Source of the DNA: Glycomyces algeriensis
GTDB taxonomy: Bacteria; Actinomycetota; Actinomycetes; Mycobacteriales; Micromonosporaceae
Direction of reading: 5' to 3'
DNA: 64,000 bases
Assembly: GCF_027622855.1 (NCBI RefSeq)
Contig: NZ_JAPZVR010000004.1
Coordinates: forward strand, 190,021-254,020
A model generated the notes under the pieces. That model did no database searches, was not told the origin of the DNA, and saw only the letters and a list, made by a program, of their open reading frames with translations. Both the position numbers and the translations under genes were made by a program. Below, in pieces: positions 1 through 64,000 of the stretch. Every line of letters starts with the position of its first letter. The stretch's first letter is position 1.

Positions 1-504
1 CGTCTGCGAGAGCCACACGACCTTCGCGGGGTCGCGCACCACGACCTGGTCGACCGAGTCGGGGCCGTCCACGAGCTGGATGTGCTCGGGCGCCTCGCCG
101 GAGGTCCCGATGACCTCCTCGTGGCCCTCGTGGCCGATGAGCAGGATGTCGAAGTCCTCCTCGGCGTACCGCACGGCCTCCTTGTGCACCTTCGTCACCA
201 GGGGGCACGTCGCGTCGATCGCCTTCAGGCCGCGCTCGGCCGCCTGGTCGTGGACCTCGGGCGCCACGCCGTGCGCCGAGAAGACCACCACCGAACCCGG
301 CGGCACCTCCTCGTTCTCCTCGACAAACACCGCGCCCTTGCCGGCGAGGGTCTCCACCACATGCCGGTTGTGCACGATCTCCTTGCGCACGTACACGGGA
401 GCGCCGTACAGCTCCAGCGCCTTCTCGACGGTCACCACGGCCCGGTCCACGCCCGCGCAGTACCCGCGCGGCTTGGCCAACAACACTCGCTTCGGGTCTG
501 CCAC
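1..504 (-). CDS. ispH: 4-hydroxy-3-methylbut-2-enyl diphosphate reductase IspH, 3' end off window
   Basis: Last enzyme of the MEP isoprenoid pathway; an Fe-S enzyme that reduces HMBPP to IPP and DMAPP in the cytosol. Only the first 168 codons are present. Two of the three conserved cluster cysteines are visible, Cys16 in [11 protein letters not shown] and Cys100 in ATCPLV, with conserved His45 (EIVHN) and His78 (SAHGV). The start is GTG at 504, just after the invariant N-terminal region. A TACCAT hexamer ends 6 nt upstream, which suggests a leaderless mRNA. It is divergent from xseA, a pairing also seen in other actinobacteria. The family assignment is secure; the C-terminal third cannot be judged. 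Confidence 0.95.
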
Positions 505-560
505 GCCTCGATGGTATCCGGCCGCCCGGTTTCGTCACACCCTGCAGTTAGTCTGGCCAC
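505..560. promoter_or_regulatory. Divergent ispH/xseA promoter region with two leaderless-type -10 boxes
   Basis: This 56-bp intergenic region carries TACCAT on the minus strand (516 to 511), 6 nt before the ispH GTG, and TAGTCT on the plus strand (549-554), 6 nt before the xseA GTG. Neither gene has a purine-rich ribosome-binding site. The placement is seen directly; promoter function is inferred. Confidence 0.5.
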
Positions 561-1907
561 GTGACCGACGCAGCGAGCAGCGCCACCGACAGCACCTCGG
601 AACGTCCCGGCACCCCGGAGCAGCCGGGCGCCTCGGACCGGTCCGGCCCCGCCGCGGGGCAGGGCGCGGCGAAACCGGGCGCCACCGGGCCGGGCGTGCC
701 GATGAGCGCCGAGAACCCGTGGCCGCTGCGGGTCGTCTCGAAGAAGATCGGCGACTGGCTCGCCCGCCTCGGCGAGGTGTGGACCGAAGGCCAGATCACC
801 GAGATCAGCCACCGCGGCCGCACCGTCTACCTGACGCTCCGCGACCCGTCCGCCGAGGTCTCGATGCGGGTCGTCGACTTCACCGGCGCCGTCGCCGCCT
901 GCGACCCGCCGCTGCGCGACGGCGCGCAGGTCGTCATCCGCGCCCAGGCCCAGTGGTGGGACAAGAACGGCTCCCTCTCGCTGCATGTGCGCGAGATCCG
1001 CCAGGTCGGCCTCGGCGAGCTCCTCGCCCGCCTCGAACGCCTCAAGAAGCTGCTCGCCGCAGAAGGCCTGTTCGCGGCCGAGCGCAAGAAGCCGCTTCCC
1101 TTCCTGCCCTACCGGATCGGGCTCATCACCGGCCGCGCCTCCGATGCGATGCGCGACGTCCTGAAGAATGCCAAGGCCCGCCTGCCGTCCGCCGACTTCG
1201 AGGTCCGCGAGGTCGCCGTCCAGGGGCCGCGCGCGGTCACTGAGGTGTGCGCGGCGCTGGCCGAGCTCGACCGGGACCCTGACGTGGAGGTCATCGTGAT
1301 CGCCCGCGGCGGCGGCTCGATGGAGGACCTGCTGCCGTTCTCGGACGAGACCCTGTGCCGTGCGGTCGCCGAGGCGGTGACGCCCGTGGTCTCCGCGATC
1401 GGGCACGAACCGGACACGCCGATCCTCGACTACGTGGCCGACTGGCGCGCTTCGACCCCCACCGAGGCCGGCAAGAAAGTGGTCCCCGACCTCGCCGAGG
1501 AGCAGCGCGGCCTGAACATCAGCCGCACCCGGCTGCGCCAGGCGCTCAATGCGATGCTGACCCGCGAGACGGACGGGCTCGCGGCGATGCGCGCCCGCCC
1601 GGTGCTGGCGCGGCCGGAGACGATGCTGGAGGCGCGCGGCGAAGTGGTCGCGAACCTGACCCACCGCATGCGCGCCCGCGTCGACTCGCGGCTCGAGCGG
1701 TCGACGGACGAGCTGGAGCATCTGCGGGCGCGCCTGCGGTCGTTGTCGCCGCAGTCGACGCTCGACCGCGGCTACGCGATCGTCACCGACACCGAGACCG
1801 GTGCGGTGCTGCGGGAAGCGGCCGATGCGGGCGAAGCGATCGAAGTGCGGCTGGCGGCGGGATCGCTGCGGGCCGCTGTCGTGCACACGAGGGAGGACGA
1901 GCAGTGA
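561..1907 (+). CDS. xseA: Exodeoxyribonuclease VII large subunit
   Basis: Catalytic subunit of exonuclease VII, which degrades single-stranded DNA to oligonucleotides in repair. At 448 residues it has the usual length. A Pro/Ala/Gly-rich N-terminal extension of about 50 residues precedes the OB-fold (ENPWPLRVVSKKIGDW, then VWTEGQITEIS). The nuclease core includes the conserved IARGGGSMEDLLPFSDE and SAIGHEPDTPILDYVAD segments, and the C-terminus has the typical LDRGYAIV motif. The GTG start at 561 is favoured by a TAGTCT hexamer 6 nt upstream (likely leaderless). Its stop overlaps the xseB start by 4 nt, so the two are translationally coupled. Confidence 0.95.
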   Translation: MTDAASSATDSTSERPGTPEQPGASDRSGPAAGQGAAKPGATGPGVPMSAENPWPLRVVSKKIGDWLARLGEVWTEGQITEISHRGRTVYLTLRDPSAEVSMRVVDFTGAVAACDPPLRDGAQVVIRAQAQWWDKNGSLSLHVREIRQVGLGELLARLERLKKLLAAEGLFAAERKKPLPFLPYRIGLITGRASDAMRDVLKNAKARLPSADFEVREVAVQGPRAVTEVCAALAELDRDPDVEVIVIARGGGSMEDLLPFSDETLCRAVAEAVTPVVSAIGHEPDTPILDYVADWRASTPTEAGKKVVPDLAEEQRGLNISRTRLRQALNAMLTRETDGLAAMRARPVLARPETMLEARGEVVANLTHRMRARVDSRLERSTDELEHLRARLRSLSPQSTLDRGYAIVTDTETGAVLREAADAGEAIEVRLAAGSLRAAVVHTREDEQ

Positions 1908-2107
1908 GCGACAAGTTGAGTTACGAAGAGGCCCGGGCGGAACTGGTGGCCACGGTCGAACGGCTTGAGGCCGGCGGCGCCACCCTGGAGGAGTCGCTCG
2001 CGCTGTGGGAGCGAGGCGAGAAGCTCGCCGACCTGTGCCAGTCGCACCTCGAGGGCGCACGGGAGCGGCTGAAGGCCCGCACGGAGCCGGAAGCCGACGA
2101 GGACTGA
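1904..2107 (+). CDS. xseB: Exodeoxyribonuclease VII small subunit
   Basis: Small helical subunit that binds several-fold to XseA to form active exonuclease VII. The 67 residues contain the family signature: LSYEEARAEL, a VERLEAGG segment, then LEESLALWERGEKLADLCQ. The GTG start lies in a GTGA overlap with the xseA stop, the usual arrangement for this pair. The acidic C-terminal tail (EPEADED) is unremarkable. Confidence 0.95.
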   Translation: MSDKLSYEEARAELVATVERLEAGGATLEESLALWERGEKLADLCQSHLEGARERLKARTEPEADED

Positions 2108-2297
2108 GCCGAACGGGGCGCCGCGCCGAAGGCCGCGGGAATCGGCCTCGGGTCCCTCGCGGACGGCGTACGCCGGGGCGCCGCAATGCCCCGCCGTTAA
2201 CGCCGCATTTTCGGCATCAGCCTTCAAAACGGACACGCTGGGGTCCCCCGATTCCATGCTGGCTCGGGGGTACGACACCGTCGCGGGTAACGCTTCG

Positions 2298-3005
2298 CTA
2301 AGCGCCCGCGGCCTCGGCCACGCCTTCCGCCAGTTCGGGGAGGTCGCCGACGCCGTCGGGTTCGGCGCTGAGGACGACGGTCTCGCCGCCGATCTCGGCC
2401 ACCCAGGTCTCGCCGTTGTCCGACTCGTATGCGGCCCATTGGATCCCGGCCGACTCGACCGAGCTGCCAGCGCCGGAGAGGTTCTCGTTCACGTCGAGGG
2501 CCGTGCCGTTGGTCTCCGAGAGCTGCAGGCCGTTGCCCTCCGGCGAGTAGTAGCCGGTGCGGAGCGTGACGGTCTCGCCCTCGACCGCGAGGTCGGTCGA
2601 GATCGCCTTCCACTCGCCGCCGAGCTCCGGCTCGATCACCGCGAGGCCGAGGCTCGCCGCCGTGGAGTAGTTCGCGCTCGTGTCGACCACGCTGACCTGC
2701 CGGTCCGCGGCGAGCCACTGCCAGCCGACGTAGAACAGGCCGATCGGCACCAGCAGCACCGCCATCGACATCGCCATGTCGCGCATCCGCCGCTGCTTCG
2801 GGCGCGCGGACTTGGCCGCGGTGGCGTTCGCGACGGCCTCGTTCTCGACCTCGTCGCGCTCGACACCCGGAGCCGGTGCCTCGGCAGTGCCTTCAGCGGA
2901 ACCGCCCTCAGCAGTGCCGCTTTCAACAGTGCCGCCTTCAACAGCACTGCCGTCGACAGCGCCGCCCGCGACCCCGGCTTCGACCTTGACCTCTTCGGTG
3001 GACAT
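2298..3005 (-). CDS. DUF4245 domain membrane-anchored protein
   Basis: Function unknown. The 235-residue product has an acidic, low-complexity N-terminus (residues 1-50, with repeated VEGGTVESG/AEGGSAEG blocks encoded by imperfect 15-18 bp DNA repeats at about 2886-2970). One transmembrane helix follows (about residues 77-97, MAMSMAVLLVPIGLFYVGW), then an extracytoplasmic DUF4245 domain of about 135 residues. The ATG at 3005 is preceded by AGGATGGAG. The family sits near xseAB in other actinobacteria (Rv1100 in Mycobacterium tuberculosis), which matches this context. It is convergent with xseB. Confidence 0.8.
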   Translation of the reverse strand: MSTEEVKVEAGVAGGAVDGSAVEGGTVESGTAEGGSAEGTAEAPAPGVERDEVENEAVANATAAKSARPKQRRMRDMAMSMAVLLVPIGLFYVGWQWLAADRQVSVVDTSANYSTAASLGLAVIEPELGGEWKAISTDLAVEGETVTLRTGYYSPEGNGLQLSETNGTALDVNENLSGAGSSVESAGIQWAAYESDNGETWVAEIGGETVVLSAEPDGVGDLPELAEGVAEAAGA

Positions 3006-3221
3006 GACTCCATCCTGAACGACCGCCCTGCCGCCCGCCGCACCGCCCCGTCCCGGCGTGGCCCACGAATCCCACACCCCAATCCGGCGCGACGAGACCT
3101 CCAAGCCCTCGCAACCCGGACGCGCCCGCCCACCCCGACGCGAATCCGACTTCCAGGCCGTCGGCGCCCTGCAATACCCTCTCCGCAGCGGCACCCGCGC
3201 GCCCGACGGAAGGAGCCACCA

Positions 3222-4118
3222 TTGATCCTCGTGGCAGGCGAGAACATCATCGACCTCGTCCCAGCTCCCGGCGGCCAGCTCCGCCCGACCTGCGGCGGCG
3301 GACCCGCCAACACCGCCGTCTCGCTCGCCCGGCGCGGGATCCCGACCGCGCTCGTCGGCGCCGTCGGCGGCGACCACTTCGGCCGCCAGGCCTGGCGTCG
3401 CCACATCGCGGCGGGCGTGCGCCGCGACTGGCTGCTCCGCACCGACCTGCCCTCCACCCTCGGCCTCGCGATCGTCCACGAGGACGGCAGCGCCGACTAC
3501 GACTACTGGACGACCGGCACCGCCGACTTCGCCTGGGACGGCCGCCCCCTCCCCAAACCGGACCCGGCCCGCGTCGACCTCATCCACTTCGGCTCCCTCG
3601 CCGCCTACCTCGAGCCCTCCGCCCGCGCCATCGAGCACTGGGTGAACCGCGCGCGGCGCGCCGTCCCGATTTCCTTCGATCCGAACATCCGCCTCAGCGC
3701 CATGGGCGAGCACGCCAAAGTCCTCGAACGCACCGAGCGCCTGGTCGGCCTCGCGACCCTAGTGCGCGTCTCGGAACGCGACCTCGCCCAGCTCTACCCG
3801 GGCACCGCCGTCGAGGAGATCGCCCGCAAATGGCTCGGGGAGGGCCCCGAACTCGTGGTCGTGACACTCGGCGACGCCGGCTCAGTGGCGTTCCACCGCA
3901 ACCACACCACCGAGATGACGGCCCCGCCGGTCGACGTCGTGGACTCGATCGGCGCGGGCGACGCGTTCACCTCCGGGCTCATCGGCTGGCTCACCTCGGC
4001 GGGCTGGATGCGCCGTGACCGGCTCCCCGCCTGGGGCAACCAGGCCGTGGTCGCCGCGGCCCTGCGCTACGCGAGCCAGGTCGCCGCTCAGGCGTGCACT
4101 GTCCCCGGCGCGCCGTGA
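3222..4118 (+). CDS. PfkB-family carbohydrate kinase
   Basis: Ribokinase-fold sugar kinase, probably acting on fructose or a related sugar. The 298 residues start with the family pattern GENIIDLVP, then CGGGPANTAVSLARRG (substrate-binding glycines). Near the C-terminus is the PfkB signature 2, DSIGAGDAFTSGL, whose Asp is the catalytic base of the family. The TTG start at 3222 is chosen because GGAAGGAG lies just upstream and the homologous region begins immediately after it; the open frame upstream has no family similarity. Substrate cannot be set from sequence. It is 53 nt upstream of egtD with no obvious functional link. Confidence 0.88.
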   Translation: MILVAGENIIDLVPAPGGQLRPTCGGGPANTAVSLARRGIPTALVGAVGGDHFGRQAWRRHIAAGVRRDWLLRTDLPSTLGLAIVHEDGSADYDYWTTGTADFAWDGRPLPKPDPARVDLIHFGSLAAYLEPSARAIEHWVNRARRAVPISFDPNIRLSAMGEHAKVLERTERLVGLATLVRVSERDLAQLYPGTAVEEIARKWLGEGPELVVVTLGDAGSVAFHRNHTTEMTAPPVDVVDSIGAGDAFTSGLIGWLTSAGWMRRDRLPAWGNQAVVAAALRYASQVAAQACTVPGAP

Positions 4119-4171
4119 CGCCCTGCGTTCACTGAGGCGAAACACGCCTCCAGTCGACATAAGATCGTGGT

Positions 4172-5152
4172 GTGCCCGCACCCGAACTGCGCATCTGCCT
4201 CGACGTGTCCGACCTCGACGCGTCGCTGCAGAGCGACGTCCGGCGGGGCCTCACCGCGCACCCCAAGCACCTGCCCATGCGCCTGCACTACGACGGCCGC
4301 GGTTCGACGCTCTTCGGCGAGCTCACCCGCCAGCCCGAGTACTACCAGACGCGCAGCGAGCGGGCGGTCCTCCACGACCGGGCCGCGGAGATCGCGGACG
4401 CGCTCGGCCCCGAACCGGTCTCCGTGATCGAGCTCGGCGCGGGCCGGGCCGAGAAGATCCGGCCGCTCCTCGGCGCGCTCGCGTCGGCCGGCCGCCTCGA
4501 CGCGTTCTGGCCGTTCGACGTGGCCGAGGGCGAGGTCCGGGACGTGCTCCTCGAACTGGCCACCGCCTACCCGAACGCGCACCTCGGCGGCATCATCGGC
4601 GACTTCACCCGCCACCTCGCGCACCTGCCCGACCACCACGACATGCGGCTCGTCGCGTTCCTCGGCGGCACCTTCGGGAACTTCACCGCCATGGAGCGCA
4701 GCGAGTTCCTGGGCGACCTGCGCGAGTCCCTGCGCCCCGGCGACTGGTTCCTGCTCGGCGCGGACCTCGTCAAGGACCCCGAGGTGATCCTCGCGGCCTA
4801 CAACGACGCCGCGGGTGTCACCGCCGAGTTCAACCGGCACGTCCTGTACGTCCTCAACCACCGCCTCGACGCCGATTTCGAACCCGACAACTTCGAGCAC
4901 ATCGCCCTGTGGGACAACGACACCGCGACCATCGACATGCGCCTGCGCGCCATGAAGCCGATGAAAGTGGACGTCGCGGCGCTCGCGATCGACATCGCGT
5001 TCAGCGTCGGCGAGGAGATCCACACCGGCATCTCCACCAAGTTCCAGCCCGGCGAGCTCCAGAACCAGCTCCAGGCCAGCGGATTCGAGACGACCCGCTG
5101 CTGGACCGACGAGCACGGCTACATGGGCGTGTTCCTCGCCCGCGCGATCTAG
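4172..5152 (+). CDS. egtD: L-histidine N-alpha-methyltransferase EgtD
   Basis: SAM-dependent enzyme that trimethylates histidine to hercynine, the first step of ergothioneine synthesis. The 326 residues carry family landmarks: YDGRGSTLFGELTRQPEYYQTRSE near the N-terminus, the SAM loop SVIELGAGRAEKIRPLL, FLGGTFGNF, and a C-terminal TDEHGYMGVFLAR. The GTG at 4172 follows TAAGAT by 6 nt, so the mRNA is probably leaderless. The usual partners egtA, egtB, egtC and egtE are not beside it; the neighbours are a sugar kinase and a phosphatase. They could lie elsewhere or be absent. Confidence 0.9.
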   Translation: MPAPELRICLDVSDLDASLQSDVRRGLTAHPKHLPMRLHYDGRGSTLFGELTRQPEYYQTRSERAVLHDRAAEIADALGPEPVSVIELGAGRAEKIRPLLGALASAGRLDAFWPFDVAEGEVRDVLLELATAYPNAHLGGIIGDFTRHLAHLPDHHDMRLVAFLGGTFGNFTAMERSEFLGDLRESLRPGDWFLLGADLVKDPEVILAAYNDAAGVTAEFNRHVLYVLNHRLDADFEPDNFEHIALWDNDTATIDMRLRAMKPMKVDVAALAIDIAFSVGEEIHTGISTKFQPGELQNQLQASGFETTRCWTDEHGYMGVFLARAI

Positions 5153-5188
5153 GGGTCTTCGGGGCCGGGCCGGATTAAGGTGGTCGGC

Positions 5189-5785
5189 ATGGGAGAGATC
5201 GTGCTCATCCGCCACGGCGAGACCACCTGGTCCGCGTCGGGCCAGCATACGTCCGTCACCGACCTCGACCTCACCGAGAACGGTGTGGCCCAAGCGAAAG
5301 CACTCGCACCGCTGCTCGCCGGACGCGAGTTCACCGCGGTCTGGTCGAGCCCGCGCAAACGGGCGCTCGTCACCGCCGACCTGGCGGGCCTCGCGGTCAC
5401 CGCCGTCATCCCCGACCTCGCCGAATGGGGCTACGGCGACTACGAGGGGCGCACCAGCGAGGACATCCAGGCCGAGAACCCCGACTGGTCGCTCTGGACC
5501 GACGGCGGCAAGGGCTCCGGCGGCGAGACGGCCGAGGAGGTCTCCGCCCGCCTCGACCGCGCCCTCGCCGAAGCGGAAGCGCTCCTCGAGCACGGCGACG
5601 TCGCGTTCATCGCCCACGGCCACAGCCTCCGCGTCGCCGCGGCCCGCTGGCTCGGCAGGCCGGCCCGCGACGGCCGCGAGTTCAAGATCGACACCGCCTC
5701 GATCGCCGCGCTCGGCTACGAGCACGGGCACCACGCGATCACACTGTGGAACCTCACGCCGGCGGCCGCGACCGGCGAGTGGTGA
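5189..5785 (+). CDS. Histidine phosphatase (phosphoglycerate mutase-like) family protein
   Basis: Cytosolic phosphatase of the branch-1 histidine phosphatase superfamily. The 198 residues show the LIRHGETTWSASGQH catalytic motif with the phospho-accepting His, a second-site Arg (SSPRKRALVTADL), and AHGHSLRV with the second catalytic His. A GTG lies 9 nt upstream in frame, but I prefer the ATG at 5189, because TAAGGT (5176-5181) sits 7 nt before it. The substrate is unknown; relatives act on phosphosugars, acid phosphate esters or cobalamin intermediates. It is 36 nt after egtD and probably has its own promoter. Confidence 0.88.
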   Translation: MGEIVLIRHGETTWSASGQHTSVTDLDLTENGVAQAKALAPLLAGREFTAVWSSPRKRALVTADLAGLAVTAVIPDLAEWGYGDYEGRTSEDIQAENPDWSLWTDGGKGSGGETAEEVSARLDRALAEAEALLEHGDVAFIAHGHSLRVAAARWLGRPARDGREFKIDTASIAALGYEHGHHAITLWNLTPAAATGEW

Positions 5786-5995
5786 CACCGCCTAAATGAC
5801 GCTGTCCCCCAAGGGGTTCGGTCAAACGGCTCGCAGCTCCCCGCCTGGGTGAGCCGGATGCGCGAATCGCCGGTACCCAAGGAGTGCGGCCGCGGTGAAG
5901 TTCACCCGGAACGCCGGCGCCCGCCTGGTCGCGTCCCGCGCCGACGCCGGCTTTCGGGTGAGCGCGTCAGGGTTCGAGGTGACGACCGCAGTCGG

Positions 5996-6829
5996 TCAGG
6001 GCCGCCAGATGACGACGCCGGTGGACACTTCGCGCTCGGAGAACCGGCCGTCGGGCGCGGCGTCGTCCAGGAGGGCCCGCAGCTCGGTCTCGAAGGCGGG
6101 CAGGCGCTCCCCGAACAGGTGCGGGGCCGAACTCGACAGTGAGAACACCGCCGAGACCACCGCGTCGACACTGCGGTCGAAGACCCGGCCGTCGTCGACC
6201 TGGATGCGGGTGACCTTGGTGTACCCGGCTCCCCGCATGACCTCCTCTTCGCCGCCCGCGGTGCCGCCCGGCAGGTAGCCCTGTCCGGCGCGGCGGACCG
6301 GCCCGAGGTAGGCGGCGACCAGTTCGCCGATGCGGTCCCAGGGCGGTGCCGGGTGGGGCAGCGAATCGACCTCGGCGCCGCGGTGCGTGGTGGCGCCGAC
6401 GTGGATCCAGAACCCGTCGGGTTCGAGCAGGTCGCGGACGCGGCGGGCCACGAGGGGACGGTCCATCCAGTGGAAGGACTGCGCGAAGGCGACGACCTTG
6501 AAGGCGCCCAGGTCATCTGGCAGTGCTTCGGCGCGCAGCCGCCGCCATTCGACGTCGGCGAGCCCGGCTTCCTCGGCCCGCCTGGCGGCTTCGGCGAGCA
6601 TGCCCGCGTCCGGGTCGACGCCCACAGTGGAGGCGAAAAGCGGGGCGAGCAGCAGCGTCAGCGAGCCCGGGCCGCAGCCGACGTCGAGCAGCCGGCCGGT
6701 GCCGTCGAGCCCCAGCGCATCGCGCACGGCGGCGGCGAGGCCGGACGGATACGGCATCCGACCGACGCTGTAGTGGGCGGCGCTGCCGGCGAAGAGGGTC
6801 TCGTCCCATTCCCAGGCGTCAGCGGTCAT
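5996..6829 (-). CDS. Class I SAM-dependent methyltransferase
   Basis: A 277-residue methyltransferase of the UbiE/methyltransferase-11 type. The SAM motif I, LLDVGCGPGSLTLLL, is near residue 48, followed by the acidic ribose-binding VGVDPDAGML and the motif FAQSFHWMD typical of this subfamily. The ATG at 6829 has only a weak upstream purine tract. The gene is isolated: 210 bp without a gene downstream and a repeat-bearing region upstream. The substrate is unknown. Confidence 0.85.
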   Translation of the reverse strand: MTADAWEWDETLFAGSAAHYSVGRMPYPSGLAAAVRDALGLDGTGRLLDVGCGPGSLTLLLAPLFASTVGVDPDAGMLAEAARRAEEAGLADVEWRRLRAEALPDDLGAFKVVAFAQSFHWMDRPLVARRVRDLLEPDGFWIHVGATTHRGAEVDSLPHPAPPWDRIGELVAAYLGPVRRAGQGYLPGGTAGGEEEVMRGAGYTKVTRIQVDDGRVFDRSVDAVVSAVFSLSSSAPHLFGERLPAFETELRALLDDAAPDGRFSEREVSTGVVIWRP

Positions 6830-6880
6830 CGGAACGGCTCCTGTTTCTCATCGGCGCAGCATCGCCGATCGGCCCCGAGA

Positions 6881-7107
6881 GCGCCAGCGCTTTTCCGGCG
6901 ATCCGCGTTCCGGCGGTGCCCGACAGGTCGCCAGCGAGCGAAGGTGCAGTGGTCGAGTTGCGGGGCGCCAGTGGTCTCCCGGCGATCCGTTTCCGCGCCC
7001 GGAGCCGAGGGCTCGCGGCCGGTTCGCGACGTTCCGTAGCCGGTTCTCGGTCCGAGGTAAGTGCAGCTTCGCGAGCACGGCGCCGGCGCTTTTCCGGCGA
7101 TCCGTGA
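6881..7107. repeat. Degenerate interspersed repeat, about three copies
   Basis: The 360-bp gap between the methyltransferase and the YhhN gene holds no convincing gene. GCGCTTTTCCGGCGATCCG occurs at about 6888-6906 and again at 7087-7105, with a weaker copy around 6972-6990 (TCTCCCGGCGATCCGT). The second and third copies share upstream similarity (GTGCAG...CGGCGCC), suggesting units of about 110 bp. Origin and function are unknown. Confidence 0.5.
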
Positions 7108-7189
7108 TCGATTCGCAGCGCGCCGACGCGTGCAGACAGGGCCTCGACCGACCCCCGGCGGGCGGGCGTTCTGATAAGCTCCGGCACCC

Positions 7190-7891
7190 ATGAACCCTCC
7201 CCTCCTGTTGATCCGCTCGCTCCTGGTGCGCTTCCCGGCGCGCTTCTGGTTGTGGGCCTTCGCGGTCGCCATCGCGGTGGATCTCGCCGCGATCAGCCTC
7301 GCCGGTGTCGGTTTCGACCTCGGCGCGCTCCGCTGGGCGTCCAAGCCCGCGCTGGCGCTCCTGCTGCTCGCCCACCTCATCGTCTCGACCCCGCCCGGCA
7401 TGCGCCCGGCCCGCCTGTTCGGCCTCGGCCTGCTCCTGGCGTGCGCTGCCGACATCGCGCTGCTGGTGGAGGGCGAGCCGGCGTTCCTGGTCGGCATGGG
7501 CCTGTTCGGGCTCATGCAGATCACGTACTTCGCGGTGTTCGTGCGTCTGGCGGCGCTGCCGCTGCGGCGGCGCTTCCTCGCGCCCGCCTGCTATCTCGCG
7601 GTCTGGTTGGGTGCCAACATCGTTCTGTGGCCGCGGCTCGGGGATCTCGCGATTCCGGTCGCGGTGTACAGCCTGCTGCTGGTGGCGATGGCGGCGGAAG
7701 CGGCCGGGCTGAACCGCAAGGCCGCGCTCGGCGGCGCGCTGTTCGTGGTCTCGGACCTGATCCTCGGCCTGGGCGTGGCCGGTGTGGACTTCCCGCTGCA
7801 GTCGCAAGCGGTGATGGCGACGTACGCTGCGGCGCAACTGCTCCTGGTCCTCGGCACCATCAAGGCCCTCCCCCGTAACGCCGCCGCATGA
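7190..7891 (+). CDS. YhhN-family membrane protein (lysoplasmalogenase-like)
   Basis: Integral membrane protein of 233 residues with about eight hydrophobic segments. It has the YhhN pattern: KPALALLLLAHLI, a conserved acidic pair in ACAADIALL, FLVGMGLFGLMQITYFAVF, and a late SDLILGL motif. Characterised relatives hydrolyse the vinyl-ether bond of lysoplasmalogens. The ATG at 7190 lies 9 nt after a TAAGCT hexamer. It overlaps the next gene by 4 nt (ATGA), heading a three-gene operon of membrane proteins. Confidence 0.8.
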   Translation: MNPPLLLIRSLLVRFPARFWLWAFAVAIAVDLAAISLAGVGFDLGALRWASKPALALLLLAHLIVSTPPGMRPARLFGLGLLLACAADIALLVEGEPAFLVGMGLFGLMQITYFAVFVRLAALPLRRRFLAPACYLAVWLGANIVLWPRLGDLAIPVAVYSLLLVAMAAEAAGLNRKAALGGALFVVSDLILGLGVAGVDFPLQSQAVMATYAAAQLLLVLGTIKALPRNAAA

Positions 7892-8508
7892 GCTCGCTGG
7901 TCAACATCGCCGCGATCCTCGTGTTCGCGTTCCTGGTCTTCGGCGGCGTGATGGTGGCGCTGCGTTTCCTGATCCCCGCTGAGCCGTACCGGCCCGAGCG
8001 CCCGAACCGGTCGCGCACTCGGCGCCGGATGCTCGTCGACCTCGTCGGCGTGCTGGCCGTCATCGCCCTGGTGCAGTTGGCGGTCGAGGTCCGGCTCGCG
8101 TACGGCGCCCCGTTCGGCGAGCGCGCCTATCCCGTGGTGGAGGTGGTCGGGGTCGGCGACTGCGAGCGCGGCCCGCTCGGTTTCGGTGTCGTCCGCTCAT
8201 GCGAGGTGACCGAGTACCAATACACCGCATGGGAACAGGGCCCCGCGCCGTGGTCGGAGGCGATCGAGGTCGTCACGGGCGAGGCCGTCGAACCCGGGGA
8301 TCGGATCGCCCATTACTCGTCCTCCGGATGGACCGACTTCGCGCTCCTCGGCTCCGGCGGCTCCCGCTGGCAGCCGGTGTCCGCTGAGGACCGCCCGAAC
8401 CTGGTGTGGCTGCCGACGGCGACGCTCATTGCTGCGACCGCGCTGTCCGCGGCGCTGCTCAAGCGGTACCCGCGCCGGGTGTCGGGCGGCACTACAGTCG
8501 GGTCATGA
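7888..8508 (+). CDS. Membrane protein of unknown function
   Basis: I do not recognise the family. The 206-residue product has a first transmembrane helix at about residues 8-28, a short basic loop (RPERPNRSRTRRRM), a second helix at about 50-67, and a third near the C-terminus (TLIAATALSAALL). The region between helices two and three is probably extracytoplasmic and contains two cysteines (DCERG and SCEVT) that could pair. It overlaps both neighbours by 4 nt, so it is translationally coupled with the YhhN gene and the next small membrane protein. Confidence 0.75.
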   Translation: MSSLVNIAAILVFAFLVFGGVMVALRFLIPAEPYRPERPNRSRTRRRMLVDLVGVLAVIALVQLAVEVRLAYGAPFGERAYPVVEVVGVGDCERGPLGFGVVRSCEVTEYQYTAWEQGPAPWSEAIEVVTGEAVEPGDRIAHYSSSGWTDFALLGSGGSRWQPVSAEDRPNLVWLPTATLIAATALSAALLKRYPRRVSGGTTVGS

Positions 8509-8747
8509 AACGCGTCTTGTGGCTGCTGGCCTTCGTGATCGGCGGCTTCTTCATCGTCCGGGCCGTGCTCGAGCCGTTCGTGATCGACTTCGGCGACCCG
8601 TCGAGCTACGAGGACGACTGGGGCGGCCCGAGCCTCTTCGGCGTCCTGCTGGTCCACATGGGACCGGGGATCCTCGTGGCCGCCCTCTTCGTGTACGCCC
8701 TCAGGAGGTCCGACCGGCGGCGCGGCCGGAGCACTCCCGAGGGCTGA
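8505..8747 (+). CDS. Small two-helix membrane protein
   Basis: An 80-residue product with hydrophobic helices at about residues 4-22 (LWLLAFVIGGFFIVRAVL) and 45-66, an acidic loop between them, and a basic C-terminus. No family is recognised. The start overlaps the preceding stop (ATGA), marking it as third gene of the YhhN operon. It is convergent with helR, with only 4 bp between the stops. Confidence 0.7.
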   Translation: MKRVLWLLAFVIGGFFIVRAVLEPFVIDFGDPSSYEDDWGGPSLFGVLLVHMGPGILVAALFVYALRRSDRRRGRSTPEG

Positions 8748-8751
8748 CCGT

Positions 8752-10893
8752 TCAGGCCAGGTCGATCCTGGTGAGGCGCTGCGTGGCCCGGGTGAGGACC
8801 ACGTAGGCGACGCCCGCGCCGTGCGCCTTGGCGACGGCTTCGAGGTCCACGGCGATGACCGCGTCCCATTCGAGGCCCTTGGACTCCAAGGGCCCCACCA
8901 GGGTCACGCGGCCGTCGTGGACGATGTCGGCCAGTTCGGCGTGGCGGCGGTACGGGGCGATGATGCCGACGGTGCCTTCGACGGCGCCGAGGGCCTGGAC
9001 GACCGCGCCGGCGACCTCCGGGAGGAGGGCATCGGCGGCGACCGTCTTCTCGACGACGGAAACGCCGGTCTCGCGCACGGCCTCGGGGAGGTCGATGTTG
9101 CGCAGGCGCGGCTTCGCCCAGTCGGCGGCGTACTCGAAGACCTCTTTGGAGTTCCGGTAGTTCTTGGTCAGGTGGAACTCGTGGAGGCGGCCGCTGGGGA
9201 CGGCGCGGCGGCGGGCGTCGGCGCTCTCCCTCGGGCGCGGCCAACTGGACTGGGCCTCGTCGCCGACGATGGTCCACCCGGCGCCGCGACCGCGGCGGCC
9301 GAGCATGCGCCACTGCATGGGCGAGAGGTCCTGGGCCTCGTCGACGATGACGTGCGCGTAGTCCTCGTAGAACGCGTCGCGCGCCTGCCGTTCGGGCCGG
9401 TCGTAGTAGCGGTCCTGGACGGTGGAGACCTCCTGGATGCCGTCCCACGAGCGGATGCGGTCGCGGCCCCGCGGCTGGGGCTTGACGCCGAGGAGGATGC
9501 GCAGCTCGTCGAGGAGCGCCACGTCGGGGATGGAGAAGTCGGTCTCGCGCAGCGAGGCGGCGACGTTCTCGATCGCCTCCTTCTTCATGTGCCCTTCGGC
9601 GGCGGAGGCGAGGCGGCGCACGTCGCCGCCCCAGGCGAGCACGTCGGACGGGTCGAGGTCGGGCCACCAGTGGTCGAGGAAGGTGAGGAACTCGCCGCGC
9701 GAGCCGACGTCGCGGGAGAACTTCGCGGGCTCGGCCTCTTCGACGACCGGTTTGATCTTGCGCCACAAGGCGACCAGGAGCGCGCGTCCGGCCTCGGTCT
9801 TGGCGAGGTTGGGGCGCGGCTCCTTCTCGAAGACGCGGGCGCGGGCGGCCGCGAGCTCGGCGGCGTCGAGCTTGAACACGTCGCCGCGGTAGACGATCCG
9901 CAGCTCGTCCGGGGCGCCGGGGGGCGTCTGGCGGACGAGGCGGCGCAGGATCGGGAGCATCACGGTGCCGCCCTTGACGGCCGCGACCTCGGGCCGGTCC
10001 TGGCGGACGGCCTCGACGCCGGCGTACAGCTCGCCGAGGGAGTACAGGGCGGCGGTCTCCTCGCCGAGGCTGGGGAGGACCCGCCCGATGTACTTCATGA
10101 ACACGGCCGAGGGGCCGACGACGAGGATGCCGGCGGCCTCGTAGCGGCTGCGGTCCTGGTAGAGCAGGAACGCGGCGCGGTGCAGGGCCACGACGGTCTT
10201 GCCGGTGCCGGGCCCGCCGGTGATGATGGTGGCGCCGCGGCCGGGCGCGCGGATGGCGGCGTCCTGCTCGGCCTGGATCGTGGCGACGATGTCGCGCATG
10301 CGCCCGGTCCGCTTGCGGCCCAAGGCGGCCATGAGCGCGCCGTCGCCGATCACGGGGAGGCGTTCGGCGGCGTCCTCATTGAGCAGGTCGTCGCTGATCT
10401 CCTCGACGGTGCGGCCGAAGGAGCGGATGACGCGGCGGCGCGCGACGTCCTGCCGTTCGAGGGCGGTGGCGCGGTAGAACGGGGCGGCGGCGGGGGCGCG
10501 CCAGTCGACCAGGAGGGTGCGGTACTCCTCGTCGCGGACGCCGAGGCGGCCGACGTGGCGGACCTTGCCGTCGTCGAAGTCGAGGCGCCCGAACACGAGT
10601 CCCTCGTGCTGGGAGTCGAGGTCGGCGATGCGGCGGGCGGCTTGGAAGACGAACACGTCGCGTTCGTACCGCGCACCGGGCACAGTGGCGGCGAGGTGGG
10701 CGTAGCCGGAGTCGCGGTTGCCCTCGGCTTCGCCGCGGAGCACGTCGACGCGCGCGTACACGCGGTCGACGAAGCCCTGCTCGATCGCGATCTCCTGCTC
10801 GGGGGTGCTGGCCGGATCGGGGACGGGGACGGCATGCGTCGTGTCGACGTCCTGGTCGTGCTGGGCGTCGGCGGGGCCTGGTTCCTGGGACAC
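8752..10893 (-). CDS. helR: HelR/HelD-family RNA polymerase recycling ATPase
   Basis: UvrD/Rep-like superfamily-1 ATPase of 713 residues, in the actinobacterial HelD/HelR group that removes RNA polymerase from stalled or rifampicin-bound complexes. It has an N-terminal charged arm, the family motif LLVDWRAPAAAPFYRAT (about 127-143), Walker A GGPGTGKT (226-233), Walker B region HVIVDEAQDLSPMQWRML, motif GDEAQSSW, and C-terminal YVVLTRATQRL. I choose GTG at 10893 with GAGGAG 4 nt upstream; the longer frame adds a 23-residue basic stretch unlike the family. HelR proper confers rifampicin tolerance in Streptomyces; whether this one does is inference. Confidence 0.85.
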   Translation of the reverse strand: MSQEPGPADAQHDQDVDTTHAVPVPDPASTPEQEIAIEQGFVDRVYARVDVLRGEAEGNRDSGYAHLAATVPGARYERDVFVFQAARRIADLDSQHEGLVFGRLDFDDGKVRHVGRLGVRDEEYRTLLVDWRAPAAAPFYRATALERQDVARRRVIRSFGRTVEEISDDLLNEDAAERLPVIGDGALMAALGRKRTGRMRDIVATIQAEQDAAIRAPGRGATIITGGPGTGKTVVALHRAAFLLYQDRSRYEAAGILVVGPSAVFMKYIGRVLPSLGEETAALYSLGELYAGVEAVRQDRPEVAAVKGGTVMLPILRRLVRQTPPGAPDELRIVYRGDVFKLDAAELAAARARVFEKEPRPNLAKTEAGRALLVALWRKIKPVVEEAEPAKFSRDVGSRGEFLTFLDHWWPDLDPSDVLAWGGDVRRLASAAEGHMKKEAIENVAASLRETDFSIPDVALLDELRILLGVKPQPRGRDRIRSWDGIQEVSTVQDRYYDRPERQARDAFYEDYAHVIVDEAQDLSPMQWRMLGRRGRGAGWTIVGDEAQSSWPRPRESADARRRAVPSGRLHEFHLTKNYRNSKEVFEYAADWAKPRLRNIDLPEAVRETGVSVVEKTVAADALLPEVAGAVVQALGAVEGTVGIIAPYRRHAELADIVHDGRVTLVGPLESKGLEWDAVIAVDLEAVAKAHGAGVAYVVLTRATQRLTRIDLA

Positions 10894-11020
10894 TGCGCTC
10901 CTCGCTCGAATTCGGGAACGCACCAGCCTAGCGCGTCGCGGCGAGACCCGTCCGCCGATCATGGACGAGGGAGTGCTTGCGCACGCTGGACGGGGACGGC
11001 GGGTCCCCCGCGCTCCTCCC

Positions 11021-11446
11021 CTACGGCTGCGCCGGCCGCACGCGGTACATCCAGGAGAAGTCGTCGTCGATCTCCTCGAACCCGAACTGGCGGTAGAGGC
11101 CCTGCGCGTCGGCGGTCGCCAGGAGGACCCGTTTCAGGCCCATCCGCTCGGCCTCGTCAAGGATGTGCGCGACGAGCCGCTTGCTCAATCCCTTGCCGCG
11201 CGCCTCGCGGTCGACGTACACGTCGCTGAGCCATCCGAAGTAGGCGTGGTCGGTGACCAGCCGCGCGAACGCGAGCTGGCGGCCGTCCGCGTCGTAGAGC
11301 CCGAACGGGAGCGAGTGGTCGATGGCGAGGTCGCTGCGTTCGCGGGTGCGCCCTGTCGCCCAGTACGTGTCGGTGGAGATGACCTGGTGGATCCACGCGC
11401 GGTCGAGGCGGTCGGGGTCGGAGGAGATCGTGTACGCGTCGCTCAT
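11021..11446 (-). CDS. GNAT family N-acetyltransferase
   Basis: A 141-residue acetyl-CoA-dependent acetyltransferase. The GNAT core is clear: FGWLSDVYVDREARGKGLSKRLV contains the Q/RxxGxG/A acetyl-CoA loop (ARGKGL), and QGLYRQFGFEE is the usual C-terminal motif. The N-terminus (RAWIHQVISTDTYWATGR) resembles YjaB/ArsN2-like GNATs with unknown substrates. The ATG at 11446 follows TAGGTT by 6 nt, so it is probably leaderless. Confidence 0.88.
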   Translation of the reverse strand: MSDAYTISSDPDRLDRAWIHQVISTDTYWATGRTRERSDLAIDHSLPFGLYDADGRQLAFARLVTDHAYFGWLSDVYVDREARGKGLSKRLVAHILDEAERMGLKRVLLATADAQGLYRQFGFEEIDDDFSWMYRVRPAQP

Positions 11447-11468
11447 CGCTCCAACCTATGCCCGCCGA

Positions 11469-12164
11469 TCAGGGCGCGCCAGCGGAAATCCGGCGGTTCG
11501 CCTTGCGGCGCAGGTAGATCTCGATGAACAGCAGGTTGAGGACGATCGAGCCGACGATCGCGCCCGTGTAGGCGACGCTGAAGAGCGCCTCGAAGTCGCC
11601 GTCGTAGAACCCCTCGAGCAGCGGCAGCTGCACGGCGATGAACAGGCCCAGGTAGACCCGCAGCATGACGGCGGCGAACGTCGCGGCCATGGAGCGCAGC
11701 ATCCACCGCTCGTGCGCGGCGAAGTCGCGCGACCGCACGGCCCGGTAGGCGCGCCAGGCGGAGTAGAGCCAGAACACGTCGAGGAGCACGAACGAGACGA
11801 GCGCGATCGGCCCGGCCGTGGTCAGCACGGCGACGACGATGCCGGTGAGCGCGCCCGGGAGGATGCCGCCGAGCAGGTAGACCCGGCCGAGAGTGCGGTG
11901 GACCTTCGGGTGGTTGCGGCGGATCGAGCCGAAGAACTGGAACGGGCCCACCAGGAGCGCGATGCCGCCGGCGGCGGCGTGCGCGATGAGGAGCGGCAGG
12001 TGGACCGGCACGTTCTCGCGGATGTCGACGCGCGGCTCCACCCCCGCGAGGTAGGGCGGCACGGCGCTGAGGACGATCGCGACGCTGGCGATCGCGACCA
12101 CGACGACCGCGATCCGGCCGCGTCTGGGCGGTGTCTGCTTCGGGACGGTGAGAGTGGCGCTCAT
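11469..12164 (-). CDS. DUF2306 membrane protein
   Basis: A 231-residue integral membrane protein of the DUF2306 family, with about six or seven helices and the conserved HAAAGGIALLVGPFQF and HPKVHRTLGRVYL segments; histidines in these positions recall heme-binding membrane proteins, though no function is established. An AGGAG site lies 11 nt before the ATG. It is divergent from the MerR regulator at 12259, with a palindrome between them, so it is the likely regulated partner. Confidence 0.85.
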   Translation of the reverse strand: MSATLTVPKQTPPRRGRIAVVVVAIASVAIVLSAVPPYLAGVEPRVDIRENVPVHLPLLIAHAAAGGIALLVGPFQFFGSIRRNHPKVHRTLGRVYLLGGILPGALTGIVVAVLTTAGPIALVSFVLLDVFWLYSAWRAYRAVRSRDFAAHERWMLRSMAATFAAVMLRVYLGLFIAVQLPLLEGFYDGDFEALFSVAYTGAIVGSIVLNLLFIEIYLRRKANRRISAGAP

Positions 12165-12192
12165 GAGGGGGTGCTCCTAAGTCGTGAGCTAA

Positions 12193-12220
12193 ACTATCGA
12201 TAGTAACGCTATCACTAAAT
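12193..12220. promoter_or_regulatory. Probable operator between DUF2306 and MerR genes
   Basis: A perfect 12-bp palindrome ACTATCGATAGT occupies 12193-12204. A related half (GCTATCACTA) follows, offset by about 16 bp. The block is AT-rich in GC-rich surroundings and lies 29 bp upstream of the DUF2306 start and 54 bp upstream of the MerR start, in a position to control both. Confidence 0.55.
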
Positions 12221-12258
12221 CGGACGGGTCACCACCGCCGTTCGGGTATGAAGGACGC

Positions 12259-13041
12259 ATGCGAATCGGTGAGCTCAGCGCCAGGACCGGGGTCCCGGTG
12301 GCCACGATCAAGTACTACGTGCGCGAAGGCCTCGTCTCCGGCGGCGAGCGGACCGGCCACAACCAGGTCCGCTACGGCGAGGAGCACGTGCGTCGACTGC
12401 GGCTGGTGCGCTCCATGGTCGAGACCGGCGCGCTCCCGATCGCCAAGGTCCGCGAGGTCCTCGCCGAGGTCGAGGACCCGCGCCGCGACCTCGACAGCGC
12501 CCTCGGCGTCGCCAGCCGGGCCCTCTCGAGCCACCGCGCGCCCGCCGAGGAGCCCGACCAGGCCGACCTCGAGACGGCCCGCGGGATCGTGCGCCGCCGC
12601 GGCTGGCACCGGATCCCCCTCGACCACGAGTACCTGAAGGCCCTCGCCGACGTCATCGGGCGCCTGCGCCTCCTGGGCCTCGCCGACCTGGTCGAGCAGG
12701 AGGACCGGTACGCGCTTGCAGCCGAGCAGGTGGCCGAGGCCGACATCCGGCTCCTCATGCAGCGCGAGGACCGCGACGAAATTCTTGAGACGATGATCGT
12801 GGGGACGGTGCTCGGCGACGCGCTCTTCACGACCCTCCGCCGCATCGCCCAGGTCGAGATATCCGGGCGCGACATCAAAGGGCCCGATGCGAACCGGACC
12901 GAACACGAGGATTGCTTATCCACAAGGGACGCTGATGCCGGGCCGTCCGCGCCGGTGGGGTCATGCGTCCATGCGCAAATAGCAATGTCTGCACTTGTCG
13001 GGTTTCGGACTGTGCAAGTCGAATGGGCGGTTCTACGCTGA
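12259..13041 (+). CDS. MerR-family transcriptional regulator with atypical C-terminal tail
   Basis: The 260-residue product starts with a MerR winged helix: MRIGELSARTGVPVATIKYYVREGLV, a recognition helix, and the conserved YGEEHVRRLRLVRSM wing. A helical effector region follows to about residue 210. Beyond that (about 12890 on) the frame changes character: it uses codons rare in this genome, including TTA at Leu221, ATA and CTA. The natural end was probably near residue 210-215, the present stop being reached by reading into former noncoding DNA. The divergent DUF2306 gene is its likely target. Confidence 0.8.
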   Translation: MRIGELSARTGVPVATIKYYVREGLVSGGERTGHNQVRYGEEHVRRLRLVRSMVETGALPIAKVREVLAEVEDPRRDLDSALGVASRALSSHRAPAEEPDQADLETARGIVRRRGWHRIPLDHEYLKALADVIGRLRLLGLADLVEQEDRYALAAEQVAEADIRLLMQREDRDEILETMIVGTVLGDALFTTLRRIAQVEISGRDIKGPDANRTEHEDCLSTRDADAGPSAPVGSCVHAQIAMSALVGFRTVQVEWAVLR

Positions 13042-13178
13042 ATCCACGCACCTGATGGCGCGGCGGCAGAGGCCAAGCCTGCTCGACAAGAGACTTTGCC
13101 GCCATCACCAGGAGGCCGTCCGACGAAGTGGGGTAGTCGAGACGGCCGGCGGCGGGGGGCCCACGACCCGGCCAGGGG

Positions 13179-13190
13179 CCCCCCCCCCCC
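13179..13190. repeat. Homopolymeric C tract (12 C) preceded by GGGG
   Basis: A run of twelve C residues follows GGGGs in the 206-bp gap between the MerR and thioredoxin-like genes, with another GGGGGG run at about 13154. Such tracts slip in replication and are prone to sequencing error. No gene is seen in this gap. Confidence 0.8.
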
Positions 13191-13247
13191 ACTGACGCCC
13201 GCCGCCACGGTGGGGGTTGCGTCCGACTTGTGAGGAGTGCGATTCCC

Positions 13248-13790
13248 TTGGCCCTCAACTCGAACATGGTGCCGCTCGGCACGCCCGCTCCCGATTTCTC
13301 GCTGCCGGACCTCGAGGGCGAAGTGCGCTCGCTCGCGGGGTTCGACTCGCCGATGCTGCTCGTGGCGTTCCTGTGCAACCACTGCCCTTATGTGCGCCAC
13401 ATCGAGCAGGCCTTCGGGTCCTTCGCCGCCGGTCAGGCGGACCTGGACGTGGTGGCGGTCTGCTCCAACGACGCCGAGAACTACCCCGACGACGCGCCCG
13501 CGGGCCTCGCCGACCAGGTGGCGCGTGCGAACTGGACGTTCCCGTACCTGGTCGACGAGTCGCAGGAGACCGCGCGCGCCTACAGCGCGGTCTGCACCCC
13601 GGACTTCTTCCTCTACGGCCCCGACCGCGCGCTCGCCTACCGGGGCGCGTTCGACGGCTCGACCCCCGGCAACGGCGTGCCCGTCACCGGGGAGTACCTG
13701 GCGGGCGCGATCGAGCTGGTCCGCCGGGGCGAGCCGGTCCCCGAGCCGCACTACCCGTCGACGGGCTGCGGCATCAAGTGGCGGTCGTAG
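13248..13790 (+). CDS. Thioredoxin-fold (AhpC/TSA-like) family protein
   Basis: A 180-residue thioredoxin-fold protein, probably cytosolic as no signal peptide is seen. It has a peroxiredoxin-like start (VPLGTPAPDFSLPDLEGEV) and a CNHCPYVRHIEQAF motif, the CxxC of a subgroup of redoxin proteins, followed by the TPDFFLYGPD strand with cis-Pro. I choose the TTG at 13248, 10 nt after GAGGAG; an ATG at 13266 is a possible alternative. It is convergent with the amidohydrolase gene, with 12 bp between them. Confidence 0.85.
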   Translation: MALNSNMVPLGTPAPDFSLPDLEGEVRSLAGFDSPMLLVAFLCNHCPYVRHIEQAFGSFAAGQADLDVVAVCSNDAENYPDDAPAGLADQVARANWTFPYLVDESQETARAYSAVCTPDFFLYGPDRALAYRGAFDGSTPGNGVPVTGEYLAGAIELVRRGEPVPEPHYPSTGCGIKWRS

Positions 13791-13802
13791 CCGGTCGGCG
13801 GT

Positions 13803-14981
13803 TCAGACGAGCGCGCCGTCGCGGGCGACCACGTTGCCGTTCTTGAGGACGAGCTTGCGCGTGCGGTGCTCGAGCACGGCCTCGGACGGGTTGCGACCGG
13901 CGACGGCGACGAGGTCGGCGTTGTCGCCGACGGCGAGGCCGTAGCCGTCGAGCTTGAGCAGGCGCGCGCCGCCGTAAGTGGAGGCCTCCAGGGCCAGTTC
14001 GATGTCGGCGTCCTTGCTGAAGCCGGCGTTGCGGGCGAACCACTGGGTGCGCTGCAGGTTGTCGCCGGTGCCGTACGGGCTCCACAGGTCGCGCACGCCG
14101 TCGTTGCCGATGCCCATGGTGACGCCGGCTTCGTCGAGTTCGCGCAGCGGCAGGATCTTCTTGGGCGCCACGGAGGTCAGGCCGATCTTGAGCTCGGCGA
14201 GGTCGGCGATGAGGCGGGCGCGGGTGGCGTCGTCGGCGTCGCAGAGGGCGAACGCGTGGCTGATGACGACCTTGCCGGCGTAGCCGAGGGCGCGGGTCCG
14301 CTCGATGATCATGTCGAACTCGCGGACGCCGAGGTCGCCGCCGTCGTGGAGGTGGATGTCGATCTCGGCGCCGTGCTTCTCGGCGAGGGCGAAGACGAGG
14401 TCGAGGTGCTGCGCGGCGTCGCCGTCGAAGCCCTCGGGGTCGATGCCGCCGATCGACTTGACGCCGGCCTTGAGGGCCTCGTCCATCAGCTCGGCCGTAC
14501 CGGGGCTGGCGAGGATGCCGGTCTGCGGGAAGGCGACGAGCTCGACGTCGATGCGCCCGGCGAGGCGTGCGACGGCCTCGCGCACCGCGTGGACGGCCCC
14601 GATGCCGATGCCCGGGTCGATGTCCACGTGCGAGCGGGCGTGGGTGGTGCCGGAGACGACCATGTTGGTGAGGAGCGCGGTGATGAAGTCGGGGTTGGGG
14701 ACGCCGAACTCGGCGCGGCGCCCGGCGCCGTACGCGATCGCGGCGGCGAGGCCCGGTCCGGCGGTCCGGGGCACCCAGGGGCCGCCCCACAGGGTCTTGT
14801 CGACGTGGGCGTGCGCATCGACGAGGCCGGGGATGACGACGGCGCCGCCCAGGTCCTCGACGACCGCGCCGTCACCGTTCAACGAGTCCTCGACGGCGGC
14901 GATCCTGCCGTCGCGGATCAGGAGGTCCGTGCGCCCCTCGCGGCCCCAGAGCCTGACGTTGCGCAGTAGCAGGTCGGTCAT
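13803..14981 (-). CDS. Amidohydrolase, cytosine deaminase-like
   Basis: A 392-residue metal-dependent hydrolase of the amidohydrolase superfamily. Visible ligands are the HxH of strand 1 (VDAHAHVDKTLW), THARSHVDIDP, the metal His in EIDIHLHDGGD, VISHAFAL, and the catalytic Asp in GIGNDGVRDLWSPYGTGDN, which matches the cytosine-deaminase pattern. It could deaminate cytosine, isoguanine or another heterocycle. The ATG at 14981 is preceded by GAGAGGA; a longer frame would run into the divergent regulator. Its divergence from a GntR regulator and the paired operators between them suggest ligand-dependent control. Confidence 0.83.
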   Translation of the reverse strand: MTDLLLRNVRLWGREGRTDLLIRDGRIAAVEDSLNGDGAVVEDLGGAVVIPGLVDAHAHVDKTLWGGPWVPRTAGPGLAAAIAYGAGRRAEFGVPNPDFITALLTNMVVSGTTHARSHVDIDPGIGIGAVHAVREAVARLAGRIDVELVAFPQTGILASPGTAELMDEALKAGVKSIGGIDPEGFDGDAAQHLDLVFALAEKHGAEIDIHLHDGGDLGVREFDMIIERTRALGYAGKVVISHAFALCDADDATRARLIADLAELKIGLTSVAPKKILPLRELDEAGVTMGIGNDGVRDLWSPYGTGDNLQRTQWFARNAGFSKDADIELALEASTYGGARLLKLDGYGLAVGDNADLVAVAGRNPSEAVLEHRTRKLVLKNGNVVARDGALV

Positions 14982-15016
14982 GTGCAGATCCTCTCGCCTC
15001 AGTTCCCGCCCATAGC

Positions 15017-15044
15017 GGTATACCACTAGCCGCGACCGTATACC
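15017..15044. promoter_or_regulatory. Paired GTATAC operator sites for the GntR regulator
   Basis: GGTATACC (15017-15024) and CGTATACC (15037-15044) each contain the palindrome GTATAC, centred exactly 20 bp apart, or about two helical turns. They lie in the 112-bp gap between the amidohydrolase and the GntR gene. FCD-type GntR proteins bind short palindromes of this sort; assignment to this regulator is inferred from position. Confidence 0.6.
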
Positions 15045-15093
15045 GTTGACCCGACCCCCGGCCACCGGCCGGTCCAGCGGAGAGAGAAGCGTC

Positions 15094-15780
15094 ATGACCC
15101 GAGCCGAACAGGTCTACCAGGCCCTGCGCGAGCGCATCGTCACCGTCGCCCTCGAGCCCGGCGCGCGACTCATCGAACGCGACCTCGCCGCCGAGTTCGA
15201 GGTCTCCCGCATCCCACTGCGCGAAGCACTCCAGCGCCTCGCCGCCGACGGCCTCGTCACCACCGTCCCCGGCCAGGGCAGCATCGTCACCGTGCCCACC
15301 CCCAAGGACATCGAAGACCTCCTCGACGTGCGCGCCGGCCTCGAACCGCTCGCCGCCCGCCTCGCCGCCGCCGGAGCCGGACCCGAAGCCCTCGCCCGCC
15401 TCCGCGCCTGCGTCCGCCCCCAAGACGACCCCGAGGCCCTCACCGAGGCCAACGCGGCCTTCCACCGCGAGATCACCGCCGCCGCGAACAACCCGCTCCT
15501 CGCCCAGATCATGGAGCCCCTCGAAGCGCGAATGCGCTGGCTCTTCCACCTCTCCGTGGAACGCGACCCCGACCGCCAGCGCCTCGAACACGCCGAGCTC
15601 CTCGAAGCGCTCGAAGCGGCCGACCCCGACCGGGCCGCCGCGATCGCCTTGGCGCACATCGAGGACGGGCGCGGCCCGACCCTGGAGGCGACCCGGCGCT
15701 GGCGGCTCGAAGCAGTGGACGCCAACGAGGCGACGAAGACGCGCCGACGGCGCATCAGCGCTTCAGAACGACATGCTTGA
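15094..15780 (+). CDS. GntR-family transcriptional regulator (FadR/FCD type)
   Basis: The 228-residue regulator has an N-terminal winged helix (YQALRERIV, LIERDLAAEFEVSRIPLREALQRLAADGLV, GQGSIVTVP) and a C-terminal all-helical FCD ligand domain from about residue 75, with the metal-binding pattern D..H (ANAAFHREITAAANNPLL) and later His residues (EHAELLEAL, LAHIEDG). Its divergence from the cytosine-deaminase-like gene suggests a repressor responding to that enzyme's substrate. The ATG follows GGAGAGAGAAG. Confidence 0.88.
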   Translation: MTRAEQVYQALRERIVTVALEPGARLIERDLAAEFEVSRIPLREALQRLAADGLVTTVPGQGSIVTVPTPKDIEDLLDVRAGLEPLAARLAAAGAGPEALARLRACVRPQDDPEALTEANAAFHREITAAANNPLLAQIMEPLEARMRWLFHLSVERDPDRQRLEHAELLEALEAADPDRAAAIALAHIEDGRGPTLEATRRWRLEAVDANEATKTRRRRISASERHA

Positions 15781-15865
15781 GAACGCTGTGCCTCATCGAC
15801 GACAGCGCCCGACGGGCCCCGCCCCGGTTCGGATCGCCGGACGGCGCGACCGGCCACAGCAGCCT

Positions 15866-15960
15866 TGAACTGCGAATACGCTGAATTGTCGGACCCGTGT
15901 GGGAGTGTGGTCCTTTTCGGTTGGTCGGAGGCGGATGCGGGTGGGAAGGGGCATGCCCTA
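15866..15960 (+). repeat. 95-bp dispersed repeat, copy 1
   Basis: This block matches 23002-23096 at 89 of 95 positions; the last 48 bp or so are identical. It runs from TGAACTGCGA to GGGGCATGCCCTA. The centre has TGTCGGACCC followed by GTGGGAGTGTGGTC; in copy 2 the same place is the perfect palindrome CCCACGTGGG. Both copies lie in intergenic DNA and have the same orientation. The 244-bp gap here between the GntR gene and maf holds no other convincing feature. Confidence 0.85.
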
Positions 15961-16024
15961 CGCGCCGCGAAGCGCGCCGGCGCTCGCGGCCTCGCCGCTC
16001 ATCGCTTACCGTTCACGCCTCCGC

Positions 16025-16654
16025 CTACCGCCACAGACTGTGCAGCGCGATCTCCAGCTCACCCAACATGTTGCGCAGCAGCGGCATCGAGAGGCCGATG
16101 ACCGTGCCCGGGTCGCCGTCGATGCGGTCGATGAACGCCGATCCGTAGCCGTCGAGCGTGAACGAGCCGGCCACGTGCAGCGGCTCACCCGTCGCTACAT
16201 ACGCCGCGATCTCCTCGTCGGAGACCTCTGCGAAGTGCACGACGGTGCCCGCCGAGCGCACGATCTGCCGGTCCGCGGCCACGTCGATCAGGCAGTGCCC
16301 CGTGTAGAGCGTGCCCGAGTTCCCGCGCATCCGCTTCCACCGCGACGTCGCCTCTTCAGGCCCGCCGGGCTTGCCGAGGATCTCGTGCCCGAAGTGCAGC
16401 ACCGAATCGCACCCCAGCACCAGCGAGTCCGGGCCCACCAGGTTGAGGACCGCGTTCGCCTTCATCTCCGCGAGCGTCGCCGCCAGCTCGGCCGGGTCGT
16501 GGCCCATCACCTGGCTCTCGTCGACGCCGGAGACGATCACCTGCGGCTCGATCCCGGCCGCCTTCAGCAGTTCGCGCCGCGCGGGCGATTGCGAGGCGAG
16601 GACGAACGGCCGCGCCGCTTCGTGCCCTGAAGCGCTGTCGAAGGGTCGGCTCAA
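16025..16654 (-). CDS. maf: Maf-like nucleoside triphosphate pyrophosphatase
   Basis: House-cleaning NTP pyrophosphatase of the Maf/YceF family, 209 residues. The N-terminal FVLASQSPARRELLKAAGIEP loop, the SGVDES motif, the catalytic-base region LVLGCDSVLHF and the substrate segment GEPLHVAGSFTLDGYGSAFIDRIDGDPGTVIGLSM are all present. It overlaps accE by 4 nt. In mycobacteria maf also follows the accD5-accE5 pair, so its place is conserved. Confidence 0.92.
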   Translation of the reverse strand: MSRPFDSASGHEAARPFVLASQSPARRELLKAAGIEPQVIVSGVDESQVMGHDPAELAATLAEMKANAVLNLVGPDSLVLGCDSVLHFGHEILGKPGGPEEATSRWKRMRGNSGTLYTGHCLIDVAADRQIVRSAGTVVHFAEVSDEEIAAYVATGEPLHVAGSFTLDGYGSAFIDRIDGDPGTVIGLSMPLLRNMLGELEIALHSLWR

Positions 16655-16860
16655 CGGTCCATGCCCCTGCGGGCCGGCACGGAGGTGTCGCGCCAGGCCC
16701 GGCGCACCCGCAGCTTCAGGCCGGGGTTCGACCAGGCGGCCCGGCGGCTCGGGGCCTCGGACTCCTCGACCGGGCGCGGCAGGGCCGTGATCAGCCCGAC
16801 CAGCGCGGCGAGCTCTTCATCTGTGGGGTTGCCACGGACGACCTTGAGTTCCAGACTCAT
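16651..16860 (-). CDS. accE: Acyl-CoA carboxylase epsilon subunit
   Basis: Small basic epsilon subunit that links the alpha (biotin carboxylase) and beta (carboxyltransferase) subunits of actinobacterial acyl-CoA carboxylases. The 69 residues match the family: VVRGNPTDEELAALVGLI at the N-terminus, then a basic SRRAAWSNPGLKLRVRRAW. The ATG at 16860 has GAGGAG upstream, at the end of the NYN gene. Unlike the usual arrangement, the accD/pccB gene is not adjacent: the NYN gene and a terminator hairpin lie between them. Confidence 0.88.
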   Translation of the reverse strand: MSLELKVVRGNPTDEELAALVGLITALPRPVEESEAPSRRAAWSNPGLKLRVRRAWRDTSVPARRGMDR

Positions 16861-16866
16861 CGAGAA

Positions 16867-17880
16867 CTACTCCTCGTCGATATCGAATTCGCGGTGCACC
16901 CGCTCCCAGAAGCCGTCGCGGACCCAGATCCGCGCTTCCGGGTGGTCGCGTAGAGAGTATCCGAGTTCCTTCTCGGCTTCCACCAGCAGCTCCTTGTCGA
17001 TGACCGTCGGCAGCTGGGGGCCGGGGAGCAGATCCGCTATGTTGTCCGCGCCCCTGGTCAGGAGCCACTTGTGGCCCACGTACTCCCCGATCTGGCGCAC
17101 CGTCTCGGGGTCGAGCTTCTCGCCGGTCTGCGTGGTGCGCACGAACTTCGGCCGCGCCGACTCGGCTTGCGCCAGCGCCTCGGCGGCATTCATGGTCACG
17201 GCCACGGACTGGCGCTGGCCGAAGACCGCGGCCGGGCTGGGGACGCGCGGTTCGGGCTGCGCCAGGGGGGCGCCGACCATGCTGTACGTGGCGGCGGCGG
17301 CGGTGCCGCTCTTGGTGAAGTAGGCCCGCAGGTCCTCGGCCTCGATGGTGGCGACGGTGTCGGACTCCCACACCAGGCGCTCGGCCTGGTTGGTGCCGTA
17401 GGGCGGTTCGACGCCCCAGAGGTGGACGCGCACGCCGTAGGCCTGGGCGACCTCGACGGCGGGGACCATGTCCTCGTCGCCGGCGAGGAGGATCGCCTCA
17501 TGGACGGCGTGGTGGCGGGCGAGCAGTTCCAGGTCGGAGCGGATCTGGGCGTCGACGCCCTTCTGTTGGCCGCGCGAGTTGAGGTTCCCGAGGCGGACTT
17601 TGACGAACTCCATGTTGGCGATGACCCGCTGGTCGACCGTGGGCACGCGGTCGCGGGCGGCGTCGAACCAGTAGAGGCGCAGCAGTTCGCCGTCGGAGAG
17701 GTGGTGGGCGGCGCGTTCAATGAGGGATTTGATGAGCTTCTCGGCGTCGACGCGGTAGTCGCGGCGGGAGGTGGCGTCGAGCAGGAGCTCGGCCGCCGCC
17801 GCGTAGAGGTAGCCGACGTCGATCAATATGGCGTACCGCCGGGACGGCAGCCCTGGCAGCATCCCTCCGAAAGGTGTCAT
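16867..17880 (-). CDS. NYN-domain (PIN-like nuclease fold) protein
   Basis: A 337-residue protein with an N-terminal NYN domain, a PIN-like metal-dependent nuclease fold of the LabA/limkain type. Acidic active-site candidates are Asp in RRYAILIDVGYLYA, the DAQIRSDLELLA segment, and LLAGDEDMVPAVEVAQ. The C-terminal half (about 230-337) is charged and unassigned. I choose the ATG at 17880, with GGGAG 6 nt before it; a longer frame from a TTG at 18075 has no similarity. It lies 6 bp upstream of accE and seems to form an operon with accE and maf. Target RNA is unknown. Confidence 0.8.
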   Translation of the reverse strand: MTPFGGMLPGLPSRRYAILIDVGYLYAAAAELLLDATSRRDYRVDAEKLIKSLIERAAHHLSDGELLRLYWFDAARDRVPTVDQRVIANMEFVKVRLGNLNSRGQQKGVDAQIRSDLELLARHHAVHEAILLAGDEDMVPAVEVAQAYGVRVHLWGVEPPYGTNQAERLVWESDTVATIEAEDLRAYFTKSGTAAAATYSMVGAPLAQPEPRVPSPAAVFGQRQSVAVTMNAAEALAQAESARPKFVRTTQTGEKLDPETVRQIGEYVGHKWLLTRGADNIADLLPGPQLPTVIDKELLVEAEKELGYSLRDHPEARIWVRDGFWERVHREFDIDEE

Positions 17881-18076
17881 GGCCCACTCCCAATCGTCGG
17901 GCGGGACGAATTGTCCCGCTTCCCCCAGCTGTATAAGACGGTACCCGGATCGGGCTCCAGGGATGGGAGTGGTGCGCGACGCTTCTCGTGGCAAAGCGGT
18001 TTCGCCCGGTAGTGGGCGCGGTCGGCGCGGCGGACGCGTGGGGGTCTCACCGGATCGGGTGAGAGGAAACGACAAA

Positions 18077-18104
18077 GGGCGGCGAGGCAGGTGCCTCGCC
18101 GCCC
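18077..18104 (-). terminator. Intrinsic terminator after accD/pccB
   Basis: A perfect 13-bp stem (18077-18089 with 18092-18104) and a 2-nt loop, followed on the minus strand by TTT. It starts 14 bp after the accD/pccB stop and lies before the NYN-accE-maf unit, separating the two transcription units. Confidence 0.8.
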
Positions 18105-18117
18105 TCCTGGTTGTCCG

Positions 18118-19692
18118 CTACAGCGGGATGTTGCCGTGCTTCTTGGCGGGCAGCTCGTCGCGCTTGGAGGCGTTCATGCGCAGGCCGCGCACGAGCATCG
18201 CGCGGGTCTCGCGCGGCTGGATGACCGCGTCGATGTAGCCGAGCTCGGCCGCGACGTACGGGTTGTTCAGCTTCTCCTCGTACTCGGACATGAGCTCGGC
18301 GCGCTTGGCCTGCTCGTCGTCGGCCTTGGCGAGTTCGCGCCGGTAGAGGATGTTGACCGCGCCCTGGGAGCCCATGACCGCGATCTCGGCGGTCGGCCAG
18401 GCCAGGTTGAGGTCGGCGCCGACGCCCTTGGAGCCCATGACGCAGTACGCGCCGCCGTAGTCCTTGCGGGTGACGACGGTGAGCTTGGGGACGGTGGCCT
18501 CGGCGTACGCGTAGATGAGCTTCGCGCCGCGGCGGATGATGCCGTCGTGCTCCTGCGAGGTGCCCGGCAGGAAGCCCGGGACGTCCACGAAGGAGATGAT
18601 CGGGATGTTGAAGGCGTCGCAGAAGCGGATGAACCGCGCGGCCTTCTCCGAGGCGTCGATGTCGAGGCAGCCCGCGAAGTGCATGGGCTGGTTGGCGACG
18701 ACGCCGACGGGCTTGCCGTCGAGGCGGCCGAACCCGGTGATGATGTTCTTCGCGAAGAGCGCCTGGGTCTCCAGGAACTCGCCGTCGTCGAGCACCGATT
18801 CGAGGACCTTGTGCATGTCGTACGGCTGGTTCGCCGAGTCGGGGATGACGGTGTCGAGTTCGAGGTCCGTGGCGGTGAGGTCGAGCTCGACGTCCTTGGA
18901 CTCGTACGCGGGCGGCTCGTCGAGGTTGTTCGACGGCAGGTACGAGAGGAGGTGCTTGACGTACTCGAGCGCGTCCGTCTCGTCCGAGGCCAGGTAGTGG
19001 GCGTTGCCCGCGACCGCATTGTGGGTGCGGGCGCCGCCGAGCTCCTCCATGCCGACGTCCTCGCCGGTCACCGCGCGGACCACGTCGGGACCGGTGATGA
19101 ACATGTGGCTGGTCTGGTCGACCATCACGGTGAAGTCGGTGATCGCCGGGGAGTAGACGGCGCCGCCCGCGCAGGGGCCCATGATGAGCGAGATCTGCGG
19201 GATGACGCCGGAGGCGCGCACGTTGCGGAAGAAGATCTCGGAGTAGCCGCCGAGGGAGGCCACGCCCTCCTGGATGCGGGCGCCGCCGGAGTCGGAGATG
19301 CCGATGATCGGGCGGCCGGTGCGCAGCGCGAGATCCTGGATCTTGGTGATCTTCTCGCCCGAGACCTGCCCGAGCGAGCCGCCGAGGACGGTGAAGTCCT
19401 GCGCGAACACGCAGACCTCGCGGCCTTCGATGGTGCCGTAGCCGGTGACGACGCCGTCGCCGTACGGCCGGTTGGCCTCCATGCCGAAGCTGGTGGAGTG
19501 GTGCTTGCGCAGGGAGTCCAGTTCGACGAACGACCCTTCGTCGAGCAGCTGCTCGAGGCGTTCGCGGGCAGTGCGCTTGCCCTTCTCGTGCTGCTTCTCG
19601 ATCGCCCGGGGGTTCCCGGTGGCCGCTTCGGAGAGGCGCTCGGCCAGGTCGGTGAGCCGCCCGGCGGTCGTGTGGAAGTCGATGTCGGTCAC
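18118..19692 (-). CDS. accD: Acyl-CoA (propionyl-CoA) carboxylase beta subunit
   Basis: Carboxyltransferase subunit, 524 residues, the usual length of AccD5/PccB. It transfers carboxyl groups from carboxybiotin to acetyl- or propionyl-CoA for fatty and methyl-branched lipid synthesis. Family motifs include [20 protein letters not shown], the first oxyanion-hole [51 protein letters not shown], and [19 protein letters not shown] with the second oxyanion site. Substrate preference (acetyl or propionyl) cannot be read safely. The GTG at 19692 follows TACGAT by 7 nt, so it is likely leaderless, and it is divergent from birA. Confidence 0.93.
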
Positions 19693-19734
19693 GACTCGGA
19701 TCGTATCGGCCTTCCCTGTGGCTACGCTATGTGC
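19693..19734. promoter_or_regulatory. Divergent accD/birA promoters, both leaderless type
   Basis: Within 42 bp lie TACGAT on the minus strand (19705 to 19700), 7 nt before the accD GTG, and TACGCT on the plus strand (19723-19728), 6 nt before the birA GTG. The two promoters are so close that RNA polymerase binding at one should affect the other. Confidence 0.5.
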
Positions 19735-20532
19735 GTGAGCACACCGACGAGAAAGCCACTGGACCGTCACCAGCTCTGGTCGCTGTTGTCGGAGAAGTCC
19801 GACTTCTGGGCCGAGCTGGATGTGGTGCAAGTCACCGGATCGACGAATGCGGACCTGGCGGAGGCCGCCAAGCACGGCGCACCGCAAGGGAAGGTCCTCA
19901 TCGCGGAGGAGCAGTCGAGCGGCCGCGGCCGCCTCGACCGGCAGTGGGTGAGCCCGGCCCGCGCCGGACTGACCATGTCGTTCCTCCTGCGGCCCACCGT
20001 GCCGCGCGAGCAGTGGGGCACGCTGAGCCTCCTCACGGCCGTCGCCCTCGAGGAGTCGCTCAAGGCCGTGTGCGGCGTCAGCGCGAAGCTCAAGTGGCCC
20101 AACGACGTCCTCATCGACGGCCGCAAGGTCTGCGGGATCCTCGCCCAGGTCGAGGGGAACGCCGTGATCGTCGGCGCCGGGCTCAACGTCTCCCTCACCG
20201 AGGAGGAGCTGCCGGTCCCCGAGGCCACCTCGCTGCACATCGCCGGGGCCTCCACGCTCGACCGCACCGAGATCGCGGCGGGCTTCCTCGCCCACGCCGC
20301 GGCCGTCTATCAAACCTGGAACGAGCGCGGGCCCGCGTCCGTGATCGAGCGGTGGCGCCGCAATTCGGCGACCCTCGGACGCCACGTCGCGGTATCGTTC
20401 CCCAACGGCCGCAAGCTCACCGGCCGCGCCGCTGGCATCGACGACGACGGCTGCCTGCGGATCGCCGCCCCCGACGGCACCGTGGAGACCATCGCCGCCG
20501 GCGACATCGTCCACCTGCGGCCCCAGGGTTAG
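19735..20532 (+). CDS. birA: Biotin--[acetyl-CoA-carboxylase] ligase
   Basis: Attaches biotin to the carrier domain of the acyl-CoA carboxylase alpha subunit. The 265 residues show [10 protein letters not shown], the biotinyl-AMP loop [34 protein letters not shown] and GAGLNVSL, followed by a small C-terminal SH3-like domain. No N-terminal DNA-binding domain is present, so it does not act as a BirA-type repressor. I choose the GTG at 19735 rather than the ATG at 19729, because TACGCT (19723-19728) would start transcription at about 19735. It faces the carboxylase gene it serves. Confidence 0.93.
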
Positions 20533-20589
20533 GGCCCGGGGAACCCAGGCGGCGCGGCGCCGCGAAGCACAGCAGCGAAGGAGAGGCGA

Positions 20590-21582
20590 TTGGCCGGCCA
20601 GGCGCACGGCGACGAACCCTCCGAGGCCCCGCAGCCTCCGGGGCCGACCGGCCTCGACCCCGAGGCCGAAGGGCTCTACCGGCTCCTGCTGTCCAAGTCG
20701 GACGGTTCGGTCTCGCAGCTCGCGGCCGACGCGGGCCTCGCGCCCGGCCGCACCAGGGACGTCCTCATGCGCCTCGTCGACGACGGCTTCGCCACCATGG
20801 TCGCCGACTCCCGCTTCCGCGCCGTCGGACCCGACACCGTCCTCGGCGGACGCATCGCCTCGCAGCTCGGCGACGTCCTCGACGAGTACGAGGCCCTGCG
20901 CGAACTGCTCGAGATCCACCGCGCCGGACCCGGCCCGGGCGGCCGCGAGCAGGGCAGCTGGGAGGTCGTGAGCGGCCCCGTCGCGATCCGCTCCCGCCTG
21001 CGGCAGCTCAAGGCCGGCGCCGAGAAGCGGCTGCGCACGTTCGTGCGCCCGCCGATGGTCCTGCCCGTGCCCGAATCCGCGCTGCACGAGGACCTGCAGG
21101 CCCGCGGGGTCTGCCACCGCATCCTCTTCGACCGGGCCGTGCTCGACATCGACCCGTACTCGGACTACCTGCGCCACGCGCTCGCCTCGGGCGACGAGGT
21201 GCGGTTCGCGAAGCGGCTGCCGCTCAAGCTCCTCATTGTGGACGACAAGACGACCCTCATGGAGGAGGGCGGCGGGCGCCCGAAGGCGATCGTCACGAGC
21301 AACCGCTCCATCGTGGAGCTCGCGGGCGCCCTGTTCGACCAGTTGTGGTCGGCGGGCATCCCGGCGACGACGGAGGCGAGCAGCGCGCAGCGCCTCGACG
21401 AGGACGACGCGGTCCTGCTGGGGCTCTTGATCGCCGGGCTCACCGACCAGTCGATCGCGTCCAAGCTCGGCATCGGCCTGCGGACCGTGCAGCGGCGCGT
21501 GCGCGAGCTCATGGATCTGGCCGACGTGGACACCCGGATCCAACTGGGCTGGCACGCCGCGAAGAACGGTTGGGTGCCTTAG
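20590..21582 (+). CDS. TrmB/LuxR-type transcriptional regulator
   Basis: A 330-residue regulator. The N-terminal part (about 22-75) resembles a TrmB-like winged helix ([39 protein letters not shown]). The C-terminus has a LuxR-type helix-turn-helix (about 270-325; [31 protein letters not shown]). The middle resembles a phospholipase-D-like ligand domain. Many such orphan regulators occur in Actinomycetes, with unknown signals. The TTG start at 20590 is supported by AAGGAGAGG just upstream. It lies between birA and the PH-domain gene, which are closer to each other in mycobacteria. Confidence 0.8.
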
Positions 21583-21774
21583 CGAAAGCGAGCGACCCGC
21601 GGATTCAGGGACTTCGCCTGAATCGGGGGACGAACCGCAATGCCTGGGTGTTGTACTGTGCTTTTGGTATTTGTACCCATGGCACGACTTGCGAGCCGCG
21701 GACTGGCAGCCTCGGTGAACTGCGGGCCGTGAATGCGTCCTGCCCCCGCCCGTTCTCACTCCTGGAGGTCCGCA

Positions 21775-22299
21775 GTGGGATATCCCGACGATCAACTCGC
21801 CCGCGGTGAAGTGGTCAAGCTGCACACCCGCCCGCACTGGAAGGAAGGTGTCGGCCCCGTCCTGTGGTTCGTGGTCTTCCTCGCCATCGGGGCCATCGCG
21901 ATCACGTACACCGCGAAGATCGACGAGAGCTGGTCCTTGTGGCTGATCCTCGCCGAAGTCGTGCTCTTCCTGGCGCTGCTCATCTGGCTCTCGGTGCTGC
22001 CGTGGATCCGCTGGCGCTCCACCCACTACGTCATCACCGACCAGCGCATCATGTGGCGCGAAGGCCTCGTGACCCGCGAGAGCCGCCATATCCCGCTGGC
22101 GCGCGTGAACACCGTGTCGTACACCCAGAACGTCTGGGAGCGGATCTTCGGGTTCGGCGACATGAACATCGACTCGGCCTCCGACGACGGCGAGATCAAC
22201 CTGATCGACGTCCCGAAGGTCGACAAGACCAAGGCGCTGCTGTACCAGCTGGCCGAGGACGACCGCTCGCGTCGTGCCGGCGCGGCCGACGGCACCTGA
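21775..22299 (+). CDS. PH-domain (bPH2/YdbT-like) membrane protein
   Basis: A 174-residue protein with two transmembrane helices (about residues 27-45 and 56-76), followed by a bacterial pleckstrin-homology domain (bPH2): [51 protein letters not shown] is the typical core. Function unknown. The GTG at 21775 lies 7 nt after GGAGG. In mycobacteria its counterpart (Rv3278c) sits next to birA and a GtrA protein, as here. The 192-bp upstream gap has no gene; an 8-bp stem (21602-21624) there may end the regulator transcript. Confidence 0.82.
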
Positions 22300-22318
22300 G
22301 TTCCTAAGGCGTGACAAG

Positions 22319-22345
22319 AGGCCCGTGCCGTTGCGGCGCGGGCCT
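22319..22345 (+). terminator. Intrinsic terminator after the PH-domain gene
   Basis: A 12-bp stem (22319-22330 with 22334-22345, one G-T wobble) starts 20 bp after the stop codon and is followed by TCTG rather than a T run. It may serve both the PH-domain gene and the convergent GtrA gene. Confidence 0.65.
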
Positions 22346-22410
22346 TCTGCGTTGAGCGGCGCCTTCGGGGATACGAGTCAGCCGCTGCTCGGCCTTCTCG
22401 GCGGCGCGCG

Positions 22411-22941
22411 TTACTTCGCCGAGGCCTCGGCGAGTTCGGGGCTGTGCGGGAAGACCCAGGTGCGGTAGGCGATGAACCGGAAGATCGAGCCGAGGCCGAC
22501 GCCGACGACGTTGGCGGCGATGTTCACCGCGAGGTCGGTGTCGAAGTACTGCGGCCAGATCTGGGCCAGGCCGGAGTTGGCCCACAGGCAGGCGAGCGCG
22601 ATGAGCAGGCCGATGCCGTTGAAGAAGAAGTAGAGGGCGTACTGGCGGTGGGCGGCGGCGCTGCCGCGGCGCTCGCGCCAGGTCCACTGGCGGTTCCCGA
22701 AGAAGGCCACGGTCATCGCGATGACGGCCGAGATGATCTTGGCGTACAGCTCGGACCAGTCCAGGCCGAGGAACATCAGGTTGAACAGCCCGATGTCGAC
22801 CACGTAGGCGACACCGCCGACGCCGGCGAAGCGGAGCAGCTCGGCCGCGTGGCGTCTCAACAGGCCGATCGCGCGCGTGAACAGACCCGCGAGACCGCGA
22901 CGAGCGGCCGGGGGCGGCGGAGTCTCAATGGAGGTCGACAT
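22411..22941 (-). CDS. GtrA-family membrane protein
   Basis: A 176-residue GtrA-like protein with four predicted transmembrane helices: LLRFAGVGGVAYVVDIGLFNLMF, KIISAVIAMTVAFFGNRQWTW, ALYFFFNGIGLLIALACLW and NVVGVGLGSIFRFIAYRTWVF. The NRxWTW and RFxxYRxWVF motifs are diagnostic. The family is thought to move polyprenyl-linked sugars across the membrane. The start is the ATG at 22941. The DNA upstream (22942-23238) carries repeat copy 2 and no gene. Confidence 0.88.
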   Translation of the reverse strand: MSTSIETPPPPAARRGLAGLFTRAIGLLRRHAAELLRFAGVGGVAYVVDIGLFNLMFLGLDWSELYAKIISAVIAMTVAFFGNRQWTWRERRGSAAAHRQYALYFFFNGIGLLIALACLWANSGLAQIWPQYFDTDLAVNIAANVVGVGLGSIFRFIAYRTWVFPHSPELAEASAK

Positions 22942-23001
22942 CAATGCACAGCCTACCCGGGCACGCGCGGGAGCGGTACCGCCGAGATCCGGGCAAAGCC
23001 G

Positions 23002-23096
23002 TGAACTGCGAGAACGCTGAAATGTCGGACCCACGTGGGAGTGTGGTCTTTTTCGGTTGGTCGGAGGCGGATGCGGGTGGGAAGGGGCATGCCCTA
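23002..23096 (+). repeat. 95-bp dispersed repeat, copy 2
   Basis: This copy matches 15866-15960 at 89 of 95 positions in the same orientation. It contains the perfect 10-bp palindrome CCCACGTGGG at its centre and lies in the 297-bp gap between the GtrA and sigma-factor genes. Confidence 0.85.
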
Positions 23097-23172
23097 TGCT
23101 GCGATGCGGCCGCGGCCGCATGGCGCCCGCCCGAGCTTTCCTCGGCTCACCCCCGCAGTCCCCCAGCACCAC

Positions 23173-23213
23173 AGGCCCACAGGCCCGCAGGCCCGCAGGC
23201 CCGCAGCGGGCCT
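23173..23213. repeat. 8-bp tandem repeat ending in a hairpin
   Basis: Four tandem AGGCCCRC units occupy 23173-23204. The last forms a perfect 8-bp stem with GCGGGCCT at 23206-23213. On the minus strand this lies about 26 bp after the sigma-factor stop and might end that transcript, but there is no T run. GGCCTTACTCC is duplicated at 23210 and within the gene end at about 23237. Confidence 0.6.
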
Positions 23214-23238
23214 TACTCCATCGCCCCACCGCGCGGCC

Positions 23239-25950
23239 TTACTCCGCCGCGTCGTCGCCCGTCGGCGCTGCCACTGCCACCACTCCCACGATGAACGGGT
23301 CGTCGCCGCGCTCGAAGCGGATCACCGCCTCCTCGCCCGTGGCGACCCGGTACACGTTCACGTCGACGCCGAACGCGTACCAGTCCGGGTTCTCCACGGC
23401 CCCGTGCGCGCGGCAGGTCGCGGGCTCGCCGAGCCCCTGCCCGCCCGCGCTCAGGCTGTCGCCGCGGCGGTAGCCCGAGCCGCCCCACAGCGTCGCCGCG
23501 ACCTGGACCTCGCCGCCGTCCTCGACCTCGATCTCGGTGTCCGCCGCGCGCGGCCCGTCGTAGACCGCGACCTCCGTGACGGGCGCCCCCGGCTCCGTGT
23601 AGACCACGGTCAGCGACCAGCCGGCCCAGCGCCGCTCGACGCACTCGGCACCGAGGTCGATCGGCCAGTGGTCGCATTCGGTGGCCGGCAGCTGGTGGTT
23701 GTCGGTCGCGACCCAGTACTCGCCGCCGCCCGGCACGAGGTCCGTGACCTCGACGAACGCCTGCCGCCCGGGGTCCGTGTCCCGCACCGCCTCCGCACTG
23801 AGGTCGGTCCAGGACCCGCCCGGCCCCGCGAGCGAGACCGCCGTCGGCAGGCCTTCCTCGACGCCGGCCCAGTACAGGCCCGCCCACTCGACCTCGGCGC
23901 CGTCCGGCACTTCGAGCACCGCCCCGGAGACGGCCTCGCCTTCGCGCCCCGCGGGCGCGGTCGTGTCCTTGTACGGCTTCATCGGCCACTGCTCGCCGCC
24001 GCCGACGCGCACGAGCTCCTTGCAGCCGGGGACCGAGCAGGTCAGCCAGGTGTTCCCGGCCGCGGTGACGCCCGTGGCGTCCACGCTCGCGAACCCGACC
24101 TCGCTCCCGGCGGGCGCGATCGGCACCTGCAGCGAAGTCGTGCCGCTGATCCCCGGGCCCTCGACCGAGACCCCGAACGTCTGGTAGCCGCTCACGTCCT
24201 CGCCGATGAGGATGCGCACGTTGGCTTCGGCCGGGTCGGGCATCCTCGCGATCGTGCAGTGGACGACCGAGCCGTCTTCGGCGCACGTCCAACCGGGATC
24301 GGCGGTCTCGGAGGCGAGCGTGATGCCCGCAGGCATCGTGATGTCGAGCCTGATGCCGTCCGAAGCGGCCTGCCCTTGCCGCTGAACCGGCGCCGCTTCG
24401 CTGTCGCTGCTGCGCATGAACGGAACCGCTGCACTGCGCTCGAGCAGAGCCGCTTGGCCGTCTCCGCTGCGCTCGGCCAGAACCGTCTCGTCGTCTTCGC
24501 TGCGCTCGGCCAGCACTTCGTCGTCTACGCTTCGCTCGACGGGGGCCGCATAGCCGCCGCCGCGTCGCTCCTCACCATCCGTGTCCGCTTGCGCGCCAGC
24601 CGCTTCGGCCAAGCGCTCGTCCGGGCCGGACCCGTCCTGGGACCGCTCGGTCACCGGCGCGTAGCCGCCGCCGCTGCCGCCGGGCGGGGCGAGTCGGATC
24701 GGGAGGATCGCTTCGCCGCCGGCCACGAGGCCGCTCGAGCCGAGGCCGTGCGCGATCCCGTACGCGGCCGGTTCGGCCGCGGGAGGCTCCGACTCGTCCT
24801 CGGGTGCGGGCGGATCGGCCGGGTCCTCCGGGTCGGGTTCGGGCACGTCGTCGGGCGAGGGCGGAGCGGGCGGCGCGGGCTCGTCCTCCGGGTCGTCCGC
24901 CTGGACGACCGGCTCCTCGGGGGCGGCCTGCGGCGGCTGCTCCTCCTCGCCGCCGAGCGCGACGATCGCCACGACGGCGACCACCGCAGCGGCGGTGCCG
25001 GTGGCGACGGTGCCTTTGGTGCCGAGCTGCTGCACGATCCGGCGGATCCAGTTCGCGACCGCCTTGAACGGCATGAACAGGTACGCGAGCGCCCCGCCGA
25101 ACGCGATCCCCGCGGCCGAGACCGCGCCCGCCGCCAGGTACGGCGAAGCCGCGCCGCCAAGAAAGATCACGGCGATGACGCCGCGCAGGCCCGAGTTCAA
25201 CTCGGTGAGCTCGGCGAACAGCAGGTTGCAGGTGACGCACGAGTCCAAATGGTCGTCCACTTTGGAGGCTTCGCGCTCGCCGAGCTTGCCGCGCACGCGC
25301 GCGCCGATCCGGTCGACGGTCCAGCGGCACTCCTCGCGCGGGGAGTCGGCCGCGTGCTCGCTCAAGTAGTTCTGGCGCAGCTTCTCGCGCGCGCGGTACG
25401 CGAGCGCGGAGACCCCGTTCGGGGTCATGCCGAGCATGGTGGCGATCTTGGCCGGGGAGTCCTCCTCGACCTCGGTGTGCCACAAGACCATCCGCCAGCG
25501 CTCGGGGAGCTTGCCGAAGGCGAGCGCGGCGTAGCGGCGCTCCTGGCCCTCGACGGCGGGGTCGACGTAGATCTCGCCGGAGTCGTGCTCGGTGAGGTCG
25601 TCGGTGAACTCGACCTTCTTGTCGCGGCGGACCCGGTCGTAGAAGGTGTTGCGGAGGGTCTGGAGCATGTAGGGCCGGAAGGCGAGGTCGGGGCCGCCGC
25701 CTTCGCGGAAGGTGTGGAGGAGCTTCGCGAAAGCCTCGGAGACGAGGTCGTCGGCGCCGGCGGGGTCGCGGGAGAGGATGCGGGCGAGGCGGCGCGCGGA
25801 GTGGACGTGGCGCTCGTAGAGCACGGCGTAGGCCGTGGTGTCGCCGCCGCGGGTGGCGGCGATGAGTTCGGGGTCGGAGCGGGTCTCGGGGGTTTCGCCG
25901 GGGTCCGGGTCCAGGTGGCGGGAATCGCCGGCGGGGACGGTCTCGGGCAT
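23239..25950 (-). CDS. Membrane-tethered ECF sigma factor fused to anti-sigma-like zinc finger and ectodomain
   Basis: A 903-residue single chain. Residues about 28-110 form sigma region 2 (YERHVHSARRLARILSRDPAGADDLVSEAFAKLL) and 140-195 form region 4 (LPERWRMVLWHTEVEEDSPAKIATMLGMTPNGVSALAYRAREKL). A ZAS-like zinc finger follows (H234-x3-C238-x2-C241, with Cys208 upstream). Hydrophobic stretches lie at about 257-292 and 315-333, then an acidic Pro-rich linker (334-394), an ERS-repeat segment (435-507) and a large C-terminal domain with LEVPDGAEVEWAGLYWAGV as in bacterial surface proteins. ECF groups with such C-terminal fusions are known in actinobacteria (ECF52-like). Release by proteolysis is inferred. 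Confidence 0.85.
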   Translation of the reverse strand: MPETVPAGDSRHLDPDPGETPETRSDPELIAATRGGDTTAYAVLYERHVHSARRLARILSRDPAGADDLVSEAFAKLLHTFREGGGPDLAFRPYMLQTLRNTFYDRVRRDKKVEFTDDLTEHDSGEIYVDPAVEGQERRYAALAFGKLPERWRMVLWHTEVEEDSPAKIATMLGMTPNGVSALAYRAREKLRQNYLSEHAADSPREECRWTVDRIGARVRGKLGEREASKVDDHLDSCVTCNLLFAELTELNSGLRGVIAVIFLGGAASPYLAAGAVSAAGIAFGGALAYLFMPFKAVANWIRRIVQQLGTKGTVATGTAAAVVAVVAIVALGGEEEQPPQAAPEEPVVQADDPEDEPAPPAPPSPDDVPEPDPEDPADPPAPEDESEPPAAEPAAYGIAHGLGSSGLVAGGEAILPIRLAPPGGSGGGYAPVTERSQDGSGPDERLAEAAGAQADTDGEERRGGGYAAPVERSVDDEVLAERSEDDETVLAERSGDGQAALLERSAAVPFMRSSDSEAAPVQRQGQAASDGIRLDITMPAGITLASETADPGWTCAEDGSVVHCTIARMPDPAEANVRILIGEDVSGYQTFGVSVEGPGISGTTSLQVPIAPAGSEVGFASVDATGVTAAGNTWLTCSVPGCKELVRVGGGEQWPMKPYKDTTAPAGREGEAVSGAVLEVPDGAEVEWAGLYWAGVEEGLPTAVSLAGPGGSWTDLSAEAVRDTDPGRQAFVEVTDLVPGGGEYWVATDNHQLPATECDHWPIDLGAECVERRWAGWSLTVVYTEPGAPVTEVAVYDGPRAADTEIEVEDGGEVQVAATLWGGSGYRRGDSLSAGGQGLGEPATCRAHGAVENPDWYAFGVDVNVYRVATGEEAVIRFERGDDPFIVGVVAVAAPTGDDAAE

Positions 25951-26320
25951 CGTCGCCGGTGCTCCTTCCAGGTTGCGCCGAGCTCGTACGATCGGGGGGC
26001 TCGGGTGTTCGCTCGCGGGCGGGGACGGCGCTGCCGGGCAGCGGTGCTGCCCCCTTTACGAGCCTTCCTTGACTTAACGATCGAGCACGTCGCGAGTTGC
26101 GCCCGTTCAGCCGTTCGGGCAGGCTTCCGGCGAACTGGACATTGCAGAGAGTTTAGGGCAAAAACCCGGCATAACCATGTTTTGTGATGTGATTGTGACC
26201 AGGCGTGATCGTATTGGGACTTCCCATCCTGGTTCCAGGTAACTGTCGGAATTACGTCAGGCCATTGCGTACAGTTTGCTAACGCATTCCCGGCCGACTT
26301 CGACGCAAGGGAGGTGAACG
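25951..26320. promoter_or_regulatory. Divergent promoter region between the sigma-factor and SepX-like genes
   Basis: This 370-bp gap contains no gene. The stretch 26160-26290 is AT-richer than its surroundings, as expected for promoters. On the minus strand, GGAACC (26236 to 26231) lies 17 bp before TACGAT, an ECF-like -35 that might be read by the sigma factor itself; this is a weak inference. The sigma gene has GGAAGGAGC 10 nt before its ATG and the plus-strand gene has GGGAGG. Confidence 0.35.
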
Positions 26321-27148
26321 ATGCCCGCATCGGTCCTACTCGCACTCCTCGCCGCCACCGCCCTCCTGGCCCTGACTCCTGCGCTGGTGCGCCGCTACGA
26401 CCCCGACGAGCGGATGATCGCCGACCGGGCCTCGTCCGACGCCCGCGTCCTCGACCGCGAAGGCCACCGGCCCGCCCGGCCGACTTCCCACGACACCGCA
26501 GAGCTCGCGCTGGAGCGCTCCGGCGACGCGCCTGAGCAGGACGACTCCCTCGACGAGCTCCTCGACGGGCAAGGCCTTCCGGCGCAATCGAACTCACGCG
26601 GGTGGGAGCGGCGCGGCACGCGCCGCGGCGACTCGGTACGGTTGAAGGCCGACGAGTCGTACCCCGGCGAGGACCCCGAGATGCACGAGCAGGCCAGGCT
26701 TCGGCGGATGCGCGCCGAATGGTGGCGGCGGCGCCACCGCCGCATCCTCTACGTGCTCATCGTGCTCACGCTGCTCGAACTCGCCGGCGTCGCCATCGCC
26801 GGACCGGGCTTCTGGATCGGCGCGGGCCTCTCCGCGGCCGCCCTCGGCGGCTACGTCTACTTCCTGCGCGAGCGCGCCAAGCGCCAGCGCCGCGCGGGCC
26901 GCCGGCCCAAGGCCATGATCGCCGCCGAGCCCGAGCACGAGGAGGTCGGCCCGCCGACCTACGTGCCCGAGCAGCCCGACGGCGACGAGGACGACGAGGA
27001 CCTCGGCCCCCGCGAGTCGTTCCTGTTCGAGAACGGCTCGCTCGGCGAGGAGGCCGCGCCGGCGCCGCGTCCGGACCCGCGCCGTCCCGACGGCCCCGCG
27101 GGCGTGCGCGGCCGCTCCTACGAGGCGCCGGCGAAGCTCGAGCGCTGA
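26321..27148 (+). CDS. SepX/GlpR-like divisome membrane protein
   Basis: A 275-residue protein with an N-terminal transmembrane helix (residues 4-20), a charged cytoplasmic stretch (RRYDPDERMIADRASSDARVLDRE), and a pair of helices at about 143-185 after a strongly basic RRMRAEWWRRRHRRI. The C-terminal 80 residues are disordered and acidic/proline-rich. Helix order and the motif YVYFLRERAKRQRR match SepX (GlpR), which helps stabilise the Z-ring in Streptomyces. No globular domain allows a firmer call. The ATG has a good GGGAGG site. Confidence 0.6.
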   Translation: MPASVLLALLAATALLALTPALVRRYDPDERMIADRASSDARVLDREGHRPARPTSHDTAELALERSGDAPEQDDSLDELLDGQGLPAQSNSRGWERRGTRRGDSVRLKADESYPGEDPEMHEQARLRRMRAEWWRRRHRRILYVLIVLTLLELAGVAIAGPGFWIGAGLSAAALGGYVYFLRERAKRQRRAGRRPKAMIAAEPEHEEVGPPTYVPEQPDGDEDDEDLGPRESFLFENGSLGEEAAPAPRPDPRRPDGPAGVRGRSYEAPAKLER

Positions 27149-27204
27149 CGCCGCGCCGCTCATGAAGCAGCGCACACCGGGGTCCCGGCTAAACTGGCGC
27201 GGTT

Positions 27205-27894
27205 ATGCCTGATGAGGAACCGCAGCACCGCCACATCCTGACGTTCAACTTCCGTCAAGGACGCAACAAGCCCCGCCACGACGAGGCCTTCGCGCGCCTG
27301 TGGCCGCGCTACGGCCTGGACTGGGAGCCCGACGAGGGCCGCATCGACTTCGCGAAGCTCTTCGGCCGCACCGCGCCCGTGATCCTGGAGATCGGCTCGG
27401 GCAACGGCGAGGCCGCCGCCGCGATGGGCGACGCCGACCGGGACCGCGACCTCCTCGCCGTCGAGGTCTACCCGCAGGGCATCGCCGACCTCATGGACCG
27501 CGCCGAGGCGCGCGGCCTCACGAACCTGCGGATCTACCAGGGCGACGCCCTGCCGCTGCTGTGGAAGGGCATCGCGCCCGGCTCGCTCGACGAGATCCGG
27601 GTGTACTTCCCCGACCCGTGGCCGAAGAAGCGCCACCACAAGCGCCGCATCATCCAAGCCGAGCACGTCACGACCATGGCCGGACTCCTGCGCCCGGGCG
27701 GGGTCCTCCACTGCGCCACGGACATCGCGGACTACGCCGAGCAGATGCTCGAGGTCCTCACCGCCGACGCGGCGTACGAGAACACTGCGGAGGGCTACGC
27801 CCCGCGGCCCGACCACCGCCCGGTCACGAAGTTCGAGCGCCGCGGCGTGAAGGCCGACCGCGAGATCTTCGACCTGATCTTCACCAAGCGCTGA
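27205..27894 (+). CDS. trmB: tRNA (guanine-46-N7)-methyltransferase
   Basis: SAM-dependent enzyme that forms m7G46 in tRNA, 229 residues. The SAM loop is VILEIGSGNGEAAAAMG. The family-specific IRVYFPDPWPKKRHHKRRIIQ motif, with its catalytic Asp and tRNA-binding basics, and the C-terminal TKFERRGVK are present. The ATG at 27205 lies 9 nt after a TAAACT hexamer and has no clear ribosome-binding site. The gene is convergent with vapC, and a strong hairpin lies between them. Confidence 0.93.
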   Translation: MPDEEPQHRHILTFNFRQGRNKPRHDEAFARLWPRYGLDWEPDEGRIDFAKLFGRTAPVILEIGSGNGEAAAAMGDADRDRDLLAVEVYPQGIADLMDRAEARGLTNLRIYQGDALPLLWKGIAPGSLDEIRVYFPDPWPKKRHHKRRIIQAEHVTTMAGLLRPGGVLHCATDIADYAEQMLEVLTADAAYENTAEGYAPRPDHRPVTKFERRGVKADREIFDLIFTKR

Positions 27895-27909
27895 ACCGGG
27901 AACGACGAA

Positions 27910-27932
27910 GCGGCGCGGGTCCACCGCGCCGC
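27910..27932. terminator. Bidirectional terminator between trmB and vapC
   Basis: A perfect 9-bp stem (27910-27918 with 27924-27932) and a 5-nt loop lie 16 bp after the trmB stop and 27 bp after the vapC stop on the other strand. No long T run follows on either side. Confidence 0.65.
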
Positions 27933-27958
27933 CGATCGAATGGGGATCTAGTGCTCGA

Positions 27959-28378
27959 CTACTCCGTTTTGGGGCCGAACCATTCGAGCGGTTGGCCGGT
28001 CACGGCGGCAACGCATTCGAAGTCATGATCCCGGTGAATCAAAGTGAGGTCGTGGAGTTCCGCTGCCGCGGCGATGAGCAGATCTGCCGCACCGGCGCTC
28101 CGATGTTCGCCGCGACGAGTCAATTCCCGCTGGACTTCGTGCGCTCGGCGGAACATTCGATCATCGGTCGACACCCAACCGAACATCCCGTTGAAGACGG
28201 CCATGATCGAGTTCCGGTCGTCCCAGGACCGGGCGCCCCATAGATATTCCAGCTCCACGGTGTCGCAGAGCGCGATGAGCCCCGCCTCGGCCGCCCTGTC
28301 CCAGCCATGCTTATCGCCGTTGCCGCGAAGCAGCTTTGCGAGCGCGCTCGTGTCGATGAGGTATCGAGCTGGACTCAT
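27959..28378 (-). CDS. vapC: PIN-domain toxin VapC
   Basis: Type II toxin, a PIN-domain ribonuclease of 139 residues. The expected acidic residues are visible: Asp in YLIDTSALAKLL, Glu in DTVELEYLW, Asp in SAGAADLLIAAAA and Asp near LIHRDHDFE. Relatives cut tRNA or 23S rRNA. The ATG overlaps the vapB stop by 4 nt, so toxin translation is coupled to the antitoxin. GC content is lower here than in the flanking genes, which fits horizontal transfer. Confidence 0.9.
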   Translation of the reverse strand: MSPARYLIDTSALAKLLRGNGDKHGWDRAAEAGLIALCDTVELEYLWGARSWDDRNSIMAVFNGMFGWVSTDDRMFRRAHEVQRELTRRGEHRSAGAADLLIAAAAELHDLTLIHRDHDFECVAAVTGQPLEWFGPKTE

Positions 28379-28590
28379 CTCCGGTAGTTCTTCTTGTCTT
28401 CGAAGAGCTCCGAGTCGATGGCACCGTCTTCCACCATCGCGCGGAGCCGGGTCAGCGCCATTGCACGGCGACGAGTCTCCAATACCTCGCGCATAGCGGA
28501 ATTGACGGTTTCCTTCTTGGTCTTGGTGCCGAGCGCCTTGCTCACTTCGGCGACCAGTTCGTCATCGAGATCGATCATGGTGCGCGTCAT
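28375..28590 (-). CDS. vapB: Antitoxin VapB
   Basis: A 71-residue antitoxin. The N-terminal MTRTMIDLDDELVAEVSKALGT resembles the DNA-binding strand and helix of ribbon-helix-helix VapB proteins, and the C-terminal acidic part (AMVEDGAIDSELFEDKKNYRR) should wrap the toxin. The ATG at 28590 is preceded by GGGAGG. An in-frame extension upstream (MAYTKGGAV) is less likely. The promoter region at 28600-28650 contains GTAT/ATAC half-sites and TGTACA that could be an autoregulatory operator. Confidence 0.85.
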   Translation of the reverse strand: MTRTMIDLDDELVAEVSKALGTKTKKETVNSAMREVLETRRRAMALTRLRAMVEDGAIDSELFEDKKNYRR

Positions 28591-28688
28591 GACGGCACCT
28601 CCCTTTGTATAAGCCATGCCTCGGAATGTACATACCAGGGTAGCCGTCGGCTGGGAGGACACGCCAGGACGAACAATTTTTCTCGCGG

Positions 28689-29930
28689 TCAGGCCGTAAG
28701 GCGCTGGTGCCAGGCTGCTGCTGAGGCGTCGGTGAGGGAGGCGACCTGGTCGATGGCGACGCGGAGTTTCGCGGCGTCGTCGGCGGCGCGGGTCCAGAGT
28801 TCGGCGAACATCGGCTCCATGGCGTCCGCGCCGCGGTCGCAGAGCAGGGCCACGAGGTCCTGGAGGATCTCGCGCTGGCGGGTGTACCAGGCCTCGTCGC
28901 TGCGGGGCTGCATCACGTAGCACCAGGCGATGCCTTTGAGCAGGGCGCATTGGACGCGCTCGTGTTCGGGGACGACGAGGTCGGCGTCGTAGCGCTCGAG
29001 GCGCCCGTCGCCGAACTGCGCGGTGGTGCCCTTCGCGGCGGCGTTCACGAAGCGGCCCACCATGGTCGAGGTGAAGTTCTTGACCCCCACCATCGCGTCG
29101 AACGAGCCGTCGTAGTCGTGGATGCCGGCCAGGACCGGGTCCGCCAGGAGCTCGCGGAGCGCCTCGCCGAGGGCCGCCGGGGACTCGTCCGAGTAGCGGC
29201 CCGTGACGGCCTCGCAGACCCGGGCCTGCTCGTCGGCGTCGTGCATGAGCTTCGCGAGGTTGATGTAGCCGCCGTGGAGGCCGTCCTCGACGTCGTGCAC
29301 GGAGTACGCGACGTCGTCGGACCAGTCCATGACCTGGGCCTCAAGGCATTTGACGCCTTCGGGCGCGCCGCCGCGGAGCCATTCGAAGACGCGCCGGTCG
29401 TCCTCGTAGACGCCGAACTTCCGCACGCCCTCGCGGGCCGTCCACGGGTACTTGCAGGTCGCGTCGAGCGAGGCGCGGGTGAGGTTGAGGCCGACCGAGC
29501 GGCCGTCGCCGTCGAGCACCTTCGCCTCGAGCCGGGCGAGGACGCGGAGGGTCTGGGCGTTGCCCTCGAAACCGCCGCAGGGCCCGGCAACCTCGTGGAG
29601 GGCGTCTTCGCCGTTGTGGCCGAAGGGCGGGTGGCCGAGGTCGTGGGCGAGCCCGGCGACGTCGACGACGTCGGGGTCGCAGCCGAGGGCCTGGCCCATC
29701 TCGCGGGAGATCTGGGCGACCTCGAGGGAGTGGGTGAGCCGGGTGCGCAGGAAGTCGTCCGTGCCGGCGGTGTGGACCTGCGTCTTGTCGGCGAGCCGCC
29801 GGAACCCGGCAGAGTGGAGGATGCGGGCGCGGTCGCGCTGGAACGGGGTGCGGGCCGAGTCCGGCTCCGCGACCAGCCGCTCCTCGGCGGGCCAGCGCGC
29901 CTGGAGGGTACGGAGAACGGGATCGGTCAC
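28689..29930 (-). CDS. dgt: Deoxyguanosinetriphosphate triphosphohydrolase
   Basis: HD-domain dNTPase of 413 residues that removes triphosphate from dGTP or other dNTPs and helps balance nucleotide pools. Metal-binding HD motif residues are visible: RLTHSLEVAQISREMG, then DVAGLAHDLGHPPFGHNGEDAL. The GTG at 29930 (first residues VTDPVLRTLQARW) follows TACGCT by 7 nt, which points to a leaderless start; the longer frame begins 33 nt upstream. It lies 39 nt downstream of the DUF3352 gene but seems to have its own promoter. Confidence 0.92.
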   Translation of the reverse strand: MTDPVLRTLQARWPAEERLVAEPDSARTPFQRDRARILHSAGFRRLADKTQVHTAGTDDFLRTRLTHSLEVAQISREMGQALGCDPDVVDVAGLAHDLGHPPFGHNGEDALHEVAGPCGGFEGNAQTLRVLARLEAKVLDGDGRSVGLNLTRASLDATCKYPWTAREGVRKFGVYEDDRRVFEWLRGGAPEGVKCLEAQVMDWSDDVAYSVHDVEDGLHGGYINLAKLMHDADEQARVCEAVTGRYSDESPAALGEALRELLADPVLAGIHDYDGSFDAMVGVKNFTSTMVGRFVNAAAKGTTAQFGDGRLERYDADLVVPEHERVQCALLKGIAWCYVMQPRSDEAWYTRQREILQDLVALLCDRGADAMEPMFAELWTRAADDAAKLRVAIDQVASLTDASAAAWHQRLTA

Positions 29931-29969
29931 GCCATCGAGCGTAGCGCGGCCGATCCCGTCCAACAGGTG

Positions 29970-31778
29970 CTAATCCTTCAGGTAGAGGCGCATGACGCCG
30001 GTGCCGTCGCCGTCTTCGGCGCCGTGGGCCCAGGCGAAGGCCGAGAGCGGTTCGAGCCCGTCGAACTCGTCGGGGAACTCCTCGGCGGCGCGGGACAGGT
30101 CGACCCAGGCGACGACGGAGCACTGGCCGGGCGTGTTGGCGGCGAAGCTCGAGAAGCGGTCGTCGTCGGCGAGGGTGCCGTCGGCGGTGGCGGGTCCGGT
30201 GTAGCTGAGCTCGGAACCGTCCACTTCGATGCCTTCGGGGAGGGGCTCGCCCTCGCTCCAGGTCTCGATGTAGTCCTGGAGCTCCTGGGCGCGGTCCTCG
30301 GCGAGGTTCGCGGCGAAGTGGAGCGAGTCGGGGTCGAACTCGTCGCCGCCGAAGCTGCCGCCGCCGGTGAGGGTGGCGCCGGCGAGGAGGCCGGTGAGGT
30401 CGTTCACGGTGGACTCGACCTCGCCGAAGTCGGGGCCGTAGGTCTCCTCGACCCAGGGGTCCTCCTCGGTGCCGGCGGACCAGTAGCGGGAGTCGAGCTC
30501 CCAGTAGCGCGCCTCGTCCTCGGGGGCGAGGGTGTCGGACCAGTACTGGGTGTCGAGCTCGGTGTACTCGGCGTACTCCTCGGCGGTGAGCGGGGCTTCG
30601 ACCGGTTCGGACTCGGCGGCGTCGACGCCGTAGAACTCCTCGAAGAAGCCGAGCCAGCCCTGGGTGACCTCGTCGATGTTCTCGGGGACGTAGGCGGCGA
30701 GGGCGACGTCGGACGCGGGCAGGGCGCCCGCGGACTCGACGAGGCCGTCAGTGCCGGTCCACAGGTGGTCGGCGTCGCCGAACATCCGGTAGGTCAGCTG
30801 GAAGCCGTCGTCGAAGGCGGAGAAGCCGTAGATGAGGTGTCCGGAGTAGAGGTCCTTGACGGCGTCGCCCTCGGCGCCGGTGGTCATCTCGGCGATGTCG
30901 CCGACGGCCTCCATGTCGACCCAGTGGACGAGGAGCTGGTCCTCGTCGAGCCAGGCGCGGGCCTCGCTGTATTGGTCGGATTCGGCGAGGGGCTGGTCGG
31001 CGGCCTCGGTCTCGGCCGCGGCGAGCGCGTCGGCTGCGCCCTCTTCGCCGATGACGACGAGGACGTGGTCGTCCTCGACGGTGTAGGCGAGCTGCTCCTC
31101 TTCGGCGCCGGCGGCGCTGCGGATCTGGGCCATGCCGTCCTCGGCGGCGCCCGCGTCGGTGCTGGCGAGGCTCAGGACGGCGAAGGTCTGGCCGTCGTGC
31201 TCCCAGGTGGCGAGGCCGTGGCGGCGCCCGAGCCAGGAGTTGATGTCCTCGTCGGCGTCGACGCCGTCGATGCCGGACTCCTCGATGAAGCCGTCGATGA
31301 GCTCGTTCGTGTCGTCGTAGTCCTCGAGGTCCTCGAACTTCTGGAGGTGGTCGAGGAGCTTCGGGGTCTGGTCGAACGAGGGGTCGAGGTTGAGCTCGAC
31401 GTACATGCTCGCGGTCGCGGGGAAGCTCTCGGCGGGGTCGGGGCCCTGGTTCAGGACGAACTTGAAGAGGACGACGGCGCCCACGGCGGCGAGGAGCACG
31501 ACGGAGAGGATCGCGGCGACGGCGACCTTGGGCCCGCGGCCCTTCCGGGGCGCCTGCATGGGAACCGGGCTGTACGCGCCGGGCGGGACGTAGGCCCCGG
31601 CGGGCTGCTGCGGCACGCCCTGCTCCACATAGGGCTGGGGCTGCGGCTGGTAAGCGCCCGGCTGGGCCTGGTAGGCCCCCGGCGGCGGCTGGTACGCGCC
31701 CGGCGGCGGCCCGTAGCCGCCCGGAGGCGGCTGGTTGGGGTCGCCGGGGTACGGCTGGGGGCTGGGATCGCTCGACAT
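29970..31778 (-). CDS. DUF3352 membrane-anchored protein
   Basis: A 602-residue protein. The N-terminal 75 residues are cytoplasmic and low-complexity, with PPPGAYQ repeats rich in Pro, Gly, Gln and Tyr. One transmembrane helix follows (about 85-107, VAVAAILSVVLLAAVGAVVLFKFVL) and then a large acidic extracytoplasmic DUF3352 domain starting PAESFPATASMYVELNLDPSFDQ. An internal repeat (LDTQYWSDTLAPEDEA / LDSRYWSAGTEED) lies near residue 440. Function unknown. The ATG follows TAGCGT by 6 nt, so it is likely leaderless. Confidence 0.82.
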   Translation of the reverse strand: MSSDPSPQPYPGDPNQPPPGGYGPPPGAYQPPPGAYQAQPGAYQPQPQPYVEQGVPQQPAGAYVPPGAYSPVPMQAPRKGRGPKVAVAAILSVVLLAAVGAVVLFKFVLNQGPDPAESFPATASMYVELNLDPSFDQTPKLLDHLQKFEDLEDYDDTNELIDGFIEESGIDGVDADEDINSWLGRRHGLATWEHDGQTFAVLSLASTDAGAAEDGMAQIRSAAGAEEEQLAYTVEDDHVLVVIGEEGAADALAAAETEAADQPLAESDQYSEARAWLDEDQLLVHWVDMEAVGDIAEMTTGAEGDAVKDLYSGHLIYGFSAFDDGFQLTYRMFGDADHLWTGTDGLVESAGALPASDVALAAYVPENIDEVTQGWLGFFEEFYGVDAAESEPVEAPLTAEEYAEYTELDTQYWSDTLAPEDEARYWELDSRYWSAGTEEDPWVEETYGPDFGEVESTVNDLTGLLAGATLTGGGSFGGDEFDPDSLHFAANLAEDRAQELQDYIETWSEGEPLPEGIEVDGSELSYTGPATADGTLADDDRFSSFAANTPGQCSVVAWVDLSRAAEEFPDEFDGLEPLSAFAWAHGAEDGDGTGVMRLYLKD

Positions 31779-31847
31779 CCTTCGACGCTACGGCCCTTGT
31801 GCAACAACCGAATCCCGGGAACGTGCCAAATGCGCCGCGGCGGGCGG

Positions 31848-32606
31848 TCAGAACTCGTAGACCTGGCCAGGGCGGACGACCTCGACGGGTCCGGTGTAGG
31901 CGGCGCGGGCCTCGGCGAGGGTCTGGGCCTTGGAGTTCCAGGGCTCGACGAGGTGCGTCAGGAGCAGGCGGGCGGCCCCCGACTTGGTGGCGTACTCCCC
32001 CGCCTCCTTGCCGGTGAGGTGCACGTCCTTCGGGTTGTCGCGGCCCTCCAGGTAGGAGGCTTCGGCGAGGAGCACGTCGCAATGGGTCGCGAGCGCCTCG
32101 AGCGCCTGACACGGCCCGGAGTCCGAGGTGTACGCCAGGGAGGACCCGGCGTGCTCGACGCGCAGGCCGTAGGTCTCGACCGGGTGCGCGACGCGGTCGA
32201 CGGTGACGGTGAGCGGGCCGAGGTCGAACGTGCCGGACTGGAGCTCGCGGAAGTCGTAGACGTCGCGCATGTTCGGGCTGCACAGCTCGCCCTGGCCGCC
32301 GTACGCGGCGACGATGCGGTCGGCGACGCCGGTGGGGCCGTAGAGCGGCAGCGGGTGCTTCGGCGCGTTCGAGGCGTAGCGGCGCATCACGGCGTACGCG
32401 CAGGCGTCGAAGAAGTGGTCGGCGTGCAGGTGGGTGACGATGACCGCGTCGATCAGGTGCGGGTCGAGGTGCTTCTGCAGCTCACCGAGTGAACCGGTGC
32501 CGAAGTCGATGAGCAGCCGGTAGCCGCCCGCTTCGACCAGGTAGGCCGAGCAGGGCGTGTCGGGTGCCGGGAACGAGCCGGCGCATCCGATGACCGTCAG
32601 TTTCAT
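31848..32606 (-). CDS. MBL-fold metallo-hydrolase (RNase Z/Rv1339-like)
   Basis: A 252-residue metallo-beta-lactamase-fold phosphodiesterase. The zinc motif VTHLHADHFFD, RVAHPVETYGLRV, the bridging Asp in LAYTSDSGPC, and a late LLLTHLVE are present. The mycobacterial homologue Rv1339, in the same position next to murI, is an atypical cAMP phosphodiesterase, so a cyclic-nucleotide role is possible here. It starts 6 nt after the murI stop and is clearly co-transcribed. Confidence 0.85.
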   Translation of the reverse strand: MKLTVIGCAGSFPAPDTPCSAYLVEAGGYRLLIDFGTGSLGELQKHLDPHLIDAVIVTHLHADHFFDACAYAVMRRYASNAPKHPLPLYGPTGVADRIVAAYGGQGELCSPNMRDVYDFRELQSGTFDLGPLTVTVDRVAHPVETYGLRVEHAGSSLAYTSDSGPCQALEALATHCDVLLAEASYLEGRDNPKDVHLTGKEAGEYATKSGAARLLLTHLVEPWNSKAQTLAEARAAYTGPVEVVRPGQVYEF

Positions 32607-32612
32607 GGCAGA

Positions 32613-33416
32613 TCACACCTTGTCCATTACGGCCGCCGCCGCGTTCGGGAACAGGTTTCCCAGGAACCGCCGCGCGGTCCTGGTGAAGGCCTCCGGGTCG
32701 CCGGTCGCGAGGAACCGGTGCTCGGGGGTGTCGGTGCGGGCGGCCAGCAGGTCGTGGTCGGTGAGCACGCGGTAGAGTTCGCGCGCGCTCTCGCTCGCGG
32801 AGTTCACCAGTGTCACGTCCTCTCCCATCACCAGTCCTATGAGTCCCGACAGCAGCGGATAGTGGGTGCAGCCCAACACGACCGTGTCGACGTCCGACTG
32901 CTGTAGCGGCTCAAGGTACCCCTGGGCGAGGCCCAGGAGCTGTCGGCCGGTTGTCACACCGCGTTCCACGAAATCCACGAACGCCGGGCAGGCCACAGCG
33001 GTCGCCTTGACGTCCGGGACGGCGTTGAACGCGTCCAGGTACGCACCCGATGAGATCGTCGAGACCGTCCCGATGACCCCGACCCGGCCGGTGCGCGTCG
33101 TGGCGACGGCGCGGCGGACGGCGGGCCTGATGACCTCGACGACGGGAATGTCGTAGCGGTCGCGGATGTCGGCCAGGCTCGCGGCCGAAGCGGAGTTGCA
33201 GGCGATCACGAGCGCCTTGACCTCCTGTTCGACCAGGTGGTCGCAGACGTCGAGCGAAAGCTTGCGGACCTCGGCGATGGGCCTGGGACCGTACGGGACG
33301 TGGGCGGTGTCGCCGACGTAGACCAGTTGCTCGGCGGGCAGCAGTTCGCTGATCGATCGGGCGACGGTCAGGCCTCCGACACCGGAGTCGAAGATCCCGA
33401 TGGGCGCGTCGTTCAT
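32613..33416 (-). CDS. murI: Glutamate racemase
   Basis: Makes D-glutamate for peptidoglycan, 267 residues. Both catalytic cysteines are visible, in [12 protein letters not shown] and [10 protein letters not shown], with the N-terminal [17 protein letters not shown] and [15 protein letters not shown] choose the ATG at 33416 (MNDAPIG), because the extra residues of the longer frame lie outside the family and TACGCT sits 8 nt upstream of this ATG. Heads the murI-MBL operon. Confidence 0.95.
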
Positions 33417-33569
33417 GGGCTCCGAGCGTACGTCCAAACCGGCCTGGAACGCCCCTGCTCGTCACGGGAATGTCGCCAAAATGACAGGGTGGCGATCACC
33501 ACAAGACCCGTGTTCGAACGCGTAACGGGCCGCCGGGTGCTAGGGGTTCTCGGTCGATTCGGGGAGGCG

Positions 33570-34067
33570 CTAGGCGCGCAGCATCACGAACGCGGCGAAG
33601 AGGGTGATCGTGGCGGCGGCCATGAACATCCACGGCACGCCCTTGAAGCGCAGCGTCGCGAAGGCCATCATCGTCAGGAGCATCCCGATCACGCCGCAGG
33701 TGATGAATGCGGGCGTGAACCAGGCGGGGCTCTCGCCGAAGACGCGGAAGAGGCCCACGACCGCGGTCGCGACCCCCGCGAGGACCAGCACGAGCGCCCA
33801 CGAGGCGACGCCGGCGAGGCGGCGCAGACGCACTGCGGGCTTCTCGGGGCGCAGCGGCGCGGGGTCCTTCGCGGCCGTGATGCCGCCTTGGATGCTGCCG
33901 AGCGCGGACGCCTGCACGCGCGGCACCGGGGTGCTCCCCCAGGCGTTGTCCGGAGCGGCGGCCGCGCTTTCCGGGGCCGTACCCTCCGGGGCCGTGCCCT
34001 GCCGCGGCGGACCGCTCGGCTTGCGGAGCGAGACGGAACGCAGCTTGAGCTTGCCGGCGGGACTCAT
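33570..34067 (-). CDS. Small membrane protein of unknown function
   Basis: A 165-residue product. The first 80 residues are polar, basic and proline-rich (KLKLRSVSLRKPSGPPRQG). Three hydrophobic helices follow at about 87-108, 117-138 and 144-162. No enzyme motif is seen. It occupies the place of a rhomboid gene between cysM and murI in Mycobacterium, but lacks rhomboid catalytic residues. The ATG follows TAGCCT by 6 nt (likely leaderless). Confidence 0.75.
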   Translation of the reverse strand: MSPAGKLKLRSVSLRKPSGPPRQGTAPEGTAPESAAAAPDNAWGSTPVPRVQASALGSIQGGITAAKDPAPLRPEKPAVRLRRLAGVASWALVLVLAGVATAVVGLFRVFGESPAWFTPAFITCGVIGMLLTMMAFATLRFKGVPWMFMAAATITLFAAFVMLRA

Positions 34068-34138
34068 ACGGCCAGGCTAGCAAAGCCACTGAGGACGCCT
34101 CAGGATCGCACCGCGGCAGTGCGGCGCAGACCTCGCAA

Positions 34139-34418
34139 AACGGAAACCGTGCCGGACCGGTAGGTCCCGCGCCCCGGTGCTCCCCGGATCCGAGGAGCGG
34201 CCGGAGCCGCAATGTCCTGGCCGCAGGGAAACGGTGCCGGACCGGTCGACCCCGCGCCCGGCGGGCCCGATGCTCCCGGAATCCGGGGATCGGCCGGGGC
34301 CGCAATGTCCTGGCCGCAGGGAAACGGTGCCGGACCGGTCGACCCCACGCTCGGCGGGCCTGGTGATCCCGGAATCCGGGGAGCGGCCAAAGCCGAAATG
34401 TCGTACCCGCACGAGACC
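34139..34418. repeat. Tandem repeat, unit about 93 bp, about three copies
   Basis: The 464-bp gap between the small membrane protein and cysM consists mostly of degenerate tandem repeats. AATGTCCTGGCCGCAGGGAA occurs at 34211 and 34304; GGAAACGGTGCCGGACCGGT occurs at 34227 and 34320, with a diverged copy at 34142 and a degraded fourth after 34395. The unit of 93 bp is a multiple of three, so all frames show a 31-residue repeat, but no start site or codon pattern supports a gene. Each unit holds the palindrome GACCGGTC. Confidence 0.8.
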
Positions 34419-34485
34419 CTTGTGCTTGGGGGCGTTCGCACTCGACACACCCGACCCCGGGGGCCGGACCGGCGCGAACAAAGGG

Positions 34486-34513
34486 CCGGGCCCGCGCTTC
34501 CGCGCGGGCCCGG
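34486..34513 (-). terminator. Intrinsic terminator after cysM
   Basis: A perfect 12-bp GC stem (34486-34497 with 34502-34513) with a TTCC loop, followed on the minus strand by CCCTTTGTT. It lies 19 bp after the cysM stop and ends the mec-cysO-cysM unit. Confidence 0.85.
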
Positions 34514-34531
34514 ACCCTGGTACTTCGTCCG

Positions 34532-35500
<969 letters not shown>

Positions 35501-35779
35501 CTACATGCCGCCCGCGACGGCGGGGAGGATGGTCACCTGGTCGCCGTCGGCGAGCGCCGCGTCGAGGCCGCCGATGAACCGCACGTCCTCGTCGTTGATG
35601 TAGACGTTCACGAAGCGGTGCAGGGTGCCCTCGTCGGTCACGATGCGGCCCTTGAGGCCGGCGTGCTCGGAGTCGAGGCTGTCGAACAGCTTCGCGAGGG
35701 TGTCGCCCTCGCCGGAGACGAGCTTCTTGCCGCCGGTGTGGGTGCGGAGGATGGTGGGGACGCGGACTTCAACGGACAT
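35501..35779 (-). CDS. cysO: Sulfur-carrier protein CysO (ThiS/MoaD-like)
   Basis: Ubiquitin-fold sulfur carrier of 92 residues that donates sulfide, as a C-terminal thiocarboxylate, to CysM. It matches mycobacterial CysO along its length (VPTILRTHTGGKKLVSGEGDTL; LHRFVNVYINDEDVRFIGGL; VTILPAVAGG). Unlike the classic form it does not end in Gly-Gly: the last codons read GGC GGC ATG TAG, so a Met follows the diglycine. That Met must be removed before activation. The ATG follows GAAGGA. It is 104 nt downstream of mec. Confidence 0.92.
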   Translation of the reverse strand: MSVEVRVPTILRTHTGGKKLVSGEGDTLAKLFDSLDSEHAGLKGRIVTDEGTLHRFVNVYINDEDVRFIGGLDAALADGDQVTILPAVAGGM

Positions 35780-35883
35780 GATGGATTTTCCTTCGATTCT
35801 CTGAACAGCCCGGCAGGGGCCGTCGGTGTGTCTGACGCGCAGCGGGTACTGCATGGCGAACGCCGGTCGAGCCCGGCGGGAAC

Positions 35884-36366
35884 TCAGGAACAGTCGTAGA
35901 CCGTCGAGTCGGGGGTGTGGGCGAACTTGTAGCTCTGCACCGCCTCCGGCGCACCGGTGACCTCGATGGGCTCCTCGGTGATCACCTCGTCGGCGATGCG
36001 GAACGAGCGGACCTCGGCGATGTCCGGGTCCTTCGTCGTCACCAGCACGTAGTGCGCGCCCGGCAGTCCCAGCTGCGAGGCGATCCCCGCGTCGGAGCGC
36101 GAAGGGTAGGCCTCGGTGTGGGTGTGGGAGTGGTAGGCCACGACGACTTCCTCGTCGTTGTCCCACATCTGGTCGTAGACCTGCTTCCACTCTTCTGAGT
36201 CGAACTCGTAGAAGGTGGCGGAGCGGGCAGCGTTGATCATCGGGATGTGCCTCTTCGGCGCTCCCGTGCCCTCGGGGCCCGCGATGAGACCGCACGCCTC
36301 GTCGGGGTGGTCAGCCCGGGCGTGCGCGACCATCGCCTCGACCAGTTCATGCGCGATCCGCAACAC
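35884..36366 (-). CDS. mec: Mec+ (Mov34/MPN, JAMM) metallopeptidase
   Basis: Zinc peptidase of 160 residues that releases cysteine from the CysO-cysteine adduct. The JAMM motif is complete: Glu in HPDEACGLI, then AYHSHTHTEAYPSRSD (HxH...S..D). I choose the GTG at 36366 (VLRIAHELVEAMVAHA), because it starts at the conserved domain and TACGCT lies 7 nt before it; a longer frame adds 20 unrelated residues. Order mec-cysO-cysM is the same as Rv1334-1336. Divergent from pncB. Confidence 0.9.
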   Translation of the reverse strand: MLRIAHELVEAMVAHARADHPDEACGLIAGPEGTGAPKRHIPMINAARSATFYEFDSEEWKQVYDQMWDNDEEVVVAYHSHTHTEAYPSRSDAGIASQLGLPGAHYVLVTTKDPDIAEVRSFRIADEVITEEPIEVTGAPEAVQSYKFAHTPDSTVYDCS

Positions 36367-36523
36367 GCAAGCAAGCGTACACGCGGCGCGACGGGGCCAG
36401 AAGCCCTCGCTCAGAGCGTGAGACAAGCCTCGCGACCTGCGAGGGGAGGGAATAAACGGGCTGGTGTGAACACCGCTCGCTCACGGGGCCCGCACGTTCC
36501 ACAGGTGCATTACGCTCACCACT

Positions 36524-37819
36524 ATGTCCGTCACGCTGCCGCGCACGCCCCTGTACACCGACCACTACGAGTACACGATGCTCGAAGCGGCCCTCCGCGA
36601 CGGCACCGCCGAGCTGCCGTGCGTCTTCGAGGTCTTCGGCCGCCGCCTGCCCACCGGCCGCCGCTACGGCGTGGTCGCCGGGATCGGCCGCCTCTCCGAG
36701 GCCATCGAGCGCTTCCGCTTCGAGGACAGCGACCTCGAGGACCTCACCTCCCGCGGCGTCGTCAAGCAGTCCACGGCCGAATGGCTCGCCGACTACCGCT
36801 TCAAGGGCGACATCGACATCTACGCCGAGGGCGAGCTCTACTTCCCCGGCTCCCCCATCGTCACCCTCACCGGGACGTTCGCCGAGTGCGTGCTCCTGGA
36901 GACCCTGACTCTCTCGATCCTCAACCACGACAGCGCGATCGCCAGCGCCGCCGCCCGCATGGTCACGGCCGCGCGCGGCCGGCCGATCCTGGAGATGGGC
37001 TCGCGGCGCACGCACGAGGCGGCGGCGATCGCGGCCTCGCGCGCGGCGTACCTCTCCGGGTTCGTGGCCACGTCGAACCTGGAGGCCGGGCGGCGGTACG
37101 ACGTGCCGACGTCGGGCACCAGCGCCCACGCGTTCACGCTCCTGCACAAGTCCGAGGTGGAGGCGTTCCAGGCGCAGATCGACGCGTTCGGCACTGACAC
37201 GACGCTGCTGGTGGACACGTACGACATCACGCAGGGCATCCGCAACGCGATCGCGGTGGCCGGGCCGCGCCTGCGCGCGATCCGCATCGACTCGGGCGAC
37301 CTCGACGTGATGGCCACGGGCGCGCGGGAGCTCCTCGACGAGCTCGGCGCGCACGACACGAAGATCGTGGTCTCCGGCGACCTGGACGAGTTCTCGATCG
37401 CGGCGCTCGCGGCGGCCCCTGTGGACATCTACGGGGCGGGCACGGCGGTCGTGGTCGGCTCGGGCGCGCCCACGGCGCAACTGGTCTACAAACTGGTCGA
37501 AGTGGAGGGTCGTCCGGTCGCGAAGCGCTCGGAGCACAAGGGCACCAACGGAGGTCGCAAAGTGGCGGTGCGCCGGCACAAGCCGACGGGCACCGCTACG
37601 GAGGAAGTGATCGTCTCGCAAGGGGTGCCGGAGTCGATGCCGGGCGACAAGTTGCTGCAGACGCCTTTGTTCCGCGGGGGCGAACTCGTGCAGCAGGCGT
37701 CGCTTGAGGAATCGCGCGAACTGCTGCGCCAGCGGCTCATCTCGATCCCTTGGGAGGGGCTGAAACTCTCCCCCGGCGATCCGGCGATTCCCGTGGTCCA
37801 GCTGCATGGGGGCGAATAG
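36524..37819 (+). CDS. pncB: Nicotinate phosphoribosyltransferase
   Basis: Preiss-Handler enzyme that makes NaMN from nicotinate and PRPP, 431 residues. Family landmarks are LYTDHYEYTMLEAAL at the N-terminus, EVFGRRLPTGRRYGVVAG, the RILEMGSRRTHEAAA-like segment, and VDTYDITQGI. The ATG at 36524 follows TACGCT (36511-36516) by 7 nt, so it is probably leaderless. pncB1 is also close to the mec-cysO-cysM genes in M. tuberculosis. Confidence 0.93.
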   Translation: MSVTLPRTPLYTDHYEYTMLEAALRDGTAELPCVFEVFGRRLPTGRRYGVVAGIGRLSEAIERFRFEDSDLEDLTSRGVVKQSTAEWLADYRFKGDIDIYAEGELYFPGSPIVTLTGTFAECVLLETLTLSILNHDSAIASAAARMVTAARGRPILEMGSRRTHEAAAIAASRAAYLSGFVATSNLEAGRRYDVPTSGTSAHAFTLLHKSEVEAFQAQIDAFGTDTTLLVDTYDITQGIRNAIAVAGPRLRAIRIDSGDLDVMATGARELLDELGAHDTKIVVSGDLDEFSIAALAAAPVDIYGAGTAVVVGSGAPTAQLVYKLVEVEGRPVAKRSEHKGTNGGRKVAVRRHKPTGTATEEVIVSQGVPESMPGDKLLQTPLFRGGELVQQASLEESRELLRQRLISIPWEGLKLSPGDPAIPVVQLHGGE

Positions 37820-37917
37820 CGGCGGCACTTTCGGGATACGATCGACGCGCCCCTGTCCGCGTTCCACCCCCTGTGCCTTCGTAGTACCTGCGATCCTCCC
37901 CGAAAGGAACCGCCCCA

Positions 37918-38694
37918 ATGGTGTTCAGCAAGCTCAAGGCCATTCTCGGTAGTGGCATCCAAGTCGACACGCTCCTGCATGAGAAGCACGTCGTCCCCGG
38001 CGGTGTCCTCAAGGGCGAGGTGCGGATCTCCGGTGCGGAGGTCGACGCCGCGGTGGAGAGCGTCGAGATCGAGTTCACGGCCCTGGTCGAGGACGACAGC
38101 AAGGGCGAGGACGCGGCCGGCGTCGTGCACGACTACTTCCGGGCCGAGATCTCGGGCAAGTTCGACCTCGCGAAGGGCACTGCCCACCCGATCGCGTTCG
38201 AGGTGCAGGTGCCTTGGGAGACGCCGTTCAACAACGTGGCGGAGCGCCCGCTCGTGGGCGGCATGAAGCTGGGCGTCTCGACGCACCTGTCGCTGGACCA
38301 GGCCCTGGACAAGGGCGACCTGGACTGGCTGACGGTGGAGGCGCTGCCGGTGCACCGGGCGGTCTGGGAGGCGCTGGAGGCCTTGGGCTTCGCGTTCCAG
38401 GAGACCGACCTGGAGTTGGGCACGATCCAGGGTTCGACGGTGCCGTTCTACCAGGAGGTCGAGTTCTGGGCGACCGAGGGCGAGTTCCACGGGCGGGTGC
38501 GCGAGCTGGAGGTCGTGTTCGTTTCCGGCGAGGCGAGCACGGATGTGGTGTTCGCTGCGGACAACTCGGCGGAGCTGCTGGCGCCGGACCTGAACTCGAC
38601 GATCCGGTTCTCGCTGCCGACGGCCGAGCCGGGCGATGTGACGGAGACCGTGAAGGCGCAGCTGACGCAGCTGCTGGCGCAGAAGGGCGCATAA
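37918..38694 (+). CDS. Spo0M-family (arrestin-fold) protein
   Basis: A 258-residue protein of the SpoOM/arrestin-like family: MVFSKLKAILGSGIQVDTLLHEKHVVPGGVLKGEVRISGAEVDAAVESVEIEF is the typical start, with IAFEVQVPWETP and the conserved DLDWLTVEALPVHRAVWEAL. In Bacillus Spo0M affects sporulation and cytoskeletal dynamics; the actinobacterial role is not established. GAAAGGA precedes the ATG. A terminator hairpin follows. Confidence 0.88.
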   Translation: MVFSKLKAILGSGIQVDTLLHEKHVVPGGVLKGEVRISGAEVDAAVESVEIEFTALVEDDSKGEDAAGVVHDYFRAEISGKFDLAKGTAHPIAFEVQVPWETPFNNVAERPLVGGMKLGVSTHLSLDQALDKGDLDWLTVEALPVHRAVWEALEALGFAFQETDLELGTIQGSTVPFYQEVEFWATEGEFHGRVRELEVVFVSGEASTDVVFAADNSAELLAPDLNSTIRFSLPTAEPGDVTETVKAQLTQLLAQKGA

Positions 38695-38713
38695 GCCCAG
38701 CTAGACGCTTTGG

Positions 38714-38748
38714 AGGGCGGTTCCGCGGGTCATCGCGGGGCCGCCCTT
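38714..38748 (+). terminator. Terminator after the Spo0M gene
   Basis: Outer stem GGGCGG (38715-38720) with CCGCCC (38741-38746) and inner CCGCG/CGCGG stem, followed by TTCT. It lies about 20 bp after the stop codon. Confidence 0.75.
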
Positions 38749-38815
38749 CTGCGACTGTGCACATTTACGGCTCCGCAAGCGGTCGCCGTGGTGCCGAGAA
38801 AACCAGGGACCGGAC

Positions 38816-38856
38816 TTGCGCATGTTCTACGTATACGTATAGTCTCTACGTATACG
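38816..38856 (+). promoter_or_regulatory. Promoter with two CGTATACG operators before the EXLDI gene
   Basis: TTGCGC (38816-38821) and TATAGT (38838-38843) with a 16-bp spacer form a plausible promoter. TCTACGTATACG occurs twice (38826-38837 and 38845-38856), 19 bp apart, each with the 8-bp palindrome CGTATACG; one abuts the -10 box upstream and the other covers the likely transcription start. This is the layout of a repressor site, and no regulator gene is adjacent. Confidence 0.6.
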
Positions 38857-38891
38857 AAGGACAGCCCCTAGAAGGAGGTTAAGATGCCGTC

Positions 38892-39410
38892 ATGCCCAAC
38901 AAGACGATCTACGTCGCCGACAAGGACCTGCCGCTCTACACCCGAGCGCAGGAACTCGCGGGAGGCAACCTCTCCAAGGCGATCTCGACGGCGCTCAAGC
39001 GCTACGTCGACGCCGAGGAGGGCCGCCTCGAGGGCTACGAGGAGATCACCGTCCCGGTCGGCCCGGGCTCCGGCCGCAAGCGCCAGCGCCAACGGTTCAC
39101 CGGGGTCAAGCTCGGCGAGTGGGTCCGCTCGGACAACAACAAGGCCGAGATCTACCGGGTCTACCGCTCGCGCTCGGGCAAGTTCGTAATCCACACCGAG
39201 AAGACGCCCGACTTCGTGCACGAGACCAACGAGACGGGCTGGCGCAAGCTCCTCGGCTTCGGCGAGCAGAGCTACGCCATGAACTACGGGGACGCCACGC
39301 TCGAAGTGGTCGAGACCCTCGACGACCTCAAGGCGAAGATCCCTGCCGAGCTGTACCAGATGGTCGCCGCCACGGCCGAGGCTCCGCCCGTGCAGGACCT
39401 CGACATCTAG
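38892..39410 (+). CDS. EXLDI-family protein
   Basis: A 172-residue cytosolic protein of the EXLDI family, named for its C-terminal motif; here the end is VQDLDI, with Gln where the name residue is Glu. The N-terminal TIYVADKDLPLYTRAQELAGGNLSKAISTALKRYV looks like a ribbon-helix-helix-type segment, so DNA binding is possible. Members often lie beside ABC exporters, as here. Two ATGs follow GAAGGAGG: one at 38884 (out of frame) and the chosen one at 38892, which has a long 13-nt spacing. Function is unknown. Confidence 0.75.
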   Translation: MPNKTIYVADKDLPLYTRAQELAGGNLSKAISTALKRYVDAEEGRLEGYEEITVPVGPGSGRKRQRQRFTGVKLGEWVRSDNNKAEIYRVYRSRSGKFVIHTEKTPDFVHETNETGWRKLLGFGEQSYAMNYGDATLEVVETLDDLKAKIPAELYQMVAATAEAPPVQDLDI

Positions 39411-39620
39411 AGCGGCTCGCGCCCAAGCGCACTGACACCCGTCGTCCCGGTCCCGTCCCGGTGGCCGGCCGCGCCTTTCGACCCATGGCCGACCCGGGGC
39501 GGAGCCCTGCCCGCCGACAGTCCACATTGCACTGTCATGGTGCCTGAACATCGAGGTGAAACCGTGTTCGACCTTGGAATGGTGCTCACGCTCTACCCGC
39601 CGCCGCAGCGGCTTTCACCG

Positions 39621-39682
39621 GACCTGACGCCATGTCAGGTCGATGTCAGCGCCGTGTCAGCGGCCCCGGCCAAAGTACTCAC
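39621..39682 (+). promoter_or_regulatory. Inverted repeat and 11-bp-spaced TGTCAG repeats before the ABC operon
   Basis: GACCTGAC (39621-39628) and GTCAGGTC (39634-39641) form a perfect inverted repeat with a 5-bp spacer. TGTCAG then recurs at 39633, 39644 and 39655, exactly 11 bp apart. A TACTCA box (39676-39681) could be the -10. Direct heptamers at 11-bp intervals are the hallmark of SARP-type activator sites. The rest of the 347-bp gap (39411-39757) shows no gene. Confidence 0.55.
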
Positions 39683-39757
39683 ATGCCCGGCGAGGAACAC
39701 CGAACCGGCCGATCCTCTGAACGACGCAGAACAAGAAGACCCCCGAAAGCAGGAATC

Positions 39758-40714
39758 ATGACCACCAAGCCGAACGCCATCGAAGCCCGCAACCTCACCA
39801 AGTCCTACGGCGAGAAGTCCGTCCTCGGCGGCGTCGACATCTCGGTCCCCGAAGGCACCATCTTCTCCCTGCTCGGTCCCAACGGCGCCGGCAAGACCAC
39901 GACGGTCAACATCCTCACCACCTTGATCCCCGCCAGCGGCGGCGAGGCGTTCATCAACGGCAACAACGTCGTGGGCGACGCCGACGCGGTGCGCAAGAGC
40001 ATCGGCGTCACCGGCCAGTTCGCGGCCGTCGACGGCCTGCTCACCGGCCGCGAGAACCTCCACCTCATGGGCCGCCTGCACCACCTGGGCAAGGCGGAGA
40101 CCAAGCGCCGCACCGAGGACCTGCTGGAGCGGTTCGACCTCCTGGACGCCGCGAAGCGCGCCCCGGCCACCTACTCCGGCGGCATGAAGCGCCGCCTCGA
40201 CATCGCGATGTGCCTCATGGGCGACCCGAAGGTGATCTTCCTGGACGAGCCGACCACCGGCCTCGACCCGGCCGGCCGCCGCGTCGTCTGGTCGATCATC
40301 CGCGAACTCGTCAAGGGCGGCACCACGATCTTCCTGACCACGCAGTACCTCGAGGAGGCCGACGAGCTGGCCGACAAGATCGCGGTCCTCAACGGCGGCA
40401 AGATCGTCGCGGAAGGCACCCCCGAGGAGCTCAAGCGGCTCGTCCCCGGCGGCCACGTCAAGCTCCGCCTGCACCGCGCCGACCAGGTCCAGAAGGCCGT
40501 CCAGATCCTCGCCGCCACCGTCTCCGACACGGACCCGCTCGGCGTCCAGGTCGCCGCTGACGGCTCGGTCGAATCGCTGCGCAAGATCCTCGACACCATC
40601 GACCGCGAGGGCATCGAGGTCGACGAGCTCACCGTGCACACGCCGGACCTCGACGACGTCTTCCTGACCCTCACCGGCCACACCACGAACATCGAAGCCG
40701 CGGTCTCCGCGTAA
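39758..40714 (+). CDS. DrrA-type ABC transporter ATP-binding protein
   Basis: A 318-residue ATPase of the daunorubicin-resistance (DrrA) exporter family. Walker A is LLGPNGAGKTTTV, the signature is TYSGGMKRRLDIA, Walker B is VIFLDEPTTGLDP, and the switch His is replaced in the region TTIFLTTQYLEEAD, with Gln as is usual for DrrA. The C-terminal extension with DLDDVFLTLTGH is characteristic. It pairs with the permease 46 nt downstream. The start ATG has AGGAA 5 nt upstream. Confidence 0.9.
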   Translation: MTTKPNAIEARNLTKSYGEKSVLGGVDISVPEGTIFSLLGPNGAGKTTTVNILTTLIPASGGEAFINGNNVVGDADAVRKSIGVTGQFAAVDGLLTGRENLHLMGRLHHLGKAETKRRTEDLLERFDLLDAAKRAPATYSGGMKRRLDIAMCLMGDPKVIFLDEPTTGLDPAGRRVVWSIIRELVKGGTTIFLTTQYLEEADELADKIAVLNGGKIVAEGTPEELKRLVPGGHVKLRLHRADQVQKAVQILAATVSDTDPLGVQVAADGSVESLRKILDTIDREGIEVDELTVHTPDLDDVFLTLTGHTTNIEAAVSA

Positions 40715-40760
40715 CCCGCCCCCCCTGAACCTTTCACCAACGCCCACAAGGAGCATTCCG

Positions 40761-41546
40761 ATGAGCACCCTCGCCTACACCGTTTCCGACACCTCCACGA
40801 TGCTGCGCCGCCAGTTCAAGCACATGCTGCGATACCCGTCGCTGACCCTCATGCTCGTCGGCATGCCGGTGGTCTTCCTCCTCCTGTTCGTCTACGTCTT
40901 CGGCGGGACGATCGGCGACGGCCTCGGCGGCCCGACCGGCGGCCGCGAGGCGTACCTGACCTACCTGACGCCAGGCATGCTCCTGATGGCGATCGTCGCC
41001 GCCGTGCAGGGCACCGCGATCGCCGTCGCCATGGACATGACCGAAGGCATCATCGACCGCTTCCGCACCATGTCGATCGCCCGGGTCTCCGTCCTCACCG
41101 GACACGTGATCGCCTCGGTCATCCAGTCGTTCCTCTGCATCGCCGTCACGCTCGGCGTCGCCATCGCGATCGGCTTCCGCCCCGAGACGGACGCGCTCGG
41201 CTGGGTCGGCCTCGCCGGTGTCCTGCTGCTGATCTCCTTCGGCCTGACCTGGCTCACCGTCGGACTCGGCATGGCCGCCAAGACCGTCGAAGAAGCGTCG
41301 AACACCCCGATGCCGCTGATGCTCCTGCCCTTCTTCGGCTCGGCCTTCGTCCCCACCGACTCGATGCCCACCGTGGTCCAGTACTTCGCCGAGTACCAGC
41401 CCTTCACCCCGTTCATCGAGGTCGTCCGGGCGCTCCTGTTCGGCAACGCGGTCGACGGCCTGGACCTGGGCCTGACCATCGCCTGGTCGCTCGCCTTCGC
41501 ACTGCTGGGCTACACCATCTCGAAGAAGAAGTTCAACAAGCGCTAA
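40761..41546 (+). CDS. DrrB-type ABC transporter permease
   Basis: A 261-residue ABC-2 permease with six hydrophobic helices. Conserved segments are RRQFKHMLRYPSLTLMLVGMPVVFLLLFVYVFG, a periplasmic YLTYLTPGMLLM, the MTEGIIDRFRTMSIARVSVLTGHV coupling helix and LPFFGSAFVPTDSMPTVVQYFAEYQPFTPFIEVVRALL. Together with the ATPase it should form a drug or lipid exporter in the membrane. AAGGAG precedes the ATG. Confidence 0.9.
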   Translation: MSTLAYTVSDTSTMLRRQFKHMLRYPSLTLMLVGMPVVFLLLFVYVFGGTIGDGLGGPTGGREAYLTYLTPGMLLMAIVAAVQGTAIAVAMDMTEGIIDRFRTMSIARVSVLTGHVIASVIQSFLCIAVTLGVAIAIGFRPETDALGWVGLAGVLLLISFGLTWLTVGLGMAAKTVEEASNTPMPLMLLPFFGSAFVPTDSMPTVVQYFAEYQPFTPFIEVVRALLFGNAVDGLDLGLTIAWSLAFALLGYTISKKKFNKR

Positions 41547-41573
41547 GCGCCGCAAGCCAACTCAAAACACCCG

Positions 41574-41608
41574 AGCCCGGCCCCGCACCACGCGGGGCCG
41601 GGCTGTTT
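41574..41608 (+). terminator. Intrinsic terminator after the ABC exporter operon
   Basis: A perfect 13-bp stem (41574-41586 with 41592-41604), 5-nt loop and GTTT tail, 28 bp after the permease stop. Confidence 0.9.
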
Positions 41609-41727
41609 CCATGCCCGCGGACGTCCGGCCCGCCCGCGTGACGGCCGACACGAACGGTCCCGGTGCGATGAATCCGCGCCGGGACCCTCGTCTGCATGGG
41701 TGTACCGACCACACCTGGAGGATTCGC

Positions 41728-41958
41728 ATGACCGCGCCGAAGCCCAATGGCCCGCACTCGTACTTCCCCTCGATCGAGCAGAAGTACGGCCGCCCGATCG
41801 CCGACTGGCTCGCCGACATCGCCGCGAGCGACCTTGACGGCCACAAGGCCCTCGTCGACTGGCTCAAGACCGAGCACGGCATGGGCCACGGCCACGCGAA
41901 CGCACTGGTCACCTACCAGCGCAACCCCGGCAAGTGGCCGGTCTACACCCCCGAGTGA
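41728..41958 (+). CDS. DUF4287 domain protein
   Basis: A 76-residue protein consisting of one DUF4287 domain: SYFPSIEQKYGRPIADWLADIAASDLDGHKALVDWLKTEHGMGHGHANALV. The domain is helical and common in actinobacteria, sometimes fused to DUF5655; its function is not known. The ATG at 41728 has CTGGAGG 6 nt upstream. Confidence 0.85.
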   Translation: MTAPKPNGPHSYFPSIEQKYGRPIADWLADIAASDLDGHKALVDWLKTEHGMGHGHANALVTYQRNPGKWPVYTPE

Positions 41959-42018
41959 GGCAGCGGGCCCGATGCATGAGGCCGGGACGGCCGATCGCCG
42001 CTGCGTAGAGTCGCCGAT

Positions 42019-42492
42019 ATGAGCGAGGACTGGCGGCAGGACCGCATCGGCAGCGCACTGCGAGGCGAGAACCCCATGGTGCTCCGGAGGCTGGGAGCCG
42101 GATTCGCGGTGATCGGGGACGTCCAGTTCCTGCCGGGATACTCGGTGCTTCTCGTGGATGATCCTGCGGTGCAACGACTTTCGGACCTCTCAGCAGCTAG
42201 GCGCATGGAGTTCCTGTCTGGTATGGACAAATTGGGCGAGGCGGTGGAGCGCGCCTGCCGGCGGCTCGACCCCGCCTTCCGACGGGTCAACCTGGAGATC
42301 CTGGGGAACACCGATCCCTACCTTCACGCGCACGTGTGGCCGCGATACGACTGGGAGCCGGCCGAGCTCGTCGGCAGGCCGGTGTGGTTGTACCCGAGGG
42401 AGCACTGGAGCGATGAGCGGTACGCGCTCGGCCCGCAGCACAGTGCACTGCGCGGGGCGATCAGCGAGGAGCTGGGCCGACTCACGTCCTGA
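42019..42492 (+). CDS. HIT-like protein
   Basis: A 157-residue protein resembling HIT-superfamily nucleotide hydrolases. The catalytic-type motif is YLHAHVWPRYDWEP (HxH-x-x-x-R), and LPGYSVLLVDDPAVQRLSDLS is the usual strand before it. The substrate is unknown; relatives cleave dinucleoside polyphosphates or adenylates. The ATG follows TAGAGT (42006-42011) by 7 nt, so it is likely leaderless. Confidence 0.78.
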   Translation: MSEDWRQDRIGSALRGENPMVLRRLGAGFAVIGDVQFLPGYSVLLVDDPAVQRLSDLSAARRMEFLSGMDKLGEAVERACRRLDPAFRRVNLEILGNTDPYLHAHVWPRYDWEPAELVGRPVWLYPREHWSDERYALGPQHSALRGAISEELGRLTS

Positions 42493-42603
42493 CGTGCCAG
42501 AACCCTGACCACGGTACGGCGCGCTCACCGGATCCTCGGGCGGTCTTCACTGGTTCCGCGGCTGCGATGTTCGCCTGGTGCGGGTGTGGTGTACCCATGG
42601 GGC

Positions 42604-43524
42604 ATGGTTCTTCCTGCTGAAGTGGTCGCGCCCGTGATGGTCGAAGTCGGTCGAGGGCACCGCCTGGCGGTGCGTCGACGCGGGGACGGCGGAGTGCCGC
42701 TGCTGCTCGTCCACGGGTTCCCGTGCACCGGCCGGATCTGGTCGCACAATCTCATTCCCTTGGCCGAAGCGGGATTCGACGTCGTCGCCGCGGACCTGCG
42801 CGGCTACGGCGACTCCGATTTCGCGCCCGACGGCTTCTACGACTTCAACGCGTTCAACACCGACCTGACCGGGCTGCTCGACGCCCTCGGGTGGGACAAG
42901 GCCGTCGTGGCCGGACACGACCTCGGCGCGATGATCGCCATCGACATGGCGACCCGCCACCCCGACCGGGTCGAACGCCTGGTCATCCTCGACGACTCCA
43001 TGCCCGAACTCGACGAGGCGTTCACCGCCGCCGGCATCCCGGCCGGACGGCCCAAGCCCGCTGTGTACGACTACCAACGCCGCCAAGGACTCCACGCCGA
43101 TGCCTTGGTCGCCGAGCTGGACACGCCCGAGCGCCGTCGCCGGTACATCGGCGAGTTCTTCGGCCACCGCATGTGGTGCCCACCCGACGCGTTCGGCGAG
43201 GACGACCTGGCCTATCTGACCGAGCCCTATGGCGACGCGGCCCGGCTGCGCGCGTCCTTCGCCGACTACGAGGTCGTCATGGGCGCCAGGAAACTCTCCG
43301 CGCCGGAGATGACCGACCGCCCTGTCCCGCACCGGACGCTGGTCCTCGTCGGCGCCGACCAAGTGACCCTCGGCGAGCACATCGAGGAGAAGTGCGCCAT
43401 CGCCTTCCCCGCCGCGGTCGGCCCGTTCTGGGTCAAGGGCGCCGGGCACTTCATGCCATGGGAGCGGCCCGAGATCGTCAACCGCGCCATCGCATCCTTC
43501 TGCGGCGACCTCCTGGCCGCCTGA
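42604..43524 (+). CDS. Alpha/beta hydrolase (epoxide hydrolase-like)
   Basis: A 306-residue alpha/beta-hydrolase. The oxyanion loop is LLLVHGFPCTGRIWSHNL, the nucleophile elbow is VVAGHDLGAMIA with Asp as nucleophile, as in epoxide hydrolases and dehalogenases, and the catalytic His is in VKGAGHFMPWERPE. I take the ATG at 42604 over a GTG 18 nt upstream. Substrate unknown. Confidence 0.85.
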   Translation: MVLPAEVVAPVMVEVGRGHRLAVRRRGDGGVPLLLVHGFPCTGRIWSHNLIPLAEAGFDVVAADLRGYGDSDFAPDGFYDFNAFNTDLTGLLDALGWDKAVVAGHDLGAMIAIDMATRHPDRVERLVILDDSMPELDEAFTAAGIPAGRPKPAVYDYQRRQGLHADALVAELDTPERRRRYIGEFFGHRMWCPPDAFGEDDLAYLTEPYGDAARLRASFADYEVVMGARKLSAPEMTDRPVPHRTLVLVGADQVTLGEHIEEKCAIAFPAAVGPFWVKGAGHFMPWERPEIVNRAIASFCGDLLAA

Positions 43525-43596
43525 GACGCAACGAATCACTCGATCGCGCTGCCGCAGTGCCGGTCCCGCCGGTCTGCCGCCTCGTAAGCAAGCCTG

Positions 43597-43631
43597 AGCC
43601 CGGCCGCGACACATCGCGGCCGGGCTCTTTG
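43597..43631. terminator. Bidirectional intrinsic terminator
   Basis: A perfect 13-bp stem (43597-43609 with 43614-43626), CACA loop and CTTTGC tail on the plus strand. It lies 72 bp after the hydrolase stop and 21 bp after the convergent DUF397 gene. Confidence 0.85.
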
Positions 43632-43647
43632 CTTGTAGCCCTTGCCC

Positions 43648-43899
43648 TTAGCGGTTGTGGCTCAGGAGGCTCATCAGGTCGCTGGCCGAGAGGTCGAAGA
43701 CCGGGGAGGCGTCGCCGAGCTTGGAGTCGCGAACGTGGAAGCCGTCGCCTTCGGGGCAGGCAGCCAGTTCGACGCAATCAGAGTTGTTGTCAACGCCACT
43801 GCGAGTGCTCTTGCGCCAAGTCCGCCGAAGTTCCACGCAGTTCGAGTCGTTGCCTGGCCCGCTTCGGCTGCTCTTGCGCCAGGCGGTCACGTCATTCAT
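43648..43899 (-). CDS. DUF397 protein with duplicated N-terminal motif
   Basis: An 83-residue DUF397 protein, partner of the adjacent HTH regulator as in the WhiJ-like systems of Streptomyces. DUF397 normally has one WRKSS.SG...C.E unit and then VRDSK. Here the unit occurs twice: AWRKSSRSGPGNDSNCVEL and TWRKSTRSGVDNNSDCVEL, followed by DGFHVRDSKLGD and the C-terminal SASDLMSLL. The duplication is also visible in DNA. It overlaps the HTH gene by 8 nt. Confidence 0.88.
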   Translation of the reverse strand: MNDVTAWRKSSRSGPGNDSNCVELRRTWRKSTRSGVDNNSDCVELAACPEGDGFHVRDSKLGDASPVFDLSASDLMSLLSHNR

Positions 43900-44701
43900 T
43901 CAGGAACTCCCTCAACGGTATCGATTTGCCCCACAGAAGCTGCCAGAGTTCATCGTAACGCGCGATCCTGTCCTTCTCCTCGATGCACCAACTGGCATCC
44001 CACACCTCTGCATAGACGAAGGGCGGGCTGCCGAACTCGGCCCCATCCGGCTTGTAGACCGAAAAGGCGTGCGCACCCTCCGGGTACATCGTGTCGAGGA
44101 TCCGGATCTCCCAGTTCGGGAGCGCCTCGAGTTCTACCAGCCTATCGATCTGCTCTTCACGGGCTTCTTCGCTGAGGTGCCGGAGGCTTTCGGTCGCGGT
44201 TGCCGAGATGAGCAGCTTGACCTGCGGGTTATCGGTGCGCCTCAAGAGCGCCTGCTGCCGCTCCTTATTGAAGGCCCAGCCTCGGTTGGCCTGCTCATCG
44301 GTGCCGTTTGAGCCGACCTTCACGAAGTCGAAATGGTAGGCACGAGTTTGGGCGATGCCCGGGATGAAGTAGGTCTCCCACTTCAGGATGAGGCCGTTCG
44401 ACCGCTCAGCCATGCTGAGGCACAGGGCGTTGAACCTGCGGTCGGCCTGGAAGTTCTCCTCGTGCTCATTCCGAGCGATCTGGATCATGTACGCGCGGAG
44501 CTCATCGTCCATGCCGAGGTATTCGGCGAGTGGCCACATCTGACCGAGATCAGGGCACTTCTCGCCACGTTCCCACTTGGCGACGGTCTGGTCGCTTCGC
44601 TTAACGAACCTTCCAACAGCTGACTGGCTGAGCTTCCTTTCAAGTCGGCGGATTCGGATTTCCCTGCCCGGGAGCCACTTTGCGAGCTTCGATGATGGCA
44701 C
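43892..44701 (-). CDS. XRE-family regulator with DUF5753 domain
   Basis: A 269-residue regulator. The N-terminal helix-turn-helix (residues 14-68; LERKLSQSAVGRFVKRSDQTVAKWERGEKCPDLGQMWPLAEYLGMD) is followed by the DUF5753 effector domain (about 85-265), with the typical WETYFIPGIAQTRAY and LNWEIRILD-like segments. Such regulators pair with a DUF397 protein and often control development or secondary metabolism. GC content is lower here than in neighbouring genes. The likely operator is the palindrome upstream of the divergent gene at 44990. Confidence 0.88.
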   Translation of the reverse strand: MPSSKLAKWLPGREIRIRRLERKLSQSAVGRFVKRSDQTVAKWERGEKCPDLGQMWPLAEYLGMDDELRAYMIQIARNEHEENFQADRRFNALCLSMAERSNGLILKWETYFIPGIAQTRAYHFDFVKVGSNGTDEQANRGWAFNKERQQALLRRTDNPQVKLLISATATESLRHLSEEAREEQIDRLVELEALPNWEIRILDTMYPEGAHAFSVYKPDGAEFGSPPFVYAEVWDASWCIEEKDRIARYDELWQLLWGKSIPLREFLNE

Positions 44702-44989
44702 GGTGGGTTGCCTCCTGCCTCAGCGGAATTCGTGCTGGCCTCCAATGATGACATTGCGTTGCGACAAGGTGGACACCTGTCACAGACAGCACTCCTTAAG
44801 CACGCCATCCAAATACACCTATAGAAAACAGGCCCTGATTGCAAGGGGTCGAAGGCTAAGTACTCTCGACTCACGATATGAATTGCCTGTTCAGTGGCTT
44901 GCGCGCTCCGTAGGTTGAAGAGGTCCCGCCTCGGCAGTACGCGTGGGACCTGTCGGATATCCGACAACATCCGAAGTGGAGTGAGTGCA
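44702..44989. promoter_or_regulatory. Divergent AT-rich intergenic region with a 16-bp palindrome
   Basis: This 288-bp gap is notably AT-richer than its surroundings (for example 44800-44890). TGTCGGATATCCGACA at 44951-44966 is a perfect 16-bp palindrome, 23 bp before the start of the 100-residue gene, and a partial copy of its half-site (CATCCGA) follows at 44968. It is a good candidate operator for the HTH-DUF5753 protein. No gene is seen in the gap. Confidence 0.6.
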
Positions 44990-45292
44990 ATGAAGATCGC
45001 TGAACCTTCCGATCCGCTGCTGCGCGGACGATTCACCGATGGCCGCAACGAGTTCTGCGTCCGCGCCTCGAGTATCGACGCGCCCGACTCGTTCCAGGTC
45101 TTTGTGCCGGGCGAACGCGTGGACATCGTCATGATCGTCTCCGGCATCAACACCGGCTACCTGCACGCGACCTGGGGCGAAGTCTGGCGCACCTACTCCC
45201 CCGAGTGGAAGGTCTGGCTCGAGGACACGGCGTTCAAGGTCTTCTACAAGGTCACCACGCGCCCGTGGGACAGCCGGTACTGCGACGGATGA
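44990..45292 (+). CDS. Unknown 100-residue protein
   Basis: I do not recognise the family. The product has 100 residues, no signal peptide and no membrane helix, with a fairly high content of aromatic residues (GYLHATWGEVWRTYSPEWKVWLEDTAFKVFYKV). The N-terminus is acidic and polar. The coding bias is normal and GTGGAG precedes the ATG. It is divergent from the HTH-DUF5753/DUF397 pair, with the 16-bp palindrome in its promoter, so it is the likely regulated gene. A terminator follows. Confidence 0.7.
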   Translation: MKIAEPSDPLLRGRFTDGRNEFCVRASSIDAPDSFQVFVPGERVDIVMIVSGINTGYLHATWGEVWRTYSPEWKVWLEDTAFKVFYKVTTRPWDSRYCDG

Positions 45293-45348
45293 GCGTCGCT
45301 CCAGGGTCCTCGAGGCTCATACGAACTCAAGACTTAATTCTCCCGGCA

Positions 45349-45386
45349 GGGCCGGTCGATCTGGTGGGGATCGGCCGGCCCATCTT
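45349..45386 (+). terminator. Terminator after the 100-residue gene
   Basis: A 13-bp stem (45349-45361 with 45369-45381, one G-T wobble), 7-nt loop and ATCTTT tail, 57 bp after the stop codon. Confidence 0.75.
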
Positions 45387-45478
45387 TGAAAGTTGGCATG
45401 CCGTGCAACGACACGCGTGGTTGTGATCACATCGTCGCGCCTCCATACTGACTAGACCCCCTTCCGGAAGGAGCTCCG

Positions 45479-46258
45479 GTGTCGAGTATCGAAGAAGCTT
45501 CTGGCTCAGTCGCCACGAACGCCGACAGCGCGCGCGAACTCGCCGGAAGCATCACGTCCTCGAAAGACCTCCTCGACTCATTGGCGGCGCGACTCGACGC
45601 CATCGGAGTGGAGACCACAGCGCGGCAGACGCAAGTCGCCGGAGACCGGGCCGAAGAACTCGCCGGCCATGCCAATGCGTTGGCCGATGCCCTCGATTCC
45701 CTTCGGCAGCAAGTCGATGCGCTCAAGGGTTTACTTGCGGGCGCCCTCCGAAGCGGCGCCGGAAATGCGAATCGGGGTCGCGCATCGCGTCCGGCTTCAG
45801 CGTCGGGAAGCGGCGCCGGTCAAGAGCCGCTGCCACTCAAAGGACCGGTCGCCTCGGTCACCCCAACCGGCATCAGCAAGCGGCACTTCCTCGGGAAGCT
45901 CCAGATGAAGAGCCCGGCCAAAGAGCGGAACACGGTCGTGCTGCCCGGCGTCGACACCGATGCCGACATCGCCGCGATCAAGACCGGCCGGGCCGCGTAC
46001 GTGCGCGACAACCTCTACAAGGTCAACGATCGGACCTACGGCGTCAAGCCCACGGGGACCGTGTATCCCGTGCGCGGCAACGGCTTCGTGGAGCTGGACA
46101 AGCTCGAGTACACCGCACTCAAGGGCCTGAAGGTCTACAAGGGCGACCGGGCGGCGGCCGAACGCGACCCGCAAATCGCCCGGTTCAGCCGCCACATGAC
46201 GGATAAAACATGGGAAACTGCCCGAAACGTGTTCAATCAGGGACAGGAGCGGGCCTGA
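45479..46258 (+). CDS. Putative toxin with WXG100-like coiled N-terminus and unassigned C-terminal domain
   Basis: A 259-residue protein in three parts. Residues 1-95 form an Ala/Leu/Asp-rich helical coil (ARELAGSITSSKDLLDSLAARLDAI; ALADALDSLRQQVDALKGLLAG), similar in style to ESX/LXG-type export modules but without a clear WXG. Residues 96-125 are a Ser/Gly/Ala linker. Residues 130-259 are a compact domain (NLYKVNDRTYGVKPTGTVYPV; GNGFVELDKLEYTALKGLK) that resembles polymorphic-toxin tips in layout. The next gene overlaps by 1 nt and could encode immunity. The GTG at 45479 follows GGAAGGAG. The toxin role is inferred. Confidence 0.6.
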   Translation: MSSIEEASGSVATNADSARELAGSITSSKDLLDSLAARLDAIGVETTARQTQVAGDRAEELAGHANALADALDSLRQQVDALKGLLAGALRSGAGNANRGRASRPASASGSGAGQEPLPLKGPVASVTPTGISKRHFLGKLQMKSPAKERNTVVLPGVDTDADIAAIKTGRAAYVRDNLYKVNDRTYGVKPTGTVYPVRGNGFVELDKLEYTALKGLKVYKGDRAAAERDPQIARFSRHMTDKTWETARNVFNQGQERA

Positions 46259-46716
46259 TGCGCGACTACACGATCGTGTTCATAGAGCCGGTGGACCTCG
46301 GCCTCCTTGCGGCCGAAGCCGCCGATGCCTTCGCGATTCCCCGCGAGCAGATCGAGGTCTGGGACGGCAAGGCCTTCGCCGCTCCCGTGGCCGATCCGGT
46401 CATCGCCCAGGTCGCCGCCGGTTCGGGGCCGGGCGCGTACGCGGAGTTCGTCGGCTTCGACGCGTTCGCTTCGCATGCGGGCGATCCCGAACTCCTCGAT
46501 GTGGCCGTTGAACTCGCCACGAGGCTGAAGCACCGGGTGGTCTTCGGACCGGAGAGCGCCGAGGACTACCGCTGGACCCTCGTCGCCGCCGACGGCAGCC
46601 ACGGCAGGGTCCTCCTTGACGACGACCAGCTCGACGACGGCGCGATCACGATCCTCGGCACGGTCGAACCCATAAGCGGCGCATCGGAACTGCCGCAGCT
46701 GCCAGAGGTGCACTGA
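46258..46716 (+). CDS. Putative immunity protein paired with the preceding gene
   Basis: A 152-residue acidic cytosolic protein with no recognised family. It looks like a small alpha/beta fold: RDYTIVFIEPVDLGLLAAEAADAF at the start, a middle segment AYAEFVGFDAFASHAGDPELLDVAVELATRLKHRVVFGPE, and a late DYRWTLVAADG strand. Low pI, size, and translational coupling (TGATG) to the toxin-like gene fit an immunity protein. ACAGGAG precedes the start. This is inferred from context only. Confidence 0.6.
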   Translation: MRDYTIVFIEPVDLGLLAAEAADAFAIPREQIEVWDGKAFAAPVADPVIAQVAAGSGPGAYAEFVGFDAFASHAGDPELLDVAVELATRLKHRVVFGPESAEDYRWTLVAADGSHGRVLLDDDQLDDGAITILGTVEPISGASELPQLPEVH

Positions 46717-46730
46717 GAGTTCCCGCGCAA

Positions 46731-46742
46731 GTCACGCGTGAC
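46731..46742. repeat. 12-bp palindrome GTCACGCGTGAC
   Basis: A perfect palindrome 14 bp after the immunity-like gene, within a 299-bp gap that holds no gene and contains the promoter of the S1 protease. It may be a regulator site or a minimal hairpin. Confidence 0.4.
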
Positions 46743-47015
46743 ACTGGGTGATGCGGGAGCGTTCGGAGTGGTGGGCAACCGGCACCGATTCCATCGACCG
46801 CGAAGGCCCGGCCCGCCGTCATGCATGCAACAGCTGCCGGTCATCCGCCGGTGTTCCGCCTCGCTTTCCCCTCCCTCCGCCGAAAGAATGGCTTCAAGGC
46901 CTGGTCGCGTCCGGGTTTCCAACTCGGCGGCCACGGTCCCAGTCACGGCTTTCGACCCTTGTCCATCGGACAGGTCGCCGCCGAGACGACTCCCCTCCGA
47001 GAGACTGGACGGAAC

Positions 47016-48203
47016 ATGACGAAGACACGTGCGCTCATCGCGCTCGCATCATCCGCACTCCTCCTCGCCCCCGCAGCGGCCGCGAATGCCGAAGCGCCCG
47101 AAGCAGGTCCCTACCTCCAGACCGCCGACGAAGCCCTCGCCCAAGACCTCACCCTCATCGCCGCGGCCCAAGGCTGGACCTACGCCGAAGCACTCGCCCA
47201 GCACAAGGCGGCCGAAGCGATCGGGGACCTGGCAGTCGAGGTCGCGGCGGCGTACCCTGACGCTTTCGTCGGGTCCGCACTGTCCACAGAGCCCGGTGGA
47301 ACCCCCACGCTCTACATCAAGGGCACCGCCGCCCCGGCGATCAATGCACTCGCCGCGTCGGCCGAGGTCGCCGTCCGCATCGCCGACGACCAGCCGTATT
47401 CGTTCGTCGAACTGGAAGCGCGCAGTGCCAAGCTGCACGCCGAGCTCATCGGCATGGGCTACGACACCCTCATGACGGCCGTCGACATCACCAGCGGCAC
47501 CGTCGAAGCCGAGATCGAGACCACGACGGAGCTCTCGTCCAGCAGGACGAGCGTTCGAGCCGCCCTGTCCGAGGAGTTCGACGAGGGCGTCGAACTGAAC
47601 TTCATCGACTCGCTGGACGCCGGGCTCGAATACGCCTTCGGGGGCGCCAGGGTCAACGGCGACGGATCGTGCACCAGCGGCTGGACCGTCATCACTCCAA
47701 GGGGTGCCCAAGGCGTGACCACCGCCGGCCACTGCGATGGCATGACCCGCATCTACGAAGACGGCACCGGCTGGCACGCGATGGACTACCGGGCGCAGCA
47801 TCGCGGCCAGTGGGGCGACGTCGAATGGCACAGCGTGCCCGGCCAGTCCACTCCTGCCCGGTTCTACGCCAATGCGAGCACGCGTCGCACCACGTCCTCC
47901 ATCGAACCGGCCTCCGGACTCACCACCGGCGAATCGATCTGCGTCTACGGCCGGAGCACCAATGAGCGTGACTGCTCGGCGCTGTTGTTGCGCCCCAGCA
48001 TCAGATGCACGATCGACGGCGTCAGCACCGACCGTCTGGTCCAGATGAACAAGCACGTCACCACCGACGGCGACTCCGGTGGCGGCTGGTCCCACGGCAA
48101 CCGGGCATACGGAGGCCATGTGGGCCACTGCTCCGGAGACAGTGTCTTCACGCCGGTCGCCTACTTCCCCAACGCACTCGGCGTCTCGGTCAGGACCGCC
48201 TGA
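47016..48203 (+). CDS. Secreted S1-family serine protease (streptogrisin-like)
   Basis: A 395-residue preproprotein. The signal peptide is MTKTRALIALASSALLLAPAAAANA, with likely cleavage after residue 25. A propeptide follows to about 205, with an alpha-lytic-protease-type pro region (YSFVELEARSAKLHAELIGMGYDTL). The mature chymotrypsin-fold domain has His239 in VTTAGHC, Asp268 in WGDVEWHS and Ser354 in GDSGGGW. Cysteine pairs C219/C240 and C331/C372 fit streptogrisin disulfides. Released outside the cell. The ATG lies after GGACGGAAC. A long terminator hairpin follows. Confidence 0.9.
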   Translation: MTKTRALIALASSALLLAPAAAANAEAPEAGPYLQTADEALAQDLTLIAAAQGWTYAEALAQHKAAEAIGDLAVEVAAAYPDAFVGSALSTEPGGTPTLYIKGTAAPAINALAASAEVAVRIADDQPYSFVELEARSAKLHAELIGMGYDTLMTAVDITSGTVEAEIETTTELSSSRTSVRAALSEEFDEGVELNFIDSLDAGLEYAFGGARVNGDGSCTSGWTVITPRGAQGVTTAGHCDGMTRIYEDGTGWHAMDYRAQHRGQWGDVEWHSVPGQSTPARFYANASTRRTTSSIEPASGLTTGESICVYGRSTNERDCSALLLRPSIRCTIDGVSTDRLVQMNKHVTTDGDSGGGWSHGNRAYGGHVGHCSGDSVFTPVAYFPNALGVSVRTA

Positions 48204-48216
48204 CTCGGATCGAGAG

Positions 48217-48265
48217 CGCGGACGATCGCCGAACTGCTCCACTTGCGGTTCGGCGATCGTCCGCG
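48217..48265 (+). terminator. Long-stem terminator after the S1 protease
   Basis: A perfect 18-bp stem (48217-48234 with 48248-48265) and a 13-nt loop starts 13 bp after the stop codon. It has no T run, so it may also protect the mRNA 3' end. Confidence 0.75.
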
Positions 48266-48380
48266 TGAGCCGTTCGGTCAGCGGCGTCCGCTCAGCGCGT
48301 TGGATTCGGGTGGCCCTCGAGTCCCTCACTGCTCGGTGCGGCGAGCAGGCGGACCCAGGTGCCCGGTTCGGGGACGGCCG

Positions 48381-49505
48381 CTACTTCCCGGCGAGGTAGT
48401 CCTGCGCGTTGGCGAGGTACTCCTCGATCTCCTGCTCCCAGGCGTAGACCTCGGATTCGCGGTCGATGACCCTCTCGACGCTCATGCGGGCCCAGGCCTC
48501 GTCCGAGCCCTCGCGCAGACCGCTCTCCTCAGCGCATTCGGCGAAGTCGAGGGCCATCGCGAGCTCGAACGCCACCGGGTCAGCGTCCTCGGCGTCATCG
48601 GGGAGCGGCGGCAGCTCCTCGCCTTGGTCGTCGACGCCACTGCCCTCGACCTGGCCGAGGTACTGCCAGGTGGGCAGCCACCCCAGGTCGTCGAAGTCCC
48701 ATTCGCCGTAACCGCGATCCTCGACGCAGATCAGGAAGTCCTCCTCCTGGTCGGCATAGTCGTTCGAGAGCTCGGCGTAAAGCTCACCGTCGCCGATCCA
48801 GGTGAGCGGGCTCTCCAGGTCCGGCCGGCTCCAGTAGTCCTCGCCGTCGATCTCCCGGTGGAGCACTTCGCCGTAGACGGTCTCGATGGTCTTCAGTTCG
48901 CAGCCACCGAAGGGCGGCTGCGGGCCCAGCGCCTCGGTGTCGACCGCCTCGACCTCCTCCGGGGTGTCGGCCCCTTCGTAGGCCTCTGACATGGCCTTCT
49001 CGTACGCGGCTCGCTCCGGGCCGACGAACGCCACGGTCCAGGCATCCTTGTACTCCTCGTCCGTCGCGTCCCACTCCGCGTACGCGGCGTTCTCGGCGGG
49101 ATCGCTCCAACCCTGCTCCTCGGCGGTGAAGGCGAGGAAGTCCAGGTCTTCGCGCATGGCAAGGGCCTCTTCGGATTCGGAGGCCCAAACCCAGATGCCG
49201 AAACCGAACTCCTGCGCCTGCTCGACCGTGGGGATGCGCGAGTACGGGGCGTCGAAGCCCTCGAAGCGGTTGGGGTACGTGTTGCCGTGCAGCGCGCTCG
49301 AATTGTGGACGGTGAAACCCTCGTCCTGCATGCATATGCTCGCGACGCGGGCCTCGGCCTGGCTGAGTTCCCAGGCCAGCGCGGAGCCGTTCACGATGCT
49401 GGCCTCGATGGCGGTGATGTCCTCGGCGGTGACCTCGGTTTTCGGATCTGAGCATCCGGCGACGGCGAAGGCTCCGGCGAGCAGGGTGATCGCGGCACGG
49501 CGCAT
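48381..49505 (-). CDS. Acidic lipoprotein of unknown function
   Basis: A 374-residue lipoprotein. The lipobox FAVAGC at residues 13-18 follows a short hydrophobic signal, and the mature part is strongly acidic. Paired cysteines recur (ASICMQDEGF, FGGCELK, FLICVEDRGYGEWDF, DFAECAEESGLREG), as in a family of actinobacterial surface lipoproteins annotated only as hypothetical. GGAAGG precedes the ATG. Convergent with the S1 protease. No substrate or partner is evident. Confidence 0.75.
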   Translation of the reverse strand: MRRAAITLLAGAFAVAGCSDPKTEVTAEDITAIEASIVNGSALAWELSQAEARVASICMQDEGFTVHNSSALHGNTYPNRFEGFDAPYSRIPTVEQAQEFGFGIWVWASESEEALAMREDLDFLAFTAEEQGWSDPAENAAYAEWDATDEEYKDAWTVAFVGPERAAYEKAMSEAYEGADTPEEVEAVDTEALGPQPPFGGCELKTIETVYGEVLHREIDGEDYWSRPDLESPLTWIGDGELYAELSNDYADQEEDFLICVEDRGYGEWDFDDLGWLPTWQYLGQVEGSGVDDQGEELPPLPDDAEDADPVAFELAMALDFAECAEESGLREGSDEAWARMSVERVIDRESEVYAWEQEIEEYLANAQDYLAGK

Positions 49506-49716
49506 CTCGGCGACCGCCTTCCAGGGGGTTCAGGCAGGGGCGGGACTGTCGCGCCACTGTAGCGAATCGTTCGAAAGGTGTACGACCGAAGTCGCGCGTC
49601 CGGTTGCACCTTTGGTCGGGAGCGCTTGGGGCGCAGTTCATCCGCTGACACGAGGTGCGGGCTCGCGGGGGTGGTGAGACTGGTGGTGTCAGTCCCTTCG
49701 ACCTCAAGGAGTCCGC

Positions 49717-50694
49717 ATGACCGCGACACGCCGCCGCAGCCTGTTGGCCGCCGGCGCATTGGGCACCCTTACCGTGGGTGCCATGGCTTTCAAACAGCGT
49801 CCGGCGGGTGCCGAGGAGACAGGGGGTTCGGGCCGCCCTGTGCGGTTCCGTCCGGGCGGGTGCACGCCCGACCTGGAGGTGGACTGGCACGCGGGCTGGC
49901 CGTCGCCGAAGCACGATCCGGCGCCGGAGATCCAGTCGCACGCCGCCGACGAGCACACTGTCATCATGCGGCAGAACAAGTCCGTGCACTATGAGGCGCC
50001 GTTCATGTTCCTGCTGTTCGGCAATGACGCGGCGCTGCTGATCGACACCGGCGCGACGCCGGAGCCGGCGTACTTCCCGCTGCGCGAGGTCGTGGATGCG
50101 CACATCGAGGCGTGGCTGCGCCGCCACCGGCGCGAGGAGTACCGGCTGATCGTCGTGCACACGCACGGCCACGGCGACCACAAGGCCGCTGACGCGCAGT
50201 TCGCGGACCGGCCGGACACCACTGTGGTCGGTCCGGGTCTCGATGCGGTGCGGGCGTTCTACGGGTTCGAGGACTGGCCGCAGACGCCGCGCGAGCTCGA
50301 CCTGGGCGGCCGGATCGTCGACGTCGTGCCGGGGCCGGGGCACCACGCGTCGGCGACGGTGTTCTACGACCGGTGGACGAGCCTGCTGCTCACCGGCGAC
50401 ACGTTCTACCCGGGCCGGCTGTACGTGCAGGACTGGAACGCATTTGAGGCCACTGTGGACCGAATGGTGGCGTGGTGCGATGAGCATCCGGTGTCGCACC
50501 TGCTGGGCTGCCACGTCGAGATGTCAGTGGCTCCGGGCCTCGACTACCCGCGCGGCACGACGTACCAGCCGGACGAGGCCGCGCTGCCGATGCGAGTGGC
50601 ACAGCTTCGGGCGCTGCAGGCGGCCGTGCGGGAGATCGGCGGCGCTCCTGGCGTGCACAAGTACGACGACTTCCACATCTGGTACGAGGTCTGA
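49717..50694 (+). CDS. Tat-exported MBL-fold metallo-hydrolase
   Basis: A 325-residue exported hydrolase. The N-terminal TRRRSLLAAGALGTLTVGAMA looks like a twin-arginine signal. The zinc motif VVHTHGHGDHKAAD, then VPGPGHHASATVF, LLTGDTFYPG and LLGCHVEMS supply the MBL ligands. Family members range from lactamases to lactonases and phosphodiesterases; the substrate is not set. AAGGAG lies 5 nt before the ATG. The 211-bp gap upstream has no gene. Confidence 0.83.
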   Translation: MTATRRRSLLAAGALGTLTVGAMAFKQRPAGAEETGGSGRPVRFRPGGCTPDLEVDWHAGWPSPKHDPAPEIQSHAADEHTVIMRQNKSVHYEAPFMFLLFGNDAALLIDTGATPEPAYFPLREVVDAHIEAWLRRHRREEYRLIVVHTHGHGDHKAADAQFADRPDTTVVGPGLDAVRAFYGFEDWPQTPRELDLGGRIVDVVPGPGHHASATVFYDRWTSLLLTGDTFYPGRLYVQDWNAFEATVDRMVAWCDEHPVSHLLGCHVEMSVAPGLDYPRGTTYQPDEAALPMRVAQLRALQAAVREIGGAPGVHKYDDFHIWYEV

Positions 50695-50724
50695 CCCCTG
50701 GAGGCGGCGTCGTAGGGTGGCCGG

Positions 50725-51639
50725 ATGAGCGAGACCCCTGACGAACCGCTGGCGATCCGCGGCTACGACGACCGGAACCGGACGTTCGCGCACCTCAGCG
50801 CGGACGCGCTCGGCGAGCGTGTGCGCGGGCTCGATGACGGGTCCCTGGAGTGGATCGTCGTGCAGCGGGTCCCGGACCTGCCGTACGACACGATCCAGGC
50901 CGGGGGCGGGTCCGGTTCCGGGCGCGTCGACGTGTCGTACCGGGTCGGCGACGAGCCGTGGCTTGAGGCGTCGCTTCCGGTGGAGGCGGCGGCCGCGGTC
51001 TTCGTGGCCTGGGCGCGCAACGAACCCGGTTGGGAGGGAGCGCATCCGTGGGAGCCGGCGGAGTGGTGGGACGAGGAGCCGGTGCCCGCGCCCTCCCCCG
51101 AGGCGGCCGCGGAGACCACGGTCCTGGCCGCCAAGTATCTCGAGATGGGGTACCTGTCGTTCGACCGAATGGTGCAGGACCTCGAGGAGATGTCCGAGGC
51201 GGACCCGCCGATCACGCGGGCCCAGGCGCGCGAGATCCTCGCCCCGATGTGGCGCGAGCGGGTCGCGGAGCAGGCGGGCTGGGGCGTCACGGACTGCGAC
51301 CGGCTGACCGAGGCGTTCGCGGAGCTCGACCGGGGCGGGATCGTCGCGCGGGAGCACTTCGCGTGCTGCCAGCGGTGCGGCACCACCGAGATCTGGGACG
51401 AGGCCGACCCCGAGCACCGCGGGTACGTGTTCTTCCATATGCAGGACACCGAGTCCGCGCATGACGGCGTGCTGTACCTCGCCTACGGATCGCGGTCGGA
51501 CCTGGTGGAGGAGACCCTCGCGGTGGGGCACGACGTGGTCAAGACCCTGCAGGCGCACGGGTTCCAGACCGCTTGGGACGGTTCGGAGCGCACCCGGATC
51601 AGGATCACGGACCTGGAGTGGCGCAAACGCCTGCAGTAG
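50725..51639 (+). CDS. DUF6891 family protein
   Basis: A 304-residue cytosolic protein. The C-terminal half has the DUF6891 pattern: ARNIL-type acidic helix, LDRGGIVAREHFACCQRCGTTEIWDEA, then YVFFHMQDTESAHDGVLYLAYGS and TLQAHGFQTAWDGS. The CCxxC cluster may bind zinc. Function unknown. The ATG follows TAGGGT (50713-50718) by 6 nt, so it is probably leaderless. Palindromic repeats begin immediately after the stop codon. Confidence 0.7.
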   Translation: MSETPDEPLAIRGYDDRNRTFAHLSADALGERVRGLDDGSLEWIVVQRVPDLPYDTIQAGGGSGSGRVDVSYRVGDEPWLEASLPVEAAAAVFVAWARNEPGWEGAHPWEPAEWWDEEPVPAPSPEAAAETTVLAAKYLEMGYLSFDRMVQDLEEMSEADPPITRAQAREILAPMWRERVAEQAGWGVTDCDRLTEAFAELDRGGIVAREHFACCQRCGTTEIWDEADPEHRGYVFFHMQDTESAHDGVLYLAYGSRSDLVEETLAVGHDVVKTLQAHGFQTAWDGSERTRIRITDLEWRKRLQ

Positions 51640-51640
51640 G

Positions 51641-51709
51641 TCCTATAGGAAATAGGATCTACGATCCCGACTCGGGAGACCGGATCCTATAGGATAGATC
51701 CTATAGGAT
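51641..51709. repeat. Three copies of palindrome TCCTATAGGA
   Basis: TCCTATAGGA occurs at 51641-51650, 51685-51694 and 51699-51708; the last two extend to ATCCTATAGGAT and are 14 bp apart. Further half-sites (ATAGGATCTACGATCC) lie between. The block is AT-rich and begins 2 bp after the DUF6891 stop, between convergent genes. Confidence 0.85.
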
Positions 51710-51732
51710 TTGGACCGTAGCCACCGGCGCCA

Positions 51733-51797
51733 GGCCCTGCGGTAACGGAATCGCGGTCTGAGCGAGGCCCAGCGGTAACGGGATCGCGGTCTGAGCG
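51733..51797. repeat. 33-bp tandem duplication
   Basis: GGCCCWGCGGTAACGGRATC and the following CGCGGTCTGAGCG occur twice, 33 bp apart (51733-51765 and 51766-51797), with two mismatches. No gene is present in this 213-bp gap. Confidence 0.8.
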
Positions 51798-51815
51798 CCC
51801 TTGCAGGACATGACA

Positions 51816-51843
51816 AAGGGCGGTACCGCGCGGTCCCGCCCTT
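51816..51843 (-). terminator. Terminator after the epimerase gene
   Basis: Outer stem of 8 bp (51816-51823 with 51836-51843) and an inner palindromic ACCGCGCGGT; followed on the minus strand by TGTC. It lies 9 bp after the epimerase stop. Confidence 0.7.
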
Positions 51844-51852
51844 CGCTTCGCC

Positions 51853-52707
51853 TCAGACGTGGTCGCGCCAGGTGTGCTTCGGGTCGAAGCCGAGGATCCG
51901 GCGGGCCTTGTCGATCGACAGGAGCGTCTCGTGGCCGGCGACGGGCCGCTCGAGCTCGAGGTCCGGGTAGTAGGCGGCGACGAGTTCCGGTGTGGGCGTG
52001 GACATCACGGTGTCAGGCGAGGCGATCACGAAGACCTCCTTGCCGGTGCCTTCGCGTTCGAGCCCGAGGCGGATCGCGAGCGCGCCGTCGCGGGCGTCGA
52101 TGTAGGACCAGAGGTTCCAGTCGCGGAGCTTCGGGTCCGCTTCGAAGGCGGGGAAGGCGGCGTAGTCCTCGACGTACATGACGTTCGAGAAGCGCAGGCC
52201 GGTGGCCTTGAGGGCGGGGTTCCAGCGGCAGAGCTGGCCGACCATGGCCTCTTCGAGGGTCTTGACGAGCGAGTAGGTGGACTCGGGCCGGGGCTCGTAC
52301 TCCTCGTCGACCGGCAGGTACGGGGGCGGGGTCTCGAAGGGGAGGCCGAGCACGGTCTCGCTCGAGGCCCAGACGACGTTGTCGATGCCGGCGGTCTTGG
52401 CGGCGGCGAAGACGTTGTAGGTGCTGAGCATGTTGTTGTGGAAGACCGCCGAATTGGGGCGCAGCCCCGGGGCGGGGATCGCGGCGAGGTGCACGACGGC
52501 GTCGAGGCGGTCGTACCGGTCGTCGACGCCGGTGAGCGCGGAGACGACCTGGCCGAAATCGGTGAGGTCGATCTGCAGGAACGGCGCGAGGCCGTCCGGC
52601 GAGGGGGCGCGGTCGAGGTTGACGACCTCGTACCCGTGCTCCACCAGGTCGCGGACGCAGGCTCGTCCGAGTTTGCCGCTGCCGCCGGTCACCGCCACGC
52701 GTGCCAT
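51853..52707 (-). CDS. NAD-dependent epimerase/dehydratase (extended SDR)
   Basis: A 284-residue Rossmann-fold sugar epimerase/dehydratase. The nucleotide loop is VTGGSGKLGRACV, VHLAAIPAPG follows, and the active-site Tyr-x-x-x-Lys is TYSLVKTLEEAM, with WASSETV supplying the Ser. The ATG at 52707 has GGGGGAA upstream. The substrate is not known; sugar-nucleotide or sugar-acid dehydrogenases (uronate type) have a similar size. It stands alone, convergent with the DUF6891 gene. Confidence 0.85.
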   Translation of the reverse strand: MARVAVTGGSGKLGRACVRDLVEHGYEVVNLDRAPSPDGLAPFLQIDLTDFGQVVSALTGVDDRYDRLDAVVHLAAIPAPGLRPNSAVFHNNMLSTYNVFAAAKTAGIDNVVWASSETVLGLPFETPPPYLPVDEEYEPRPESTYSLVKTLEEAMVGQLCRWNPALKATGLRFSNVMYVEDYAAFPAFEADPKLRDWNLWSYIDARDGALAIRLGLEREGTGKEVFVIASPDTVMSTPTPELVAAYYPDLELERPVAGHETLLSIDKARRILGFDPKHTWRDHV

Positions 52708-52847
52708 GCTTTTCCCCCATGTGTTGATCGGTACATCAGCCCGCAGCCTACGACCTGGAGCGCACTCCAACCCAAACGGCCTGCTTATTGGGGTGCTTGC
52801 GCTTAGCGACCATCCCTAGCCCCACCCACCCAGGGGAGGCCGGCGGC

Positions 52848-54644
52848 TCAGTAGAGCACCCCGGTCCAGGTGTAGGAGGGGTCGTTGGCCCAGGACGCCT
52901 CGCAGTCGGAGCTCGAATACCCGTCGTACTCGCATTCCTCCACGTACAGCTCGTACTGGGTCAGCGGCTCCTCCTCGCTCTCGGTGAACAGCTCCCCCGT
53001 CCAGGTGTAGGAGGGGTCGTTGTACCAGGAGGTCTCGCATTCGGATGTGGAGTAGCCGTCGTACTCGCATTCGGCGAGGTAGGCCTCGCGCTCCTCCGAA
53101 GTGTCGTCCTCGTCGTCCGTGAACAGCTCCCCGGTCCAGGTGTAGGAGGGGTCGTCGGCCCAGGACGCCTCGCAGTCGGAGGTCGAGTGCCCGTCGTACT
53201 CGCAGTCCGCGATGTACACCTCGCGGGAGCCCGCGGTCTCGGCCGCGGCCGTCTCCTCGTAGTAGGTCGACTCGTCGGTCACGTCGTCGGAGTACAGCTC
53301 CCCCGTCCACGTGTAGCCGGTGTCGTTCGTCCATGACTCCTCGCACTCCGATTCGGAGTACCCGTCGCTCTCGCAGTCCTCGACGTAGTCCACACGGTCG
53401 CTGGAGGGGGTGTAGGAGTCGTCGCCATCGCCGTAGACGCGCCAGAGGACGACGGCGAGGAACACGACGATGAGGAGCGCGAGGAACACGCCCATGACGG
53501 TGTTGCCCTGCGACGGTGCGGCGGCGGGCGGGACCGGCGGCGGGGAGGCGGTGACGTGGACGGGCGGCGGGACCGGCCGGTAGGGCGAGGGCTGCGGCTT
53601 GGAGCGCTGCGGCCCGGGAGGCGAGGGCTGCGGCTCGGAGGACTGCGGCCCGGGAGGCGACGGCTCCAGCTCGTAGTGCTGCGGCCGGCCGACCCAGGTG
53701 GGGCGGTTCGGGTCGGTGATCAGGGTGGGGCCGTTGTCGACGAGGGTGGCGTCCTCGCCCGCGTTGCCGAGGAGGCGCACGAGTTCGCGGTGCTGCTCCT
53801 CGGCCAGAGCCGAGACGGCGTCGGGCCAGGGTCGGGTGGCCGGCGGGACGGTGCCGATGAGCGCGAGCAGGCTCGCCGGGTCGGGCCGGTCGGCCGGGTC
53901 GGCGGCGAGGCACCGCGCGGCGATCTCGCGCAGGCGCCCTGGTACGGGGCCGAGGTCGGGTTCGGCGCGGACCACGTTGTTCATCACGTCGAAGGTGGAG
54001 GCGGCCGCGAACGGGCTGGATCCGGTGCAGGCCATGACGAGCACCGAGCCGAGCGAGAAGACGTCCGACGCGGGGGTGAGCGGCTGCGACCGGGCCTGTT
54101 CGGGCGACATGAAGCCGGGGGTGCCCACCACGGCGCCGGTCCGGGTGAGGTCGGCGCCCTCGACGGTGCGGGCGATGCCGAAGTCGATCACCCGGGGGCC
54201 GCTCGCCTCCAGGATGACGTTGCTCGGCTTGAGGTCGCGGTGGATCACGCCGGCCTCGTGGATGGACTCCAGGGCCGAGGCGAGTCCGGCCGCCAAGCGG
54301 AGCACCACCGCTTCGGGGAGGGGCCCGGCCGCCTCGACCGCTTCGCCCAGGGTGGGGCCGCGCAGGTAGTCGGTGGCGAGCCACGGGATCGGATCGTCCG
54401 GGCCGGCCTTGACGACGGCGGCCGTGTAGTGACCGGAGACCTGGCGCGACTTCTGGACCTCCTCGCGAAACCGGGCCCGGAACTCCTCGTCCTCGACCAG
54501 CCATTCGCGGATCATCTTGACGGCCACCAGTCGCCCGTCGAGTCCGGCGCCCAGCAACACCCGCCCCATCGCGCCTCGTCCGAGTTCCGCGAGGATCCGG
54601 TAGGGGCCGATCCGTTCGATGTCGTTGGGGGGCAGGGGTTGCAT
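52848..54644 (-). CDS. Receptor Ser/Thr kinase with four Cys-paired extracellular repeats
   Basis: A 598-residue PknB-type kinase. Residues 14-268 are the kinase: GRGAMGRV, Lys43 in LVAVKMI, HRDLKPSN (Asp137) and DFG at 154-156, with activation loop GTPGFMSPEQA. A Pro-rich linker (about 320-380) precedes one transmembrane helix (384-402). The extracellular part (about 419-598) is four copies of Y-x3-C-E-x-DG-x-S-x-S-x-C-E-x-SW-x-(N/D)D-x2-YTWTG, with cysteine pairs 424/434, 481/491, 526/536 and 571/581. The protein ends right after repeat four. No PASTA domain is present. GGAGGA precedes the ATG. Confidence 0.9.
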   Translation of the reverse strand: MQPLPPNDIERIGPYRILAELGRGAMGRVLLGAGLDGRLVAVKMIREWLVEDEEFRARFREEVQKSRQVSGHYTAAVVKAGPDDPIPWLATDYLRGPTLGEAVEAAGPLPEAVVLRLAAGLASALESIHEAGVIHRDLKPSNVILEASGPRVIDFGIARTVEGADLTRTGAVVGTPGFMSPEQARSQPLTPASDVFSLGSVLVMACTGSSPFAAASTFDVMNNVVRAEPDLGPVPGRLREIAARCLAADPADRPDPASLLALIGTVPPATRPWPDAVSALAEEQHRELVRLLGNAGEDATLVDNGPTLITDPNRPTWVGRPQHYELEPSPPGPQSSEPQPSPPGPQRSKPQPSPYRPVPPPVHVTASPPPVPPAAAPSQGNTVMGVFLALLIVVFLAVVLWRVYGDGDDSYTPSSDRVDYVEDCESDGYSESECEESWTNDTGYTWTGELYSDDVTDESTYYEETAAAETAGSREVYIADCEYDGHSTSDCEASWADDPSYTWTGELFTDDEDDTSEEREAYLAECEYDGYSTSECETSWYNDPSYTWTGELFTESEEEPLTQYELYVEECEYDGYSSSDCEASWANDPSYTWTGVLY

Positions 54645-54810
54645 GGGTCCTCCGATGGTGCGAGATCCAGTCGCGGCGCTCCGGGGCGAGCCGAGTCAAG
54701 GCTACTGAAGCACGCCTCATCACGGATCCGTCCCGACGATCGACCGAACGGGCGCGGCCGGGTCCGGACTCGGCGGGCGGGCCGGGGCCGGACGTGGCAG
54801 GATCGCGGCC

Positions 54811-55686
54811 ATGCCGCTCCACACACCACGCCTCCGCGTCGGGTCGACCGAGATCATCGCCCTCGCCGATGGCGTGGGGCCCTTCCCTTTCACGTCCCGC
54901 GAAGCCGCCTTCCCGGAGGCCACCGCCGAGCAGTGGGCGGCCGTCGACAGGTTCGACCCCGGCGCGGTCGATGCGAAGGGCCGCTGGTCCCTCAACTTCC
55001 GGGCGTTCGCGATCCGCGGCCCCGAAGGCGTCACCGTGGTGGACGCCGGGATCGGCCCGGCCGACGCCGCCGCGACCTGGGCGCCCCTCCCCGGCAAGCT
55101 CCCGGAGTCGCTGGCGGCGGCGGGCATCAGTCCGTCTGAAGTAGACACCGTGGTGCTCACGCACCTCCACACCGACCACATCGGCTGGGCCGTCGTGGCC
55201 GAGGAGGCCGCGACCACGAGCGGGGACGGGCCGAGCACCGGCCTCGGCGCCTTCTTCCCCAACGCCGCCTATCTGATCCAGCGGGCCGAGTTCGACGCCG
55301 TCGACACCCTCAACCCGCAGCTGCGCGCGTCGCTGATCGACCCGCTCCAGGCGTCCGACCAGCTCCGGCTGCTCGACGGGGACGCCCCGCTGCGCGACGC
55401 GGGCCGGGTCGTCGCGACGCCGGGGCACACCCCCGGGCACCAGAGCGTGCTCGTCGCCGACGGCCGCGAGTCGGTGCTCATCACCGGCGACCTGCTCGTC
55501 CACGCGATCCAGGCGCTCTATCCGGAACTCGCCTACATGTTCGAGATCGACCCCGAAGAGGCAAGGCGCTCAAGGGAACGACTGCTGGCGACTGAGCCGG
55601 GGGCGACCCGGTACCTCGCCACCTCGCACCTGACCGCACCGTTCACCGCCGTGCCGCCCACTGCAACGCCGTTCACGGAGGCCTGA
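54811..55686 (+). CDS. MBL-fold metallo-hydrolase
   Basis: A 291-residue cytosolic hydrolase. The ligands are VVLTHLHTDHIGWAV, ATPGHTPGHQSVLV, ITGDLLVHAIQ and LATSHLTAPF. The arrangement resembles quorum-quenching lactonase/AttM-like enzymes, but the substrate cannot be set. The ATG lies 7 nt after CAGGAT, with no clear ribosome-binding site. It is divergent from the receptor kinase across 166 bp that holds no gene. Confidence 0.85.
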   Translation: MPLHTPRLRVGSTEIIALADGVGPFPFTSREAAFPEATAEQWAAVDRFDPGAVDAKGRWSLNFRAFAIRGPEGVTVVDAGIGPADAAATWAPLPGKLPESLAAAGISPSEVDTVVLTHLHTDHIGWAVVAEEAATTSGDGPSTGLGAFFPNAAYLIQRAEFDAVDTLNPQLRASLIDPLQASDQLRLLDGDAPLRDAGRVVATPGHTPGHQSVLVADGRESVLITGDLLVHAIQALYPELAYMFEIDPEEARRSRERLLATEPGATRYLATSHLTAPFTAVPPTATPFTEA

Positions 55687-55690
55687 GCGC

Positions 55691-55870
55691 TCAGCCCGCG
55701 AGGCGCCGGAGGCGCTCATACTTCTCGGCGGTCTCGTCGTCGGCCCGGCTGAACACGGTCAGGCGTACGCCCCAGCCGGTGCGCACCGCGTGGATCATTG
55801 CAGTGCAAGCGTTCTCGGTACTGGTGAACCGGGGGTCGCGTGTGCGAGCGCTACGACGAGACGCAGCCAC
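55691..55870 (-). pseudogene. Possible gene remnant or small protein
   Basis: An open frame of 59 codons from a GTG at 55870, too short to be sure of. The C-terminal part (FTSTENACTAMIHAVRTGWGVRLTVF, then SRADDETAEKYERLRRLAG) has protein-like composition. A different frame just upstream reads RYALPEAWLRLVVALAHAT, which also looks coding, suggesting a frameshifted remnant. No start signal is convincing. It fills most of the gap between the MBL gene and the P-loop kinase gene. Confidence 0.3.
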
Positions 55871-55915
55871 GCCTCCGGGAGGGCGTAGCGGGTCCGCGAC
55901 CGGGCCCGTCTCGGC

Positions 55916-56575
55916 CTACGCGTCAGGCCGGCCGATGCCCAAGGCCTCGAAGTCGATCACGAGATCGGCGCGATGCCTGGAGGCGCGGATGCGTTCGGCG
56001 TTGCGCTCGTCGACGTCGGCGACCCAGGAGCGGGCGCGTTCGGGCGACTTCCCGAACCGCTCATGGCGGGCCACGAGCCGCGCCAGCCGCAGCGGCTCGG
56101 GCGTCTCGCAGTACCAGACCTCGGTGAGGGCGGCCCGCACACGGGGCCAGGGGCCGTCCTCGTCGAGGAGGTAGTTCCCTTCGGTGACCACGATGCCGGC
56201 CTCGGGCGGGACGGCGATCGAGCCGGCGACGGGTTCGCCGACGCGGCGGTCGAACTCGGGGGCGTAGATCGTCGCTTCCCGTTCGGCCGCAACGCGTTCG
56301 AGCAGGGCCCGGTAGCCGTGGCCGTCGAAGGTGTCGATCGCGCCCTTGCGTTCGCGGCGGCCGAGGCGCACGAGTTCGGCGTTCGCCAGGTGGAACCCGT
56401 CCATCGGGACCTGCACGGCCCGGCGGCCGTCCTGTTCGAGCGCGTGCGCGAGCCATGCGGCGGCGGTCGATTTGCCCGCGCCGGGGCAGCCGGCGATGCC
56501 GATGAGCACGCGGCCCGGCGCGGTGAGGGCCTTCGCGCGGTCCAACAGCGCCTGGGGGTCGTCTGCGATGTCCAC
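55916..56575 (-). CDS. Nucleoside/nucleotide kinase family protein (P-loop)
   Basis: A 219-residue P-loop kinase of the uridine kinase/pantothenate kinase-like group (related to FrcK). Walker A is IGIAGCPGAGKSTAAAWL; PMDGFHLANAEL is the substrate loop; IDTFDGHGYRALLERV and VVTEGNYLLDEDGPW are typical. The substrate may be a nucleoside, sugar or pantothenate-like compound. The GTG at 56575 follows TAGGTT by 6 nt (likely leaderless). Confidence 0.82.
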   Translation of the reverse strand: MDIADDPQALLDRAKALTAPGRVLIGIAGCPGAGKSTAAAWLAHALEQDGRRAVQVPMDGFHLANAELVRLGRRERKGAIDTFDGHGYRALLERVAAEREATIYAPEFDRRVGEPVAGSIAVPPEAGIVVTEGNYLLDEDGPWPRVRAALTEVWYCETPEPLRLARLVARHERFGKSPERARSWVADVDERNAERIRASRHRADLVIDFEALGIGRPDA

Positions 56576-56732
56576 GCGCCGAACCTAGCCGACGGCCCGC
56601 CCGCGCGGGTCCCCGGCGGTCCGGATTCGGGCCTCCCGCGGCCCGCCCCGGGTTACGGTGACCGGGTCAACCGGGCCTGCCAGCAGCGGTTTCGCGGCGG
56701 GTCGGCCGTTCACGCAAGATCCGGAGGAGTCC

Positions 56733-57773
56733 ATGAGAGCCCTGCAGTACCGCGAGATCGGCGCGGCCCCGGAGGTCGTCGAAGTCCCCACGCCCGAGCC
56801 CGGGCCCGGGGAGGTGCTCCTGGAGGTCACGGCCGCCGGGGTGTGCCACTCCGACATCGCCGTCATGTCCTGGCCCGCCGAGGGGTTCCCGTACGCGCTG
56901 CCGCTGACGCTCGGCCACGAGGGCGCGGGGACCGTGGCGGCGGTCGGCGACGGCGTGCACGGTCTCGAGGTCGGCGAGTCCGTGGCCGTCTACGGCCCGT
57001 GGGGCTGCGGGCGCTGCGTGAAGTGCGCCGCGGGCAAGGAGAACTACTGCCAGCGCGCCGCCGAGCTGGGGATCAACCCGCCCGGTCTCGGCGCGCCCGG
57101 CGCGATCGCCGAGTTCATGATCGTGGACGACGCGCGGCATCTCGTGCCGCTCGGCGACCTGGACCCGGTGCAGACCGTGCCGCTCACCGACGCGGGGCTC
57201 ACGCCGTACCACGCGATCAAGGGTGCACTGCCGAAGCTGATGCCCGGTTCGACGGCCGTGGTCATCGGCACGGGCGGGCTCGGGCATGTGGCGGTGCAGC
57301 TGCTGCGGGCGCTCACGACCGCGCGGGTCATCGCGCTCGACGTCTCGGAGGAGAAGCTGGCGCTCGCGCGCCGGGTGGGGGCGCACGAGACGGTGCTCTC
57401 GGATGCGGAGGCGGCCGGGAAGGTGAAGGAGCTGACCGGCGGGATCGGGGCGCAGGCGGTGTTCGACTTCGTGGGCGTGGCGCCGACCGTGGCGACGGCG
57501 GGCGCGTGCGCGGCGGTGGAGGCTGACGTGGTGATCGTGGGGATCGGCGGCGGGACGCTGCCGGTGGGGTTCGGGGCGCTGCCGTTCGAGGTGTCGGTGA
57601 AGGCCCCGTACTGGGGTTCGCGCGATGAGCTGGTCGAGGTGTTCGACCTGGCCCGCGAGGGTTTGGTGGACGTGCACGTGGAGCGGTTCTCGCTCGACGA
57701 GGCGCCGGAGGCGTACGAGCGGCTGCACGCCGGGACGATCGACGGGCGCGCGGTGATCGTGCCGAACGGCTGA
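56733..57773 (+). CDS. Zinc-dependent alcohol dehydrogenase
   Basis: A 346-residue MDR alcohol dehydrogenase. Catalytic zinc ligands are Cys in AAGVCHSDIAV and His in LTLGHEGAGTV; the structural zinc lobe is GCGRCVKCAAGKENYC. The NAD(P) loop is VVIGTGGLGHVAVQLLRA, with Asp in VIALDVSEEKL, which favours NAD. The start ATG has GGAGGAG 4 nt upstream. Physiological substrate unknown. Confidence 0.9.
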   Translation: MRALQYREIGAAPEVVEVPTPEPGPGEVLLEVTAAGVCHSDIAVMSWPAEGFPYALPLTLGHEGAGTVAAVGDGVHGLEVGESVAVYGPWGCGRCVKCAAGKENYCQRAAELGINPPGLGAPGAIAEFMIVDDARHLVPLGDLDPVQTVPLTDAGLTPYHAIKGALPKLMPGSTAVVIGTGGLGHVAVQLLRALTTARVIALDVSEEKLALARRVGAHETVLSDAEAAGKVKELTGGIGAQAVFDFVGVAPTVATAGACAAVEADVVIVGIGGGTLPVGFGALPFEVSVKAPYWGSRDELVEVFDLAREGLVDVHVERFSLDEAPEAYERLHAGTIDGRAVIVPNG

Positions 57774-57785
57774 CCGGTACACAGG

Positions 57786-57809
57786 GGGCCGGGCGTGTGC
57801 CCGGCCCTT
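57786..57809 (+). terminator. Intrinsic terminator after the alcohol dehydrogenase
   Basis: A perfect 9-bp stem (57786-57794 with 57799-57807), GTGT loop and TTC tail, 12 bp after the stop codon. Confidence 0.8.
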
Positions 57810-57845
57810 CGTCGTGTCCTGACCTGGTGTCTTGCGGAACTCGTA

Positions 57846-57892
57846 CCCTAGCGCTACGATGCATAGAACCTCAAGGCATAGAACTACTAGGG
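57846..57892 (+). promoter_or_regulatory. Probable PadR-operon promoter and operator
   Basis: CCCTAG (57846-57851) and CTAGGG (57887-57892) form an inverted repeat around two direct copies of GCATAGAAC (57861-57869 and 57876-57884, 15 bp apart). TACGAT (57855-57860) may be the -10. The ribosome-binding site TTAGGAGG follows immediately, and PadR autoregulation is typical. Confidence 0.5.
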
Positions 57893-57909
57893 TTAGGAGG
57901 CACCCTCTC

Positions 57910-58278
57910 ATGCACATCGCCAAAGACCTCGTCGCCGCCTCGGCGACACCCCTGGTCCTCGGCATCCTCGCCGAAGAGGAGAGCTACGGCTACGCGATCC
58001 TCAAGGAGATCAGCGAACGCTCCGGCGGCCGCCTCGAATGGACCGAAGGCCTGCTCTACCCCCTGCTCCACCGCCTCGAGCGGCTCGGCCACGTCGAGGC
58101 CCACTGGCGCACCCCCGACGGCGGGCGGCGCCGCAAGTACTACGCCATCACCCCCTCGGGCCTCAAGGAACTGGCCGAGCAGCGCAAGCAGTGGGACGCC
58201 GTCTCCGAAGCGCTGCAAGACATCTGGAAAGCCACGCGGTCGATCGTCCCGGCCCCTGGCCCGGTACTGGAGGGCTGA
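57910..58278 (+). CDS. PadR-family transcriptional regulator
   Basis: A 122-residue PadR repressor with the winged helix PLVLGILAEEESYGYAILKEISERSGGRLEWTEGLLYPLLHRLERLGHVEAHWR and the YYAITPSGLKELAEQRKQW end. The ATG at 57910 follows TTAGGAGG. It is 1 nt from the downstream membrane protein, an arrangement seen in many PadR/DUF1700-like pairs. It probably controls this operon through the upstream repeats. Confidence 0.92.
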   Translation: MHIAKDLVAASATPLVLGILAEEESYGYAILKEISERSGGRLEWTEGLLYPLLHRLERLGHVEAHWRTPDGGRRRKYYAITPSGLKELAEQRKQWDAVSEALQDIWKATRSIVPAPGPVLEG

Positions 58279-58279
58279 G

Positions 58280-59644
58280 ATGAGACCCGAGAACGACACC
58301 GAGCTCGAAACGCAGATCGCCGAATGGCGCTCCTACATGCTGCGCCGCCGCGCCGTCGCCAGCGCCGACGTCGACGAGCTCGAGGACCACCTCCGCGAGC
58401 GGGTCGCCGACCTCACCGAGACGGGCCTGCGCCCCGACGAGGCGTTCCTCATCGCGGTGAAGCGCATGGGCCGCATGGACGAGCTCTCCCGCGAGTTCGC
58501 CCGCGAGCACTCCGACCGGCTGTGGAAGCAGCTCGTGCTCACCGACGAGGACGCGCCCGCCGAGGCCGAGCGGCGCCGCGGCCTGCTCGTCATGGTCGTC
58601 TGCGCGGCCCTCGGCGTGCTGGCGGTGAAGCTCCCGGCGCTGTTCGGCTTCGGGTTCGACGACAGCGCCGAGTTCTACGGGCGCAACATGGGCCTGCTCA
58701 TCCTCGCGCCGCTCACGGTGTACTTCGCGTGGCGCCGCAGGGTCTCCCGCAACACCGTGCTCGCACTGGCCGGCCTGTTCGCGCTCGGTGCCTTGGGTGC
58801 CAACGTGTACCCGGTGGCGGACGATTCGCAGTCCATAGTGCTCAGTGCGATCCATCTGCCGCTGGCGCTGTGGCTGGTCGTCGGCGTCGCGTACGCCGAA
58901 GGCGACTGGCGCTCGGGGCAGCGGCGCATGGACTTCATCCGCTTCAGCGGCGAGTGGTTCATCTACCTCGTGCTCATCGGCCTCGGCGGCGGCGTGCTCA
59001 CCGGGATCACCATCGGCACGTTCAGCGCCATCGGGATCGACGCCGAGACGTTCATCAGCGAATGGCTCATCCCCTGCGGCGGCGCGGCCGCCGTGGTCGT
59101 CGCGGCCTGGCTCGTGGAGGCGAAGCAGAGCGTCATCGAGAACATGGCGCCGGTGCTCACCCGCGTGTTCACGCCGCTGTTCGCGGTGACGCTGGTGGCC
59201 GTGCTCGTGGCGATCGCGGTGACCACCAACGCGATCGACGTCGAGCGGGACATGCTCATCCTCTTCGACCTGCTGCTGGTGGTCGTGCTCGCCCTGGTCC
59301 TGTACTCGATCTCGGCGCGCGACCCGGGCGCTCCCCCGGGGGTCTTCGACTGGATGCAGCTCGCGCTCGTGGTGAGCGCCCTGCTCATCGACGTGCTCGT
59401 GCTCATCGCGATCCTGGGCCGGATCACCGAGTTCGGGTTCACGCCGAACAAGAGCGCGGCGCTCGGCGAGAACCTGATCCTGTTCGTGAACCTCGCCTGG
59501 ACGGCGTGGCTGTACTGGGGGATCGTGAAGGGCCGCAAGCGGTTCGCACTGCTGGAGCGGTGGCAGACGGACTACGTGCCGGTGTACGCGGCGTGGGCGT
59601 GGATCGTGGTGCTGGCCTTCCCGCCGCTGTTCGCGTTCGCCTAG
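58280..59644 (+). CDS. Permease prefix domain membrane protein
   Basis: A 454-residue membrane protein. The N-terminal 80 residues form a permease-prefix/DUF1700-like helical domain (LETQIAEWRSYMLRRRAVASADVDELEDHLRERVADLTETGLRPDEAFLIAVKRMGRMDELSREFA). About ten hydrophobic helices follow. No transport motif beyond this is seen. Such proteins are typically co-transcribed with PadR regulators and may respond to membrane stress. It starts 1 nt after the PadR stop. Confidence 0.82.
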   Translation: MRPENDTELETQIAEWRSYMLRRRAVASADVDELEDHLRERVADLTETGLRPDEAFLIAVKRMGRMDELSREFAREHSDRLWKQLVLTDEDAPAEAERRRGLLVMVVCAALGVLAVKLPALFGFGFDDSAEFYGRNMGLLILAPLTVYFAWRRRVSRNTVLALAGLFALGALGANVYPVADDSQSIVLSAIHLPLALWLVVGVAYAEGDWRSGQRRMDFIRFSGEWFIYLVLIGLGGGVLTGITIGTFSAIGIDAETFISEWLIPCGGAAAVVVAAWLVEAKQSVIENMAPVLTRVFTPLFAVTLVAVLVAIAVTTNAIDVERDMLILFDLLLVVVLALVLYSISARDPGAPPGVFDWMQLALVVSALLIDVLVLIAILGRITEFGFTPNKSAALGENLILFVNLAWTAWLYWGIVKGRKRFALLERWQTDYVPVYAAWAWIVVLAFPPLFAFA

Positions 59645-59653
59645 GGGCGAGAC

Positions 59654-59683
59654 GACCCCGGGCCGCTCGCGCGGCCCGGGGTC
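59654..59683. terminator. Bidirectional terminator
   Basis: A perfect 13-bp stem (59654-59666 with 59671-59683) and TCGC loop lies 9 bp after the membrane-protein stop and 19 bp after the convergent isomerase stop. TCAT follows on the plus strand. Confidence 0.8.
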
Positions 59684-59702
59684 TCATCCTTTGCGGATCG
59701 GT

Positions 59703-60704
59703 CTAGTCGGAGCTGAACGCGGCGTCGAAGGAGGCCGTCGGCTTGTCGAAGTTCAGGTTCCGCACGTACTCGAGGGCTTCGGGGGCGCCGCGGAGGCGGT
59801 CCATGCCGGCGTCCTCCCACTCGATGGAGATCGGGCCCGCGTAGCCGATGGCGTTGAGCACCCTGAAGCAGTCCTCCCAGGGCACGTCGCCGTGGCCGGT
59901 GGACACGAAGTCCCAGCCGCGCCGCGGGTCGCCCCAGGCCAGGTGCGAGCCGAGGCGGCCGTTGCGGCCGTCGAGGCGCTTGCGGGTGTCCTTGCAGTCC
60001 ACGTGGTAGATCCGCTCGCGGAAGTCCCACAGGAACGCGGCCGGGTCGATGTCCTGCCACACCATGTGGCTCGGGTCCCAGTTGAGCCCGAACGCGGTCC
60101 GGTGGCCGACCGCCTCGAGCGCGCGGTGGGTCGACCAGTAGTCGTAGGCGATCTCGGAGGGGTGCACCTCGTGCGCGAAGCGGACGCCCACTTCGTCGAA
60201 GACGTCGAGGATCGGGTTCCAGCGGTCCGCGAAGTCGTCGTAGCCGGCCTCGATCACCGCTTCGGAGACGGGCGGGAACATCGCCACGTACTTCCAGACC
60301 GCGGAGCCGGTGAAGCCAACGACCGTGTCGACGCCGAGCTTCGCGGCGGCCTTCGCGGTCGCCTTCATCTCCTCGGCGGCGCGCTTGCGCACCCCTTCGG
60401 GCTCGCCGTCGCCCCACACGCGGGAGGGGAGGATCGCCTGGTGGCGGTCGTCGATCGGGTCGTCGCAGACCGCTTGGCCCACAAGATGGTTGGAGATCGT
60501 CCACAGCCCCAGGCCGTGGGACTCCAGGATCCCCTTGCGCTCGGCCACGTAGTCGTCGTCCTCGGCGGCCCGCACCACGTCGAGGTGGTCGCCCCAGCAG
60601 GCCACCTCCAGCCCGTCGTAGCCCCAGCCCGCGGCGAGCCGGCACACCTCCTCGAACGGCAGGTCGGCCCACTGGCCAGTGAACAGGGTGATCGGTCTAG
60701 GCAT
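59703..60704 (-). CDS. Sugar phosphate isomerase/epimerase (TIM barrel)
   Basis: A 333-residue xylose-isomerase-like TIM barrel protein, last gene of the sugar operon. Metal ligands are Glu in [14 protein letters not shown], Asp in [11 protein letters not shown], His/Asp in [13 protein letters not shown], and Glu in [13 protein letters not shown]. Homologues are 3-keto sugar or inositol-type isomerases and epimerases. The ATG overlaps the upstream isomerase gene by 8 nt. The substrate is probably that of the adjacent transporter. Confidence 0.85.
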
Positions 60705-61542
60705 CGGTGAGACTCCTCAGATAGGTCAGTCCGTCGACGGCGAGGGCGTCTTGGGTCGGCGCGAGCGCCCGCCAGATGGAGGCGGCCGTCGCGATAGTGG
60801 CATTGTGCGCGGTGAACGACTCGATGACAAGTGGTCCGGTGTACCCGGCCAGGTCGAGCGCGTGCAGGATCCCAGCCCATGGGAGGTGGTCGCGGCCGGG
60901 CGAGCCCCGGTCGTTCGCGCTCACCTGGACGTGTCCGATGCGGTCCCCCGCGCGCACGATCGCCGCCGGGATGTCGGTCTCCTCGATGTTCATGTGGTAG
61001 ACGTCGAGGGCCAGTGCGGTGCCGGGCAGACCATCAAGTGATTCCAGTGCCTGGTCGACGGTGTTGACCAGGCTGGTCTCGTAGCGGTTCAACGGTTCTA
61101 CGGCGATGTGGACGCCGCACTCGGCCGCGTAGTCGGCGACGGGGGCGAGGTGCTCGCGCAGTTCGCGGTAGGCCGCGGGCCGGTCCGCGATGCGCCAGGT
61201 GCGGCCGACCGAGGCGTACGCCGGGCCGGCGATCACCTTGGAGCCCACCGCGACCGCCGCGTCGACGACGCGGCGGAGGTAGGCCTGGGTCTCGGCGACC
61301 ACGGCCCGCGGGGCGTCCACGAGTTCGCGGCCCGGGCCCATCACGAGCACCACGGTGGCGTCGAGGCCGAGTCCTTTGAGGAGCTCATTGGCGCGCTGCG
61401 GGTCCCAGTCGCCGGGCGACTCGACCGGGAGCTCGATCGTGTCGAACCCCCAGTCGCGCACGCGCACGGCGAGCCGGGCCAGGGCCTCGTCATCGAGCGG
61501 CGAGGCCCAGACCCAGGTGTTGACGCCGATCTTTCGGGTCAA
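60697..61542 (-). CDS. Sugar phosphate isomerase/epimerase (tagatose/psicose 3-epimerase-like)
   Basis: A 281-residue TIM barrel enzyme. The start [13 protein letters not shown] and the ligands Glu in [15 protein letters not shown], Asp in [11 protein letters not shown], His in [15 protein letters not shown] and Glu in VIESF match D-tagatose/D-psicose 3-epimerases. The TTG at 61542 overlaps the stop of the binding-protein gene (TTGA). It overlaps the next isomerase gene as well, so the four genes are translationally linked. Confidence 0.85.
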
Positions 61543-62741
61543 CGGTCGCGCCAGGCGTCGGGGAAGCCCGGCAGGTCCTCGCCGCCGAACTTCGCGTAGT
61601 GCAGTGAGGGCATCTCGGCGTTCCGTTCCAGGTACTCGTCGCGGTCGGCTTCGGTGATCGGCTCCTGCGGGAGCACCCACTCGGCCGGCACCTGCTCGCC
61701 GTTCAGGATCATCGTGGCAGCGAGCACCGGGGTGCGCCACTGGAAGTTCGAGTACACCGGGGCGATCGCGGTCATCCCGGTCTCCTCCCACTTGCGCATG
61801 AAGGAGAGCTCGTCCTCGCCGGCCATGACCGGGTAGGGCTTCCCGGCGTCCTCGAACGCCTCGATCGCGGCCACCGCGCCGTCGCCGGCGTCCATCCAGA
61901 TGCCGTCCACGTCGCCGCGCTGCAGGTACTGGGTGACGATGTTCTTGATCTCGGCGGCGTCGCCGCCGGTGAACTCGTTGCCGAGCACTTCGAGCTCGGA
62001 GTCGCCGAAGATCTGCTGCGCCGCGGCCCAGCGGTGCTCGAGCACGTCCACACCCGGGAGGATGCGCAGCGCCAGCACCTTCGAGCCCGGCTCGAGGTTC
62101 TCGACCAGGAACTCGGCGGCGTCCGCGCCGTAGGCGTAGCCGCCGATCGGGTGGATGAACGTGGTCGCGCAGTCGGTGTTCACGCCGCGGTCGAACACGA
62201 TCACCGGAATGCCTGAGGCGCAAGCGGTCTCGACCGCGGGCGTGAGGGTCGCGGTGGTCGAGGGCGAGATGATGAGCGCGTCGCACTCGCCGGAGTCGAC
62301 GAACGCCTGGATGTCGGAGATCTGCTGGTCGTCGTCGTCACCGGCGTCCGAGGTGCGGAACTCGCCGATCTCGCCCGCCTCCTGGAGGACCTTCACCTGC
62401 TCCTGCATGGTGATCCAGCCGGTCACGCGCCACGGGTTGGAGACCGAGGCGTTCGAGAAGCACACGGTGGCGTCGCCGCCTTCGCGGGTGAACGCGCTCG
62501 TGTCGACCCATTCGGGCTCGATCGCCTGCAGCCAGGGCGTGTTCGGGTCGCCTTCGGGTTCGATGTCGCGCTGGGCGAGCTGCTCGTCGTACTCGGCCTG
62601 GACGAACCACTCGCCGGAGTCGGCCGCGGGGGCGGACTCGTCGGTGGCGGCGTCGTCGGCGGGGGCGTCGGTGGTGCAGCCTGTCGCGAGGAGCAGCCCG
62701 AGGGCGGCCGCCGCGGCGAAGGCTAGGCGTGTCGTCTGCAT
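61539..62741 (-). CDS. Sugar ABC transporter substrate-binding lipoprotein
   Basis: A 400-residue periplasmic-binding-protein-like lipoprotein. Lipobox LLATGC at 17-22 follows a short signal; an acidic Asp/Ala linker comes next, then a type-I sugar-binding fold (ATVCFSNASVSNPWRVTGW; CDALIISPSTTATLTPAVETACASGIPVIVFDRGV; GDVDGIWMDAGDGAVAAIEAFEDAGKPYPVMAGED). Related proteins bind ribose, galactose or inositol. Two permeases lie upstream; the ATPase should be beyond the window. Confidence 0.88.
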   Translation of the reverse strand: MQTTRLAFAAAAALGLLLATGCTTDAPADDAATDESAPAADSGEWFVQAEYDEQLAQRDIEPEGDPNTPWLQAIEPEWVDTSAFTREGGDATVCFSNASVSNPWRVTGWITMQEQVKVLQEAGEIGEFRTSDAGDDDDQQISDIQAFVDSGECDALIISPSTTATLTPAVETACASGIPVIVFDRGVNTDCATTFIHPIGGYAYGADAAEFLVENLEPGSKVLALRILPGVDVLEHRWAAAQQIFGDSELEVLGNEFTGGDAAEIKNIVTQYLQRGDVDGIWMDAGDGAVAAIEAFEDAGKPYPVMAGEDELSFMRKWEETGMTAIAPVYSNFQWRTPVLAATMILNGEQVPAEWVLPQEPITEADRDEYLERNAEMPSLHYAKFGGEDLPGFPDAWRDR

Positions 62742-62757
62742 GATGCGGACCTTCTTT

Positions 62758-63753
62758 TCATGAGGGACTGGCAGTGGTTTGCAAGGCGGGTCGGGTGCGC
62801 CGCCGGGCGGCGTAGGCCACGGCGGCGATGATGATGGCGCCCTGCACCGCGGGCCGGAGCGTCGCGGGCAGCGCCATCTGGTTGAAGAGGGTGAACAGGG
62901 CCTCGATGGCGAGCGCCCCGGCCATGGCCGCGAGGGCCGTGCCGCGGCCGCCGCCGAGCGCGACGCCGCCGAGGACCACCGCGGTGATCACGGTGAACTC
63001 CAGGCCCTCGCCGACCTGGGCGCTCACGCCCGCGAACCCGCCGATGAGGATGCCGGCCACGGTCGCGGAGACCCCGGAGAGGACGAACGCGGCCGTGCGG
63101 GCCGCGTCGACGCGGGCGCCGGAGAGCTTCGCGGCGAGCTCGTTGTCGCCCGAGGCCATGAGGATGCGCCCGAACCTGGTGCGCATCAAGAGGATCGCGC
63201 CGGCGCCGAGGGCGAGCATGATGAGCAGCGCCCACGGGATCTGGCCCACCAGCGGCACATCGGTGATGCCGAGCCGCCCCGGCGTGCGGAACGCCTCCGA
63301 GAGGCTGCCCGTGGGGGCGCCGCCGGTCCAGAGCCGGATCGCGCCGTACAGGACCAGGAGCATCCCGAGCGTCGTGATGAACGACTGGACCTTGAGGACG
63401 GTGGTGATGAGCCCGTTCACCAGGCCCACACCGATGCCGAACGCCAGCATCACGAGCATGACGGGGACCGTGCGGGACTCCTCGCCGTCGATGAGCCTTG
63501 CGGCGATCACCACCTGCGCGCCCACGAGCGCGCCCACGGAGAGGTCGAAGTTCCCCGAGACGATCACGAAGTACTGCCCGGCCGCCAGGATCACCAGCGG
63601 CGCGGCCTGCTTCAGGAACGCCATGAGTGAAGGGCCCTCGAAGAACCCCGGGTTGAGCGCGAGGATGCCGGCGAAGATCAGCACGAGCAGGAGGAACACC
63701 GTGCCGGTGCCGCCGCCCAGGAGCGCGGCGCCGAGCCTGCGGGCGCGGGTCAT
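62758..63753 (-). CDS. Sugar ABC transporter permease (RbsC-like)
   Basis: A 331-residue permease with about ten helices. RbsC/AraH markers are visible: LALNPGFFEGPSLMAFLKQAAPLVILAAGQYFVIVSGNFDLSVGALVG, VNGLITTVLKVQSFITTLGMLL, and the EAA-like loop SGDNELAAKLSGARVDAAR, with GGVALGGGRGTALAAMAGALAIEAL. The GTG/ATG region at 63753 overlaps the upstream permease gene by 4 nt. Two distinct permeases imply a heterodimeric channel. Confidence 0.9.
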   Translation of the reverse strand: MTRARRLGAALLGGGTGTVFLLLVLIFAGILALNPGFFEGPSLMAFLKQAAPLVILAAGQYFVIVSGNFDLSVGALVGAQVVIAARLIDGEESRTVPVMLVMLAFGIGVGLVNGLITTVLKVQSFITTLGMLLVLYGAIRLWTGGAPTGSLSEAFRTPGRLGITDVPLVGQIPWALLIMLALGAGAILLMRTRFGRILMASGDNELAAKLSGARVDAARTAAFVLSGVSATVAGILIGGFAGVSAQVGEGLEFTVITAVVLGGVALGGGRGTALAAMAGALAIEALFTLFNQMALPATLRPAVQGAIIIAAVAYAARRRTRPALQTTASPS

Positions 63754-64000
63754 GACTGCCTCCCTTGCGTCGCGGCGAAGCGGGGTCTGCGGGCGGTGCG
63801 GTCGAGCTGGCGGCGGGCGTACAGGGCGACGGCCGTGATGATCACGGCGCCGCGCAGCACGTCCTTCGCGAACGGGTCGATCTGCATCACGTTGAACACG
63901 GTGTCGAGCACGGCCAGGATCGCCACGCCCGCAACGGTTCCCGCCACGCCGCCCTTGCCGCCGAGGAGGAGGGTGCCGCCGAGCACGACCGCGGCGATCG
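63750..64000 (-). CDS. Second sugar ABC transporter permease, 5' end off window
   Basis: Only the last 83 codons are present. AIAAVVLGGTLLLGGKGGVAGT and VLDTVFNVMQIDPFAKDVLRGAVIITAVALYARRQLDR are the usual C-terminal segments of RbsC-like permeases. It overlaps the next permease by 4 nt, so it is upstream in the operon. Confidence 0.88.
   Translation of the reverse strand, partial: IAAVVLGGTLLLGGKGGVAGTVAGVAILAVLDTVFNVMQIDPFAKDVLRGAVIITAVALYARRQLDRTARRPRFAATQGRQS

Follow-up and report, generated by a model that had tools for sequence, protein, structure and literature searches.

A putative ECF52-like one-chain sigma factor with an adhesin-type ectodomain, genetically linked to GtrA, in Glycomyces algeriensis

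The product of a single 903-codon gene of Glycomyces algeriensis, analysed within a 64,000-nucleotide stretch of contig NZ_JAPZVR010000004.1 (hereafter the window), is probably an ECF52-like one-component, membrane-anchored sigma factor that is inhibited by its own zinc finger, senses the wall through an adhesin-type ectodomain, and is freed by proteolysis. The anatomy of the protein, its predicted orientation, the linkage of its gene to a GtrA-family gene, a two-box upstream element and the loss of the receptor half in certain relatives are all supported by the data presented below. Relevant coordinates are collected in Table 1.

Table 1. Features of the one-chain sigma factor gene and its surroundings (positions in the window)
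Feature	Position	Strand	Basis
Whole gene, one-chain ECF sigma/zinc finger/membrane/ectodomain protein, 903 aa	23239..25950	-	Open frame and Pfam
ECF sigma domain, residues about 27-200, regions 2 and 4	25351..25872	-	Pfam, NCBIfam, AF2 helices, Foldseek
zf-HC2 anti-sigma finger, residues 208-241 (C208, H234, C238, C241)	25228..25329	-	Pfam, 77-row alignment
First hydrophobic stretch, residues 258-295, weak	25066..25179	-	Hydropathy, AF2, charge scan
Final transmembrane segment, residues 315-333, predicted N-in/C-out	24952..25008	-	Hydropathy, flanking charge
Acidic Pro-rich linker, residues 334-394	24769..24951	-	Net charge
DUF11/integrin-like Ig-type stalk domain, residues 395-613, interrupted by disordered insert	24112..24768	-	
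Disordered insert carrying five ERS repeats, residues 428-528	24367..24669	-	pLDDT, 45-row alignment
DUF3344-like C-terminal domain, residues 614-903	23242..24111	-	Homology and profile searches
GtrA-family gene, downstream partner	22411..22941	-	Pfam; start codon picked by eye
SepX/GlpR-like divisome gene, divergent neighbour	26321..27148	+	NF050101, 108.7 bits, just below cut-off 110
Promoter-like element of ECF type, CAAC-N16-CGTTA, 124 bp from its end to the start codon	26075..26099	-	22-genome alignment

The fused gene and its sigma-finger half

Translation of the window confirmed, on the minus strand, the uninterrupted frame that had been reported originally, and third-position GC was high (0.84-1.00) in each of its nine 100-codon blocks. 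Genome searches recorded the gene in 22 of 22 Glycomyces genomes, own genome counted, with the sigma and C-terminal halves in a single frame in 21; in the remaining genome (G369) the halves lay on two contigs. Seven C-terminal genome matches crossed a stop codon, which in all seven was the gene's own end. Since one frame recurs in 21 of the 22 genomes and is kept in relatives, the sigma-receptor fusion is real, and the 903-residue protein was thereby confirmed as genuine and well conserved. A frameshift, the concern raised in the original prediction, or an assembly error joining two or three genes is of negligible probability given the single frame in Glycomyces and in many named relatives and the coding-like GC along the whole gene, and nothing was found in its favour.

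A protein search with the 903-residue query scored 7999 candidates, 129 of them at E <= 1e-3, and the best 120 of the 129 were used thereafter. The closest named protein among the matches listed was that of Glycomyces tritici (88% identity, full length), and a relative at E <= 1e-20 was present in 35 of 61 sampled genomes of the family, own genome counted.

Pfam matches above the curated cut-offs located Sigma70_r2 at residues 44-112, Sigma70_r4_2 at residues 143-191 and zf-HC2 at residues 208-241, and in a 45-row alignment (window protein counted) residues 26-250 displayed mean identities to the window protein of 0.87-0.97. All four finger ligands, C208, H234, C238 and C241, were invariant across a 77-row alignment consisting of the window protein and 76 of the best 120 relatives, the last three of them forming the Hx3Cx2C motif of the class I anti-sigma domain (ASDI), in which helix 1 is described as binding sigma4 and helix 4 as binding sigma2 (PMC7406223). 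An AF2 model of residues 1-345 returned most sigma and finger helices with confidence, although neither a placement of the finger on the sigma domain nor a folded-back complex is predicted from it because pTM was only 0.40. Foldseek comparison of the sigma/finger model matched SigL, SigH, AlgU, SigW, E. coli sigmaE and other ECF factors. Both the sigma regions and the finger with its upstream cysteine, first recognised from the letters of the sequence, were thereby corroborated. The accompanying claim that there is no separate anti-sigma gene was likewise upheld for the neighbourhood: no anti-sigma family was detected among the seven neighbour proteins scanned, and a search of the genome confined to zinc-finger (zf-HC2) anti-sigma factors returned three proteins, of which the two other than the 903-residue protein sit on other contigs.

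Membrane topology and ectodomain

Hydropathy analysis located hydrophobic windows at residues 258-276 (1.77), 277-295 (1.62) and 315-333 (2.31), in agreement with the predicted membrane helices, albeit weakly for the first region. Equivalent analysis of a set of 119 proteins, from which two without a finger had been left out, confirmed a final segment with a mean hydropathy >= 1.6 in 118, the exception (P0115) having a weak segment. In every one of the 118, net charge was more positive in the 20 residues before this segment than in the 20 after it (means of +2.7 vs -3.8), and the following 60 residues carried an average charge of -13.8 and 18 prolines. The corresponding acidic Pro-rich linker of the window protein, as originally described, has a net charge of -22 over residues 334-400 and is weakly conserved. 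The earlier stretch, residues 258-295 in the window protein, reached 1.6 in 88 of the 118 proteins and was poorly modelled by AF2; it may form a hairpin, a single crossing or a peripheral element.

Application of the positive-inside rule to the final segment places the C-terminus out, although if residues 258-295 constitute one full crossing the prediction would depend on the charge pattern of the final segment and on nothing else. Cysteines 556, 565, 638 and 643 were present in 57 of 57 alignment rows and would fit disulphides formed outside the cell. Together, the charge bias, these four cysteines and kinship with signal-bearing Streptomyces proteins lead to the prediction that the C-terminal half lies outside the cell, where the original prediction had put the sensor.

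The ectodomain is probably of a beta-rich adhesin type, a DUF11/integrin-like stalk followed by a DUF3344-like domain, in keeping with the surface-type C-terminal domain reported earlier. Outside its disordered insert it retained mean identities of 0.59-0.82 (45 rows). PF11824 (DUF3344) gave no listed match for the window protein itself; 5 of 57 rows matched it at E <= 0.1 (best 3.6e-4), and the Streptomyces-like homologue L012 scored E 2.3e-5 and 24.6 bits, below the cut-off of 27.2. The DUF3344-like part also matched both Streptomyces-like proteins of about 400 residues with a signal-like N-terminus, as judged by eye, and large DUF11-repeat proteins. Three such short proteins (L012, L014, L017) were observed to consist mostly of the DUF3344-like domain behind the signal-like N-terminus. 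Whole-model Foldseek scores for the ectodomain were weak (TM about 0.15); a second structural comparison (VIA) resolved the stalk domain, while its rows barely test residues 614-903, to which no structural family was assigned from either comparison. No CBM, NPCBM or ricin family was detected by Pfam (E <= 0.1) in the window protein or its 56 relatives in alignment A1; the DUF3344-like ectodomain may bind sugar. Standalone relatives of the C-terminal half numbered two among 7994 scored candidates (513 and 533 residues, possibly contig-end fragments) in a search whose length limits hide larger proteins, and the half was found, with weak scores, in 10 of 296 genomes searched (E <= 1e-3, own genome counted).

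The five ERS repeats, which the original prediction had taken as a clue to the signal, are indeed present (residues 435, 472, 482, 493 and 504), but they occupy an unconserved, disordered loop inserted in the stalk domain. This insert, for which pLDDT was mostly < 50, varied from 18 to 105 residues in length among the 45 rows, with mean identities to the window protein of only 0.06-0.19 over residues 451-525. At least three ERS were found in the window protein only, and at least one in 7 of the 45 aligned rows, window protein counted. The repeats were therefore rejected as a functional signature and considered strain-specific.

Genetic linkage, receptor loss and the upstream element

Examination of 40 regions around relatives, drawn from 34 genomes that represent every other genome matched in the family sample, revealed a same-strand GtrA gene directly downstream of the sigma gene in 33 (28 of 34 plus 5 of 6). 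The sigma-GtrA distance was computed for 28 of these linked regions: relative to the stop codon of the sigma gene, the estimated GtrA start fell in the range -60 to +200 bp in 25, and at 208, 351 and 888 bp in the others. One GtrA-linked copy was present in 33 of the 34 genomes, the exception (G332) being seen on an 11.9-kb contig only; the genomes contributing the six other GtrA-free regions have a linked copy elsewhere, and one of these six, L156, stops a short way past the sigma gene. In certain genomes there is an additional fused sigma of 776-882 residues with no GtrA beside it (L060, L062, L078, L079); L060, L062 and L078 lie in a separate branch of the tree described below.

In the window itself the GtrA gene, one of two of its family in the genome, starts about 300 bp downstream of the sigma gene, a gap that leaves co-transcription unproved at this locus. 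The whole block of PccB, biotin ligase, bPH2, GtrA and sigma is frequently retained, and the linkage therefore owes something to general synteny. A role in flipping lipid-linked sugars, used to glycosylate cell-wall polymers, has been suggested for proteins of the GtrA type (PMC8035078). The envelope or division signal initially proposed is consequently better argued, as regards the envelope, from the recurrence of GtrA than from the ERS repeats or the divergent SepX-like gene. The latter lay beside only 4 of the 40 regions (L048-L051; 4 of 34 plus 0 of 6), in a survey where L158 had no upstream sequence and L067 only about 1.2 kb, and the SepX pairing put forward as a functional link was on this count rejected as a general one; a link within Glycomycetaceae is possible. 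Elsewhere in the window, positions 29970-31778 encode a 602-residue protein that is rich in Pro and Gln towards its N-terminus, shows a single membrane segment on inspection by eye and matches DUF3352 weakly.

Short proteins occupied the sigma position at 12 of the 33 GtrA-linked regions. Eight of these (L068-L075) comprised sigma and finger without membrane segment or ectodomain, L075 also missing the first cysteine of the finger motif, and four (L080, L154, L155, L159) comprised sigma alone. Individual short forms may reflect draft-genome frameshifts, but in the nine measured the sigma-GtrA gap was -45 to +208 bp, which leaves no room for a receptor. Phylogenetic analysis was conducted first with 65 rows and then, after the removal of long, short or poorly aligned sequences (OwL002, OwL003, OwL004, StL119, StL120, MiL081, MiL076), as a midpoint-rooted tree of 58 sigma and finger rows; 37 of the best 120 relatives were in the trees, and L113 was left out of both. 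Seven of the 12 short forms were in the 58-row tree, where they formed one clade (97/86) nested in a clade (98/92) otherwise made up of DUF3344-receptor proteins. The simplest reading of these sequences is that one lineage lost the receptor half and then, locally, the finger, whereas its sigma gene stayed linked to GtrA. Full receptor, soluble sigma plus finger, and sigma alone thus occur as natural variants of a single locus, and the respective roles of receptor and finger could be tested by swapping them.

A two-box AAC ... CGT arrangement is typical of ECF promoters. Upstream alignment of the 22 Glycomyces (495 bp, of which about 420 bp precede the start codon and 75 are coding) revealed invariant CAAC and TCGTTA boxes in all 22, with 16 bp from CAAC to CGTT and a spacer of variable sequence. 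The CAAC-N16-CGTT arrangement also occurred upstream in L050 and L051, from two other genera (chance rate across these loci 0.009 per 480 bp); of the 34 regions tested, a further 30 all lacked it. Autoregulation via the CAAC-N16-CGTTA element is plausible. Within the genome itself the element was not enriched, with four exact sites vs six for a reversed control, and no regulon is claimed from that search; one of the genomic sites is located 184 bp ahead of a frame that resembles an aldo/keto reductase (family assigned by eye). Two further, strongly conserved blocks were recorded in the 22 Glycomyces at window positions 25951-26320, around TACGCA...CCTGACG and GTCACAATC...ATCACAAT, and are perhaps the divergent sepX promoter and an operator.

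Proposed mechanism and comparison with known systems

In the mechanism envisaged, the zinc-finger domain would hold the sigma domain in check on the cytoplasmic side of the membrane, and the Ig/DUF11-like stalk and DUF3344-like domain, extended on the long linker, would sense a wall signal, of which a glycan or surface contact is the likeliest. Such a signal could trigger stepwise proteolysis, a cut outside being followed by one made by a site-2 protease, and the freed sigma domain would then transcribe its own gene plus envelope genes, the downstream GtrA being a candidate. We infer the ligand, the proteolysis, the self-inhibition by the finger and the target promoters from anatomy, linkage and precedent. 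The idea that sigma must be cut free, one of two options in the original prediction, is supported by the SCO4117 and IutY precedents to the extent that such analogies allow. The genome encodes two proteins of the Peptidase_M50 (site-2 protease) family, but that family occurs almost everywhere (14 of 14 control genomes). Neither the promoter element nor the relatives that lack a receptor argue very clearly for the full mechanism, and the twelve GtrA-linked relatives without a receptor count against it.

The other option, that sigma is active while still membrane-bound and that ligand or wall tension reshapes the finger region so as to free sigma without cleavage, would be permitted by the long linker and the ambiguous hydrophobic stretch beside the finger, and the scan of seven neighbour proteins yielded no protease family. 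It is nevertheless considered unlikely, given the site-2 protease genes in the genome and the expectation that proteins of this fused type are proteolytically released, as shown for IutY (PMC8999054). A rather improbable alternative is that the ectodomain serves mainly as a structural wall or adhesin anchor, with sigma controlled otherwise, by transcription or by redox at the zinc finger: its domains are of the adhesin type, and the receptor-less forms at the same place indicate that sigma can dispense with it, but the identities retained outside the insert, and a fusion maintained across genera, would be needless for a mere anchor. A Notch-like, contact- or tension-gated mode of action, in which surface binding or a yielding wall causes stalk and head to tug at a cleavage site or to expose it, is distinctly improbable; if true, a single chain would convert adhesion or wall strain into transcription.

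Comparison of the proteolytically released sigma factor favoured here with known systems was made from the published descriptions available. In IutY of Pseudomonas putida (ECF243), sigma and a membrane anti-sigma domain form one fusion protein, from which cleavage releases sigma (PMC8999054); as described, IutY resembles the window protein in being a membrane-anchored one-chain sigma/anti-sigma, but participates in Gram-negative siderophore cell-surface signalling, whereas the window protein holds its receptor within the same chain. Adhesin-type DUF11/DUF3344 proteins (PMC9210967) are described with the same integrin-alpha-like/BcpA-like stalk and DUF3344-type domain, but these surface proteins contain no sigma factor. 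No sigma factor fused to DUF11 or DUF3344 appeared among the papers listed in a literature survey that covered titles and the starts of abstracts and had subscription papers mostly outside its scope. By way of contrast with the single chain, the same genome also contains a canonical-looking split pair (L002 / G000 C12:564156-564790), in which a zf-HC2 frame lies right behind an ECF sigma frame on the same strand.

One-chain sigma receptors have been predicted for several actinobacterial ECF groups, and in ECF48 and ECF53 a fused zinc finger is accompanied by one or two transmembrane helices (PMC8999054). The best understood of them is said to be SCO4117 of Streptomyces coelicolor, for which the available text names no signal (PMC8999054); it has a carbohydrate-binding end, lies beside atrA and is associated with the motif CSGYN-17 bp-SRHA (PMC5826349), and its release by proteolysis has been proposed (PMC5826349, PMC8999054). 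Relatives of the window protein were found in all eight Streptomyces-like genomes, with 38-40% identity over the sigma/finger match at six loci and 36% at L113, where no NPCBM end was seen; NPCBM was confirmed by Pfam in the two of these six that were scanned (L109 and L110). L110 has a TetR-like gene upstream, comparable to the position of atrA beside SCO4117, and an adjoining NADH-dehydrogenase-like gene (both families by eye). In the 58-row tree the six rows of the NPCBM-type Streptomyces group stood next to the large group containing the window protein, across a well-supported (100/98) but long branch; a second Streptomyces group was further off (100/100), with a warning from the tool of long branches meeting. 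Several long Streptomyces-like proteins (L116-L118, L120-L122) weakly resemble the sigma/finger part and have a hydrophobic segment; a ricin-type lectin domain was identified by Pfam in L116, from the second group, and in L120, from outside the tree, neither of which matched a sigma family at E <= 0.01. More generally, sigma and finger were present in all 36 of the 46 relatives P0077-P0122 that were scanned, and recognised sensor domains were few (DUF11 in four, ricin in one, NPCBM-associated in one).

The window protein shares with ECF52 and SCO4117 sigma regions 2 and 4 of the ECF type, a following zf-HC2 finger, a membrane segment, a Pro-rich extension and a predicted extracytoplasmic domain, all in an actinobacterial setting; the one-chain build suggested at the outset by comparison with ECF52-like groups therefore stands, whereas the carbohydrate-binding C-terminal domain listed for ECF52 was not found with the same Pfam tool that detects NPCBM in L109 and L110. 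Because no such domain is recognised, the protein is called ECF52-like and is not filed as ECF52. Its sensor is DUF11/DUF3344-like where ECF52 and SCO4117 deploy a carbohydrate-binding module, and its neighbour is GtrA where that of SCO4117 is atrA. The general kind is thus known from SCO4117, while the receptor-loss series and the ectodomain type look new, and define a family whose ectodomain is of the adhesin type rather than a sugar-binding module and whose conserved genetic partner is GtrA.
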